From a virus: a stretch of 42,087 bases of DNA. The notes under the pieces were generated by a model that worked only from the letters and a program-made list of their open reading frames with translations, was not told the origin of the DNA and did no database searches. The translations under genes were made by a program, and so were the position numbers. Numbering within the stretch: position 1 is the first letter of the stretch; each line of letters opens with the position of its first letter. The DNA lies in the IMG/VR virus record IMGVR_UViG_3300035698_005219, positions 1-42,087 of that record; one strand, given 5' to 3'. Positions 1 through 42,087 of the stretch are shown one piece after another.

Positions 1-127
1 CCCCCCCCTGCCACCCTATGAATATATATATAGTAATCCCCCATAAAATCCTACCTATTTTTCATTTACCAATAGGGTAGCACCCTATCCAGCAACCCAC
101 GTATTAGGGGATAACCATTTGACGATC
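1..127. repeat. Terminal direct repeat, left copy (genome circularity)
   Basis: Bases 1-127 are identical to bases 41961-42087, the other end of the window. This shows that the contig closes on itself, giving a unit genome of 41960 bp. The overlap starts exactly at a run of eight C residues. A 127-base exact overlap equals a common maximum assembler k-mer, so it is more likely an assembly signature of a circular or circularly permuted molecule than a biological terminal repeat. ACCCTAT lies at 13-19, and an ATAGGGT/ACCCTAT inverted pair with a 3-base spacer lies at 72-88. Confidence 0.95.
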
Positions 128-220
128 TACTGTTCATCCTTTAAATTTAGCCAATATCTTATTTGATAGCTAATATATATACCCCCACCCGGTATAAACT
201 TGCCAAAGGGTTATCCCCTA
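105..220. promoter_or_regulatory. 12-bp inverted operator-like repeat
   Basis: TAGGGGATAACC at 105-116 is the exact reverse complement of GGTTATCCCCTA at 209-220, with 92 bases between the arms. The right arm lies inside the spacer of the promoter at 200-229, the usual place for a repressor or activator operator. Similar cores occur at 41775-41787 (GGGGTTATACCCC) and 41021-41030 (GGTTATACCC). The binding protein is unknown; the small helix-turn-helix proteins at 36401-36625 and 32605-32811 are candidates. Confidence 0.55.
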
Positions 221-229
221 TGGTATACT
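200..229 (+). promoter_or_regulatory. Sigma70-type promoter before the late genes
   Basis: TTGCCA (200-205), an 18-base spacer and TATACT (224-229), with TGG just before the -10 giving an extended -10. Transcription would start near 236 and read into the small zinc-binding genes and the terminase genes. The spacer contains one arm of the 12-bp inverted repeat, so the promoter is probably regulated. The same ATGGTATA(A/C)T core recurs at 2923, 17538 and 41580. Confidence 0.6.
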
Positions 230-264
230 TATATTAGTAACTTATTTATTTCTGGGGGGATCGA

Positions 265-342
265 ATGGCACAACTTCGCGGTGGCCTTCAATTTGCTCTG
301 CGATCGTATCAAGGAGTTTGCAAGTGGGCTAGATGGATTTGA
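265..342 (+). CDS. Possible 25-residue leader peptide
   Basis: ATG at 265 follows a GGGGGG run (254-259) and opens 25 codons ending in TGA at 340-342. It is the first start codon after the promoter at 200-229. I recognise no family, and nothing beyond position in the leader supports translation. The stretch from 1 to 413 otherwise holds only the promoter and operator elements listed. A packaging site could also lie here, just upstream of terS, but I cannot define one. Confidence 0.2.
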   Translation: MAQLRGGLQFALRSYQGVCKWARWI

Positions 343-413
343 TCACTTACAGCCTTAGAAGTTATATCGCTGGAATGCGGTTGCCTCCGCTTCCCCCAAA
401 AGTAAATAACATT

Positions 414-587
414 ATGCAAAACACAGACACAACAACTCAATGCGAACACCCAGGCTGTACCAACAAGCGTTCAAACGCTGGAAACGGCCGTCTTAGGCGT
501 TTATGTCAGAAACACCACCGTCAGACCTTTACTACCACCTGCCCCTCTTGTGGGCATCGTTTTAAGAAAGATGATAAACTAAACTAA
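414..587 (+). CDS. Small zinc-binding protein
   Basis: A 57-residue protein with two Cys/His clusters: CEHPGC and LCQKHH near residues 10-35, then CPSCGHRF near the C-terminus, so one or two zinc sites are likely. The frame is open from an ATG at 333, but those extra 27 residues look unlike a folded N-terminus. I prefer the ATG at 414, directly before the Cys-rich part. There is no clear Shine-Dalgarno. It lies two genes upstream of the terminase pair. Small Zn-finger proteins are common there in phages, but the function is unknown. Confidence 0.6.
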   Translation: MQNTDTTTQCEHPGCTNKRSNAGNGRLRRLCQKHHRQTFTTTCPSCGHRFKKDDKLN

Positions 588-598
588 ACCAAACCAAT

Positions 599-781
599 AT
601 GCCATATTCAGAAGCTATGTATCCCCGGCCTATAACTTCAGCCACAGCCATAGCCTCTACTAAGCCAAAGACCACAACCAAAAAGGGCAAGGTTTACTGT
701 GCTATCTGCGAAGAATTTCTTGGCGAGGATCCAGGTGATAATGGTTATGTTTTTTGTAGGGGGTGTAAAGGAAAGAATTAA
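599..781 (+). CDS. Small zinc-ribbon protein
   Basis: A 60-residue protein. A Thr/Lys-rich N-terminal half is followed by YCAICEEFLGED and FCRGCKGKN, a CxxC...CxxC zinc ribbon at about residues 33-58. The start codon follows an A/C-rich leader (ACCAAACCAAT) with no Shine-Dalgarno, as for most genes here. It is followed after 2 bases by the small terminase gene, so it belongs to the packaging operon. The role is unknown; nucleic acid binding is plausible. Confidence 0.65.
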   Translation: MPYSEAMYPRPITSATAIASTKPKTTTKKGKVYCAICEEFLGEDPGDNGYVFCRGCKGKN

Positions 782-783
782 AT

Positions 784-1269
784 ATGCCAAGAAACAGCTA
801 CCTAAATTTCCAACAGAAGAAGGATGCGATGGTTATGAGTCTTAACGGCACTCCGAACAAGGAGATTGCTGAATCTTTTAACGTCTCCACTAAAACGGTC
901 ACAGCCCTGCTAAGCAATCATGAAACTACTCTAACTACCATAGAGAAGAACTTTTTTACGTTTGCTACCTTAAGGGAGAATCAGAAGATAACGGAAATTA
1001 AGGATAAATATCGCAAGTTAGTAGACCACGCCCTAGATATAGCCATCGAATCAGAAAATCCGGTCCAGGCGGTGAAGGACTTGCAACCCACTATAGCGGA
1101 TATGGATAAGACTTATCGGCTTAATACTGGTGCTTCAACTGACAATAAGGAAACTAAGTCAACAACTGTCCAGGTGGATATTGCTAAAGTACTCGCAGAA
1201 CTTAAAACGCCGGAGGAGAAGAAGGCTTTTCTACTTAGTAGGATAAATACTAATCAAGCCCAAGAATAA
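784..1269 (+). CDS. terS: Terminase small subunit
   Basis: A 161-residue protein that should recognise the packaging site on phage DNA and present it to the large subunit. The N-terminus has a helix-turn-helix at about residues 24-46 (PNKEIAESFNVSTKTVTALL). A helical, charged middle suits oligomerisation, and a short acidic and Lys-rich tail follows. Length and domain order fit small terminases. The large subunit gene starts at the very next base after the stop codon, so the two are translationally coupled. The assignment rests on the HTH plus position. Confidence 0.8.
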   Translation: MPRNSYLNFQQKKDAMVMSLNGTPNKEIAESFNVSTKTVTALLSNHETTLTTIEKNFFTFATLRENQKITEIKDKYRKLVDHALDIAIESENPVQAVKDLQPTIADMDKTYRLNTGASTDNKETKSTTVQVDIAKVLAELKTPEEKKAFLLSRINTNQAQE

Positions 1270-2901
1270 ATGCTAACAAACACACAATCACCAAGTCAGC
1301 ATAAGAATTTCATCCCTATTCCGTCTTTAGACTATGAGAAGGAAATGATTTCCCTCACTAGTGCCTTGGATGATAGAATCCAAATCACGGCTAATTTACC
1401 TACAGATCCTCAGGCACAGGCAGTTGCTATCAGTATGTGTGAGGACCCAGAGACTGGGTTTGAGTTTTTCTGCAATAACTTTGTCTTTATCCAGGACCCG
1501 GAGGCTAAAGATGATAGCTTAAAGGAAATTCCTTTCCTCCTCTACAGCTACCAGAAGTATGCAGCCAAGGAAATCATCAAGGCTGTCATCAATGGCTATG
1601 ATTTACCGATTGAGAAGTCCCGTAAAACTGGGATGTCGTGGCTCCTTATTGCGATACTGGTTTGGGGTTGGCACTTCCAGAGATGGGAGTGTCTTGTTGG
1701 TTCTCAAAAATTTGAAAACGTTGATAAGCGTGGGAATATTAAATCGCTCCTCGAGAAGGCAAGGTTTATTCTAAGTCGGCTACCGACTTGGATGATTCCA
1801 CCACTACGGCCGATGATGGAGGATAAGACTGGGAACTTGGTGCATCCAGTTCATAAGGCTACGATTGCTGGTGAGTCTAACAATACTAATTTTGGACGGT
1901 CTGATCGTAGAAAGGTAATTCTATTTGATGAGTTTGCATCATGGGAGCAGACAGATAAGGCGGCTTGGCAGTCTTGTGGGTCGACAACTAAGTGCAGAAT
2001 TCCCTTATCTACTCCTAATACTAGTGGTACAAATTGCCATTTTTACCATTTATTAAAGAAGGCTAATAAAGATAAGTCGCCATTTTTATCGTTGCATTGG
2101 TCACTTAATCCTGTTTTTGCGAGGGATATGTATCCGAAGGATGACGGTACGCTCTGTTCACCTTGGTATGATGAGCAAGTAGCACGTGCTTCTACGCTTC
2201 AGGAGGTGGCACAGGAGTTGGACATTAACTATGAGGCCTCAATGGGTGGCAAAGTTTTTCCTGATTTTTCGGAGGAGGTTAATATTGGTACGGACTATGA
2301 TGAAGACCTGCCGCCAGAGAAGCAGGCTGATACTTATGTGGAATATAATCCAAGCCTACCAGTATATTTGGCGATTGATTTTGGTCTTGACCAGACGGCG
2401 ATACAATTTATACAGCACGATCCTAAAAAAAAGAAGTTTTATATATTTGATGAGATATGTGGAGATGGTACGGAGGAGAGCAGTGACATATATCACTACA
2501 TAGATGAGATACAGGCTAAGCCATACAAGCGTGGAATCATTTTTTGCGATCCACATAGTGGGGAGAACCGTAGTATGGTGGCGCGAGGCAGTAGTAGTAA
2601 CGCTAAAGTGTTGCGTAAGTTTGGTTTTGTGGTGCGGAGTGTGCGTTCTCCTGTATTAACAAGGCTGGGTGCGGCTAGAAATCTTATTTCTAAGGTTATT
2701 GTTAGCCCAAAATGTCCACTATCTATAGAAATGTTTATGTCCTGGCAGTTGAAGACTGACTCCCAGGTGCCAAAGCATGATGAGTTCTCACATTTTGGAG
2801 ATGCGTTCTCATATTTTGCTGTAAACTATAATAACCGTACAACTAAAACTGTAAGAAAACCTAAGGAATATAAATTAACAGAATCTGGTACAATAGGCTA
2901 G
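1270..2901 (+). CDS. terL: Terminase large subunit (packaging ATPase and nuclease)
   Basis: A 543-residue motor that pumps DNA into the prohead and cuts it. The ATPase half has a deviant Walker A at about 115-124 (EKSRKTGMSW, lysine displaced upstream as in lambda gpA), a Walker B at about 213-224 (VILFDEFASW) and a coupling motif (PLSTPNTSG). The RNase H-like nuclease half has acidic residues in AIDFGLDQT (about 367), FCDPHSG (about 425) and DEFSHFGDAFSYF (about 503). Length is normal. It begins directly after the terS stop codon, and a promoter follows before portal. Confidence 0.96.
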   Translation: MLTNTQSPSQHKNFIPIPSLDYEKEMISLTSALDDRIQITANLPTDPQAQAVAISMCEDPETGFEFFCNNFVFIQDPEAKDDSLKEIPFLLYSYQKYAAKEIIKAVINGYDLPIEKSRKTGMSWLLIAILVWGWHFQRWECLVGSQKFENVDKRGNIKSLLEKARFILSRLPTWMIPPLRPMMEDKTGNLVHPVHKATIAGESNNTNFGRSDRRKVILFDEFASWEQTDKAAWQSCGSTTKCRIPLSTPNTSGTNCHFYHLLKKANKDKSPFLSLHWSLNPVFARDMYPKDDGTLCSPWYDEQVARASTLQEVAQELDINYEASMGGKVFPDFSEEVNIGTDYDEDLPPEKQADTYVEYNPSLPVYLAIDFGLDQTAIQFIQHDPKKKKFYIFDEICGDGTEESSDIYHYIDEIQAKPYKRGIIFCDPHSGENRSMVARGSSSNAKVLRKFGFVVRSVRSPVLTRLGAARNLISKVIVSPKCPLSIEMFMSWQLKTDSQVPKHDEFSHFGDAFSYFAVNYNNRTTKTVRKPKEYKLTESGTIG

Positions 2902-2928
2902 ACAGCACTTAGCACAAAATGGTATAAT
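2899..2928 (+). promoter_or_regulatory. Promoter between terL and portal
   Basis: TAGACA (2899-2904), an 18-base spacer and a perfect TATAAT (2923-2928) preceded by TGG (extended -10). It lies in the 70-base gap before the portal gene, so capsid genes can be expressed separately from the terminase. The AAAATGGTATAAT string is identical to the -10 region at 17531-17543. Confidence 0.7.
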
Positions 2929-2971
2929 TAGTTATAAAGATTTTCTTCTACTCATCTCTAAACTCTGTACA

Positions 2972-4852
2972 ATGGCAAACAAACCAACTAAGAGATTTAC
3001 AAAAATCTGGGAGTTATTCCTGGAATACGAAGAACGGAGAAACCAAAATGTAAGATTCATCTCCAAGAGTGGTATAGATAGAAACATAATTGACTACGTA
3101 AAGTCTGGCGTAGATAGGATGAATGAGTATTCTCCGAAGCCTGAACACAAAGAAGACTGGCAACAGAACATTTTCGATCCGAAGACAAGGGACAAGGTAA
3201 TTGCAATTTTAGGAACTCTAGCGTCATCAAGGATGAAGCCGGAGATTTTATTGCGAGCGCAATCTATATTCAATCAGCCTGGATTAGAAGCTAGACAGAG
3301 GATTTATTCTGATTTACTTGAGGCTGCTAACCACAAGAATAGAGATGAGCAGAAATTAATCTGGGAAATGTATACTGGCTTATCGGAGGGTACAGTAATT
3401 GGGTTTGAGAGCTGGAAGAAGGATACTCGGAATGTGGAATACGTTAAGGATTTCGACCCAGAGACTGGGGAAAAGAAAACTGAAACAATTAAATATAATG
3501 CTTGGGATGATGTTTATGGTGAGATTGTTCCTATAGATGAGTTTTTCCCAGAGACAATTTGGACCAGTGACTTTGATAATATTAAGCGTTGCTTCTGGGT
3601 GAAGGAGATGACCCCAGCAGCATTTAAAGATACATACGGAAAGTTTAAGGGCGCATCAGATGTTAAGCCAATGTCGATGTATTTAAACAGTGATAGATTA
3701 CCTTGGGGTATTAGTAGTGATATAAATCCACAGAATATTCAGGTGATTCATTTTTATGATGAGGTTGAGGGCAAGATGGGAATATGGGCTAATACTCAAG
3801 AGATATATTATGGGGCTTTGCCTTGGAATCATGGCAGGAAACCTTTTTGGCTTGCGATTGCTGAACCAATCCATCATCAGTTTTTATATGGTAAATCACT
3901 TCCGGATAAATTGATGAGCATGCAGGACGTTGATAACTCAATCCTTAATGGGATGTTGGATCAATTGTTCTTAGCCGTAAACTCACCAATTTTTGCAGAT
4001 GGAATGGTAGATATTGAGGATGGCTATTTGGAGCCTGGTAGAATTTATGATGTTGAACCTGGTTCAAAGATTGAGAGAGTATCGTTTGGCCAGAATGACC
4101 CAGCTAATTTTCAGCTATTGTCACTTATTAAGAGTTCAATGGAGGAGACTTCTGTGTCAGCACAGTCTCAGGGAGTACCTACTGGCGGACGAAAGACTAA
4201 GTTTGAAGTACAACAACTACAGGAAGGTGCTTTAAATATTGCTGGAATGTTTTTAGCAATGATGGAAGGTTCACTTTCTTATAAGTACTGGCTAAGAATG
4301 AATAATATACTTCAATATTATGCAATGCCTAGTAGAGATAAAAATGGAAACAAACGATTTAAGTTTATTACGGTTGAGGACAGAATATTAAGTAATGGAA
4401 ATACTGGTAAAAAACTTATACAGATTGCAAATAGTGAGGCTGATATGCCAACGCGTGATGATCTTGAGGTACTTACTGAACGAGAAGAAGGCAAACCATT
4501 TAATGCACTTGAAGCTAAGGTTGAACCTATCGTTATTACTAGAGATTTCTTTACTAATAGGGAATTGGATTTGGAAGTTAGAATTGTTCCAAACTCTTCT
4601 ATTAAAGATAGTAAGGCAACAAAGACTAATAAGGGATTGACTTGGTATCAGATGACTAATGGTGATCCATATGTTGACCAGTTACAGAATAAAAAGAATC
4701 TTGCTAAGGATTTAGACCAACCAACTGATTTAGTTAAGGAACCACAGCAACAACAACAGCCGCAGCCAGGACAGGAAGGACAGCCGGCTGGAGATAATCA
4801 ATCATTACCACCAGAGTTAGCTGGTTTACTTGGTGGAGAACAAGGAGTTTAA
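2972..4852 (+). CDS. Portal protein
   Basis: A 626-residue protein directly after terL, where the portal normally lies. It would form the dodecameric ring at the capsid vertex through which DNA passes. Sequence features: a charged helical N-terminus; an Asp/Trp/Phe-rich central part (for example DEFFPETIWTSDFDN); a helical stretch with QGVPTGGRKTKFEVQQLQE (about 405-425), typical of portals of podovirus-like phages; and a disordered Gln/Pro/Gly-rich tail (about 585-626). The size fits podovirus portals. The assignment is mainly by position, length and this C-terminal helical pattern. Confidence 0.85.
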   Translation: MANKPTKRFTKIWELFLEYEERRNQNVRFISKSGIDRNIIDYVKSGVDRMNEYSPKPEHKEDWQQNIFDPKTRDKVIAILGTLASSRMKPEILLRAQSIFNQPGLEARQRIYSDLLEAANHKNRDEQKLIWEMYTGLSEGTVIGFESWKKDTRNVEYVKDFDPETGEKKTETIKYNAWDDVYGEIVPIDEFFPETIWTSDFDNIKRCFWVKEMTPAAFKDTYGKFKGASDVKPMSMYLNSDRLPWGISSDINPQNIQVIHFYDEVEGKMGIWANTQEIYYGALPWNHGRKPFWLAIAEPIHHQFLYGKSLPDKLMSMQDVDNSILNGMLDQLFLAVNSPIFADGMVDIEDGYLEPGRIYDVEPGSKIERVSFGQNDPANFQLLSLIKSSMEETSVSAQSQGVPTGGRKTKFEVQQLQEGALNIAGMFLAMMEGSLSYKYWLRMNNILQYYAMPSRDKNGNKRFKFITVEDRILSNGNTGKKLIQIANSEADMPTRDDLEVLTEREEGKPFNALEAKVEPIVITRDFFTNRELDLEVRIVPNSSIKDSKATKTNKGLTWYQMTNGDPYVDQLQNKKNLAKDLDQPTDLVKEPQQQQQPQPGQEGQPAGDNQSLPPELAGLLGGEQGV

Positions 4853-4870
4853 AAAAAATAATATAATAAT

Positions 4871-5044
4871 ATGGCAAACGGAGTAACTAGATTAAATGGT
4901 TCTTACGGTAAGGCAAAGTATAATCCTTATATGGCTGCAGCTAAGAAGGCATTAAAGGGTAAAAAAAGAAATCCCTTAAGTGCTTATAACCAGAAAGTTA
5001 ACAAAAAACCTGGGCAAAATTTTGGTTCAAGTTGGGGACAATAA
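4871..5044 (+). CDS. Small basic Gly/Lys/Tyr-rich protein
   Basis: A 57-residue protein beginning MANGVTRLNGSYGKAKYNPY, rich in Lys, Gly, Asn and Tyr. It starts 18 bases after the portal stop with an A/T-rich leader (ATAATAATATG). It has no recognised domain. Tiny basic proteins in this position may be minor capsid or DNA-associated proteins; that is inference. A comparable small basic protein lies at 16884-16997. Confidence 0.65.
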   Translation: MANGVTRLNGSYGKAKYNPYMAAAKKALKGKKRNPLSAYNQKVNKKPGQNFGSSWGQ

Positions 5045-5049
5045 GTATT

Positions 5050-5394
5050 ATGAGAAAATATCTAATAAGATTATTGGTCAGGTGGTTTATAAAAGAGAAT
5101 AGGGAGATTACTAAATTGACTATTGGCGAGGAATTTAATCTCTTTAGAATGACGAACCCTAATGACATAACTAAATTATTGAAGTCGTTTATGACTGCGC
5201 AAACATTATGGTATTGGGAGGCTAAGACTGACAAGGAGCGTGATATAGCTAAGGGTGCGGCGATGATGTTAAAGATTTTGACTGATGGGCATCAGACGGC
5301 GATGAATATTATAGAGATGGAGTCAGAAGAAGATAAACAGTATCAGATGTGGAGTAAATATAAGAAAGGAAGGAAAGGTTTTAAAGTAAATTGA
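5050..5394 (+). CDS. Hypothetical helical protein
   Basis: A 114-residue protein. The N-terminus MRKYLIRLLVRWFIKENRE is basic and amphipathic, and the rest is predicted helical with acidic and Lys-rich stretches (AKTDKERDIAKGAAMMLKIL). An in-frame TTG lies at 5032, but it overlaps the upstream gene, so the ATG at 5050, five bases after that gene's stop, is preferred. It sits between portal and scaffold and may be a head morphogenesis accessory protein. No family recognised. Confidence 0.65.
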   Translation: MRKYLIRLLVRWFIKENREITKLTIGEEFNLFRMTNPNDITKLLKSFMTAQTLWYWEAKTDKERDIAKGAAMMLKILTDGHQTAMNIIEMESEEDKQYQMWSKYKKGRKGFKVN

Positions 5395-5416
5395 CAATTT
5401 ATAAGTCGGCTATAAT
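5391..5416 (+). promoter_or_regulatory. Weak promoter-like pair before scaffold
   Basis: TTGACA (5391-5396) and TATAAT (5411-5416) are both perfect hexamers, but the spacer is only 14 bases, short for sigma70. They overlap the end of the upstream gene and the first strand of the pseudoknot. They may be coincidental. Confidence 0.3.
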
Positions 5417-5471
5417 CGAGTGGTTCTTTTGAATTCGCTACCTGATTTTTCTTTGCCGACTTTTCAGGTAG
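5403..5471 (+). ncRNA. Pseudoknot-like leader RNA upstream of scaffold
   Basis: Two perfect 8-bp helices interleave: AAGTCGGC (5403-5410) with GCCGACTT (5455-5462), and CTACCTGA (5438-5445) with TCAGGTAG (5464-5471). The order left1, left2, right1, right2 is an H-type pseudoknot topology. A terminator follows 14 bases downstream, and the scaffold gene starts at 5551. The arrangement suggests a regulatory leader or a short RNA controlling scaffold and capsid expression. This is inferred from pairing only. Confidence 0.5.
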
Positions 5472-5485
5472 TGCATTTGAAAGAG

Positions 5486-5508
5486 CTTCTCGAAAGAGAG
5501 GTTTTTTT
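5486..5508 (+). terminator. Rho-independent terminator before scaffold
   Basis: CTTCTC (5486-5491), a GAAA loop and GAGAGG (5496-5501), with one G-U pair, followed by seven T residues (5502-5508). It lies 42 bases upstream of the scaffold start, so it would attenuate transcription into the scaffold and capsid genes or end a short leader RNA. Confidence 0.7.
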
Positions 5509-5550
5509 AATAAAAGCTGGATCGTAACCAGTCTAAACATTAACAACAAT

Positions 5551-6336
5551 ATGGAAAAAGAATCAAAAGATGTAGAAGAAAAAACTACAGTTCAGGACAG
5601 TTCGCCTGAGGAAACAAAAGACAAGGATCAAGAGGTGGAAGAAAAGGACACCACTCAAAAAACTGATGATTCTGATGGGCAACAAACTAAGGATGACGAG
5701 GACGCTGAGGAAATGGTTTCCATTTCTAAGGACGAACTCGACAAGATTAAGAAAAGTGCTGATGACTACAACGCATCAATTAAGTTGAAGCGTATAATGA
5801 AGTTACAGGACAAGGCTATTCCACCAAAAGAAGAAGAGGCTGACGAATCCGATGAGGTTTCTGTAGCAAATCAACTTGATGAGGTGGCACTCCTAGAAAG
5901 AGTTAGGCAGACGGCTGCTGAAGAGGCTAATAAAGTTTTACGAAGTTCTAATAAAGAAGAATTTAGTAAAAACTTAGAAGCTGGATATAGCGAATGGCTT
6001 TCTGATAATCCTTGGGCTGACAATGATGACATAACTACAGAGATTTCAAATGCGTTTAATCCTGGAGGTTCATCAAAGAAGGAAGATATTGTTGCTGCCT
6101 TAGATAAAGCTGCTATAAATTTGTATCCGAATTTGTACAAAGAGTCTGTAGAAAAAAAGGTTAGGGCTAAGGTCCTAGTTGAAGAAGACAACATTGATGT
6201 CGGTGACGGTGGAAATGGGGCTTCTGATAAGAACCAATCTACAACCAAAACGGTTACAAAGAAGGATAGACAAATGGCCGAAAGGTTTTTTGATGGCGAT
6301 ATTGAAAGGTATCAAAAGTATAAGATTAATAATTAA
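5551..6336 (+). CDS. Putative capsid scaffold protein
   Basis: A 261-residue, highly acidic and hydrophilic protein. The first 80 residues are almost entirely Glu, Asp, Lys, Thr and Gln. A coiled-coil-like segment follows (about 95-145), and the C-terminal 35 residues are basic (TTKTVTKKDRQMAERFF). This composition, and the position between portal and major capsid, fit a scaffold that binds capsid subunits through a basic C-terminal helix and leaves the mature head. It is preceded by the pseudoknot and terminator leader. Confidence 0.75.
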   Translation: MEKESKDVEEKTTVQDSSPEETKDKDQEVEEKDTTQKTDDSDGQQTKDDEDAEEMVSISKDELDKIKKSADDYNASIKLKRIMKLQDKAIPPKEEEADESDEVSVANQLDEVALLERVRQTAAEEANKVLRSSNKEEFSKNLEAGYSEWLSDNPWADNDDITTEISNAFNPGGSSKKEDIVAALDKAAINLYPNLYKESVEKKVRAKVLVEEDNIDVGDGGNGASDKNQSTTKTVTKKDRQMAERFFDGDIERYQKYKINN

Positions 6337-6344
6337 CAATCACT

Positions 6345-6851
6345 ATGTCTTTTGTTTTTAAGAAAAGCAGAAATGCAAATGGTGGTCGTGAGTTAGTAGA
6401 GTGCGTTCTAGGAGATTCCACATTATTTTCTGTCGGTATGGCAGTAAAGTATGACTCTGGAACACTTGTTGTTTGGACAGGTGGTGCAGGTGCTGGAATC
6501 ATTACAGCAATCAGAAAGGCTGATGGCTCTCCTATAACTGATGACGGCTTGGGTGATGACTTCGAAGGAAGTTATACTACTCCAGCAAGCAACACTGTTG
6601 TTGCTGTTATCGACGTTTCAACTGACAGCATTTATAGCTGTGCCGCTGATGCTGCTCTTGGTACTACTAATGACTCTGACGATCAGGGAATTAACTTAGA
6701 TGCTGCTACTGGTTCAATCACTCTTGATGAAAGTACCGCTGAGGTTGCTGGTACTACTGCTGCATTTAACTCGCATGGAGAAGACACATCCGAAGGCGCT
6801 CCAGACAATTCACTACTTGTTTCTATTCAGGAATCACAGGTAAAAATTTAA
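6345..6851 (+). CDS. Putative capsid decoration or stabilising protein
   Basis: A 168-residue beta-rich protein, rich in Gly, Ala, Thr and Asp, directly between scaffold and major capsid genes (8 and 19 bases). Head decoration proteins commonly sit here, and the small, beta-rich, Cys-poor makeup fits. No specific family motif is visible, so this is a position-based assignment. The start follows a TAACAATCACTATG context without Shine-Dalgarno. Confidence 0.55.
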   Translation: MSFVFKKSRNANGGRELVECVLGDSTLFSVGMAVKYDSGTLVVWTGGAGAGIITAIRKADGSPITDDGLGDDFEGSYTTPASNTVVAVIDVSTDSIYSCAADAALGTTNDSDDQGINLDAATGSITLDESTAEVAGTTAAFNSHGEDTSEGAPDNSLLVSIQESQVKI

Positions 6852-6870
6852 TTAAATAACTTAGTTTATT

Positions 6871-7848
6871 ATGTTGACAAGTAATTGGGCAGATTTCGTC
6901 AAAGGCGTATCTGCACGAATCGACGAAATAATCGACGATACCAAAGAACTTGCCCCTAGTTTTCAATCTTATGGTCTACATAAGACTGAACAAGCTGACG
7001 GTCAAATTTATAGGACTGAAGGTGTAACTGGGCTAAGTTATTTGGAAATATTCGATGAGGGCGATTCAATCACTGAGGATAAAACATACCCTGCTTACAA
7101 GACTGAATACACAATGAAGCAGTCAGGTAAGATTGTATCTATCTCTCAAATGCTAATGAAGACTCGAATGTCTGAATTAGAAGCAAAGTTGGATGAAGTA
7201 AGGCAAAACATGATTGCTGCTAATAGAACATTGAATAGATGGGCTTGGGCGCCACTAATCGATGGTTTTGGCACAACTGATAATGCGTCAAACTTTCCAA
7301 CTGCACGTCTATCTGACGGAGTATCACTTTACAGTACTGCTCATACCTCAAAAGTTGCAGGTGTTGCAAACAGATCTAACCGTGTTGCTAGTAACCCAGT
7401 CCTATCAAAGACTTCTTTATTTACTGCTGTAAAGCAGATTAAAGAACAGCTTAACGGACGAAGTCTACCGATCGGTTATCAAGGTAAATTTGTATTAGTA
7501 GTTCCACCTTCTCTAGAGAAGACAGCTATTGAGTTAACTAACTCAATCTTGGCTCCTGATACAACAGATAACAACATTAACTACTACAACGGTGTTGTAG
7601 ACGTGATGGTTGTTAACTATCTAGGTAACGCTGCAAACAGTGTTACTAACGCTGATACATCATGGTATGTATTTGCTAAGGACGCAGGAAACCAGGCTCC
7701 ATTACGATATGTTTCTTTAATCTCTCCAAAGATTGAAAAGGACGTTGACTTTGATACAAAGGCTATCCGAGTATCAGTGGACATGGCATGTGCTATGGGT
7801 TACTCAAACTTTGAGTACACGGTCGCTTCAGATGGTTCAGCGAGTTAG
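6871..7848 (+). CDS. Major capsid protein (HK97 fold, Mu gpT-like)
   Basis: A 325-residue shell protein. Order: N-terminal helix; a long beta-hairpin-like region (E-loop, about 50-90); a helical spine (ISQMLMKTRMSELEAKLDEV, about 92-115); then LYSTAHTS, the conserved 'l.s..H' segment of gpT-like capsids (about 152-160); and a C-terminal core with GKFVLVVPP. Length is typical of HK97-fold subunits without a large delta domain. It follows scaffold and decoration genes, and a strong hairpin follows it. No protease gene was recognised nearby. Confidence 0.85.
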   Translation: MLTSNWADFVKGVSARIDEIIDDTKELAPSFQSYGLHKTEQADGQIYRTEGVTGLSYLEIFDEGDSITEDKTYPAYKTEYTMKQSGKIVSISQMLMKTRMSELEAKLDEVRQNMIAANRTLNRWAWAPLIDGFGTTDNASNFPTARLSDGVSLYSTAHTSKVAGVANRSNRVASNPVLSKTSLFTAVKQIKEQLNGRSLPIGYQGKFVLVVPPSLEKTAIELTNSILAPDTTDNNINYYNGVVDVMVVNYLGNAANSVTNADTSWYVFAKDAGNQAPLRYVSLISPKIEKDVDFDTKAIRVSVDMACAMGYSNFEYTVASDGSAS

Positions 7849-7885
7849 GCTGACGGTACTGGACATTAAATAGTATATTTGATAC

Positions 7886-7944
7886 AATAATATTAGGAAC
7901 AAGCATAGGGAGTGAATTGGTCATTCCCTGTGCCCAATATTATT
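7886..7944 (+). other. Intercistronic hairpin after capsid gene
   Basis: Outer stem AATAATATTAGG (7886-7897) with CCAATATTATT (7934-7944), one bulged base. Inner 12-bp stem 7904-7915 with 7921-7932, including G-U pairs, and a 5-base loop. No run of T follows, so it is more likely an RNA processing or stability element, or a weak terminator, than a classical terminator. It resembles the hairpins at 9352, 15131 and 21960. Confidence 0.65.
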
Positions 7945-7960
7945 AATTAATTTAAAAAGT

Positions 7961-8659
7961 ATGCTATTTAAACATTGTGATGGATGTAGAAAGAAGTTCT
8001 TTAAACCGTATAATTGTTCTCTAAAAAATTGGAAAATTTCAAAGTATTGTTCTAAGGAATGTTCTAATAAGGTTGTTGCTTTTAAGAAAGGAAATGACCC
8101 GTGGAATAGGGGAACAATAGGGGTATGTAAAGAAAACTCTGGATCCTTTAAAAAGGGTCATTCATGTGGGCATAGGTATCTTAGGGGTCACAAACCCTGG
8201 AATGACGGAACTGCGAAAGTCTCTAAGTATGTGTGCATGAATTGCAAAAAAGAATTTGAAGTTTCATCGAGTGTAAACGGGAATAGACCAAGGAAATATT
8301 GTTCGCATGAATGTTGTTACTCCGATAGGAAAGGAAAAAACTCTCCTAGCTGGAAGGGCGGTATTACCTCCTTATATGACTTAATCAGAAAAAATAATAT
8401 CTACAAGCAATGGACAAAAGATATTATTAAAAGAGATGGTTACATTTGTAATAAGTGTAAAAAGGTCGGTGGGAAATTAGAAGTTCATCACAAAAAAGAC
8501 TTTGCGACAATTATTAGAGAAAATAAGGTCAAGTCATTAGAAGATGCGCTCACTTGCGTAGAGCTGTGGGACCATGATAATGGTGAGACTTTGTGTAAAA
8601 ATTGTCACAAACTTACTAATAATTACTGTGGTCGTGGAATTAAGCGACCTAAAAATTAA
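7961..8659 (+). CDS. HNH endonuclease with NUMOD-like repeats
   Basis: A 232-residue free-standing homing-type nuclease inserted in the capsid operon. It has N-terminal zinc clusters (CDGCRKKF, YCSKECS); repeated KG.DPWNRG/KGHKPWNDG/GKNSPSWKGG segments of the NUMOD3 type that contact DNA; a second CxxC...CxxxC cluster (residues about 88-120); and a C-terminal HNH core with LEVHHKK (about 173) and LCKNCH (about 213). Such genes usually cut at a neighbouring site and spread by homing. It is likely selfish rather than part of virion assembly. Confidence 0.9.
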   Translation: MLFKHCDGCRKKFFKPYNCSLKNWKISKYCSKECSNKVVAFKKGNDPWNRGTIGVCKENSGSFKKGHSCGHRYLRGHKPWNDGTAKVSKYVCMNCKKEFEVSSSVNGNRPRKYCSHECCYSDRKGKNSPSWKGGITSLYDLIRKNNIYKQWTKDIIKRDGYICNKCKKVGGKLEVHHKKDFATIIRENKVKSLEDALTCVELWDHDNGETLCKNCHKLTNNYCGRGIKRPKN

Positions 8660-8682
8660 TTAAATTTTAACCTTCATCTTTT

Positions 8683-9351
8683 ATGAGTAATGAAGTTAAA
8701 AGGAATAACTTAACAGCTATAGTCATAGCTGTTGCAGTCGTATGCGTTGGACTAGTCGGTGTTGTTGGAGCATATTCAGGTATGGCAAGTACAGTTATTG
8801 AGAACGTAGAAAATCTAACTATCGCTTCAGACAGTTCTGACGGTATCGGATTCCTTGGTGGCTCAACTTCAGATGACTGGGACATAGGAGGAAACCTATC
8901 TGTTGCTGGAACATCATCGTTTACTGGTGCTACTTCTATAACTGGTGCTACTACTCTTGGTATAGTAACCAGTGGTGGTTCAGTAAACGCTACTACTACA
9001 GATGCTGCTACCTATACATTGGTTTCAGCAGACATCGCAGGTTATAACTACTTGAATCTTGACTTTACTGCTGGCGCAGCTATTACATATACTATGCCGG
9101 CTACAAGTACAATGATGACCCTATTGCCTTCAATTGGAAGCACACGAACTTGGACAATTCATAATGCTAGTACAACAGCCGTAATGACTATTGCTGCTGG
9201 AGCTGGTACTAATCTATTAGGAATTGATGCTAATGTTGATACAATTGCTGCTGATGGATGGGCTACTTTAGAATGTGTACAAAGTGTATATGCTGACGCA
9301 ACCAATGAGAATATTGCTTGCCTAATGGCAGAATACGTAGTCGCGGACTAG
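8683..9351 (+). CDS. Membrane-anchored Thr/Ser-rich beta protein (fibre-like)
   Basis: A 222-residue protein. Residues 10-30 (LTAIVIAVAVVCVGLVGVVG) form a clear N-terminal transmembrane anchor or uncleaved signal. The remainder is Thr/Ser/Gly/Ala-rich beta sequence (VAGTSSFTGATSITGATTLG) like fibre shafts or surface adhesins. It is the first of a run of predicted exported proteins between capsid and lysis genes. Whether it is a virion component or is displayed by the infected cell is unclear. Confidence 0.7.
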   Translation: MSNEVKRNNLTAIVIAVAVVCVGLVGVVGAYSGMASTVIENVENLTIASDSSDGIGFLGGSTSDDWDIGGNLSVAGTSSFTGATSITGATTLGIVTSGGSVNATTTDAATYTLVSADIAGYNYLNLDFTAGAAITYTMPATSTMMTLLPSIGSTRTWTIHNASTTAVMTIAAGAGTNLLGIDANVDTIAADGWATLECVQSVYADATNENIACLMAEYVVAD

Positions 9352-9396
9352 TTATTCTTTACAGGGGATAATCTATTATCCTCTGTGTTGGAATAA
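9352..9396 (+). other. Intercistronic hairpin
   Basis: Outer TTATTC (9352-9357) with GAATAA (9391-9396). Internal loops separate it from a 12-bp inner stem, ACAGGGGATAAT (9361-9372) with ATTATCCTCTGT (9375-9386), which carries one G-U pair. The plan is the same as the hairpin after the capsid gene: A/T outer stem, 3-4 base internal loop, G/C-richer inner stem. There is no T-tract. Confidence 0.65.
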
Positions 9397-9420
9397 TTAA
9401 ATTAAATAATATAAATCGTT

Positions 9421-9645
9421 ATGTTTATCAAGAACAACTCAAAGAGGGCATGGATGAAATTTAACACGGGAGTTGAGTTTGTTGATGTCCCAGCAGAATC
9501 TACTATCGAGGTTCAACAGGCAGTTGGTGTGGTTTTACTAAAAATACTTGGCTGTGAGGCCTGGTTAGTCGAAGTTGAAGCGCCAAAGAAAAAGATTAAG
9601 GAAGCAGTAGTGGCTCCAAAAAAATCACTTAAAAAAGATAAATAA
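9421..9645 (+). CDS. Small hypothetical protein with Lys-rich tail
   Basis: A 74-residue protein. A compact N-terminal domain (about 1-50, WMKFNTGVEFVDVPAESTIE) is followed by a Lys/Ala/Pro-rich tail ending KKSLKKDK. The fold looks like a small beta sandwich, of the kind found in head-completion or baseplate accessory proteins, but I cannot assign a family. It sits 5 bases upstream of the next gene, so it is co-transcribed with the surface protein genes. Confidence 0.6.
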   Translation: MFIKNNSKRAWMKFNTGVEFVDVPAESTIEVQQAVGVVLLKILGCEAWLVEVEAPKKKIKEAVVAPKKSLKKDK

Positions 9646-9650
9646 TATCT

Positions 9651-10235
9651 ATGGAAATTAAAAAGATAGTTGCTGCAATTTTAATCTCTTCTTTGATTAT
9701 AGTGGCGCTAATCGCAGTCTTTAATTTTGTAACACCGGAATTAGAGAAATTGGGTCAATCAACAATTGCTCAAAGTAGGGTTGGTTCAGCAACTCAGTTT
9801 ACTGCGTTGCCAGACACTTTTGTATACGCGGCCAGCACAACTACAGACGCTATTGCTATCGATGCTAATTCTGCCGGAACCGTTAGGCAGGACTTATTAG
9901 TAGATGGTATTACTAAATTTTCTGTTGCCGGACAAGCTAAGGCAGGAAACGCCACATCAACTGTAGGTATCAGCCCACAAATATCGTTTGATGGCGTTAC
10001 TTATTTTAATGTTACTGGAAATTCTACTTCTACCGATGCTATTGGAGATGTAACTGGCTCAGTTGATCCTCTTATATTTAGTTTTGCCCCAGGGGTTACG
10101 ACATCTTCATTCGCTTATATCTTCAATATTCCCCCAGCAACTCATCTAAGGCTGTTGTTAAGGGGAGATGATTTATCAACGGATCCAACTGATGGAGTAG
10201 AGGCATTTGTTCAGGTCGGATTAGAGCAAATATAA
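9651..10235 (+). CDS. Membrane-anchored beta-rich surface or virion protein
   Basis: A 194-residue protein. Residues 5-27 (KIVAAILISSLIIVALIAVF) form a hydrophobic anchor; the rest is Thr/Ala/Ser-rich with beta-strand character and ends LRLLLRGDDLS...VEAFVQVGLEQI. No catalytic motif is seen. It sits between small structural-type genes in the late operon. The N-terminal anchor is unusual for a cytoplasmically assembled virion protein. Confidence 0.65.
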   Translation: MEIKKIVAAILISSLIIVALIAVFNFVTPELEKLGQSTIAQSRVGSATQFTALPDTFVYAASTTTDAIAIDANSAGTVRQDLLVDGITKFSVAGQAKAGNATSTVGISPQISFDGVTYFNVTGNSTSTDAIGDVTGSVDPLIFSFAPGVTTSSFAYIFNIPPATHLRLLLRGDDLSTDPTDGVEAFVQVGLEQI

Positions 10236-10254
10236 ATAAGAATAAAATAAATAA

Positions 10255-11211
10255 ATGTCAGTAGATTTAACAGCAAAACCCCAGGAGAACGTACTGTTGT
10301 CTGTTCAGTTGGGTACAACTGATACCGGCTTGTTTCCGCAGGCACTGGTCTATAATATAAACGACCTAACCACCATAGTGGCTACTGTTAATCTGCTGGA
10401 ACTTAGTACCGGTAACTATGCAAAGACGTGGAAAACCCCAGACTTAGATGCAAAGTATCATGTTAGAATAACTGTCTATACAGATTCTTATGGTGGAACT
10501 ATATTACCAGTTGATAGGCCAGCAGAGCAAAGTGTAACTGTAGCAGACACTGGTGGAGGCGGAATGTACAACATGCTTGGCGCACAAATGCAAGAAGGTA
10601 AAAAAAATGAAGAGCCATTGTGTTTATGTGAAAAGGATAAGGTTGAGATTGTTGATAGGATTGCAAAATCTTTAGCTGAACAGTTTATTGGAATAAGACA
10701 AGAGTTAAGTGATGATAAGGGAATCGGACAAAAGGTTGCCTTTATTTCTGATGTAGTAAATAAGTTAAAGGATGATGGTACTAATCGCAATAAGACTATT
10801 GTTGACCTGATTAAGGCGTTAAAAATGGAAGTTGATCTCACTTCAGTTGAGGGTATGGTAAGAGAAATCCTTGAAGAAGTAGAGGTGGCTGGCGCTAATA
10901 GTTTATTTTATGCTAATGAAACCAAGTCCTCAGTAGCTGATATGATAAAAAGCCTTAATGAAAACAATAATAATATTGTTACTGAGGTAAGGTCTGTCCA
11001 AAAAACTATTGAAGAGGCCGACAAGCCAATGGTTAGTCTAGTTGTTCAGGATAATAATGCTGTAAAAAAGTCTGACATTCTTGGTACCCCCGGAGATGAT
11101 AAGGATATGCAACTTGCGATTGAGTTGTTAAAGAATCCTTCTAAATTAAAGACAAGTAAAATATCTAAAAAAGTATTAGAAAATATTATATGGTTAAAAA
11201 GACAGGGATAA
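10255..11211 (+). CDS. Ig-like plus coiled-coil structural protein
   Basis: A 318-residue protein. The N-terminal 100 residues are beta-rich and Ig-like (VLLSVQLGTTDTGLFPQALV, then ITVYTDSYGG). A Gly linker (TGGGG, about 100-104) leads to a long helical, charged region (about 125-300) with a CLCEKDK segment at its start. The shape suggests a fibre connector or tail-attached rod. Its 3' end overlaps the next gene by 22 bases in another frame. Function unassigned. Confidence 0.6.
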   Translation: MSVDLTAKPQENVLLSVQLGTTDTGLFPQALVYNINDLTTIVATVNLLELSTGNYAKTWKTPDLDAKYHVRITVYTDSYGGTILPVDRPAEQSVTVADTGGGGMYNMLGAQMQEGKKNEEPLCLCEKDKVEIVDRIAKSLAEQFIGIRQELSDDKGIGQKVAFISDVVNKLKDDGTNRNKTIVDLIKALKMEVDLTSVEGMVREILEEVEVAGANSLFYANETKSSVADMIKSLNENNNNIVTEVRSVQKTIEEADKPMVSLVVQDNNAVKKSDILGTPGDDKDMQLAIELLKNPSKLKTSKISKKVLENIIWLKRQG

Positions 11212-13079
11212 TAATTGCTGTAATTTGTTTATTTCTAGTTGCAAATGTCGCTAACGCAGCGCCCTCTATTAAGGATTTTTTAATCTATAATTATTCGAGT
11301 GGATTGGCATACTTTACTACAGCAGTACCTCAATGGTTATTTGGTGGAACGGCAACTACAACACCGTCTACTGTTGAAATCCAAGGAACAAATCCCTTGG
11401 CTCTTACTGACATTGTCTCCCAATGTTTGGAAACCGACGCCGATGGTAATGTAACAGGAACTGGTGCGGTATGTAGTGGTGGAGGAACAACTATCGACCA
11501 ATTAGGAATGATAGCTGATGTAACGACCTCAACACCAATGACCTATGGCGAGGTATTAAGATACAATACTGCTACTTCCAAATGGGAAAGCGTTGCTACT
11601 TCTACACTGGGTTTTATAACAGATTTATCAGCTTTTTCAACATCCGACTTAACTGAGGGAACTAACTTATATTATACTCAAGCAAGATTCGATTCTGCGT
11701 TTGGTGCTAAATCAACTACCGATCTGACTGAAGGTACTAACCTTTATTTCACAGACGCAAGAGTAATTACTTATGTAAACTCATCAAGCACTCTTGGAAA
11801 TAAAAGCTATTCAGATTTAGAGGGTAATCCATCTGATGTAATCACTGCTGGCAATGGGTTAGCTTGGGCTACTGATACTTTAAACTGGTCGGCTTCTGGT
11901 ATATCTGGACATGATACTTTTACAGACTATGTAGCTAACGAACACATTGATTGGACTAATGCTACTGATAACTTATTCACTACTGGCTATGTATCTTCAA
12001 CTGTTGGGTTTAATACACAGGGAGATATACACGTGGGGGATGATATGCGTGTAGAAGATGATCTCTATGTAGGAGGTGCAATAGGCATTGGAAGAGAGAT
12101 CCCTGCTTATTATGGTTTTCTTACCATACAACAGTCATCATTTAATATTCCGGCCATATCTGCTATCGCCATTAATGATCCACAAACTCAAATAATAAAT
12201 ATTGGTGAAAGCCTAGCTGTATATAATTTCGCAAACATTAATGAGCGTGGTGGTGCTTTATTTCATTCAAACACTAGACCGATTGGTTTCTCTACTGCGA
12301 CTGGGGGCTTTGTAAATACAACCGAAGATGAGGTTAACCTATTGATTGATATTGGTGGCAATGTAGGCGTTGGGTTAACTTCACCTACTACTACCTTTAC
12401 GGTCTTAGGTGATTCTACTTTTAATGGTAACGTTACTACAACTGAACATATCGCCGCCTTAGGTGGAAACTCAGACCAATGGAATACAGCCTACTCGTGG
12501 GGAGATTGGTCAGGCGAGGGCTTCTTAACTACTGTTTCATATAGCGATTTAACTGGCAACCCTAGTGATGTGATTACTGCAGGGACTAATTTAAGTTGGT
12601 CAACTGACACTTTAAACTTAGATGACAATATATCATTAAATAGTGTAACTACTACTGATGCTCTTTATGTCGGTGGAATATTAGATGTTACTGGAAACAT
12701 AATAGTTGGAGGAACTGTTGATGGAGTTGATATAGCTTCTTGGATTGACCAAGATGTTTCTAGTGCTTCTTCTCCTACCTTTACTGGTACTAACTTTACG
12801 GGTATGCCAGCGGCTTCAATTCTAGCTGGTACATTTGGTACTGGTGCTTATGTCTTTGATAATACATTAAGTGGAATTACTACCTTAACGGCATCAACAG
12901 TATCAACTACTGTAGCCTTAAATACTCAAGGAACATTAAATGTAGGCACAACTTCAGTCTTTGGAGGAGATATGACTATCGGAGGAAATGTTACTACTAC
13001 TGGAAGTTTTGTAGTAACTAACGGAACTAATGGGTTAAGGATTGAGCCAGGCGCTACTACAACAATATCAGGATTCTAA
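11190..13079 (+). CDS. Secreted tail-fibre-like protein
   Basis: A 629-residue fibre or adhesin-like protein with a textbook Sec signal peptide (KKTGIIIAVICLFLVANVANA, cleavage about residue 24). It contains the phage-fibre shaft repeats DLTEGTNLYYTQARFD and DLTEGTNLYFTDARV (about 155-195), and two copies of YSDL(E/T)GNPSDVITAG (about 208 and 450). The Thr/Gly-rich C-terminal third resembles trimeric shafts. It would bind host surface polymers. A signal peptide on a fibre-like protein is odd and recurs in neighbours. The start overlaps the previous gene by 22 bases. Confidence 0.75.
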   Translation: MVKKTGIIIAVICLFLVANVANAAPSIKDFLIYNYSSGLAYFTTAVPQWLFGGTATTTPSTVEIQGTNPLALTDIVSQCLETDADGNVTGTGAVCSGGGTTIDQLGMIADVTTSTPMTYGEVLRYNTATSKWESVATSTLGFITDLSAFSTSDLTEGTNLYYTQARFDSAFGAKSTTDLTEGTNLYFTDARVITYVNSSSTLGNKSYSDLEGNPSDVITAGNGLAWATDTLNWSASGISGHDTFTDYVANEHIDWTNATDNLFTTGYVSSTVGFNTQGDIHVGDDMRVEDDLYVGGAIGIGREIPAYYGFLTIQQSSFNIPAISAIAINDPQTQIINIGESLAVYNFANINERGGALFHSNTRPIGFSTATGGFVNTTEDEVNLLIDIGGNVGVGLTSPTTTFTVLGDSTFNGNVTTTEHIAALGGNSDQWNTAYSWGDWSGEGFLTTVSYSDLTGNPSDVITAGTNLSWSTDTLNLDDNISLNSVTTTDALYVGGILDVTGNIIVGGTVDGVDIASWIDQDVSSASSPTFTGTNFTGMPAASILAGTFGTGAYVFDNTLSGITTLTASTVSTTVALNTQGTLNVGTTSVFGGDMTIGGNVTTTGSFVVTNGTNGLRIEPGATTTISGF

Positions 13080-13427
13080 ATGAAAAAGATTATAATAACA
13101 ATTTGCTTACTATTACTAACTGGATGTCAGAGCTTTCCTTTGGGTGCTGAAATTGTTTCTAAGTCAGAAAAATCTAAATTAAAAGTAGAACAAGCTGAAT
13201 GGAAAAAGACCCACGATAAATATAAACATGTTGCTAAATACAAAAAGGGTAATAGCGAATATACAATAACAGAATATGTAACACCAAATGGTGAAGCAGG
13301 CTATCAAATAATAGAACAGAATTCAACTTCTATTATTTCAACAGGATTTGGTCCCGAGTCAAGGGATCGTACTTATGTTGTTGAATCTCTAATAAATACC
13401 ACATCAATAACTACTACAATAAAATGA
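13080..13427 (+). CDS. Small lipoprotein
   Basis: A 115-residue protein with a type II signal peptide: MKKIIITICLLLLTGCQSFP, lipobox LTGC, so residue Cys16 would be lipidated. The mature part is Lys-rich and then beta-like. It starts immediately after the upstream stop and overlaps the next gene's start by 4 bases. Phage lipoproteins often block superinfection or act as spanin-type lysis proteins; the size fits either, but no family is recognised. Confidence 0.75.
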   Translation: MKKIIITICLLLLTGCQSFPLGAEIVSKSEKSKLKVEQAEWKKTHDKYKHVAKYKKGNSEYTITEYVTPNGEAGYQIIEQNSTSIISTGFGPESRDRTYVVESLINTTSITTTIK

Positions 13428-14443
13428 AAAAAATAATAATTATAATATTATCAATCGTAGTTATCATTTCATTTGGTATAAATACTTCCTTAGCAGCGTC
13501 AAATACAAAGTCAATAGATTTAGAATTAAGTAGTAGTCAGTATTTATCGATTGCTGACGGAAGCCAGTCTGGCCTTGACATTACAGGGGATATTAGTATA
13601 GAGGGGTGGATTAAAATAGAACAATTACCAACTTCAGCAGGAAATAATTTTGTTATAGCGTCAAAAGATGGCTCTGGAGATAGAGGTTGGGTGTTTTATT
13701 TAAGTTCTTCAAATAATACTGGTGTATTTTATTATTTTGAAGATAATTCTGCTTATACAATGTTTGTTACTAGCAGTGCCGTTGTAGTTTCCGGGGATGT
13801 TGGTTCTTGGGTACACATTGCGGTAACAGTAGATGTTTCTACACAATCGGTTATAATATATAAAAATAATAGTTCTTTTTCTGGGACGACATCTCCAAGC
13901 GGTGCTTCTTCTATACACAATAATTCAGCAGCGTTTATGATAGGACAAGTTAGAGGAGGTGAGTATTATGACGGTCTTGTAGATGAGGTGTCAGTATGGA
14001 GTAAGGTATTATCGCCAACAGACGTTTCAGATTTGTATAATTCAGGAAATGGTAAAATATTAACTGGCTCTGAAGCTAGCCTAGAAGGTTATTGGAGAAT
14101 GGAAGATAATTTACTAGACGAAACAAGTAACGATAACGATTTAACGAATAATAACAGCGCTACTTATTCAACTGATGTGCCATTCGAAGGTGTAACAGAC
14201 ACCTGCACTTACTCTGGTACTGGAGATTGGACAGTAAACTTAGGAGATGATTGTTATGTTACGGCTAGTACTTATGTTATTGGAGATTTAATTTTGATAG
14301 ATAACACTGGAGCTGGTTATCTTAATATAATAGACGGAGCTATATTAGGTGTAGATAGTTTTTCTTCAACATCAACTAGACAATATATTAACATAGAGTC
14401 AGATGATGGTTCTGTATTATCATTAAATAACACAAGGTCTTAA
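13424..14443 (+). CDS. Secreted LamG-domain (concanavalin-like) protein
   Basis: A 339-residue protein with a signal peptide (KKIIIIILSIVVIISFGINT, cleavage near residue 25). A LamG/concanavalin A-like domain follows at about 27-230: LELSSSQYLSIADGS, ISIEGWIKIEQLP, GSWVHIAVTVDVS, LVDEVSVWSKVLS, EGYWRMEDN, all typical strands of that fold. A short C-terminal beta part follows (about 245-339). LamG domains bind carbohydrate or protein ligands, so a host-surface or attachment role is likely. It overlaps the lipoprotein gene by 4 bases. Confidence 0.8.
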   Translation: MKKIIIIILSIVVIISFGINTSLAASNTKSIDLELSSSQYLSIADGSQSGLDITGDISIEGWIKIEQLPTSAGNNFVIASKDGSGDRGWVFYLSSSNNTGVFYYFEDNSAYTMFVTSSAVVVSGDVGSWVHIAVTVDVSTQSVIIYKNNSSFSGTTSPSGASSIHNNSAAFMIGQVRGGEYYDGLVDEVSVWSKVLSPTDVSDLYNSGNGKILTGSEASLEGYWRMEDNLLDETSNDNDLTNNNSATYSTDVPFEGVTDTCTYSGTGDWTVNLGDDCYVTASTYVIGDLILIDNTGAGYLNIIDGAILGVDSFSSTSTRQYINIESDDGSVLSLNNTRS

Positions 14444-14459
14444 TAAGTTAATAAATAAC

Positions 14460-14684
14460 ATGGAGTTACTAGAATTACCAAAGTACGGATCGGTGGGAAT
14501 AATTATTGCTTTAATTGGAGTAATTATTTTCTTCATGAAGTGCTACCATAAACTAGCTACAAACCACATCAACCATTCTAACGAAGCATTTAATAAAAAC
14601 ACTGAAGCACTAACTAAGGTTTGTGATTCTATGGAATTTAATTCTAGAGCGACAGAGAAGTTAATTGATAAAATAGGCAAGTAG
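14460..14684 (+). CDS. Small membrane protein, holin or lysis-associated type
   Basis: A 74-residue protein. One transmembrane helix at about 11-27 (VGIIIALIGVIIFFMKC) is followed by a polar, coiled-coil-like tail (NHSNEAFNKNTEALTKVCDS). Short single-TM proteins with such tails occur among phage holin-like and UviB/BhlA-type proteins. It opens the lysis-type cluster with the papain-like protease and the two-TM protein at 17185. There is no enzyme motif. Holin versus accessory is undecided. Confidence 0.6.
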   Translation: MELLELPKYGSVGIIIALIGVIIFFMKCYHKLATNHINHSNEAFNKNTEALTKVCDSMEFNSRATEKLIDKIGK

Positions 14685-14707
14685 TACATTAAAAAGGAGG
14701 CGGTACA

Positions 14708-14923
14708 TTGAAAAAGAACTATGGAGTTTGTCCTAGATGTAGGAGACATAAAGCAAACACCAAGCATCATGAACTGCCTCAAAGGTTTTTTAACGGAGCA
14801 GGAAGGATTATCAGGCTTTGCATGGAGTGTCATCGGCTTATCGAAAAAAAAATCCCCAAAGAAACGAAGCTAACAAGAAAGGAATACAATGAGATAACGA
14901 GAAACTTTTTAAAAGGAGATTAG
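14708..14923 (+). CDS. Small HNH-like zinc protein (TTG start)
   Basis: A 71-residue protein with CPRCRRHKANTKHHELPQRF near the N-terminus and LCMECHRLIEKKIP in the middle, the CxxC...HH...CxxCH order of minimal HNH nucleases. It starts with TTG at 14708, which is decided by a near-perfect AAAGGAGG about 7 bases upstream. That Shine-Dalgarno is much stronger than those of neighbouring structural genes and suggests a recently acquired or separately controlled gene. It may nick DNA near packaging sites, or be a selfish element. Confidence 0.7.
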   Translation: MKKNYGVCPRCRRHKANTKHHELPQRFFNGAGRIIRLCMECHRLIEKKIPKETKLTRKEYNEITRNFLKGD

Positions 14924-14925
14924 CC

Positions 14926-15129
14926 ATGAAATACAAATTCCCTGATATTGAAGAGGTGGCAAAGATAATGTGTCCGAGATGTGGAGCTTCAAAGCCAAAC
15001 GTCAGCTTGAACAATGTCGATGGCGATATTGGATGGAAGTTCACTTGTCGCAAGTGTCGGTTTATCTGGCTAGGAAAAACAGATGACAAAAAGTCATTAT
15101 GCCAAAAGTTCATTTCACTATTCAAGTGA
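14926..15129 (+). CDS. Small zinc-ribbon protein
   Basis: A 67-residue protein with MCPRCGASKPN (about 15-25) and FTCRKCRFIW (about 38-48): two CxxC pairs forming a zinc ribbon. It has a good Shine-Dalgarno (AAAAGGAG) and starts 2 bases after the preceding HNH-like gene, so the two form a pair with strong ribosome sites. The function is unknown; nucleic acid binding is likely. A strong hairpin follows the stop codon. Confidence 0.65.
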   Translation: MKYKFPDIEEVAKIMCPRCGASKPNVSLNNVDGDIGWKFTCRKCRFIWLGKTDDKKSLCQKFISLFK

Positions 15130-15130
15130 A

Positions 15131-15164
15131 AGGTTTACAGGGCTGTACCAAACAGCCCTTACCT
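15131..15164 (+). other. Intercistronic hairpin before papain-like gene
   Basis: AGGGCTGT (15139-15146) pairs with ACAGCCCT (15152-15159). An outer AGGT (15131-15134) pairs with ACCT (15161-15164) across an asymmetric internal loop. No T-run follows. Same type as the other late-operon hairpins. Confidence 0.65.
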
Positions 15165-15184
15165 AAGAAATAACTCAAACATAT

Positions 15185-16336
15185 ATGGAATACGTAAAAC
15201 ATTTTCTCTATTTTATAACAAATGCTATCTGGCATCGTTCTGGTGTTAAACTAGAAAAGGTTAGAGACCCACGAAACTATAGTGCTGATGAGCATCTTGG
15301 TTGGGGTTCTTATAAAACCAAAAATAGTATTAAACTTATTCCTACGCTTTCAGTTAAAGACCAGGGAAGAACTAACACCTGTACCTTTCAGGCTAAGACT
15401 ATTCAAAAAGAAATTGATGAGAAGATAATTTTATCAGCACGTTCCATTATTAAAAAGGGTGTTGATCTAAGTCTTATAAGTGGTAACGGGTTTGCTGCTT
15501 TATCTGCTCCTCAAAAGGTTGTAACCAATTATGGCATTATGTCAGCTACTACTTGTCCTGATATGTATTATGAGAACTGGGGTGCTTTAATAAATATTGG
15601 TCTTGACTCGGCTGAGATGGAGGTTCACAGAGATAAAGCATACTATGAAGTTAATTCCAGAAACTCTAGATTAAAAGCAATAGATAATGACCACGCATTT
15701 ACAACAGCCATTAAATGGTACACTGGTTACAATGGCCGTTATTTGGGCGAAACTGGCGTTCTAACGGCTCGTAATGGTTATTATGTAGGTGGACATAGTT
15801 TCACTTGTTTGGGCTATATTATGGGCTATCAGGGCGTTAAGAACAATAGGCTAACATTAAGTGCTGATGGTCAGAAAGTCTATGCTTTCCAAAACTCTTA
15901 CGGTGAGGACTGGGGTGTTTCATTTGAACACGAAGGCCATCAATATCATGGTATCTTCTTTATGCCAATGGATGACTTTGATAATGAGTGTGTTTATGGA
16001 AACTTTGTTTCACTAGATATTGAAAGAAATACTGCTGATTTCTTGGCAACTTATAGTGGCCGAAATGTCAGAGCTAAAACTGGTGGAGGTATTTATATGA
16101 TAAGTGCTGGTGAATCTAGATTATATAAAGACTGGTTTACGTACCTTTGCTGGAATAATAGAAATGGATTTGTTCAACTTACTGCTGAGGAAACTGAAAT
16201 GCTTAATGAGTTACCAGTTGGAGACGCTATGAACGCCGAGGCAAGCGAGATATATAGAAAGTTTAAAGACCAGTTGAAGGAACTTACCAGTCCTGCATTG
16301 TTAGACACTCTATTGGAGATAATAAATAGAGAGTAA
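15185..16336 (+). CDS. Papain-like (C1) cysteine protease
   Basis: A 383-residue protein with the full papain-fold catalytic set in order: oxyanion Gln60 and nucleophile Cys66 in VKDQGRTNTCTFQAKT, catalytic His204 in GGHSFTCLGY, and Asn237 in FQNSYGEDWG, which matches the NSWG..WG signature. About 100 C-terminal residues after the protease domain are helical and may bind a partner. It has no signal peptide. Located between small membrane proteins, it may act in lysis, entry or virion maturation. Papain-family proteases are rare in phages. Confidence 0.85.
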   Translation: MEYVKHFLYFITNAIWHRSGVKLEKVRDPRNYSADEHLGWGSYKTKNSIKLIPTLSVKDQGRTNTCTFQAKTIQKEIDEKIILSARSIIKKGVDLSLISGNGFAALSAPQKVVTNYGIMSATTCPDMYYENWGALINIGLDSAEMEVHRDKAYYEVNSRNSRLKAIDNDHAFTTAIKWYTGYNGRYLGETGVLTARNGYYVGGHSFTCLGYIMGYQGVKNNRLTLSADGQKVYAFQNSYGEDWGVSFEHEGHQYHGIFFMPMDDFDNECVYGNFVSLDIERNTADFLATYSGRNVRAKTGGGIYMISAGESRLYKDWFTYLCWNNRNGFVQLTAEETEMLNELPVGDAMNAEASEIYRKFKDQLKELTSPALLDTLLEIINRE

Positions 16337-16340
16337 ATTA

Positions 16341-16811
16341 TTACTTGTTATTGGCTTGTTCTTTATATGTAGCCCAGCGACAGTTTACTGGAGTATAGTC
16401 ACCGTCATTGTCAGTTCTGTCTAGTGTCGTTTGACGTGACCCATGCTCACTGCAATGGGCTAAGTAAGATTTATACATGTCTTTCTTGAAATTAATAAAT
16501 TCCATCCAGCTCTTACCGACAGATATTCCTCTGCCTCCGTATCTATGGAAACAGTGAGTATTGCGATTTAAGCACCTTCTCTTCATACTAGACCAGCAGC
16601 GATAAAATTTAGTTTCTTTCATTCCATGCTTAGTTAAACAACCACAACACTTAATATGTTCAGTTATAATGTGTCCACGCCTAATTTTAACTAACTTCCC
16701 ACAAGTACATTGACAGTCCCAAATTGCCTGTCTATGCCTGTCGGTATGCGAGTATTTAAGGACAGTGAAGTGGTTAAACTTTTTACCGGCTAGATCGTCT
16801 TTGTATCTCAT
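16341..16811 (-). CDS. HNH homing endonuclease (AP2/HNH type)
   Basis: A 156-residue nuclease on the strand opposite its late neighbours. An N-terminal zinc region (CQCTCGK, CCGC) precedes the core FYRCWSSMKRRC, YGGRGISVGKSWMEF, LDRTDNDGDYTPVNCRW and EQANNK, the usual order of this free-standing HNH family. It carries its own promoter just upstream, and its reading direction opposes the late operon, both typical of a selfish insertion. The gene at 26522-27085 is a relative. Confidence 0.88.
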   Translation of the reverse strand: MRYKDDLAGKKFNHFTVLKYSHTDRHRQAIWDCQCTCGKLVKIRRGHIITEHIKCCGCLTKHGMKETKFYRCWSSMKRRCLNRNTHCFHRYGGRGISVGKSWMEFINFKKDMYKSYLAHCSEHGSRQTTLDRTDNDGDYTPVNCRWATYKEQANNK

Positions 16812-16832
16812 TGGTTTACATGATTTTAATCT

Positions 16833-16861
16833 ATAATATAATTAAATTAGTAATGTGTCAA
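16833..16861 (-). promoter_or_regulatory. Own promoter of the HNH gene
   Basis: On the minus strand TTGACA (16856-16861), a 17-base spacer and TATTAT (16833-16838), reading into the HNH gene that starts at 16811. The consensus -35 and ideal spacing make it a convincing sigma70 promoter. Confidence 0.65.
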
Positions 16862-16883
16862 GAACTTATCCATAAACAATAAT

Positions 16884-16997
16884 ATGCCCAACGGGACTCC
16901 AAGGTCTCTTGCCCAACGGAAAGCAAGACACAAAAAGCTTTATGGGACTACTAAAGTTCCTACTAAAAGAGGAGCTGGTAGAGGTAAAAGAAAATAA
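16884..16997 (+). CDS. Very small basic protein
   Basis: A 37-residue protein, MPNGTPRSLAQRKARHKKLY followed by a Thr/Lys/Arg/Gly-rich tail ending GRGKRK. It is strongly basic, so it probably binds nucleic acid or is a minor DNA-associated virion component. The start is in an ACAATAATATG context without Shine-Dalgarno. It is similar in style to the small basic protein at 4871-5044. No family recognised. Confidence 0.5.
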   Translation: MPNGTPRSLAQRKARHKKLYGTTKVPTKRGAGRGKRK

Positions 16998-17013
16998 CAA
17001 ATAAAATACAAAT

Positions 17014-17172
17014 ATGGAACAGAAAGGAGAAAATGAGAGTATGCCTCAACGAGTTCGTTGCCAGGTATACTCTCGGTAGCTAGTTGTTGGATACATCCAG
17101 GCTGTTGATATGTATAATCCTGGGAAACTCGCTGAGTGGAAAAATCGTAAAGTATTTTCAATACCTAAGTAA
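17014..17172 (+). pseudogene. NrdD glycyl-radical-domain-like mini gene split by in-frame TAG
   Basis: Reading one frame from ATG 17014 (or 17041), CQVYSR is followed by TAG (17077-17079), and the same frame then continues LVVGYIQAVDMYNPGKLAEW to a TAA at 17170. Joined, this matches the C-terminal motif of anaerobic ribonucleotide reductase (RVxGY..., NxGK..E...R), where the Gly of RVCGY carries the radical in E. coli NrdD. The hexamer TAGCTA seems inserted between SR and VVGY. It could be a broken gene, a readthrough gene, or two peptides. No complete nrdD is in the window. Confidence 0.5.
17035..17074 (+). other. Hairpin across the start of the NrdD-like frame
   Basis: GAGAGTAT (17035-17042) pairs perfectly with ATACTCTC (17067-17074). 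Inside, CCT/AGG and AACG/CGTT also pair. The hairpin buries the internal ATG at 17041 and ends 2 bases before the in-frame TAG. It could control initiation at 17041, or influence decoding of the TAG, or be chance. Confidence 0.5.
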
Positions 17173-17184
17173 TTAAAAAGTTAT

Positions 17185-17406
17185 ATGAATCGTGAATTAA
17201 AAAAACGCCTACTAAGTTTGGCGTGGCGTGGCGGAGCTGCAGCCATAATTGGTTTCTTAGCAGTCTTTTTAAAGGTATTGCCAGACTTGGGTATATCAGA
17301 GGTATTATCTGGTGTTCTTATTTTGGTGATTAATGAAGTAACAAAAACCCTAAATAAGAAGTACGATCTAGGTAGCAAAGCATTGGGTGCTATTCAAGGT
17401 AAGTAA
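17185..17406 (+). CDS. Holin-like two-helix membrane protein
   Basis: A 73-residue protein. A basic N-terminus (MNRELKKRLLSLAWRGG) is followed by two hydrophobic segments, about 17-33 (AAAIIGFLAVFLKVL) and 38-52 (ISEVLSGVLILVINEV), and a Lys-rich C-terminus. Size, two predicted membrane helices and charged ends fit class II holins. It lies at the end of the lysis-type cluster with the papain-like protease. A structured RNA follows its stop codon. Confidence 0.65.
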   Translation: MNRELKKRLLSLAWRGGAAAIIGFLAVFLKVLPDLGISEVLSGVLILVINEVTKTLNKKYDLGSKALGAIQGK

Positions 17407-17410
17407 AATT

Positions 17411-17505
17411 ACTCCCTTACCACCCATCTTTGCCGGCAAACTGGAGAACGCCCTCTAGCCCACAGGCGGGAAGATTCCTATCCCTGTGGGGGTGGTTGGT
17501 GAGGG
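17411..17505 (+). ncRNA. GC-rich structured RNA candidate
   Basis: This 95-base stretch is clearly richer in G+C than its surroundings. It nests CCCT (17414-17417) with AGGG (17502-17505), ACCACCC (17419-17425) with GGGTGGT (17490-17496), and CCACAGG (17460-17466) with CCTGTGG (17483-17489). A 12-base palindrome, TTTGCCGGCAAA (17429-17440), sits in the junction. It looks like a multi-branched RNA. There is no T-tract directly after it; AAGGCCTTTAAAAAATTT follows. No known family recognised. Confidence 0.5.
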
Positions 17506-17537
17506 TATAAGGCCTTTAAAAAATTTCTATAAAATGG

Positions 17538-17543
17538 TATAAT
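17538..17543 (+). promoter_or_regulatory. Extended -10 promoter before adaptor gene
   Basis: TATAAT (17538-17543) preceded by ATGG (TGN extended -10). No good -35 is seen, which extended -10 promoters can tolerate. AAAATGGTATAAT is shared with the promoter at 2923. It would start a transcript near 17550 with a 180-base structured leader. Confidence 0.6.
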
Positions 17544-17610
17544 AAGTATAGGAGCTGATTGATTCTTATAACGAGGTTGATTGGCAGGACTTGTAGATTC
17601 GTAGTAAGCA

Positions 17611-17711
17611 TAAATAAGGGAACGTCTATTAAATAGCCCTTTATTTATCTGAAGTATCGAGGAGAGTTCTATTTAGTTTTTCTACGACAGTTAATTAACT
17701 TTGACTGTCGT
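17611..17711 (+). promoter_or_regulatory. Structured leader of the adaptor/nozzle operon
   Basis: TAAATAAGGG (17611-17620) pairs with CCCTTTATTTA (17637-17647, one bulge), enclosing CTATTAAATAG. ACGACAGT (17684-17691) pairs perfectly with ACTGTCGT (17704-17711) around a 12-base loop. The adaptor gene starts 21 bases later. No coding frame is apparent. A stabilising or regulatory 5' leader is likely. Confidence 0.5.
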
Positions 17712-17732
17712 GATAAGAATTAAACAAACACT

Positions 17733-18455
17733 ATGTCACAACTATTAACGTGGAGCGAGGTAGATTCTAACATTCAATCTGAGATGGGTAATCAAGTTCC
17801 CTCAGAAGGACGGCGATTAGAGGCAATGAATAATGTAGTCAGGAAGCTAAACACTAAGTATGATGTTACATCCGCAAGGCGGACGGTTGAAATCTCTGTT
17901 ATTCCAAATGGAACTCTATATATAGTTGCAGAATTAGTTAATAGCAGCGATGTAGAGGTCCTAACAGACGATGATTTAAAGAAGATTGACTTACTTGCAC
18001 CAGACGATGACGACGATATGTGTGATTATGAGTGGATTGCAAAGAATGAGTTTTTTAAAAGACTTAATTCAGGCAGGAGTGAGGACACATATACCACCTT
18101 TTTTAAAGACGGTAAGTTATATTTTGCAATGAATTCACAGGATGGAGAGACTGTGGCTACTACATATAACATGGATTACTTCTCAACTTTCCTAGCCCTT
18201 GATGGTACTGGGACTTTTATTGATGAGATTACAGCAGTTGCTACAACAAAGATACTTATTCCGGCTAACTTTAAGGACTTAGTCGTTAGCGGAAGTATTA
18301 GGAAATTGCTATATCCATCGCTTGGGGATGAGGGCAATGCTGAATATAATAAGAAGACAACTCTTTATAGGGATGAAATAAAAAGCCTTGGGTTAGATTC
18401 TGTGACCAAGCCGTTGCAGCGTGAGAAGCGTAAGGTTAAAATACATAAACCATAG
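17733..18455 (+). CDS. Putative head-tail adaptor
   Basis: A 240-residue protein. A helical N-terminus (about 1-45, IQSEMGNQVPSEGRRLEAMN), a beta-rich middle with an Asp-rich patch (LAPDDDDDMCDYEW, about 88-101) and a helical Lys/Arg-rich C-terminus. It is the first gene of the post-lysis structural block and directly precedes the nozzle-like gene (2-base gap). This is the order of gp4/gp6-like adaptors in podoviruses. Assigned by position and size, without a diagnostic motif. Confidence 0.55.
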   Translation: MSQLLTWSEVDSNIQSEMGNQVPSEGRRLEAMNNVVRKLNTKYDVTSARRTVEISVIPNGTLYIVAELVNSSDVEVLTDDDLKKIDLLAPDDDDDMCDYEWIAKNEFFKRLNSGRSEDTYTTFFKDGKLYFAMNSQDGETVATTYNMDYFSTFLALDGTGTFIDEITAVATTKILIPANFKDLVVSGSIRKLLYPSLGDEGNAEYNKKTTLYRDEIKSLGLDSVTKPLQREKRKVKIHKP

Positions 18456-18457
18456 CG

Positions 18458-20299
18458 ATGCCAAAAAAGTTTAAAAATCTTACGGATCTTGGTGGATTAG
18501 TCACTGCGACTACTGAAGATAAAATAGCTACAAGGAACGCAACCGATGTTAAGAACATTGATTTTAGTATTCGCGGGTTGATGCAGACAAAAGAAGGTTA
18601 CGATATTATTGGTAATAAAATATCTGAAGCTGGTGAGATAACTAGAATGTATACTTATAAAAAGAATTTCGGAACGATTAGGAAAGTATTACTTCGGGTT
18701 AGGGACAATGGAGTGACTGGCGTGCTTGAATTTTTAAACACTAAATTTGTATCGACATCAGAAGGATTGTGGGAACCATTAGTAACTGGATTGACTACTG
18801 GAGCTAAGATGGGATTTTCCCCAGCCAATGGTAACGCATCAGTCAAGGCTAACTTACTGGTGTTTTGCAATGCTGTAGAAAACTTCTCAACTTGGAATGG
18901 CTCCACTGGCTCTATAGCTAGCGTAACCGCAAATACAATTGTCCTTAATGAAACTGCCTTAACTGAAGGATTTACAACCACAGGAGATGCCTTAATAAAT
19001 GGAACTGAATACGCCTATACTGGGATTACAAGCAAAACATTAACTGGGGTTACTCCTGATCCTACTGTACAGGGTCCGGCAGTAAATACTGGAGTCGCAC
19101 AGAAGCCAGATACGACTACTCATTCTGCGCTTGATAAAGGTAATGTCCTTTTAACAACTCAAGGTAAGTTGTTTATGTCAGGCATACCTGAAAGGTCTCT
19201 TAGCCTTTTAACATATAGCGCTACTAATGCAGTCACAGATTTTACTAGTGTTCCTGGAGGACTTGGTGACGCAGGAGATTTTGACTTTATGGAAGGCGGT
19301 GGACCAATCAGATCCTTAAGTGCTTACGGGAAGAATGGAGTCATAGTTCATAAAGAGGACGCTGTTATTAGTTATTCAAGGACCCTTGCTGGCGATGGTA
19401 CTTCAGTTAATGAAATTGTTGCCGTTTTAGCTGATGCAGAAGATTCAGGGGCTACAAATCTTAAAGGAGTTTCTAGCCTTAATGGAGACTCATATTATAT
19501 ATCAGGAACAGAGGGCTTGAAAATGTTTTCTAAAATAATTGAAGGTGATAATGTTCAATTAAATAGTATTACATCAGCTATATTGCCAACAATTCAGGAC
19601 TGGGACTTTGAAGATTCACCTGTAATATATTATCCAAAGAATAGATCAATAGTATTATCTGCTAAGAATAGCGACGAAGATAGAAGGCAGATAACATTAT
19701 CTTTGAATACTGGCGACATATCAATTGATGATGACCCTGTAGCAGACTATGCACTCATAGACGGTGTTCTATATTTTGGGTCATCGCTTAACCAAAATGT
19801 TTATAAGGTTGGTGCTAGAAAATCTGCTTATGGCGTCGGAATAAACCATAGATATACTACAAAGAGTTTTATACATAGCGAACCCGCAAAGTTAAAAGAA
19901 ATAAATACTATATTTGTTGAAGGGTTAATAGCGGAAAGTACAAAAGTAAAGGTTACAATAGCTTATGGTTCATTTGGGATTGATGGCAGTGTAGAGAAAA
20001 TATTAGAATGGAATGATACTGACTATGTAGCGACTCAAAAGATTAGTGCGCTGGGGGTTGATGTAATTGGTGAAGTTTCACTTGGAGCATCAAGTGCTAA
20101 GATTGAAGACAGTTATCCTTTTTCAGTACCAATCCATGTAGACGCTTCAACCAAATCATTAAAATATAAGATTACAGTAGAGACGGTATATGATGACGAG
20201 ACAGAACCAAATGGTGAGGTCTATTGGGCTATAGCAAATATTTCAAGGAACCCAATGCTACTAGATATTCCAATGAGTAAAATGGTAAATACTAACTAA
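18458..20299 (+). CDS. Putative tail nozzle / hub protein
   Basis: A 613-residue beta-rich protein. The N-terminus KNLTDLGGLVTA...ARNATDV-KNIDFSIRGLMQTKEGYD has the pattern seen at the start of podovirus nozzle proteins and related phage propeller proteins (short Gly-rich opening, residues naming the coded sites, then NxDFS..G.L..R.GY). Repeating beta blades such as GVSSLNGDSYYISGTEGLKMFS fit a propeller. It would form the tail conduit below the adaptor. The start is 2 bases after the adaptor gene. Moderate confidence from pattern and gene order. Confidence 0.6.
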   Translation: MPKKFKNLTDLGGLVTATTEDKIATRNATDVKNIDFSIRGLMQTKEGYDIIGNKISEAGEITRMYTYKKNFGTIRKVLLRVRDNGVTGVLEFLNTKFVSTSEGLWEPLVTGLTTGAKMGFSPANGNASVKANLLVFCNAVENFSTWNGSTGSIASVTANTIVLNETALTEGFTTTGDALINGTEYAYTGITSKTLTGVTPDPTVQGPAVNTGVAQKPDTTTHSALDKGNVLLTTQGKLFMSGIPERSLSLLTYSATNAVTDFTSVPGGLGDAGDFDFMEGGGPIRSLSAYGKNGVIVHKEDAVISYSRTLAGDGTSVNEIVAVLADAEDSGATNLKGVSSLNGDSYYISGTEGLKMFSKIIEGDNVQLNSITSAILPTIQDWDFEDSPVIYYPKNRSIVLSAKNSDEDRRQITLSLNTGDISIDDDPVADYALIDGVLYFGSSLNQNVYKVGARKSAYGVGINHRYTTKSFIHSEPAKLKEINTIFVEGLIAESTKVKVTIAYGSFGIDGSVEKILEWNDTDYVATQKISALGVDVIGEVSLGASSAKIEDSYPFSVPIHVDASTKSLKYKITVETVYDDETEPNGEVYWAIANISRNPMLLDIPMSKMVNTN

Positions 20300-20314
20300 C
20301 AACGAAACACATAT

Positions 20315-21952
20315 ATGTTTAAAACAATTCTAACTGTTACATGCGCAACCTTACTTATAGGCGTAATAACTGCCGGAGCATACACGGTCATGCCAGGCGA
20401 CACTCTTTGGCGAATAGCGCAAGATAATGAGACAACAATAGAGGATATTGTCGTTCTTAATGAACTTACTAACCCAGACTTAATTTTAGTTGGGCAACAT
20501 CTTGACTTGCCTTTAATGCTTGGGGCAGCGCCTTTCAGACCGTCTGGAGTCTCTGTTGCTATCAGACAGGACTTAGTCGCTGGCGCAGCTAGAGTTGTTA
20601 CAACTTTAAATGTAGCTCCTATTATTGCTACTGATGGTACACGCTGGACAATGGCTGATTCAGGTAGTATTCTTTTTGGGAAAATAGATCAAGGCACTAC
20701 TAATGAAGAGATTGTTTCTTGGACAGGAATAACTGATAATAGTACTTATTATACTTTAACTGGTATGCAGTGGGGCTATGAGTCAACTGGAAATACAACC
20801 TCAACTGATAATTATAAGCGACATAATAGTGGAGCTAAACTTATCATAACTAACGATGACCACTACTTGCAGGCAGTATATGATACCTTAGCTTATGACG
20901 CTACTATTAGTGGTAAGAAAACATTTACCGTATATCCAGAGTTTACTGACGCAACAACTGCAACAACTTCAAATCAGTTTATTACAAAGCTATATGCAGA
21001 TAATCTAATAAACCAGGGCGCAGCTACTTCTACGGAAGCTATTGCTGGTATTAGTGAATTGGCAACACAGATTGAGATGGCATCTTCAACTCCGTGGGGA
21101 GTATTGGTACCCCACGTAATGCAAAGTCAGTATGCAACTTCAACTCCATATAGTGGGATGACTGGACTATATGCAGTTATAAGTGAAAACGACGGTAAGA
21201 TTAGTCAGAACTGGCTGGATTTAAGTGAGGGTTATACTTGGACTGGTACTAATATTCATTCAGGAACAGAAACATTTAACGATACAGTAACTATATCAGC
21301 AACAACTACTGCTAAGTTTCTTAGAGGACAGGTATCAATGACAGTGAATGCTGCAGTTGATATAACTGGTGGTGATGCAGTTGTAATCGGTGAAAACGGA
21401 TTATATAGAGCCGATGCCTCGCTCGCCTCAACCACGGTACACTTTATTGGATTCGCAAAAGATTCTGTAACCGCAGGGAATAGTGTTGATGTATTTTCAT
21501 CTGGAATAATTGATGGCTTTACTGGACTTACAACAGCCTCAACAACTCGTGAGTATTGGCTATCAGATACTACTGGGGCTATACAGAATGCTACTGGAAC
21601 AGTAGAAAGATTAGTTGGAAGAGCAATATCAGCTACTGAACTTCTAATAGTTGAACCAAGCTATCCTCAGTTCTTATCTAGTGCTAACGATTCTAGTGAT
21701 GTATTTCAAGTTCCAATAGATGCTAGGGTGGCTATTATCCATGTAGATCTTACAAACGGAGCAGGTGATGATGAAACGTGTCAGTTTACACTAACTAAAT
21801 ATGGACTACTAACAGAAGTGTGTAAAGATATATCTACCGGTTCTACTGATTTAACAGCAACCACTGTATGGTCTACTGCGGATAGAACCATAACAATGAC
21901 TCCATCTGGTGGAGATTGTACAGTAAGTGGAAACGCATACTTTTACTACTAA
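20315..21952 (+). CDS. Secreted LysM-containing fibre-like protein
   Basis: A 545-residue protein. The signal peptide at 1-22 (FKTILTVTCATLLIGVITAG) is followed directly by a LysM domain at 23-65 (YTVMPGDTLWRIAQ, NELTNPDLILVGQ), which binds peptidoglycan or chitin-like glycans. The rest is fibre-like: INQGAATSTEAIAGISELAT matches the tail-fibre 'AT..i.GivELAT' motif, and MASSTPWGV follows. A domain arrangement for binding the wall is clear. The signal peptide on a fibre-like protein is again unusual. A hairpin follows the gene. Confidence 0.8.
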   Translation: MFKTILTVTCATLLIGVITAGAYTVMPGDTLWRIAQDNETTIEDIVVLNELTNPDLILVGQHLDLPLMLGAAPFRPSGVSVAIRQDLVAGAARVVTTLNVAPIIATDGTRWTMADSGSILFGKIDQGTTNEEIVSWTGITDNSTYYTLTGMQWGYESTGNTTSTDNYKRHNSGAKLIITNDDHYLQAVYDTLAYDATISGKKTFTVYPEFTDATTATTSNQFITKLYADNLINQGAATSTEAIAGISELATQIEMASSTPWGVLVPHVMQSQYATSTPYSGMTGLYAVISENDGKISQNWLDLSEGYTWTGTNIHSGTETFNDTVTISATTTAKFLRGQVSMTVNAAVDITGGDAVVIGENGLYRADASLASTTVHFIGFAKDSVTAGNSVDVFSSGIIDGFTGLTTASTTREYWLSDTTGAIQNATGTVERLVGRAISATELLIVEPSYPQFLSSANDSSDVFQVPIDARVAIIHVDLTNGAGDDETCQFTLTKYGLLTEVCKDISTGSTDLTATTVWSTADRTITMTPSGGDCTVSGNAYFYY

Positions 21953-21959
21953 ATAGAAA

Positions 21960-21998
21960 CCTTACTCAGCTCATCATAAATGGTGGGCTGGAATAAGG
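21960..21998 (+). other. Intercistronic hairpin
   Basis: Outer CCTTA (21960-21964) with TAAGG (21994-21998); internal loops of 2-3 bases; inner CAGCTCATCA (21967-21976) with TGGTGGGCTG (21981-21990), including G-U pairs. No T-tract follows. It shares its architecture with the hairpins at 7886 and 9352. Confidence 0.65.
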
Positions 21999-22023
21999 CT
22001 TATAAAATTATTAAAGATATTAT

Positions 22024-23415
22024 ATGGCAACACAATCTACAAGAGCTAAGGATCTGGAAGTAGCCGGAGTAAACCCTTTTACCAAAACTCGGGCAGACTT
22101 AACCGCATTCAAGCAGTACCTTAGCGGAGGAACTCCTGATGCTGTGGCTGACGTAACAACACCACCACCTGCGGATGTTTATAGCCCAGACGATAGACAC
22201 AATCCAAATCGTGATGCTGTTAATAAAATACTTAATGGTGACGGATATATAAGCCCCCTTAATGAAGAGAGCATTGGTTCAGACTTAGAGAAAGCCAGGG
22301 AGTCAAGGAGAATACAAGCTGAATCTATTTTTGGTCCACGTCTTCGGCGAGCAGAAAAACTTGGTGAAGCTCAGCTTTCTACTACTGAAGGTGCTGCCGG
22401 TCAAGGTGGTGGGTTTGGGTTATCTACTGCTAGACGATCTTTAATGAATAGAACTCAAGGCAGAATTGAGGATAGGATTGGTGAAATTGAGAAAGAAAGA
22501 ATCGCATATATTGATAGTGGAGATATGGCAGCAGAAAAAACTTCAAGAGAACAGTTAAAAGAATTGCGTGAGTATAGTTATAAGATGTTAGTTGACCAAG
22601 CTGATTATGCCCTTAGACTTGAAGAAGTAGATACGGCAGCAGAACAAACTGGCATAGAAAATATTAGAGCAGATACGTTACTTGATTATCAATTGGGTGC
22701 CGAGGATAGAACAATAGCGGCAGAAGATAGAGAAGTAATCGCAGCCGAGAAAGCAGCAGTGCAAAATTTGCTTGCACAATATCCTAGCGTTGGGATTGAA
22801 CCTACTGATAGCTTGGCTACAGCGATTGAGAAGGCAAGTGATTTGATTGATGCAAAGAGTAAGGTTGAGTTAGACCAACTTCAAGCTAATGTTGACCGTA
22901 CTAGACAGTTAATTAACAGTGGGTATGCAGCTGATGGAGTGACCATTGGAACAACTCCAGGATTTGGGAATACTGAAACAGAAAAATCAGTCAGGGAAGA
23001 TGTAACCCAAACAGTCTTAGAATATCAAGGGAAGGAGATAACTCCTGAGGTAGAAGCTACAATATTTAATACAATTAGAGGGCTGTACAGCGCATCAGAG
23101 GCTACTGATGATGGCATTAGATCTGTTATGGCACAATCGTTAGGAACGGGAACAGCGGTTGATACTGAGACAACAGAAGCCGCTACTGATCCAACTAAGG
23201 TGGTTGGTACTGGAAATTTTGCGAACACTACTCTTAAAGATAGGGCAGAAAGATTACAGGGTAAATTTCCTGGACGTGGAGATATAGTCAGGGATGAACT
23301 TATTAAGAACGGTTATCCGAAGAATCTTGTTAACGATGCTTCTGGGCTTGGTGGATTTGCTGGAGCAGTTGAGGATGTAAGTGATTTTTTTACTGGGCTA
23401 TTTGAAAATAAATAA
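22024..23415 (+). CDS. Putative internal virion protein (coiled coil)
   Basis: A 463-residue, mostly helical, highly charged protein rich in Ala, Glu, Arg and Asp. Long coiled-coil-like stretches lie at about 80-290 (for example AAEDREVIAAEKAAVQNLLAQ), after a Gly-rich segment EGAAGQGGGFGLSTARRS (about 122-139). It sits directly before the large internal-protein-like gene (6-base gap). Helical proteins in this place are usually ejected into the host with the DNA. No enzymatic motif seen. Confidence 0.55.
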   Translation: MATQSTRAKDLEVAGVNPFTKTRADLTAFKQYLSGGTPDAVADVTTPPPADVYSPDDRHNPNRDAVNKILNGDGYISPLNEESIGSDLEKARESRRIQAESIFGPRLRRAEKLGEAQLSTTEGAAGQGGGFGLSTARRSLMNRTQGRIEDRIGEIEKERIAYIDSGDMAAEKTSREQLKELREYSYKMLVDQADYALRLEEVDTAAEQTGIENIRADTLLDYQLGAEDRTIAAEDREVIAAEKAAVQNLLAQYPSVGIEPTDSLATAIEKASDLIDAKSKVELDQLQANVDRTRQLINSGYAADGVTIGTTPGFGNTETEKSVREDVTQTVLEYQGKEITPEVEATIFNTIRGLYSASEATDDGIRSVMAQSLGTGTAVDTETTEAATDPTKVVGTGNFANTTLKDRAERLQGKFPGRGDIVRDELIKNGYPKNLVNDASGLGGFAGAVEDVSDFFTGLFENK

Positions 23416-23421
23416 TAGACA

Positions 23422-25869
23422 ATGGGTAGACTAAAAACCGTTAACCAGGACTTAAGGTCTTCAAGCGGGTTGTATGAACTTGCAAAGAGTTCTGGGCTAC
23501 AGAAAGATGCTGATAGAATCTTAAAAGGACAGTCGGGAGAAGAAGTTAAAAAGATATTTTCCGGTGGATTTGTATCAGATATATTTGATGTTCTTAATGC
23601 TCTTCAGTATGGAGTCGTTGGAACCCTTAAAGGGAAAGGGTTTGCTAATGGAATAAAAACTAGACAAAGTTTTTCAGATAAGGATGCCCTTGGGGAATAT
23701 GGAATTCCTGGCGTTATTGCTGGGACAATCCTTGACATTGCCGTTGATCCGCTAACATATATTGCTCCATCAAAAATACTTGCTAAAATTCCAGGGGTAA
23801 CTAAGGCTGCTAAATTAGCCAAGAGTGCAGTCTTCGGTAAAAGGGTTAAGAGGACTATTGATGCTGGTAGTGATATTGCAACAAGATTGCCCGTTCAAAA
23901 AACTTTCACAGAATTACAAGGAGGTACAAAGATTGGTAAATATTTTGGAGATAAATTTGCATGGATGTTTGGAGCTGACCCAATGTTTAAAGAAACATAT
24001 GAGCGTGGCATTCGAGGGATAGGACAGGGAGCTACTAATGTATCTTCTTTAATGAAAGGTATTGCAAAGTTTGAACCGGAAACGGCAGCAAAACTTTTAA
24101 CTAAAGACACAACTGGTAGGTTTATTAGAAATAGTTTACCAGACCTTCAGAAAGTATTAAGCCCAGATGAGTTTGCTCAAGTATCTAAGGCATGGACTAA
24201 GCTTGATGATCTTGGTCGTGAAGCAGTTGAGTTGGGGATGCTTAAGCAGGGAACGTTCGAAGCAAACTTAGGTGAATATATTAAGACTGCATTTACAGAA
24301 TTTGAAACAGTAAAGAAAGCATCAAAGTTTTCTACTAAGGCGTTGGCAATTAAGGGCATTAAGGCTCGTAAAGATTTAAGCCCGGCGGAATTAAAGAAGC
24401 TAGGACAGATTGATAATCCGGCATACTTAATGTTTAAAAGTATGTTTGATTTAAGCAAAGATGTAGAGACTGCCAAGATGTTTAAGAAGGTAGCTACACA
24501 GGTTGGAAGTGATGTGCCACAGATTGGATTTAAACAGCTACCAGCGGGAGCAAGAATGGGAGCATTAGCTGGTAAATACGTGCCAGAGAATGTGGCTAAA
24601 TATATAAATGTTATTAACGATCCAGTAGTTAATAATCTTGGGACTAAAGCTGTTGCCGCCTTTAAGTTTAATAAAGTTATTTTAAACCCAGCTACTCACG
24701 CCAGAAACCTAACCTCGAACACTGTTCTTAATTGGTGGAAGTTGGGCATTGGTCCTTGGAGAGCAGACCTATATTCAGAAGCGATTGGGCAAATCGCTAA
24801 GGGAGGAAAATATATAGACGAAGCCAAGACTGTCGGTTATGGGATTGACACCTTAGCGTCTAATGAATTTAAAAATCTATTAACTGACCCACAACTTGCT
24901 GGGGTTTCTGGAAAGCTGGGCAAGAACTGGCATAAGGTAAAGAAAGTTCTTGGTGATATGTACCAAGGCGAGGAGAATATAGCTAAGATGGCTGCATTTA
25001 TTGCAAAGAGAAAGAAAGGTATAGGGATTGAAGACGCATGGAAGGCTGCTGAAAGCGCAACATTTAATTATGCTCAAGTAACTCCATTTGTAAGAAAAAT
25101 GAGAAGTAGTCTTTTTGGTTATCCATTTATTACCTTTTCTTTAAAAGCAGCTCCAGTTGTAGCTGAGACCGCACTTAAGGCGCCGCATAGAATCTCAGTT
25201 TTTGGTAAAATAAAAAACAACATTGAGAATGCTGCTGATATTAAGACTACCGCTAGAGAGAGAGCCTCCGAACCACAGTGGGTTAAGGATGGACTTTATA
25301 TTAAATTACCAGTGAAAGATAAGCACGGCAGATCGGCTTACTTTGATTTAACATATATAATTCCATTTGGTGATTTAGTTTCAGGTGGGATGATAAGAAG
25401 GCAAACAGATACCAAGACTGGCACAAAAGAATCATTAGCAGAGACAGCTATTAGTGGGTTGCCAGCTTTAAATATAATAAAAGAACTTGGTAAAAACCAA
25501 GACTTTTATGGAGATAAAATATGGAAGGATAGTGACTCAACAGAAAAACAACTTGGAGATATTATGAGGCATTTAACTAAGACTATGGCGCCACCCCTTG
25601 TTGCTGACCAATTACCAGGTGGTATCATGCACGACGGGACAAGAAGAAATAAAGGAATAGTGGGGGCCCTAGATAAAGATGCTGATATTAGACAGCAAAG
25701 AACACTACAACAGGAATTATTAAGAATGGTTGGTGCAAAAATACAGCCAATAGATGCTGACCTACAAGAGACATACCAAGAATGGGGAAGGAAGAAGGGG
25801 CTAGAAACCCTATTGTTAGAAAATGAAGTTATTCAACCATTCTCTTCTAGTTTTATATCAAAAGATTAG
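23422..25869 (+). CDS. Large internal virion / ejection-like protein
   Basis: An 815-residue helical protein, the last late gene. Residues about 410-445 (FKFNKVILNPATHARNLTSN) match a segment common in large phage internal and polyvalent proteins. Apolar Gly/Ala-rich helices around 90-140 (GVIAGTILDIAVDPLTYIAPS) could form or cross a membrane, as needed for ejection proteins. No peptidoglycan hydrolase motif was found. It converges with the early strand; a tiny minus gene overlaps its stop codon. Confidence 0.65.
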   Translation: MGRLKTVNQDLRSSSGLYELAKSSGLQKDADRILKGQSGEEVKKIFSGGFVSDIFDVLNALQYGVVGTLKGKGFANGIKTRQSFSDKDALGEYGIPGVIAGTILDIAVDPLTYIAPSKILAKIPGVTKAAKLAKSAVFGKRVKRTIDAGSDIATRLPVQKTFTELQGGTKIGKYFGDKFAWMFGADPMFKETYERGIRGIGQGATNVSSLMKGIAKFEPETAAKLLTKDTTGRFIRNSLPDLQKVLSPDEFAQVSKAWTKLDDLGREAVELGMLKQGTFEANLGEYIKTAFTEFETVKKASKFSTKALAIKGIKARKDLSPAELKKLGQIDNPAYLMFKSMFDLSKDVETAKMFKKVATQVGSDVPQIGFKQLPAGARMGALAGKYVPENVAKYINVINDPVVNNLGTKAVAAFKFNKVILNPATHARNLTSNTVLNWWKLGIGPWRADLYSEAIGQIAKGGKYIDEAKTVGYGIDTLASNEFKNLLTDPQLAGVSGKLGKNWHKVKKVLGDMYQGEENIAKMAAFIAKRKKGIGIEDAWKAAESATFNYAQVTPFVRKMRSSLFGYPFITFSLKAAPVVAETALKAPHRISVFGKIKNNIENAADIKTTARERASEPQWVKDGLYIKLPVKDKHGRSAYFDLTYIIPFGDLVSGGMIRRQTDTKTGTKESLAETAISGLPALNIIKELGKNQDFYGDKIWKDSDSTEKQLGDIMRHLTKTMAPPLVADQLPGGIMHDGTRRNKGIVGALDKDADIRQQRTLQQELLRMVGAKIQPIDADLQETYQEWGRKKGLETLLLENEVIQPFSSSFISKD

Positions 25870-25946
25870 TGTCCAGAATCTACAACTAAAAATATTACGT
25901 AGAGTACAACGGCCGCGATTACGACTTCTATTATTATTGGCATCAT
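25866..25946 (-). CDS. 26-residue single-helix membrane peptide
   Basis: MMPIIIEVVIAAVVLYVIFL followed by VVDSGH: one transmembrane helix and almost nothing else. Its ATG overlaps the TGA stop of the upstream minus gene (ATGA, 25943-25946), a sign of translational coupling, so it is probably real. Its end overlaps the stop of the late gene on the other strand. Tiny membrane peptides in phages often modulate lysis or exclusion; unknown here. Confidence 0.5.
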   Translation of the reverse strand: MMPIIIEVVIAAVVLYVIFLVVDSGH

Positions 25947-26347
25947 ATAATTTTTCCTTTAAGCATGCAAATTTCTTCTGCGTGCTTTTCTGTTAATAAT
26001 TTTTCTCCCTTGTCTAGCTCATTATTTATTGTGTCTATATTAATTGCATAGAATGTTTTGTTGCCACGACGGACCCACTGAATAAACATAATCCCATCAC
26101 CGCTTAGGCAGTAGCCATCACATAGGGTTCCTGTCCTATCCATATCACTATTGGTGGCTAGTATCTTATTTACCTTAGCCATATTTAACAGCCGTATTTC
26201 CTTCTCTGACAACTCAGTCCAAGAAAATGTTGTACGCCCCGGCCTGACAACTTTAGTTTCAATTAAGAAGTTCTTGCCGATAGTGTGGCTGTTGTGCTTG
26301 AGCCACTTCATTAGCTTGGTGTGGAATTTAGCTTCGTGTTTTACCAT
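25943..26347 (-). CDS. Hypothetical protein, possibly nuclease-like
   Basis: A 134-residue protein. FLIETKVVRPGRTTFSWTEL near residues 28-47, then DMDRTGTLCDGYCLSGDG and MFIQWVRRGNKTFYAINID. The spacing of acidic and basic strand residues recalls small PD-(D/E)XK folds (Holliday junction resolvase or VRR types), but the signature is not clean, so I leave the function open. It overlaps its upstream neighbour by 20 bases and couples to the 26-residue membrane peptide. It is the last full-size gene of the early strand. Confidence 0.5.
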   Translation of the reverse strand: MVKHEAKFHTKLMKWLKHNSHTIGKNFLIETKVVRPGRTTFSWTELSEKEIRLLNMAKVNKILATNSDMDRTGTLCDGYCLSGDGIMFIQWVRRGNKTFYAINIDTINNELDKGEKLLTEKHAEEICMLKGKII

Positions 26348-26516
26348 ATATCCTTTCCTCTGGTATATTTAAATAGTTATCTGAACCATACTTTATCCCT
26401 TCTCCAGTCTCTATTATGTAAGCTACGGTAACTGTTATGTTCAAACTATCTAGCCCCCAGTTACCGCCGGCAGCCTTAAACGTAATCACGTCACCTATTT
26501 TATATTTTGCGTTCAT
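26328..26516 (-). CDS. Small beta-rich hypothetical protein
   Basis: A 62-residue protein (MNAKYKIGDVITFKAAGGNW start), probably a small SH3-like or OB-like barrel from its KIGDVITFK opening. It overlaps the next gene downstream by 20 bases and starts 5 bases after the HNH gene ends. No family recognised. Confidence 0.6.
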   Translation of the reverse strand: MNAKYKIGDVITFKAAGGNWGLDSLNITVTVAYIIETGEGIKYGSDNYLNIPEERIYGKTRS

Positions 26517-26521
26517 ATAAT

Positions 26522-27085
26522 TTATTTCTTATGCCTCCATCGCGGCTTAGTTGTTAATGCTTTTTCCATCGACCATCCACGTACGCTGACCCTATTATAA
26601 ATACAATTCCTATATAAATTTAACTCATTCTCCCAATCTACCGCGCACATAGTCTTACCATTAAAGGTTATCATCCTAAGGTTCCTTTTATTCCTACTCT
26701 GCTCGAACTGGGTAGCCCACTTACAATTACTCTTAGAATACCCCCTGTTGTTATCAGTCCTTTCTAGAGTAACATCTCTACTGGTGTTGGTCTTGGAAAA
26801 TTCAAGATATTCATCATACATATCATCTCTGAAGTTTTCAAATCTATGCCATCTTTTGCAGACTCTAATCCCACGACCGCCTGCGTATTTATAACTTTCG
26901 ACATTACTGTCATAACATCTCTTCATCATATCAGCGTGTCGTTTATAGAACTTAGTCCTGGATAGACCGTGTGTTACTTGTCCATACTCACGATAGCACT
27001 CTTGGCTACAGAACTTTCTCTTCGAGTTTCTGGATGCCTTTCTATTAAAATTCTTGCCACACCCACAACATTTCAACTTAACCAT
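26522..27085 (-). CDS. HNH homing endonuclease with C-terminal NUMOD-like module
   Basis: A 187-residue nuclease. An N-terminal zinc finger (CCGCGKNF, FCSQEC) is followed by the AP2/HNH-type core FYKRHADMMKRC, YAGGRGIRVCKRW, LERTDNNRGYSKSNCKW and EQSRNKRN. A DNA-binding module (TMCAVDWENELNLYRNCIYN) and GWSMEKALTTKP complete it. The core aligns with the gene at 16341-16811, so the two are relatives with different tails. It has its own TTGACA promoter in the gap upstream, as expected of an inserted selfish gene. Confidence 0.9.
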   Translation of the reverse strand: MVKLKCCGCGKNFNRKASRNSKRKFCSQECYREYGQVTHGLSRTKFYKRHADMMKRCYDSNVESYKYAGGRGIRVCKRWHRFENFRDDMYDEYLEFSKTNTSRDVTLERTDNNRGYSKSNCKWATQFEQSRNKRNLRMITFNGKTMCAVDWENELNLYRNCIYNRVSVRGWSMEKALTTKPRWRHKK

Positions 27086-27115
27086 ATATAACTACATTAT
27101 ATTATTGATACTGTT

Positions 27116-27143
27116 ATCATAGCATAGGCACACTATTTGTCAA
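27116..27143 (-). promoter_or_regulatory. Own promoter of second HNH gene
   Basis: Minus strand TTGACA (27138-27143), a 16-base spacer and TATGAT (27116-27121), pointing at the HNH gene that starts at 27085. It lies in the 60-base gap after the SF2 helicase stop. Confidence 0.6.
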
Positions 27144-27145
27144 TG

Positions 27146-28351
27146 CTACTTTTTATAAACCGCAAAATGATAGTCTAGCTTTTTGTTTATTAGTGAATCA
27201 TAGACGCTGTAATCAATTGACCCCTTCTTCTGGACCAATGCTACGTATACATTATGGGTGAGCTTGTTGGCTCTCAAAAAGCGACCCCTAGCCTGGACCA
27301 ACGCTGCTAGACTAAAATCATAGCTAGCAAATATAATGAAATTAATACTAGGTAATTCGTAGCCAACTGTAGTGGCTGATTGTATAAGTACAATGCAATC
27401 ATCGGAGGCATCAATATCCTTGGTTTGTTGATGCTTGTCCTTGGTAGCTCCGTTGATAATAAATATCTTTCTATCCTTCAACAGTTCAGCATATATCTTG
27501 AGTTGCTTTAAATACCTGGCTATGATAGCGACCTTCTTATGTTGAGAACACAAATGCTTTATCCTGTCATTCTTATCACATTTAATCTCCACATCCTCGG
27601 TATAGCCCTTATCTCCAGCAATAAAACCTTGCTCTATTTGATGCTTCCTGGTGAATCTAACAATGCTTTCTACATCGGTGTTATTAGCTATAGCTTCTTT
27701 CTGCTCTTTAGTTAGCTTAAAAAACTCAGTCTTAAAGACCTGAGACGGTACGTCAAAACAGTCATCTAACTTAACAGAGCTTCCAAACTTTTTAATTATA
27801 CTAGTAATGTATGACTCTATTGGCCTACCACAAACTATCTTCTTCTGAACTGGAATCCTTCTGCTGCCCATAAGTATTCTATTAAAGAACATTTTATCCC
27901 ATTTATACCACTTGAGATTATGACCTAGTAATAACCCAAGTGCAAACAACCCCATTATAGACGACCGGTAAGGTGTGGCTGTTAGTAAATATCTATACTC
28001 TACGCCATGTACCTTTAGGTACCAAGCGAGCGACTTGTGCATCTGACTCTTAGTATTGCCGAAGAAATCCGCTTCGTCGATTATAATTGAGTTATATGAT
28101 CGAAGAGTTTTTGCGTCCCTCCTGAACGTCTCCTTGCTTATAATCTGAAAAAAGTGGGTGTGTTCATGACTGGCCTGCTTCCATTGCTCTACTAAACTTT
28201 TAGGACACACGACTAGGGTTTCCATCTCGCCGGATTTTTTAGCCAGTTCAATAGCTGCTAAACTTTTTCCCAACCCGCAAGACCACGCCAGCAAATGCTT
28301 GTGGGGGTTTTGGTCGAGGAGCCGTTGTTGATGTGCGTAAAGTTTCTTCAT
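27146..28351 (-). CDS. SF2 DNA helicase
   Basis: A 401-residue DEXH-type helicase. Walker A GLGKS (26-30), Walker B IIIDEAD (90-95), motif III LTATP (123-127), and C-terminal motifs QSATTVGYELPSINF and ALVQARGRFLRAN (about 368-380, motif VI with the arginine finger). Length is compact, with both RecA-like domains present. It probably remodels or unwinds DNA during replication, recombination or transcription. The start codon abuts the stop of the upstream membrane protein gene. Confidence 0.92.
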   Translation of the reverse strand: MKKLYAHQQRLLDQNPHKHLLAWSCGLGKSLAAIELAKKSGEMETLVVCPKSLVEQWKQASHEHTHFFQIISKETFRRDAKTLRSYNSIIIDEADFFGNTKSQMHKSLAWYLKVHGVEYRYLLTATPYRSSIMGLFALGLLLGHNLKWYKWDKMFFNRILMGSRRIPVQKKIVCGRPIESYITSIIKKFGSSVKLDDCFDVPSQVFKTEFFKLTKEQKEAIANNTDVESIVRFTRKHQIEQGFIAGDKGYTEDVEIKCDKNDRIKHLCSQHKKVAIIARYLKQLKIYAELLKDRKIFIINGATKDKHQQTKDIDASDDCIVLIQSATTVGYELPSINFIIFASYDFSLAALVQARGRFLRANKLTHNVYVALVQKKGSIDYSVYDSLINKKLDYHFAVYKK

Positions 28352-28615
28352 CTATTGAACAGTTGACGTAGCAGTTGAATCAATCATGTATTGAACAAAT
28401 GAGGCACAGGAAATAATCTGTCCTTGATAATTACATAGAGTGTACTTATCAATGTTATCAACGATAGTTTGTCTAGCTTCAGAAATCTGATCTACTTCCT
28501 CAAACACACTATCCTCAACTCTTGGTGAGTTATCAAAGATAGCCCACGCTCCAACCATTACTACAACTACCAGCAATCCGATAGTTAAAGACTTCCAGTC
28601 TATTTTTTTTCCCAT
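28352..28615 (-). CDS. Small membrane-anchored protein
   Basis: An 87-residue protein with one N-terminal transmembrane helix (about 10-27, LTIGLLVVVVMVGAWAIF) and an acidic outer or periplasmic-type domain containing two Cys (TLCNYQGQIISCAS) that may form a disulfide. It ends where the helicase begins. The role is unknown; exclusion or spanin-like functions are possible but unsupported. Confidence 0.6.
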   Translation of the reverse strand: MGKKIDWKSLTIGLLVVVVMVGAWAIFDNSPRVEDSVFEEVDQISEARQTIVDNIDKYTLCNYQGQIISCASFVQYMIDSTATSTVQ

Positions 28616-28693
28616 TCTTTTATTTTAATGAGTTAATAATTTCTTTTTAAAATTAGTGCAGATTATTATAGGAAACCTGCAAAACCTTGACCG

Positions 28694-28822
28694 TTACGAC
28701 CTCTCCTTCCTCTTCTTACAGTCTGGACAAATCACTGGCACTATTTTAGTACCCTTAGGAACTTCTCCGACTGACCAGTAACCACCGACCAGAACTCTTA
28801 GACATTCCTTACAGACTTTCAT
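28694..28822 (-). CDS. Small zinc-ribbon protein with strong Shine-Dalgarno
   Basis: A 42-residue protein: CKECLRV near the start and ICPDCKKRKERS near the end, a CxxC...CxxC zinc ribbon. AAAGGAGG lies 7 bases before the ATG at 28822, one of the few strong ribosome sites in the genome. It shares this with the small zinc proteins at 14708 and 14926. Too small for an enzyme. Confidence 0.6.
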   Translation of the reverse strand: MKVCKECLRVLVGGYWSVGEVPKGTKIVPVICPDCKKRKERS

Positions 28823-28861
28823 CTTCTACCTCCTTTCTTAATGAACGAATACTATTTAACA

Positions 28862-29020
28862 TTAGTCAAACCTCATCTTTAATCCAGTTCTTCTTTCCCA
28901 GTTATCGGTTTTTTCAAATCTCCTTGTTAGCAAGAGCCGTCGGATAAAAGTTTTAATCGGTCTTCCAATTATTCCTTCAACTGGAAATCCATCTTCTCCA
29001 ATACATAAATACTTTTTCAT
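28862..29020 (-). CDS. Small basic hypothetical protein
   Basis: A 52-residue protein starting MKKYLCIGEDGFPVEG and ending with Arg/Lys-rich helices (FIRRLLLTRRFEKTD). It begins 15 bases downstream of the methyltransferase stop on the same strand. No family recognised; coding is supported by operon position and composition only. Confidence 0.45.
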   Translation of the reverse strand: MKKYLCIGEDGFPVEGIIGRPIKTFIRRLLLTRRFEKTDNWERRTGLKMRFD

Positions 29021-29034
29021 GTCGTTATGTTCTT

Positions 29035-30138
29035 TTATTTAATCTTCTTAAATATCCCAACCAAGGCATCGACAGTCCATCCGTTGCCAAGTGTCTTTAC
29101 TCTCTGTGTATTTGAAATTCCTTCAGTATAATTATCAGATAATGTTTGTAATCTTTCACACTCTATCGCAGTTAATTTTCTTACTAAACTTGGAATATTT
29201 CTACTATCAAGTAATAAGCTGTCTTTTTGCACTGATGTCAAGCAATTTGATTTTTCATTAAATGAAGTTTCTAGTCTCTGTTCCGTTTTAGCACCTTTAA
29301 TGTCTTTACGCTTACCATTAACTATGCTCCTAACACGCTGTGCAATAGCATACAAGCCTGTCTTAGCGCCTCTGCCACCTCCTAGTGCGGATAAGCAAAC
29401 GCTTTTTCCTTGAAGTGAATAAACTCTATCCCCTTGACCACCAGAATTAAAATGTCCAATTCTTATTGGTTTATTCTTTAGTATAAAATTACCACGACAT
29501 TTCTGTAAATAGTCTTCAAACCCATTTAATGTAAGACCCTGATTGCCACCTATCTTTAAACAATAAGCCTTATCAGTTAGTGGCAGTCCATTCTGGATAA
29601 TATCCTTTAAATAAATCTTTTTATCATTCGGTTGTTTAATATTTGGGATATTAGTCCAGTATAATCTTTTCCTACTTTGAGCAGAAACCAAAGCACTGTC
29701 TATCATAATTGGCTTAACTCCTAATTGTTCTGAAATAACATCTTGATATTCTTGTTTCATCCTGACGTTCTCCAATAAAAAGTATTTTGGTTTTACTATT
29801 TTTAGTATTCTAACAAATTCGAAAAATAGTTTACTGCGTGGATCGTCAAAGTTTAATTGTTTACCTGCAAAGCTGAACCCCTGACAAGGTGAGCCACCCA
29901 TAAGTAAGTCTATTTTTTTATATTTCAAGTCTGATGTTTTTAATCCACCACCTCTATAGGATGATACTTTTATGTCATTTATATCACCAATCTGTATAAT
30001 ATCTGGATAGTTTTTTTGTGCTATTGATATGGCATATTTATCAATTTCACTAGCATAGTAATTATCAACCTTAACGCCTGCACGCCCTAAGGCAACTCTT
30101 CCGCAAGCTATTCCGTCAAACAATGAAAGTATATTCAT
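29035..30138 (-). CDS. DNA (cytosine-5) methyltransferase
   Basis: A 367-residue C5 methyltransferase with all core motifs: I (LSLFDGIACG, SAM binding, residues 4-13), IV (GGSPCQGFSFAG, nucleophile Cys85), VI (LLENVRM, about 122-127), VIII (SAQSRKRLYW, about 152-161), and IX/X near the C-terminus (LTAIECERLQTLSD, TLGNGWTVDAL). The target recognition region at about 190-300 is variable, as usual. No cognate restriction enzyme is in the window, so it is an orphan that probably protects phage DNA from host restriction. Confidence 0.95.
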   Translation of the reverse strand: MNILSLFDGIACGRVALGRAGVKVDNYYASEIDKYAISIAQKNYPDIIQIGDINDIKVSSYRGGGLKTSDLKYKKIDLLMGGSPCQGFSFAGKQLNFDDPRSKLFFEFVRILKIVKPKYFLLENVRMKQEYQDVISEQLGVKPIMIDSALVSAQSRKRLYWTNIPNIKQPNDKKIYLKDIIQNGLPLTDKAYCLKIGGNQGLTLNGFEDYLQKCRGNFILKNKPIRIGHFNSGGQGDRVYSLQGKSVCLSALGGGRGAKTGLYAIAQRVRSIVNGKRKDIKGAKTEQRLETSFNEKSNCLTSVQKDSLLLDSRNIPSLVRKLTAIECERLQTLSDNYTEGISNTQRVKTLGNGWTVDALVGIFKKIK

Positions 30139-30139
30139 A

Positions 30140-30859
30140 CTAATCTATTATCTTAATCCCGCTATCCTTTAATGCTTGTAAAGACTTCTCACTGATCTTA
30201 ATGGTTACTTCTTTTTCTTCTTCTTCAGGTTTATAATCTTTTACTAAACAAATACCATCATCTCCCATATCAATCTCTGTAATATCCCAATCTTTTTCTT
30301 TGTAAGCAAAGCAATGACCGCTATTAAGTTTTATGCTTCCATATTGCCGACTGTTTCCAGATTGCCAACTGTTTCCAGATTGATGACTGTCTCCAGATTG
30401 CTGACTGTCTCCAGATTGATGACTGTCTCCAGATTGCTGACTGTCTCCAGCTTGCCGACTGTTTCCAGATTGCTGACTGTTTCCATATTGCTGACTGTTT
30501 CCATATTGCCGACTGTTTCCATATTGTTGACTGTTTTCAGTTTGCTGACTATCTCCAGATTGCCAACTGTTTCCAGATTGCTGACTATCTCCAGCTTGAC
30601 GACTGTTTTTAAATTGTCGACTGTTTTCAAAGCCGATACTATTTTCTGTTCTTTTGCTATTTTCCATTCCAATTGCCTCATCAAATAACCAGCATAATCC
30701 ATCTTGACTTAGATTATCTTCACTTTGAACCCAACCACCCTTATCTCCCTTGTTAACTTCTCTGCCATTGATACAAGTAAAGTCTTTAAGTGCTTGAATA
30801 CGATAAACTTTATTACCGAATACTTCTTTTGTTTCCTTTGTTAGTTTGAATTTGTTCAT
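30140..30859 (-). CDS. Gln/Ser-rich hexapeptide beta-solenoid protein
   Basis: A 239-residue protein. The N-terminus (VYRIQALKDF, GDKGGWVQSEDNLS) matches the opening of a family of phage proteins followed by left-handed beta-helix hexapeptides of type GNA.V. Here about 18 hexads (residues 65-172) read like YGNSRQ, AGDSQQ, SGNSWQ, with Ser replacing Ala and Gln replacing the aliphatic residue. The C-terminus has an acidic linker and EVTIKIS...SLQALKDSGIKII, shared with the next gene. A rod-like, polar-core solenoid is inferred. Function unknown. Confidence 0.7.
   Translation of the reverse strand: MNKFKLTKETKEVFGNKVYRIQALKDFTCINGREVNKGDKGGWVQSEDNLSQDGLCWLFDEAIGMENSKRTENSIGFENSRQFKNSRQAGDSQQSGNSWQSGDSQQTENSQQYGNSRQYGNSQQYGNSQQSGNSRQAGDSQQSGDSHQSGDSQQSGDSHQSGNSWQSGNSRQYGSIKLNSGHCFAYKEKDWDITEIDMGDDGICLVKDYKPEEEEKEVTIKISEKSLQALKDSGIKIID
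30338..30667 (-). repeat. 18-bp tandem repeat array inside the solenoid gene
   Basis: About 18 direct repeats of an 18-base unit (plus-strand form CTGTCTCCAGATTGCTGA, with variants) without spacers, each encoding one hexapeptide. Because the unit lacks stop codons in several frames, long shadow reading frames cover it on both strands. Copy number could change by slippage, so the solenoid length is probably variable between relatives. Confidence 0.9.
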
Positions 30860-30860
30860 A

Positions 30861-31115
30861 CTATTTTATTATCTTAATCCCACTATCCTTTAATGCTTGT
30901 AGTGAACTTTTGCTTATTTTAATAGTTACTTCGTCATCATCTTCTTTTGCAATTGATAGCAATCTATATCCAACATTCCCAGCCCAATCCTCTATTGCTC
31001 TATAGGCGGCTCTTGCAACTACGTCTTCAAGATAAGAACTATCGAGAACTATTCTGTCGTCAAGAAATACGCTTACATTATGACCACGAAATGATACTGT
31101 AATTTCTTTTTTCAT
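30861..31115 (-). CDS. Small protein with shared C-terminal tail
   Basis: An 84-residue protein. A compact N-terminal domain (residues 1-57, beta then helical, YLEDVVARAAYRAIEDWAG) is joined by an acidic linker to EVTIKISKSSLQALKDSGIK. That tail is nearly identical to the C-terminus of the adjacent solenoid protein. It is separated from that gene by 1 base. The shared tail suggests a common partner or an internal duplication. Function unknown. Confidence 0.65.
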   Translation of the reverse strand: MKKEITVSFRGHNVSVFLDDRIVLDSSYLEDVVARAAYRAIEDWAGNVGYRLLSIAKEDDDEVTIKISKSSLQALKDSGIKIIK

Positions 31116-31116
31116 A

Positions 31117-31455
31117 CTAATCTATTATTTTATTTAAAAACTCTATTGTTTCTTTTGTCTGCTCTGATAGGGGTTTACCGAGTTGCCAAGATTTACATTT
31201 TACTATTTCAGGCGATTCATTAAATTCTCCAACCATTTCTGCTATAACACTATTTGTAATATCAAATACATAATATCCATTATTCTCTGGTTTTATTTTC
31301 CCCAGAGCCACCAAAACATCTTCTAAGGTTATGTCTTTATCAAAAGCCCCATCTGCTTCATTAAATTTCTCGTCATATACTTTAAGACTCCCAGAACGAT
31401 AATAGTTTTCTATCCCAGGAACTGCCTTTATTATCTTTTGTTTAAGTTGTTCCAT
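31117..31455 (-). CDS. Hypothetical early protein
   Basis: A 112-residue acidic protein starting MEQLKQKIIKAVPGIENYY, with an alpha/beta pattern (ITLEDVLVALGKIK, YYVFDITNSVIAEMVGEF). It ends 1 base before the next gene. Typical of small host-takeover proteins by position; no family recognised. Confidence 0.6.
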   Translation of the reverse strand: MEQLKQKIIKAVPGIENYYRSGSLKVYDEKFNEADGAFDKDITLEDVLVALGKIKPENNGYYVFDITNSVIAEMVGEFNESPEIVKCKSWQLGKPLSEQTKETIEFLNKIID

Positions 31456-31457
31456 AG

Positions 31458-31691
31458 TTATTTTAAATATTTTCTCTTAATTATACAGCCCTTAGGAATA
31501 GACATCACTTTTCTCAAGTCATTGTTATGTGAAGTAAATATTTCCATCGCTACTACAACTTTCTGCTTATCTTCTTTAATTAGAAAACCAACTATCTCTA
31601 CAGTTCCTACTGGATAGTCCTCGTCTATGCTGTCTTGGTTGTTGTAGCTGTACCAATCCAACGCTGTTAATTGTATTTTCTTATATTTCAT
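31458..31691 (-). CDS. Hypothetical early protein, small beta domain
   Basis: A 77-residue protein. The order LDWYSYN, GTVEIVGFLIKEDKQKVVVA and VMSIPKGCIIKRKYL fits a recurrent small phage domain whose last strand is an IPK..I segment. It overlaps the upstream gene by 4 bases (start 31691, upstream stop 31688). Role unknown. Confidence 0.6.
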   Translation of the reverse strand: MKYKKIQLTALDWYSYNNQDSIDEDYPVGTVEIVGFLIKEDKQKVVVAMEIFTSHNNDLRKVMSIPKGCIIKRKYLK

Positions 31692-31972
31692 ATGTTTAGT
31701 TTTTGTTTACAAGCAGACCATAGAGCGTCACAAAGCTCAAACTCTCCTGAACTTCTCCAAGATTCTCCGAGTATGAACCAAGCCATGCCGTCTTCCGTAT
31801 CGTTTTTACTCATTTTAATAACATCCCCAAGAAACTCTATCATTTGTCCTATGTTTGGATAGGCTGCACTACCTAAGCTTGGATTAGGACTAACCATTGA
31901 GTCGTTCCAAGTATATTTCTGTTCTGGTGTTGTTTCTAAATCCCACTGTTCCTCAGTTATGTGTTGTTTCAT
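31688..31972 (-). CDS. Hypothetical early protein
   Basis: A 94-residue acidic protein. NIGQMIEFLGDVIKMS in the middle and an apolar C-terminal helix (ELCDALWSACKQKLNI) resemble small phage proteins of unknown role with an IGQMIEFLGD segment. It is translationally coupled to the next gene by a 4-base overlap and is preceded by a hairpin. Confidence 0.6.
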   Translation of the reverse strand: MKQHITEEQWDLETTPEQKYTWNDSMVSPNPSLGSAAYPNIGQMIEFLGDVIKMSKNDTEDGMAWFILGESWRSSGEFELCDALWSACKQKLNI

Positions 31973-31987
31973 ATTTCTTTTAATAGG

Positions 31988-32011
31988 TGGCGGTTTTATT
32001 AGAGTCCGCCA
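31988..32011 (-). other. Intercistronic hairpin after Gly-rich gene
   Basis: TGGCGG (31988-31993) pairs with CCGCCA (32006-32011) around a 12-base loop, between the Gly/Ser-rich mini gene and the next minus gene. No T-tract is present on the minus side. Similar in placement to other gap hairpins in this genome. Confidence 0.5.
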
Positions 32012-32023
32012 ACTCTTTTAGGC

Positions 32024-32140
32024 TTATTTGCCTTTTGTACCAGTGCCTCCTCCACCACCACCAGAGCCACCATTGCCACTGTTGGATGAACCACCACTGT
32101 TACCGCCAGAACTACCACCACTACTACCTTTGCCACCCAT
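32024..32140 (-). CDS. Gly/Ser-rich mini protein
   Basis: A 38-residue protein, MGGKGSSGGSSGGNSGGSSN then more Gly and a TGTKGK end. A clear AGGAG lies 7 bases before the ATG, so it is very likely translated despite its low complexity. It lies immediately downstream of the large structured RNA on the same strand. Such Gly-rich peptides may be disordered linkers or host-targeting peptides; function unknown. Confidence 0.6.
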   Translation of the reverse strand: MGGKGSSGGSSGGNSGGSSNSGNGGSGGGGGGTGTKGK

Positions 32141-32184
32141 TGTCTTTCTCCTGTTTTATGGGATGTTCGTTTTGAACTTCCCTG

Positions 32185-32590
32185 TTTACAAACTCATTGT
32201 AGCAGGCAAGGATTTGCCGAGAGGCAGTCATTTCTCTGCCATGGAACACACTTTGTTTCCTCGTATAGTCACCTTGCATAGGAATTACCCATGTTTCTGT
32301 ATACGTTGGAAGAGCATGGAGACCCTATCGATTAGCGTCTACCTTTTCCGCCACTGCTACAATCAATTTACAAACTGGATAAGATGGATTAGCCCATGCG
32401 ATGATGTATAAAGAGAATGTACACCATCAACTAACCCACCATACCAGCAAGCAAAAACGTATGAGGAAAAATACTTGACTGGGGTGCGCTGCCAAGAGAA
32501 TCTGTCATGTACGGAATACAGAGACTTATCCCAGCATGCGCATTGATAGCTCTCATACTTGTCGTAGCAGCACACCTCAATCAATTATTT
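32185..32590 (-). ncRNA. Large structured RNA candidate
   Basis: No convincing gene fills 32141-32604. The minus-strand transcript can form: 11 continuous pairs 32430-32440 with 32383-32393, enclosing 32418-32428 with 32400-32410 (10 of 11 pairs, 7-base loop); a long-range perfect 10-bp helix, 32354-32363 with 32196-32205; inside it CCCTAT 32323-32328 with 32278-32283 and CATGG 32315-32319 with CCATG 32289-32293; 32552-32558 with 32459-32465; and small hairpins at 32223-32240 and 32205-32218. The G-U pairs only work on the minus strand. Ends are approximate. GOLLD, ROOL and HEARO are families to compare; none recognised. Confidence 0.65.
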
Positions 32591-32604
32591 ATACCTCTAT
32601 AATA

Positions 32605-32811
32605 TTATTCTCCTTGTTTTATTTCTTCAGCTAGCTGTTTCCATCTTATTACTCCAGCTTTTGGAATATTAACTCCATAAGTTCTTAATTTAAGAGCAGC
32701 GTTAGCTATTACCTGTGATGAAACATTAAATAGCTTTGCCAAGTCTGGAGTAGTTTTGCTTCGGTTTAATTCTTTTGCGATAACCTTGATTTGATCGTTT
32801 GTTAATTTCAT
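32605..32811 (-). CDS. Small helix-turn-helix protein
   Basis: A 68-residue protein. TTPDLAKLFNVSSQVIANAA at about 20-40 is a helix-turn-helix, with flanking helices. It resembles sigma-like or MerR-less small phage HTH proteins and probably binds DNA. It lies directly upstream of the structured RNA on the same strand, so the two are likely co-transcribed. Target unknown; the GGTTATnCCC sites are candidates. Confidence 0.7.
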   Translation of the reverse strand: MKLTNDQIKVIAKELNRSKTTPDLAKLFNVSSQVIANAALKLRTYGVNIPKAGVIRWKQLAEEIKQGE

Positions 32812-32815
32812 TTTT

Positions 32816-33301
32816 TTATTTTATTTCTAAATCCTCTAATTTAATATCTAATTTCTCAGCTATTTCAGCTTTTGTTAGAGTTACTTTAGTATCTTCAGTT
32901 CCTTTAATTGTATAACCATACCTTTGTAATTCTTCTTTTGTGTAAGAGGAACCAGTTGTATCTCTATCGCTACGGCTACTCAAAAATATAACCCTTCCAC
33001 AAATTCCTAGCACCTCTCTCTCCTCTCCATCTTCATCAATAACCACATCACCCTCTACTAGTGTGTCCCAAGACTTCTCTTCGTAGGCTAGATGACTCCA
33101 ATGTATACAGTTATAATTACTTTTATCACTATTCCAGAAAATGGGGTATCTGCTATCATCATCTTCTTTAATAGTAACAATATCTCCTGCCCTAACCATA
33201 TCATTATCATCCTCATACTCATACTCATCAACAACCACAAACTTTCTTGTTATATCTATTCCAAGCTCTTTTGCGTTCTTTCCACTTTCAAATGTTTTCA
33301 T
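32816..33301 (-). CDS. Hypothetical acidic early protein
   Basis: A 161-residue acidic protein. Two similar beta-type halves: RAGDIVTIKEDDDSRYPIFW (about 38-57) and LVEGDVVIDEDGEEREVLGI (about 82-101) then RVIFLSSRSD. It ends VTLTKAEIAEKLDIKLEDL, a helical tail. I have seen the 'GDVVVDEDG.EREVLGV' pattern in small phage proteins of unknown function. No enzyme motif. Confidence 0.6.
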   Translation of the reverse strand: MKTFESGKNAKELGIDITRKFVVVDEYEYEDDNDMVRAGDIVTIKEDDDSRYPIFWNSDKSNYNCIHWSHLAYEEKSWDTLVEGDVVIDEDGEEREVLGICGRVIFLSSRSDRDTTGSSYTKEELQRYGYTIKGTEDTKVTLTKAEIAEKLDIKLEDLEIK

Positions 33302-33310
33302 AGTTTTTAG

Positions 33311-33697
33311 TTAATAATTAAAATAATTAGTGCTTTTTTTTATTTCTTCAAATTCGGTAAAATATTTATCTGCTTTTTCAAGTTGCATTTCTTTAAATTG
33401 TTTCCACAATTCCAACTCTTCTTCAAGCTTTTTTATTTTGTCGTCAAAATGTTTTTCAACTTCTTTTTTGTTATATGCTACATTAAAATTTGAAATACAG
33501 TTCCAAAAATCGCTGCAATTACCGACAATATCCTTAACAAATATTTCGTATGAAATAAATTTACTAGACGAATCACATTCTTCTTTTTTTAATTCCTCAA
33601 TTTTAGGCATTGGAATATTATAATCGGATACTGTCCTAAATTCTCCAAATCTACCTTTATTTAAGTCATAAACTATTTTTCCAATATCTTTTTTCAT
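33311..33697 (-). CDS. Hypothetical coiled-coil early protein
   Basis: A 128-residue protein. The C-terminal half (about 75-120) is a strong coiled coil (KEVEKHFDDKIKKLEEELEL); the N-terminal half is mixed alpha/beta with SDFWNCISNFN. It overlaps the upstream gene's stop by 4 bases. Function unknown; oligomerisation likely. Confidence 0.6.
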   Translation of the reverse strand: MKKDIGKIVYDLNKGRFGEFRTVSDYNIPMPKIEELKKEECDSSSKFISYEIFVKDIVGNCSDFWNCISNFNVAYNKKEVEKHFDDKIKKLEEELELWKQFKEMQLEKADKYFTEFEEIKKSTNYFNY

Positions 33698-34167
33698 ATT
33701 ATTTTATTATGGCAAACCCATTTCCATGAGTTCCCCTTTTTTAATTCACTTATTACCCATAGAGTTGAACATCTAGCCGAGAAAGCACACTCATCAGTTA
33801 CGTCAGGATTCCATCTAGAATTTATCTGAAATAATCCTCTATCTCTTTTATCAACTGTACCCCTAACGTCTGGTCGCATAGAACTTTCACACATCGCTAG
33901 AGCTAATAGATATTCAGTCCGTTCACCTCCAAGTTCTCTGATAATATCTTCTGGTGTTTCTTCCCCACACTCTACACTATCTAAACCACATAGCTCTTGT
34001 GCATTAGCAGGTCGCACAAGGCTCAAATTAGCCGTATGGAGAGTTTTAACTGTAAAGTTGATAAATACTCCTGCTATCAATATTGCTATCACTACAAGCC
34101 CCATAACAGTAATCCAGCTGGTTTTTATTTCTCGTCTCATTGGGGTTGGTTTATAAAATTTATTCAT
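33694..34167 (-). CDS. Membrane-anchored lysozyme-like (SLT) protein
   Basis: A 157-residue protein. A transmembrane helix or signal anchor at 19-38 (WITVMGLVVIAILIAGVFIN) precedes a small lysozyme/transglycosylase fold: catalytic Glu94 in LALAMCESSMRP, then RGLFQINSRWNP (110-121) and AFSARCSTLWVISEL. It should cleave peptidoglycan glycan strands outside the membrane. Unusually for a lysis enzyme it is on the early strand among replication genes, so entry, exclusion or surface remodelling are alternatives. It overlaps both neighbours by 4 bases. Confidence 0.8.
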   Translation of the reverse strand: MNKFYKPTPMRREIKTSWITVMGLVVIAILIAGVFINFTVKTLHTANLSLVRPANAQELCGLDSVECGEETPEDIIRELGGERTEYLLALAMCESSMRPDVRGTVDKRDRGLFQINSRWNPDVTDECAFSARCSTLWVISELKKGNSWKWVCHNKII

Positions 34168-34409
34168 ATTATATATTTATCCTCTAATTCCTTTTTAATC
34201 TTACCAGCCCTTAGCATTCTGTCTTCCGACAAGCTAAGTGCTTCTTCCAAGTTCTTTTTAGCCTTAAGATTATCCGGGCTAAGGTTCTCGATAGAAATTT
34301 TATTGACCTCTTCTTTAAGTCTGGTAGTTATTCCGGCTTCAGTGTTAAATACTGTAAACGCCATTTGCCAGAGTAGTAAATCAGTTACCTTGTTATCTTT
34401 AATGCTCAT
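34164..34409 (-). CDS. Small helical early protein
   Basis: An 81-residue, highly helical and charged protein (TTRLKEEVNKISIENL, KAKKNLEEALSLSEDRML). It is coupled by 4-base overlaps to the mini SF3 ATPase gene upstream and the lysozyme-like gene downstream. No family recognised. Confidence 0.6.
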   Translation of the reverse strand: MSIKDNKVTDLLLWQMAFTVFNTEAGITTRLKEEVNKISIENLSPDNLKAKKNLEEALSLSEDRMLRAGKIKKELEDKYII

Positions 34410-34792
34410 ACTAATTTGTTTATATTAAATACTTTTAATCTCATCGCCTTTGTCGGCTTCCAGCCCTTTGGTAATTCACAAGTAGTGAAGACAAAGTCAC
34501 ATTGCACGGATTTTATAATTGGTTTTTTATATTTTACATCCATTACCATTTTTTCTCCGCTAACAAGAGATTTCCATTTATCAGTTTTAAATAATTTAAA
34601 GTCATTTAAACCTAATTCGGTCACGTTAATATATGGCCTAAGGAGCATAACTAATACAAATCTACTTTTGATAATCTCCGGCAAAGAAAAACAAGATTGC
34701 TCTCCCTGAAAATATCTCATAAAAGACTTTATCAAAGTAGTTTTTCCACAACCACCTTCTCCTACTAATATAATTGCATTATTCATCTCCAA
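34406..34792 (-). CDS. Mini SF3-type ATPase
   Basis: A 128-residue P-loop protein. Walker A GEGGCGKT (11-18). The C-terminal half, SLVSGEKMVMDVKYKK then CDFVFTTCELPKGWKP, parallels ALITGDPVTADRKF and KYLFASNEMPKFD of the full SF3 helicase at 37209-38570 in the same order. It is therefore a minimal SF3/D5-like core without the N-terminal primase-associated domain. It overlaps the exonuclease gene by 14 bases. It may be a divergent paralogue that regulates or assists the helicase. Confidence 0.7.
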   Translation of the reverse strand: MEMNNAIILVGEGGCGKTTLIKSFMRYFQGEQSCFSLPEIIKSRFVLVMLLRPYINVTELGLNDFKLFKTDKWKSLVSGEKMVMDVKYKKPIIKSVQCDFVFTTCELPKGWKPTKAMRLKVFNINKLV

Positions 34793-35585
34793 TTGTTAGT
34801 GAATTAGACCAAGATAAATTTTGTGGTAGGAACTTGGTTTCCGTTAAGATGTCCGAAATATGCTTTTGCATATTCTTATACTCGTCCATGACCCTAGCTC
34901 TATCTAATTTAAATGTTTGAACTTTATATACCGGCCCAGTATTTTCTACAGCTAAATGTCTATATTCAATTTCCTTAATCTGTGGAAAGTTCTGTCGGAC
35001 TAAATAATCATACATTGCCATCTGCCGATAATAACCATAATCTTCACAGGCATAAGCATACTTACGAGGATCAATGCTCTTAGTAGTTTTAAGATCAACG
35101 ATGATTGCCTTACTACAGCCGATGTGTAAGAAGTCCAGCATGCCAGCATAACCCTGCCAGCGATTAAAGTTTGTGCCAGGATCAATCTCTACCGATAGTG
35201 CCACCTGTCGCTGATAATGCTTCAAATCCTCATAACACTCTTGCGTTTGGACCGAGTTAGCCATATTTATAACAACGTCCATTTGCGCATCAGTTATAAA
35301 TTCCAACTCATCGACATGATTCTTCTGATATTCGTACTCACTTGGATTGTCTTTTTTTAAAACCTTTACTTGATACTTCTTATTGAATTCCGTGATGCCC
35401 TCGGTTAGCAGGGTATCGACCCTACTACCGAGTTTCATTGACGCAGATGGAACAAACTCAATCTCATGCTTAATATGCTTTTTCTTGAAATATGCTTTAT
35501 CCAATAGAAAGTCCCCAATCTTTGAGTTCGTTATATAATTAAACTCTCCCGAGAAGTAATTATCTTTAGTCAATAGTTTGTTCAT
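34779..35585 (-). CDS. PD-(D/E)XK exonuclease (RecB/Cas4/RecE-like)
   Basis: A 268-residue nuclease. MKLGSRVDTLL (about 50-60) is the first conserved motif of this family; GMLDF (Asp151), VDLKTT (Asp164, Lys166) supply the PD-D-x-K metal site, and YGYYRQMAMYDYL (about 183-195) is the Q..Y motif. It probably degrades DNA ends for recombination, paired with the SSB-like protein next to it. The 20-base gap and overlap with the mini ATPase suggest one operon. Confidence 0.85.
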   Translation of the reverse strand: MNKLLTKDNYFSGEFNYITNSKIGDFLLDKAYFKKKHIKHEIEFVPSASMKLGSRVDTLLTEGITEFNKKYQVKVLKKDNPSEYEYQKNHVDELEFITDAQMDVVINMANSVQTQECYEDLKHYQRQVALSVEIDPGTNFNRWQGYAGMLDFLHIGCSKAIIVDLKTTKSIDPRKYAYACEDYGYYRQMAMYDYLVRQNFPQIKEIEYRHLAVENTGPVYKVQTFKLDRARVMDEYKNMQKHISDILTETKFLPQNLSWSNSLTIGDE

Positions 35586-35604
35586 CTGACAAGTAGATTA
35601 TTAT

Positions 35605-36384
35605 TTATATATCCATTAGAGCCTCGACGTTTTTAACTTCGTCAATGACCTCCTGCTTTTCTTCGCCATCGCCCTTGCTTTCTCTAGCGTCAAAGAACTT
35701 TTGCATATCCTCTTGAACCTCAATCACCTTAGCAATATCCTTAACTACTCCAACATTCTCATACTCTACTACATGGTAGCTGAATCCAGCACCTTTCTTT
35801 TTAGCAATGCTAAACGCTGTAGTGTGTGCGCTAATGCTATCATCGGAACCAAATGTCTTCATATAATCCCATAAGTTACTTCGTCCGTCGCCCTTAACCC
35901 TAAGTTTTATAACTTGTCCATCATCAAGCATTACATAAGCAACTGCAAATAAAGTGTACTTATCTTTATATTCAACTTTCAATTCATTATATGAACCAGC
36001 CCACATCAACTCTTGATTAGAGTTAAGCTCAATCTTGGTATCACCAAATGAAAGGAACTCATAAGATGACCAGAAAGGTGTTGTATCTGAAGCACTCCAT
36101 TTCTTCTGCACCTTATACATAATCTTTAGAACTGTACCGTTGAACTTTGTTTCCCAAGGCTCTTCAACAAATTCTTTTGCGTCGTTTAGGATTGTCTTTA
36201 AAAACTCAGCCTTGCCAAGTACTTCAAGATTTTCTCCGTCCACTTCTTTCTCAATCTTTTGATTGCTTACTTTAATAATTGGGATAAAGTTTGAATCCCC
36301 TCCAGAATTTTCTCCACTCATCTCCCTCATCTTCTCAATGTTTGATACACCGGCTTCAGGTGTTGTTGCCACTTCTTTTGCCAT
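35605..36384 (-). CDS. Putative ssDNA-binding / recombination partner protein
   Basis: A 259-residue protein beside the exonuclease. The core (about 40-210) is beta-rich with aromatic residues (FWSSYEFLSFGDTKIELN, YTLFAVAYVMLDDGQVIKLR), as in OB-type ssDNA-binding proteins. The C-terminal tail is acidic (EEKQEVIDEVKNVEALMDI), the usual partner-binding tail of SSBs. No classical SSB or RecT motif is visible, so this rests on context and composition. The start lacks a Shine-Dalgarno. Confidence 0.5.
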   Translation of the reverse strand: MAKEVATTPEAGVSNIEKMREMSGENSGGDSNFIPIIKVSNQKIEKEVDGENLEVLGKAEFLKTILNDAKEFVEEPWETKFNGTVLKIMYKVQKKWSASDTTPFWSSYEFLSFGDTKIELNSNQELMWAGSYNELKVEYKDKYTLFAVAYVMLDDGQVIKLRVKGDGRSNLWDYMKTFGSDDSISAHTTAFSIAKKKGAGFSYHVVEYENVGVVKDIAKVIEVQEDMQKFFDARESKGDGEEKQEVIDEVKNVEALMDI

Positions 36385-36400
36385 CTTTGTTTTTATTTAT

Positions 36401-36625
36401 TTATTCTTCAAATTCTAATAAGTCGACTCCGATTGAATCCTTGACTGCTAGATATGTTTTTAGCCTGCCGTTAAGAATACCCTGTTCATCTGCTCGGCAG
36501 ATATGGAGTAAGCCCTGAAGTGAAATACCGGTTATTCCTGATAGCTTAGCCCAAGTCATATTCTTATTACTCTTCTTGAAGATCGTCAATGGATTCTTCA
36601 TGTTGAATTGCGTTTTCTTTGTCAT
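36401..36625 (-). CDS. XRE-type helix-turn-helix regulator
   Basis: A 74-residue protein. NMTWAKLSGITGISLQGLLH (about 22-41) is a Cro/CI-like helix-turn-helix, followed by ILNGRLKTYLAVKDSIGVDL, the dimer-type tail of small XRE regulators. It sits between SSB-like and CHC2-like genes, with a TTGACA and DnaA-box-like element just upstream. It is a strong candidate for the regulator that binds the operator-like repeats at 105-220 and 41775. Confidence 0.75.
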   Translation of the reverse strand: MTKKTQFNMKNPLTIFKKSNKNMTWAKLSGITGISLQGLLHICRADEQGILNGRLKTYLAVKDSIGVDLLEFEE

Positions 36626-36671
36626 TACTTTCTTTAATTTGTTATGTCCTTAGCTTACTCTCATTACATAT

Positions 36672-36690
36672 AGTTGTCAATTGTGGATAA
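36672..36690. promoter_or_regulatory. DnaA-box-like site fused to a -35 element
   Basis: AGTTGTCAA (36672-36680) is directly followed, after one base, by TGTGGATAA (36682-36690), the reverse of TTATCCACA. On the minus strand this gives TTGACA as a -35 for the XRE gene, although no good -10 follows. AGTTGTCAA also lies near the DnaA box in the origin region (41074-41082). Confidence 0.5.
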
Positions 36691-36697
36691 CTATTGC

Positions 36698-37264
36698 CTA
36701 TAACATCTCACTTAATTCCTTACAGGCTGTAGATATATCGCAGTCATTTAACCTCATATATAAATCTATCACCGAGCCACCCTCATTGGCTCCAAAATCC
36801 CACCAGCGGTTGTTGTTTATGAACCACACTAGACTCGGTCTGGTTTCCTCACGAAACGGTGAAGCGTAGAACCACCGATTCGGAGCCATATTCGCCGGCC
36901 GATTCGGCATAACCATTTCAATTGGCACCGTTCGGATTAAGTCAAAGTCAAATGAATTATCTTTAGTTATCTCACCTCGCGACTTCTTTCGTAGGAACGC
37001 AAACTTTTTAATATTCTTAGCTACCATTTCAATTTCCTCACCGATAATATCCAACAGCATGGCGTTATCTTTGTTGCGCCATTGCCTAGCTTCAGCCTTC
37101 TTCTCAATCAGTCTTGCCATAGCGTGCCGGAAATATAATAACTTTACGTCCGCCATACCTTCAACCTCCCTCTGGTCAAAGTCATCAATAGTTACCCGAG
37201 GCTTCTGTCTATAGTTCGAGTAGGGCAGATTGGGTTTTTGTGTCTGTTCCTTGCTCATACTCAT
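36698..37264 (-). CDS. CHC2-like primase-associated protein lacking zinc residues
   Basis: A 188-residue protein. The C-terminal 65 residues (NRWFYASPFREETRPSLVWF, then WWDFGANEGGSVIDLYMRLN and ISTACKELSEML) follow the CHC2 primase zinc-finger fold pattern (SPFh.E..PS, DFG..GG.vi.l), but the metal-binding Cys/His are absent. The N-terminal part is helical and Lys-rich. It overlaps the SF3 helicase gene by 56 bases, so the two probably act together in priming. A second Met lies at residue 3. Confidence 0.7.
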   Translation of the reverse strand: MSMSKEQTQKPNLPYSNYRQKPRVTIDDFDQREVEGMADVKLLYFRHAMARLIEKKAEARQWRNKDNAMLLDIIGEEIEMVAKNIKKFAFLRKKSRGEITKDNSFDFDLIRTVPIEMVMPNRPANMAPNRWFYASPFREETRPSLVWFINNNRWWDFGANEGGSVIDLYMRLNDCDISTACKELSEML

Positions 37265-38570
37265 CTGTTTTAATGTTTAAGTTCTTGCCCCACGCCCTGT
37301 TACCAGTTTCGGGGATAATTCTTCTTGACTGCTTAACGTTCGGCATTGCTGAAATCTCCTTATGAAATCGGATTGAATTACACGACTGCTTTCCATTGAC
37401 CTCGCACCACTCTTTATATTCTTCATATAGTTGAGCGTTAGATATAAACCCTGTTTCATCAATCTCATACTCCGTACTAACAAATCTAACCACGCTAGAT
37501 ACTTCTGCTTCAAATTCTGCCAACTCATCTTTCATGGCTTGTGGACGAGAAAAAACATAATCATTTTTAACTAACCTTTTCGCCCCCTCGATTGCCCACG
37601 CCACAATCCCTGGCATTTCAGTTTTCAATTTAGTGGTTAATCCCTTGTCTGCTTCTTCGTCAGAAAACTCCCGATAAAAAGGGATAATTTTTATACGTCG
37701 TTTTAGCCCATGATTAAGCCGATCAAACTTTGGCATTTCATTTGAAGCAAACAAATATTTTGTTCTTGGCTGAAAACTAATCATAGACTGAAACTTCCTA
37801 TCAGCCGTAACGGGATCACCAGTTATCAAAGCCTTGAAAACATCACTCTTCATGTGTTTACTTTCTTCTTCATTGGATATGTTTAGCTTCTTGCCAATAA
37901 GCCCCGCCATAGCAAACGACTTAGTAGTCAAGGTTTGAATACTCATACTTGAGCAAAACTTCTGCCCAATCATATCAAGCAATACATTTATCAATACACT
38001 TTTTCCGTTACTACCAGTACCAGTAAGAAAAAATGCACCAGTAGCCTTAAGTGAATCCATTATAAAAAACCCAAACATCTCTTGTAACAACTCAATTAAG
38101 TCCTCGTCGGTTTCGCCAGTTTCTTTATAAACTATGGTTGACCGTAAGTACTTATAAAATAGTGGTATCTCAAAGTTTTCTATCTCGTCGTGTGCGTACG
38201 GAATACTATAAACCACCAGCTTATCTCTTGTTGTCGGGCTAATCTTAAAAGTATCAGTATCAAAATAACAATCCCCAAAGGCAAACTTACTTTTTTCATA
38301 ATCAAGAAACTTCCTATCCTTAAATATCATACGCTTTAACTGATAAATAAGATCCCTGACTACACTTTCAGTCAACTGAATTTCTGGATAGCGGTTGATA
38401 ACAAAATTATGGACTTTGTCGTGCATATCAATTATCGACATCTCTTTATAGTAATAATTTTCCCACAAATAAAAGTTATCATACTCGCGACAATATGCGA
38501 GGTCGGTTGATAGTGGCGGGGTATTTAATAACTCCGTTACTACTTCATGATTTTTAATTGCTTTTGCCAT
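37209..38570 (-). CDS. SF3 primase-helicase (D5-like)
   Basis: A 453-residue replicative helicase. N-terminal D5_N-like helical part; Walker A GTGSNGKS (184-191); Walker B-type LNISNEEES (229-237); ALITGDPVTADRKF (247-260); motif C KYLFASNEMP (271-280); arginine-rich HGLKRRIKIIPF after it. The C-terminus adds a winged-helix-like region (LYEEYKEWCEVNG). No separate primase catalytic domain is present in it. It should open the origin as a ring helicase. It is the main replication gene and overlaps both neighbours. Confidence 0.9.
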   Translation of the reverse strand: MAKAIKNHEVVTELLNTPPLSTDLAYCREYDNFYLWENYYYKEMSIIDMHDKVHNFVINRYPEIQLTESVVRDLIYQLKRMIFKDRKFLDYEKSKFAFGDCYFDTDTFKISPTTRDKLVVYSIPYAHDEIENFEIPLFYKYLRSTIVYKETGETDEDLIELLQEMFGFFIMDSLKATGAFFLTGTGSNGKSVLINVLLDMIGQKFCSSMSIQTLTTKSFAMAGLIGKKLNISNEEESKHMKSDVFKALITGDPVTADRKFQSMISFQPRTKYLFASNEMPKFDRLNHGLKRRIKIIPFYREFSDEEADKGLTTKLKTEMPGIVAWAIEGAKRLVKNDYVFSRPQAMKDELAEFEAEVSSVVRFVSTEYEIDETGFISNAQLYEEYKEWCEVNGKQSCNSIRFHKEISAMPNVKQSRRIIPETGNRAWGKNLNIKTDEYEQGTDTKTQSALLEL

Positions 38571-38730
38571 GTTTGGTTAGATACTTTTTTACTGCCTCAA
38601 ACTCTAAACGATGAGCACAATCCTTGCAAATATCTGTGCGCTTGCTAGTCCCATAACCCATATACCCAATAAAAAACTTATAAAACTGCCAACCGTGTTT
38701 GACTTCATTGCACTTTATGCAAATATACAT
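38554..38730 (-). CDS. Small zinc-finger protein
   Basis: A 58-residue protein. CIKCNE (4-9) and CKDCAH (35-40) form a CxxC...CxxC zinc site around GWQFYKFFIGYMGYG. It overlaps the SF3 helicase start by 17 bases, which argues for coupled translation. It lies just downstream of a minus-strand terminator, so its expression may be attenuated. Confidence 0.55.
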   Translation of the reverse strand: MYICIKCNEVKHGWQFYKFFIGYMGYGTSKRTDICKDCAHRLEFEAVKKYLTKHGKSN

Positions 38731-38756
38731 ACCTTTTTATTTAAAAATTTAGATAC

Positions 38757-38818
38757 AAAAAACCGCCAATGAAATGAGGGCTTGTCTGAGGCATAGCCCC
38801 ACGCTCATTCATTGACGG
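38757..38818 (-). terminator. Rho-independent terminator / attenuator upstream of replication genes
   Basis: Minus-strand stem 38808-38818 with 38763-38773 (CCGTCAATGA with TCATTGGCGG, one U-G pair), inner GGGCT/AGCCC, followed by six T (38757-38762). It separates the genes above 38916 from the primase-helicase operon. It could terminate the upstream transcript or regulate read-through into replication genes. Confidence 0.75.
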
Positions 38819-38915
38819 ATTTATATATTTAAGCTGATGTAACATAACTGACAAGCTAGTTATTTAAGTTACTTTATAGTAGCAAATAGGTGGGAGGCCT
38901 GTCAAAGCCTTTTGC

Positions 38916-39278
38916 TCACAGCTTATCCACCGCCCCGTGTAGAGGCTTTACCCCATTGTCTGGTGGCGTTGGCGTTGCATACTTAATCGGCTTCGGATTT
39001 TTGGGAATTGGTCGCAAGTTACGGATAATTATGTTAGCTTTTTTATCCAGCCAAATCAACTTATCTTTAATTTCGCCCATCTCGCTTGCTATTGAAGCGG
39101 AAAAAATATCTTTTTCAAATACAATATCAAACCTGTAAATTGATTGATAAACAAAATCAGGGATCACGGCGTCGATCTGATATGTACCCTGCAGGCTGTT
39201 GCCAGTTTCTTGTAGAACAAAATCAAGGTCAAGCCCGAAAGGGAATTGACCTAATATATCGTTAGTCGTTAGCATCAT
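38916..39278 (-). CDS. Hypothetical early protein
   Basis: A 120-residue protein starting MMLTTNDILGQFPFGLDLDF. A beta-rich N-terminal two thirds (YQIDAVIPDFVYQSIYRFDI) is followed by a helical segment and a Pro/Lys-rich tail (IPKNPKPIKYATPTPPD). Not recognised. It overlaps the upstream zinc-ribbon gene by 17 bases. A 185-base leader-like gap with the terminator follows it. Confidence 0.6.
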   Translation of the reverse strand: MMLTTNDILGQFPFGLDLDFVLQETGNSLQGTYQIDAVIPDFVYQSIYRFDIVFEKDIFSASIASEMGEIKDKLIWLDKKANIIIRNLRPIPKNPKPIKYATPTPPDNGVKPLHGAVDKL

Positions 39279-39414
39279 AGTTGTGGTTATTTTCGTTATT
39301 ATAGCCCTTTAGCGGAGTTTTAAGCAAACAGTTAGGGCAAACTACCTCTTTGGCATAAGAGTCCTCAGCTTGGCGTATATAGGCCTGCTGGCTTTTACAT
39401 CGTTTGCAATACAT
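39262..39414 (-). CDS. Small zinc-ribbon protein
   Basis: A 50-residue protein. MYCKRCKSQQ and VVCPNCLLKT form a CxxC...CxxC ribbon (3-6 and 26-29), and the tail is Asn-rich. The 3' end overlaps the next gene by 17 bases. One of several tiny zinc proteins in the early region. Confidence 0.55.
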   Translation of the reverse strand: MYCKRCKSQQAYIRQAEDSYAKEVVCPNCLLKTPLKGYNNENNHNYDAND

Positions 39415-39422
39415 AGATTATA

Positions 39423-39474
39423 TTATCATTTGTTAGCTAGTAGGCCGTTAGCCCACTAGTTAGTAAACGATGTT
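39423..39474. repeat. Duplicated hairpin element, copy 1
   Basis: A 52-base element whose arms (39423-39449 and 39451-39474) can form a 21-base-pair near-perfect hairpin, mostly broken by transitions (G-U or A-C). The same sequence recurs at 39873-39928 with a longer loop. It sits in the gap between two minus genes. Confidence 0.8.
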
Positions 39475-39694
39475 ATGAGTTAATGAAGTCTATGGCCTTT
39501 TGCTTACTTGGATAAATAACATGACAATGACCGTTAGTTATAACCCAGCCTTTTTGTCTTGGCTCTCCAGCTTCATTAGAGAAAATGTGCATTAATAAAG
39601 ACGGGAAACCGCCCTCGCTTGGCTCATAATTCTCGACTGCTTTGTCATACTCTGCCCTCGCTTGTTTATTAAAATCCTTTACTTGGATAATCAT
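39473..39694 (-). CDS. Hypothetical early protein
   Basis: A 73-residue protein (MIIQVKDFNKQARAEYDKAV start) with a mixed fold; NGHCHVIYPSKQKAIDFINS ends it. Bracketed by the two copies of the duplicated hairpin element. No family recognised. Confidence 0.55.
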   Translation of the reverse strand: MIIQVKDFNKQARAEYDKAVENYEPSEGGFPSLLMHIFSNEAGEPRQKGWVITNGHCHVIYPSKQKAIDFINS

Positions 39695-39703
39695 AGTTTT
39701 ATC

Positions 39704-39865
39704 TTATTTTAATTTAACATACTCCCGTACTCGTTTTTTAACCTTGGTTAACTTGACGGTGTTTAAAATTTCGGTCAAGTCCTCCATTGTTAGATAAAAG
39801 TAGTTCTCGTCCTTGTCAAAGACTAAAACATACTCGTAACTAACCGCCGTGTTTTTAACTTTCAT
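39704..39865 (-). CDS. Small hypothetical early protein
   Basis: A 53-residue protein. MKVKNTAVSYEYVLVFDKDE is beta-like; the C-terminus is Lys/Arg-rich helix (TKVKKRVREYVKLK). It lies between the duplicated hairpins, 9 bases upstream of the next gene. Unrecognised. Confidence 0.5.
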   Translation of the reverse strand: MKVKNTAVSYEYVLVFDKDENYFYLTMEDLTEILNTVKLTKVKKRVREYVKLK

Positions 39866-39872
39866 ACTGTTT

Positions 39873-39928
39873 TTATCATTTGTTAGCTAGTAGGCCGTTG
39901 CTCGGCCCACTAGTTAGTAAACGATGTT
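39873..39928. repeat. Duplicated hairpin element, copy 2
   Basis: Second copy of the 39423 element: the left arm (39873-39899) and right arm (39905-39928) are identical to copy 1. The loop changes so that the stem extends by GGCCG/CGGCC, keeping the fold while the sequence differs. That favours a structural role. Confidence 0.8.
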
Positions 39929-40098
39929 TAGTTATCTTCATTTATTAATAGTTCAGCGTCCTTTTTAATATCGCCGTCGATTCGAACGCAATATTTTGAC
40001 CCCTTGAAAATACCCGCTTTCTCGCCGTTCGGGCAGATTATAAACTTGTCAGTTAAATACTCCGCTCCGCCGTCTGTTTTGTGATAATAAAGTTTCAT
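39928..40098 (-). CDS. Small hypothetical early protein
   Basis: A 56-residue protein (MKLYYHKTDGGAEYLTDKFI start) ending DAELLINEDN. Beta-rich; ICPNGEKAG and YCVRIDGD supply single Cys residues but no full zinc site. Its stop lies at the edge of hairpin copy 2. Unrecognised. Confidence 0.5.
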   Translation of the reverse strand: MKLYYHKTDGGAEYLTDKFIICPNGEKAGIFKGSKYCVRIDGDIKKDAELLINEDN

Positions 40099-40105
40099 AA
40101 TTTAG

Positions 40106-40342
40106 TTATATTTTATTAGTTTCGAATACCCATGCTCCAACATAGATAAACGGGTATTTATCAGCGTCAATGTTCTTTTTGCAGAATCTGGCTATGCCCT
40201 TGCATAATTTTATAGGGCAAGCGTCTTCTATAGAACTTGTAACGATTGATAAAAAGCCGTTTTCTTCGTCGTGTTCGTCTACATAAAATCGTTCCGTGTT
40301 AAAACAATGATAATGCTCAACCAGTTTGTCATTTAGTGTCAT
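40106..40342 (-). CDS. Small hypothetical early protein
   Basis: A 78-residue protein (MTLNDKLVEHYHCFNTERFY start) with CPIKLCKGIARFCKKN near the middle (three Cys) and an apolar beta C-terminus (YPFIYVGAWVF). Separated from the next gene by a 10-bp hairpin. Unrecognised. Confidence 0.5.
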   Translation of the reverse strand: MTLNDKLVEHYHCFNTERFYVDEHDEENGFLSIVTSSIEDACPIKLCKGIARFCKKNIDADKYPFIYVGAWVFETNKI

Positions 40343-40372
40343 ACGTTTTTATTACTTAATTTATAAGCTTGG

Positions 40373-40393
40373 GCGGGTAAACTGTTTACCCGC
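40373..40393. other. Perfect intercistronic palindrome
   Basis: GCGGGTAAAC (40373-40382), one base, GTTTACCCGC (40384-40393): a perfect 10-bp inverted repeat in the gap between two minus genes. No T-tract. Could be an RNA hairpin or a protein-binding palindrome. Confidence 0.7.
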
Positions 40394-40406
40394 TGGCGTC
40401 TATAGA

Positions 40407-40805
40407 TTAATTAGTCTCTGTTGCATAACTGCCGTCAAGCTTCATAATATTCCAGCTAGTGCCAAAATGGTAAACTGGTAAAAGGTATAGCCCTAACGTT
40501 TCGCTGTAGAATATATCTAACTTAAAATCCTTGTTCAGATATTCTACATCAAGCTCGCTTATATCAATGGCGTACCATTGATACGGCTCGCATTCGCACT
40601 CTGGGCATTCGCCGTACTCTTCCTTAATCTTCGCACATTCCTTACAGTCCTTGACTTCGCAAGTTTCAAGGTGATATTGAGCGTCGCATTCGTGGCATTC
40701 AAGCCATTCTTGCAAAACGTCGCCGTCGTTTATACTTGGAGCGTTGTTAAATAGCACCATGCTGTAACGACTTGATAAGTCCGACCATGTTTTTAATTCG
40801 TTCAT
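40407..40805 (-). CDS. Cys-rich early protein, possible zinc binding
   Basis: A 132-residue protein, first gene of the early operon. ECHECDAQYH, CEVKDCKECAKIK and CPECECEP (about 37-75) supply at least nine Cys, suggesting two zinc sites. The C-terminal half is beta-like (FYSETLGLYLLPVYHFGTSW). It is the first gene after the strong minus promoter at 41054-41082 and a structured leader, so it is probably a highly expressed early takeover protein. Family unknown. Confidence 0.6.
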   Translation of the reverse strand: MNELKTWSDLSSRYSMVLFNNAPSINDGDVLQEWLECHECDAQYHLETCEVKDCKECAKIKEEYGECPECECEPYQWYAIDISELDVEYLNKDFKLDIFYSETLGLYLLPVYHFGTSWNIMKLDGSYATETN

Positions 40806-40831
40806 ACGTTTATTATTTAATGAGTTATATT

Positions 40832-40858
40832 GATAACCCGATAGCTTATCGGATTATC
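40832..40858 (-). other. Hairpin in the early leader
   Basis: Minus-strand 12-bp stem: 40847-40858 with 40832-40843, one U-G pair, 3-base loop. It lies 27 bases upstream of the first early gene, in its 5' leader, and may affect ribosome access or RNA stability. Confidence 0.6.
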
Positions 40859-40959
40859 TAACAAGTCATTATTCATTATTACTGATAGCTATTGCAATCT
40901 GGTAACCGTTGTATTTATATGTTGTTTAGTTGCCAAATCATTTTCTTTAATAACAGCTA

Positions 40960-41047
40960 AGTCGCCAACAGCTCTGATTATCTTAAAACTTCAATTTGTA
41001 ATAGTTCATACCGTTTTTTAGGTTATACCCTTAAGTTATGGGCGACT
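40960..41047 (-). promoter_or_regulatory. Structured 5' leader of the early operon
   Basis: AGTCGCC (40960-40966) pairs with GGCGACT (41041-41047). The second arm lies right at the predicted start of the early transcript (about 41047), so the 5' end would be held in a helix. GGTTATACCC (41021-41030), an operator-like sequence, falls in the enclosed part. The 240-base leader holds no convincing gene. Confidence 0.45.
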
Positions 41048-41053
41048 GTTAGA

Positions 41054-41082
41054 ATTGTATCAAACTTATAAACAGTTGTCAA
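41054..41082 (-). promoter_or_regulatory. Strong early promoter (leftward)
   Basis: Minus strand TTGACA (41077-41082), 17-base spacer, TACAAT (41054-41059): nearly consensus sigma70. It drives the early genes at 40805 and below. The -35 overlaps one arm of a 12-bp inverted repeat. Confidence 0.8.
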
Positions 41083-41196
41083 GGGGTAGTGTTTATAGGC
41101 TATTATAGCTAACCAAAAAAGTTATCCACAGGTATGATTAACTGTAACGAATTGGAGGGTTTTAATAGGCTTTAAGGCACCAACTGACAACTGTTT
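41070..41196. promoter_or_regulatory. 12-bp inverted repeat flanking a DnaA box
   Basis: AAACAGTTGTCA (41070-41081) is the exact reverse complement of TGACAACTGTTT (41185-41196). A perfect DnaA box, TTATCCACA (41122-41130), lies near the centre. The arms overlap the leftward -35 and a possible rightward -35, so this may be a switch between divergent transcription units and an origin element. Confidence 0.65.
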
Positions 41197-41208
41197 GTTA
41201 GGCATTTA

Positions 41209-41237
41209 TTTACAACAATGTCAAATCGTGGCATAAT
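41209..41237 (+). promoter_or_regulatory. Rightward promoter into the origin region
   Basis: TTTACA (41209-41214), 17-base spacer, CATAAT (41232-41237) with TGG before it. The transcript would start near 41244 and run through the iteron array with no gene, so it may act as an origin primer or regulatory RNA. Confidence 0.5.
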
Positions 41238-41285
41238 ATTCGTGCTATTCTGTCAAGTTCTGTTTTAATATAAATTGAATTGCTT

Positions 41286-41546
41286 GGACGTTCCTAGACA
41301 CTTTTTTTTATTATAACCAATAAAAGATTGAAAAACTTTTAAAACGTCTAGGAACGTCTATCCTTTTATTATTCTAAATAAATTTTTTTTATAGTATATA
41401 TATTATATTGCAATATAATATATATGTATATAGTTTTTATATATGAATAAAAAAATTTGCATGGACGTTCCTAGACGTTTTAGTTTTTTTGGTATATTTT
41501 AGCAAATTATTTTTGTTAAAACGTCTAGGAACGTCTAGGAACGTCC
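41286..41546. other. Putative replication origin: symmetric iterons around a 30-bp palindrome
   Basis: Iterons of the type GGACGTTCCTAGACGTTTT occur at 41286-41299 (forward), 41341-41360 (reverse), 41463-41482 (forward) and 41518-41546 (reverse, with a second overlapping unit). They are symmetric about a perfect 30-bp A/T palindrome at 41396-41425 (centre TTGCAA). Inner iterons are centred about 60 bases from the middle, and outer ones about 120. No coding frame is seen. The layout fits an origin bound by an initiator, next to a DnaA box and divergent promoters. Confidence 0.65.
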
Positions 41547-41553
41547 AATATGA

Positions 41554-41672
41554 TTGACTGTCATCTTTTTTGGTTATGGTATAATATACAACAGGCCGTG
41601 GGATTATAGGCACGGCTGATCAGGTTGTTGGTGATCAGGCGTGGGAGGTCAATTTGCGGGAGGTCAATTTGC
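41554..41672 (+). ncRNA. Promoter with tandem hairpins (small RNA candidate)
   Basis: TATAAT (41580-41585) preceded by ATGG; a possible -35 TTGACT (41554-41559) is 20 bases away. The predicted transcript from about 41592 opens with two hairpins: GCCGTG (41595-41600) with CACGGC (41611-41616), and CTGATCA (41616-41622) with TGATCAG (41632-41638). A 15-base direct repeat, GGGAGGTCAATTTGC, follows twice (41643-41672). No gene follows until position 265 of the circle. Confidence 0.45.
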
Positions 41673-41767
41673 GGGAAAATGGGTCAAAACCTGCTAAAAT
41701 ATGAATACAAGGCGCAAAACAAGGCCATATACGCCGTTCTAAGCCACATATATTAAAAAGTAGTACA

Positions 41768-41795
41768 TTGACAAGGGGTTATACCCCACTATCAA
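41768..41795 (+). promoter_or_regulatory. Promoter-like pair with operator palindrome in spacer
   Basis: TTGACA (41768-41773), a 16-base spacer and a weak TATCAA (41790-41795). The spacer contains GGGGTTATACCCC (41775-41787), related to the GGTTATCCCCTA operator in the promoter at 200-229. Same regulator likely. Confidence 0.45.
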
Positions 41796-41880
41796 CCAAT
41801 TCCGGCTATAATCAATAGGCTATTGACTAACGATTGTTACATAGTCGATATACCCCAATGAATCATTGATCAGTTATTTT

Positions 41881-41947
41881 AACGTCGTTTAATCATTCTT
41901 AAGCGACGTTGGCGTTGTGGTGGTGGTTAGCCATTTTCACGTGAAAA
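41881..41947. other. Hairpin and palindrome near the genome joint
   Basis: AACGTCGTTTAA (41881-41892) pairs with TTAAGCGACGTT (41899-41910), one wobble. TTTTCACGTGAAAA (41934-41947) is a perfect 14-base palindrome just before the C-run at the genome joint. Both lie upstream of the terminase genes, where packaging-initiation signals are expected. 41960 is the last base before the repeated end. Confidence 0.6.
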
Positions 41948-41960
41948 CGGGAAGGGTCAG

Positions 41961-42087
41961 CCCCCCCCTGCCACCCTATGAATATATATATAGTAATCCC
42001 CCATAAAATCCTACCTATTTTTCATTTACCAATAGGGTAGCACCCTATCCAGCAACCCACGTATTAGGGGATAACCATTTGACGATC
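41961..42087. repeat. Terminal direct repeat, right copy
   Basis: Identical to bases 1-127. It marks circular closure of the assembly, and the second copy should be removed for annotation of the 41960-bp unit. Confidence 0.95.

Follow-up and report, generated by a model that had tools for sequence, protein, structure and literature searches.

A family of predicted tRNA-like RNAs without an anticodon arm in bacteriophages

A gap between genes in the virus record IMGVR_UViG_3300035698_005219 (IMG/VR) almost certainly holds a phage RNA of a widespread, uncatalogued family. Throughout, 'the window' means the whole stretch of DNA that was analysed, with a length of 42,087 nucleotides. Comparison with relatives demonstrates that the fold is kept by selection and identifies the RNA as phage-borne, non-coding, tRNA-like and, as judged from aligned sequences, devoid of an anticodon arm. 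It occurs in two forms, called here types A and B, and the window carries type A. No earlier description was found in Rfam 15 or in the open literature searched (subscription journals and most preprints lay outside that search).

The gap (32141-32604) separates a small Gly-rich ORF (32024-32140) from an ORF of 68 amino acids (32605-32811). The initial annotation had described it as lacking a credible gene, and ORF inspection bears this out. Two ORFs were considered and rejected as coding: one of 73 amino acids (32363-32584) and one of 51 amino acids starting at 32279, for which tblastn gave no relatives. In neither case are the frames preserved across the RNA family. No conserved protein frame was found, and in 81 of the 87 type-A relatives every frame is interrupted within the RNA. 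The neighbouring replication genes fit the label 'early region' given to the gap. The ORF directly downstream of the RNA (32024-32140) specifies a tiny Gly/Ser-rich protein (MGGKGSSGGSSGGNSGG...).

The minus strand, on which a structured RNA had been proposed, folds with an energy of -155.9 kcal/mol over positions 32150-32604 (z = -5.7), lower than all of 100 shuffled controls. The plus strand of the same interval is also low (z = -3.9); the minus strand folds better. For 32184-32376 (minus strand) the folding z against shuffles is -4.46. The parts of the element and the two domains upstream of it are listed below. R1 is the covariance model and 'relatives' are the family members, both described further on.

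32184-32375, minus strand: whole type-A tRNA-like RNA, including a closing helix of about 22 bp; 21 of the 22 outer pairs form
32196-32363, minus strand: core tRNA-like domain of 168 bases (R1: 110.2 bits, E = 9.8e-24, model positions 1-170)
32354-32363, minus strand: 5' strand of the acceptor-like helix, paired with 32196-32205; 10 pairs, each changed on both sides in 60 relatives
32353, minus strand: U8, conserved in 87 of 87 type-A sequences
32335-32351, minus strand: D-arm GCGGAAAAGGTAGACGC, identical over 17 nucleotides in 42 of 87 type-A sequences
32279-32327, minus strand: variable arm, Pv, instead of an anticodon arm; helix of 5 bp (32323-32327 with 32279-32283), weak in the window itself
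32278, minus strand: U48 equivalent, directly before the T-stem; T in 118 of 118 type-B and 86 of 87 type-A sequences
32272-32277, minus strand: 5' strand of the T-stem, GCAAGG, paired with 32206-32211; covariation seen in relatives searched for without constraining the stem
32260-32264, minus strand: helix inserted in the T-loop, ACGAG, paired with CTCG at 32218-32221; 3' strand kept in relatives found without fixing it
32222-32259, minus strand: variable insert with two predicted small hairpins; sequence not conserved
32206-32216, minus strand: 3' half of the T-loop (CAAAT) and 3' strand of the T-stem (CCTTGC); equivalents of C56, A57 and A58 from alignments
32378-32465, minus strand: upstream hairpin containing the stacked helices at 32383-32440 (z = -3.15); no relatives
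32466-32600, minus strand: upstream long-stem domain (z = -4.05); no relatives

The window copy thus has the split T-loop (ACUAU-ACGAG...CUCG insert) and the closing helix, 32354-32375 with 32184-32205, that mark type A. The perfect 10-bp helix previously reported to close a 168-base domain proved exact, and it corresponds to the outer helix in the match to the family model. The stacked helices at 32383-32440 are also present. The hairpins that energy calculations had placed inside the 168-base domain were not upheld: comparative data give a D-arm, a T-arm and a variable arm instead. The proposal of one large RNA stands in part. An element of 168 to 192 nucleotides is conserved; that the whole 400-base gap forms a single RNA is unproven, because neither upstream domain has relatives. 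Sixteen-nucleotide probes from 32466-32600 and 32378-32465 matched 13 and 4 viral contigs, with no extended similarity, and both domains were rejected as family members, R1 giving them only 2.1 and 1.7 bits. They could represent independent RNAs, or extensions confined to one lineage.

Other sites in the window were recorded along the way. At the non-coding right end (41270-41550), direct and inverted repeats surround GACGTTCCTAGACGTTTTA, which occurs in three copies and also as complements; the folding energy of both strands is low, and this cluster could be an origin or an operator cluster. An apparent gap at 28616-29034 is filled by small minus-strand ORFs, one of which specifies a 42-amino-acid peptide resembling a zinc ribbon (CxxC...CxxC). 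The strongest plus-strand folding signal of a 200-base scan (z about -6.6) lies at 7801-8000, between capsid-like and HNH endonuclease genes.

Protein searches for close phage relatives gave none through the 68-amino-acid neighbour or the primase, and the terminase identified only relatives of at most 38% identity. The family was opened by a blastn comparison of the window RNA with 50 distant, terminase-linked viral records. This gave one match of 20 out of 20 nucleotides, ATGCAAGGTGACTATACGAG; on either side of it, the closing helix and the 3' arm of the window domain recur. The 17-mer GCAAGGTGACTATACGA then matched 51 viral contigs, nearly all with the same layout. This is far above chance, since the control 16-mers from the adjacent upstream gap matched only the 13 and 4 contigs mentioned above.

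Type A has a constant organization. Its 5' part consists of the closing helix, UG, the D-arm (GCG-GAAUAGGUAGA-CGC) and a first variable region that ends in AU and is mostly 30 to 120 nucleotides long. The 3' part consists of GCAAGG-UGACUAU-ACGAG, a second variable region, CUCGU/G-CAAAU-CCUUGC and the closing helix. This layout reads as a tRNA body in which the acceptor helix is stacked directly on the T-stem. Features of the tRNA core that are kept include U8, A14, A15, G18, G19, U48 and the CAAAU half of the T-loop; U8, G12, A14 and A15 are each present in all 87 sequences. The D-arm was not part of the type-A search pattern, so its conservation there is unselected. Between positions 55 and 56 the T-loop carries an inserted helix. 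No anticodon arm with a 7-nucleotide loop is present; its place is taken by a variable region of 15 to 150 nucleotides with the helix Pv. Pv ends about 2 nucleotides before the T-stem, with a mean score of 6.84 against 5.51 +- 0.17 for shuffled sequences in type A and 7.45 against 5.81 +- 0.18 in type B. The outer helix pairs more often than shuffled sequence as far as about position 22 and no more than by chance beyond it, so that a handle of 22 bp is common to type A.

Covariation was measured on 60 type-A relatives, with the window left out. Pairs form in 94.4% of cells, compared with 38 to 44% for control structures slid along the alignment, and both sides vary in 17 of the 24 pairs. The alignment has a covariation score of 0.553, versus 0.149 after shuffling; none of 500 shuffles scored as high. 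The T-stem, unconstrained in the search, occurs as GCAAGG/CCTTGC, GTAGGG/CCCTAC, GTAACG/CGTTAC, GCGAGG/CCTCGC and GCCATG/CATGGC. For the inserted T-loop helix, part of which the search patterns prescribed, the case rests on the unselected conservation of the 3' strand in the first set, not on covariation. The covariance model R1, trained on the 60 relatives with the window excluded, found a single place in the window, 32196-32363 on the minus strand, which is to the base the 168-base domain first picked out from the letters.

Exact matches to the D-arm in unannotated DNA of cultured phages revealed type B. Its T-arm is uninterrupted (loop UGCAAAU, with G at position 55) and its acceptor is about 7 to 9 bp long. 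Copies occur in SPP1, phi3T, Lactobacillus phage Lenus, Leuconostoc phage Ln-9, Enterococcus phage VEsP-1, Bacillus phage KLEB27-1, Weissella phage WC29P3 and zrk29-2, as well as in many prophages; R1 scores these eight named-phage copies at 44 to 61 bits. In SPP1, a phage of Bacillus subtilis, the copy is 109 nucleotides long and lies between genes 9 and 11. Its free-energy fold is a cloverleaf with acceptor, D-arm, long Pv arm and T-arm, at a z of only -1.6. A second, shorter tRNA-like sequence (ACGGACG...GCGCGGGTTCAATTCCCGGAGTCCGT) lies just downstream (1305-1370 of the fetched locus); it gives a weak tmRNA match (13.8 bits), which thus falls outside the type-B RNA itself. The Lenus copy sits between two tRNA-Arg genes. 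A viral scan for type B gave at least 120 contigs, and 122 distinct type-B sequences were extracted; the identity of their D-arms is by construction, since the exact D-arm was in the pattern of that scan. Types A and B occur together in two loci (L163 and L101). Tandem or multiple copies are present in four (L277, L317, L287 and L331), arranged head to tail in L277 and L317 as in tRNA arrays. One further viral locus (L339) carries four type-B copies on the minus strand, at 728, 1096, 1296 and 7862.

About 200 fetched viral loci carry the RNA. In bacterial genomes the 17-mer gave 10 matches, of which two are real (Salipiger bermudensis and a Cytophagales MAG); the other eight have no flanking structure and look like chance. 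Among 200 genomes from the phylum of Salipiger and 198 from that of the Cytophagales MAG, the RNA was found in none beyond the genome chosen as centre. Under stricter filters it is present in 4 of 148 Lactobacillales genomes, and in two of them it lies between a late transcription regulator and the small terminase, a prophage setting. The RNA is thus rare in the bacterial genomes sampled, which marks it as phage-borne rather than a core bacterial gene. The neighbours of type A include no dominant family beyond generic HNH endonucleases, and this lack of a conserved partner gene fits a stand-alone RNA. In a description made with no control set of phage neighbours, type B often lies near late transcription regulators, HNH endonucleases and small terminases, a setting that in many Firmicutes phages is the start of the late operon. 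Two of 150 proteins beside type B match a Thoeris anti-defence Tad2-like domain. Beside one divergent type-A copy, tRNA-Ser and tRNA-Ile genes lie on the opposite strand (L088, 1664-1872).

The family had been put down as unrecognised, and the database searches agree: with gathering and permissive cut-offs, no Rfam 15 family matches the RNA itself in the window or in 16 family loci. RF00005 has no match in the 168-base domain at E up to 10. ARAGORN predicts no tRNA gene in the window and makes no tRNA call at the RNA in the family members checked. In the reverse direction, the best non-member matches of R1 are genuine tRNA genes: four bacterial non-member loci that were chosen and fetched are all tRNA-Leu (34 to 37 bits), and one tRNA-Ser gene scores 34.8. 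One Leuconostoc genome gave weaker matches of up to 45 bits, their identity unchecked.

On these alignments and scores, the nearest known RNA is tRNA-Leu. The family shares with this class II tRNA (RF00005) U8, the D-arm GCGGAAU-GGUAGACGC, A14/A15, G18G19, U48, a T-stem with G53-C61, the T-loop CAAAU and, in type B, a 7-bp acceptor. It differs in having a variable arm instead of an anticodon arm, a 6-bp T-stem and no encoded CCA and, for type A, in the split T-loop and the closing helix of about 22 bp. Like tmRNA (RF00023), it has a tRNA-like body in which a long helix replaces the anticodon arm and does not decode. Whereas tmRNA has no D-stem, the family has one; it is also much shorter and has no mRNA-like tag frame. 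ARAGORN made no tmRNA call, and most family members contain no open frame. YrlA, a bacterial Y RNA, is likewise a tRNA mimic without a free CCA end, but its RNA ends are on the anticodon side and those of the present family on the acceptor side; YrlA gave no match in the search of all Rfam families.

The best overall explanation, to which we give about an even chance, is that this phage non-coding RNA acts as a mimic of the tRNA-Leu body, from which the family may derive or on which it may have converged. The minus strand would be transcribed into an RNA predicted to fold in an L-like shape, with a coaxial acceptor-T stack and a putative elbow of D-loop and T-loop. Such an RNA cannot decode, since the anticodon arm is replaced by the variable arm. 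As a stable RNA acting in trans, it would bind through the elbow a host factor that handles tRNA; candidates are LeuRS, RNase P, RNase Z, the CCA-adding enzyme, a tRNA-modifying enzyme or the ribosome. The factor might then be decoyed, or the RNA might serve as a recruiting platform, the phage-specific part presumably being the variable arm and, in type A, also the T-loop insert and the 22-bp handle. We rate this decoy or platform mechanism a little short of even. That the D-loop and position 48 are tightly conserved while the insert varies freely fits a docking body with a variable payload. Against mimicry, the type-A handle hides the normal acceptor end, CCA is not encoded, the 7-bp helix of type B is followed by A in only 66 of 122 sequences, and the type-B T-loop has G at position 55.

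A rival reading is a role in cis, in which a tRNA-like fold in a polycistronic phage mRNA would recruit RNase P, RNase Z or, through the 22-bp stem of type A, RNase III to cut or protect the message. The length of this stem is sharp, type A is mostly co-directional with its neighbours (69 of 87 upstream and 74 of 87 downstream genes) and terminators almost never follow it (1 of 85). Type B behaves otherwise: it is often found at the boundary between genes, the gene downstream shares its strand in only 68 of 122 cases, and it has terminators of its own (hairpins of this kind downstream on its own strand in 21 of 111 cases, on the other strand in 0 of 111). The neighbouring genes are also diverse, and the bases of the D-loop are more strongly conserved than a plain processing signal needs. 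We consider a cis role unlikely for the family, and possible mostly for type A. A further alternative is a tmRNA-like or tRNA-Leu-like molecule that receives CCA, is charged by LeuRS and takes part, with no decoding, in reactions linked to EF-Tu or the ribosome. Bacterial LeuRS depends on A73 and on the D/T tertiary core, not on the anticodon. The D-arm matches that of tRNA-Leu, whose genes are the nearest known RNAs, and the 7-bp acceptor of type B is often followed by A (66 of 122). Base 73 is nevertheless variable, no CCA is encoded, acceptor and T-stem add up to 13 bp and not 12, type A forms a continuous helix with no free end, and there is no tag reading frame. Charging therefore appears improbable.

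Two further alternatives were weighed. A resemblance to GOLLD and ROOL had been suggested, and the RNA might, like the cages they form, be an RNA-only assembly or scaffold. Those RNAs too are phage or prophage RNAs of unknown function, and they are often found near tRNA genes (PMC12286853), as are some relatives here. The suggestion is not supported: neither model matches, whether at gathering cut-offs or with E as high as 5-10, the type-A element is 168 to 192 nucleotides long, not an ornate 500 to 800, and no fold is shared, all of which makes a scaffold very unlikely. Least probable, to the point of being barely tenable, is a functionless decayed or intron-bearing tRNA-Leu gene. The D-arm does show clear sequence kinship to tRNA-Leu; yet the covariation of acceptor and T-stems across the 60 relatives already contradicts decay, which would not preserve a T-loop insert of identical position and sequence throughout type A. 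There is, besides, no anticodon arm, and no tRNA was called.

The mimic of the tRNA-Leu body is the reading we retain. The family escaped tRNA finders and Rfam although it is carried by phages of Bacillus, Lactobacillus, Leuconostoc, Enterococcus and Weissella, among others, and R1 lets others annotate it. With this family the tRNA mimics gain a phage class; because SPP1 of B. subtilis carries a type-B copy, the function can be studied in a laboratory model. Our broader proposal is a tentative one: phages across several bacterial phyla may carry a dedicated class of RNAs that imitate tRNA-Leu without its anticodon, in some cases as tandem arrays, and these would capture, in the course of infection, a host factor that handles tRNA. 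If true, this would be a class of counter-defence or translation-control RNA with no cellular counterpart.
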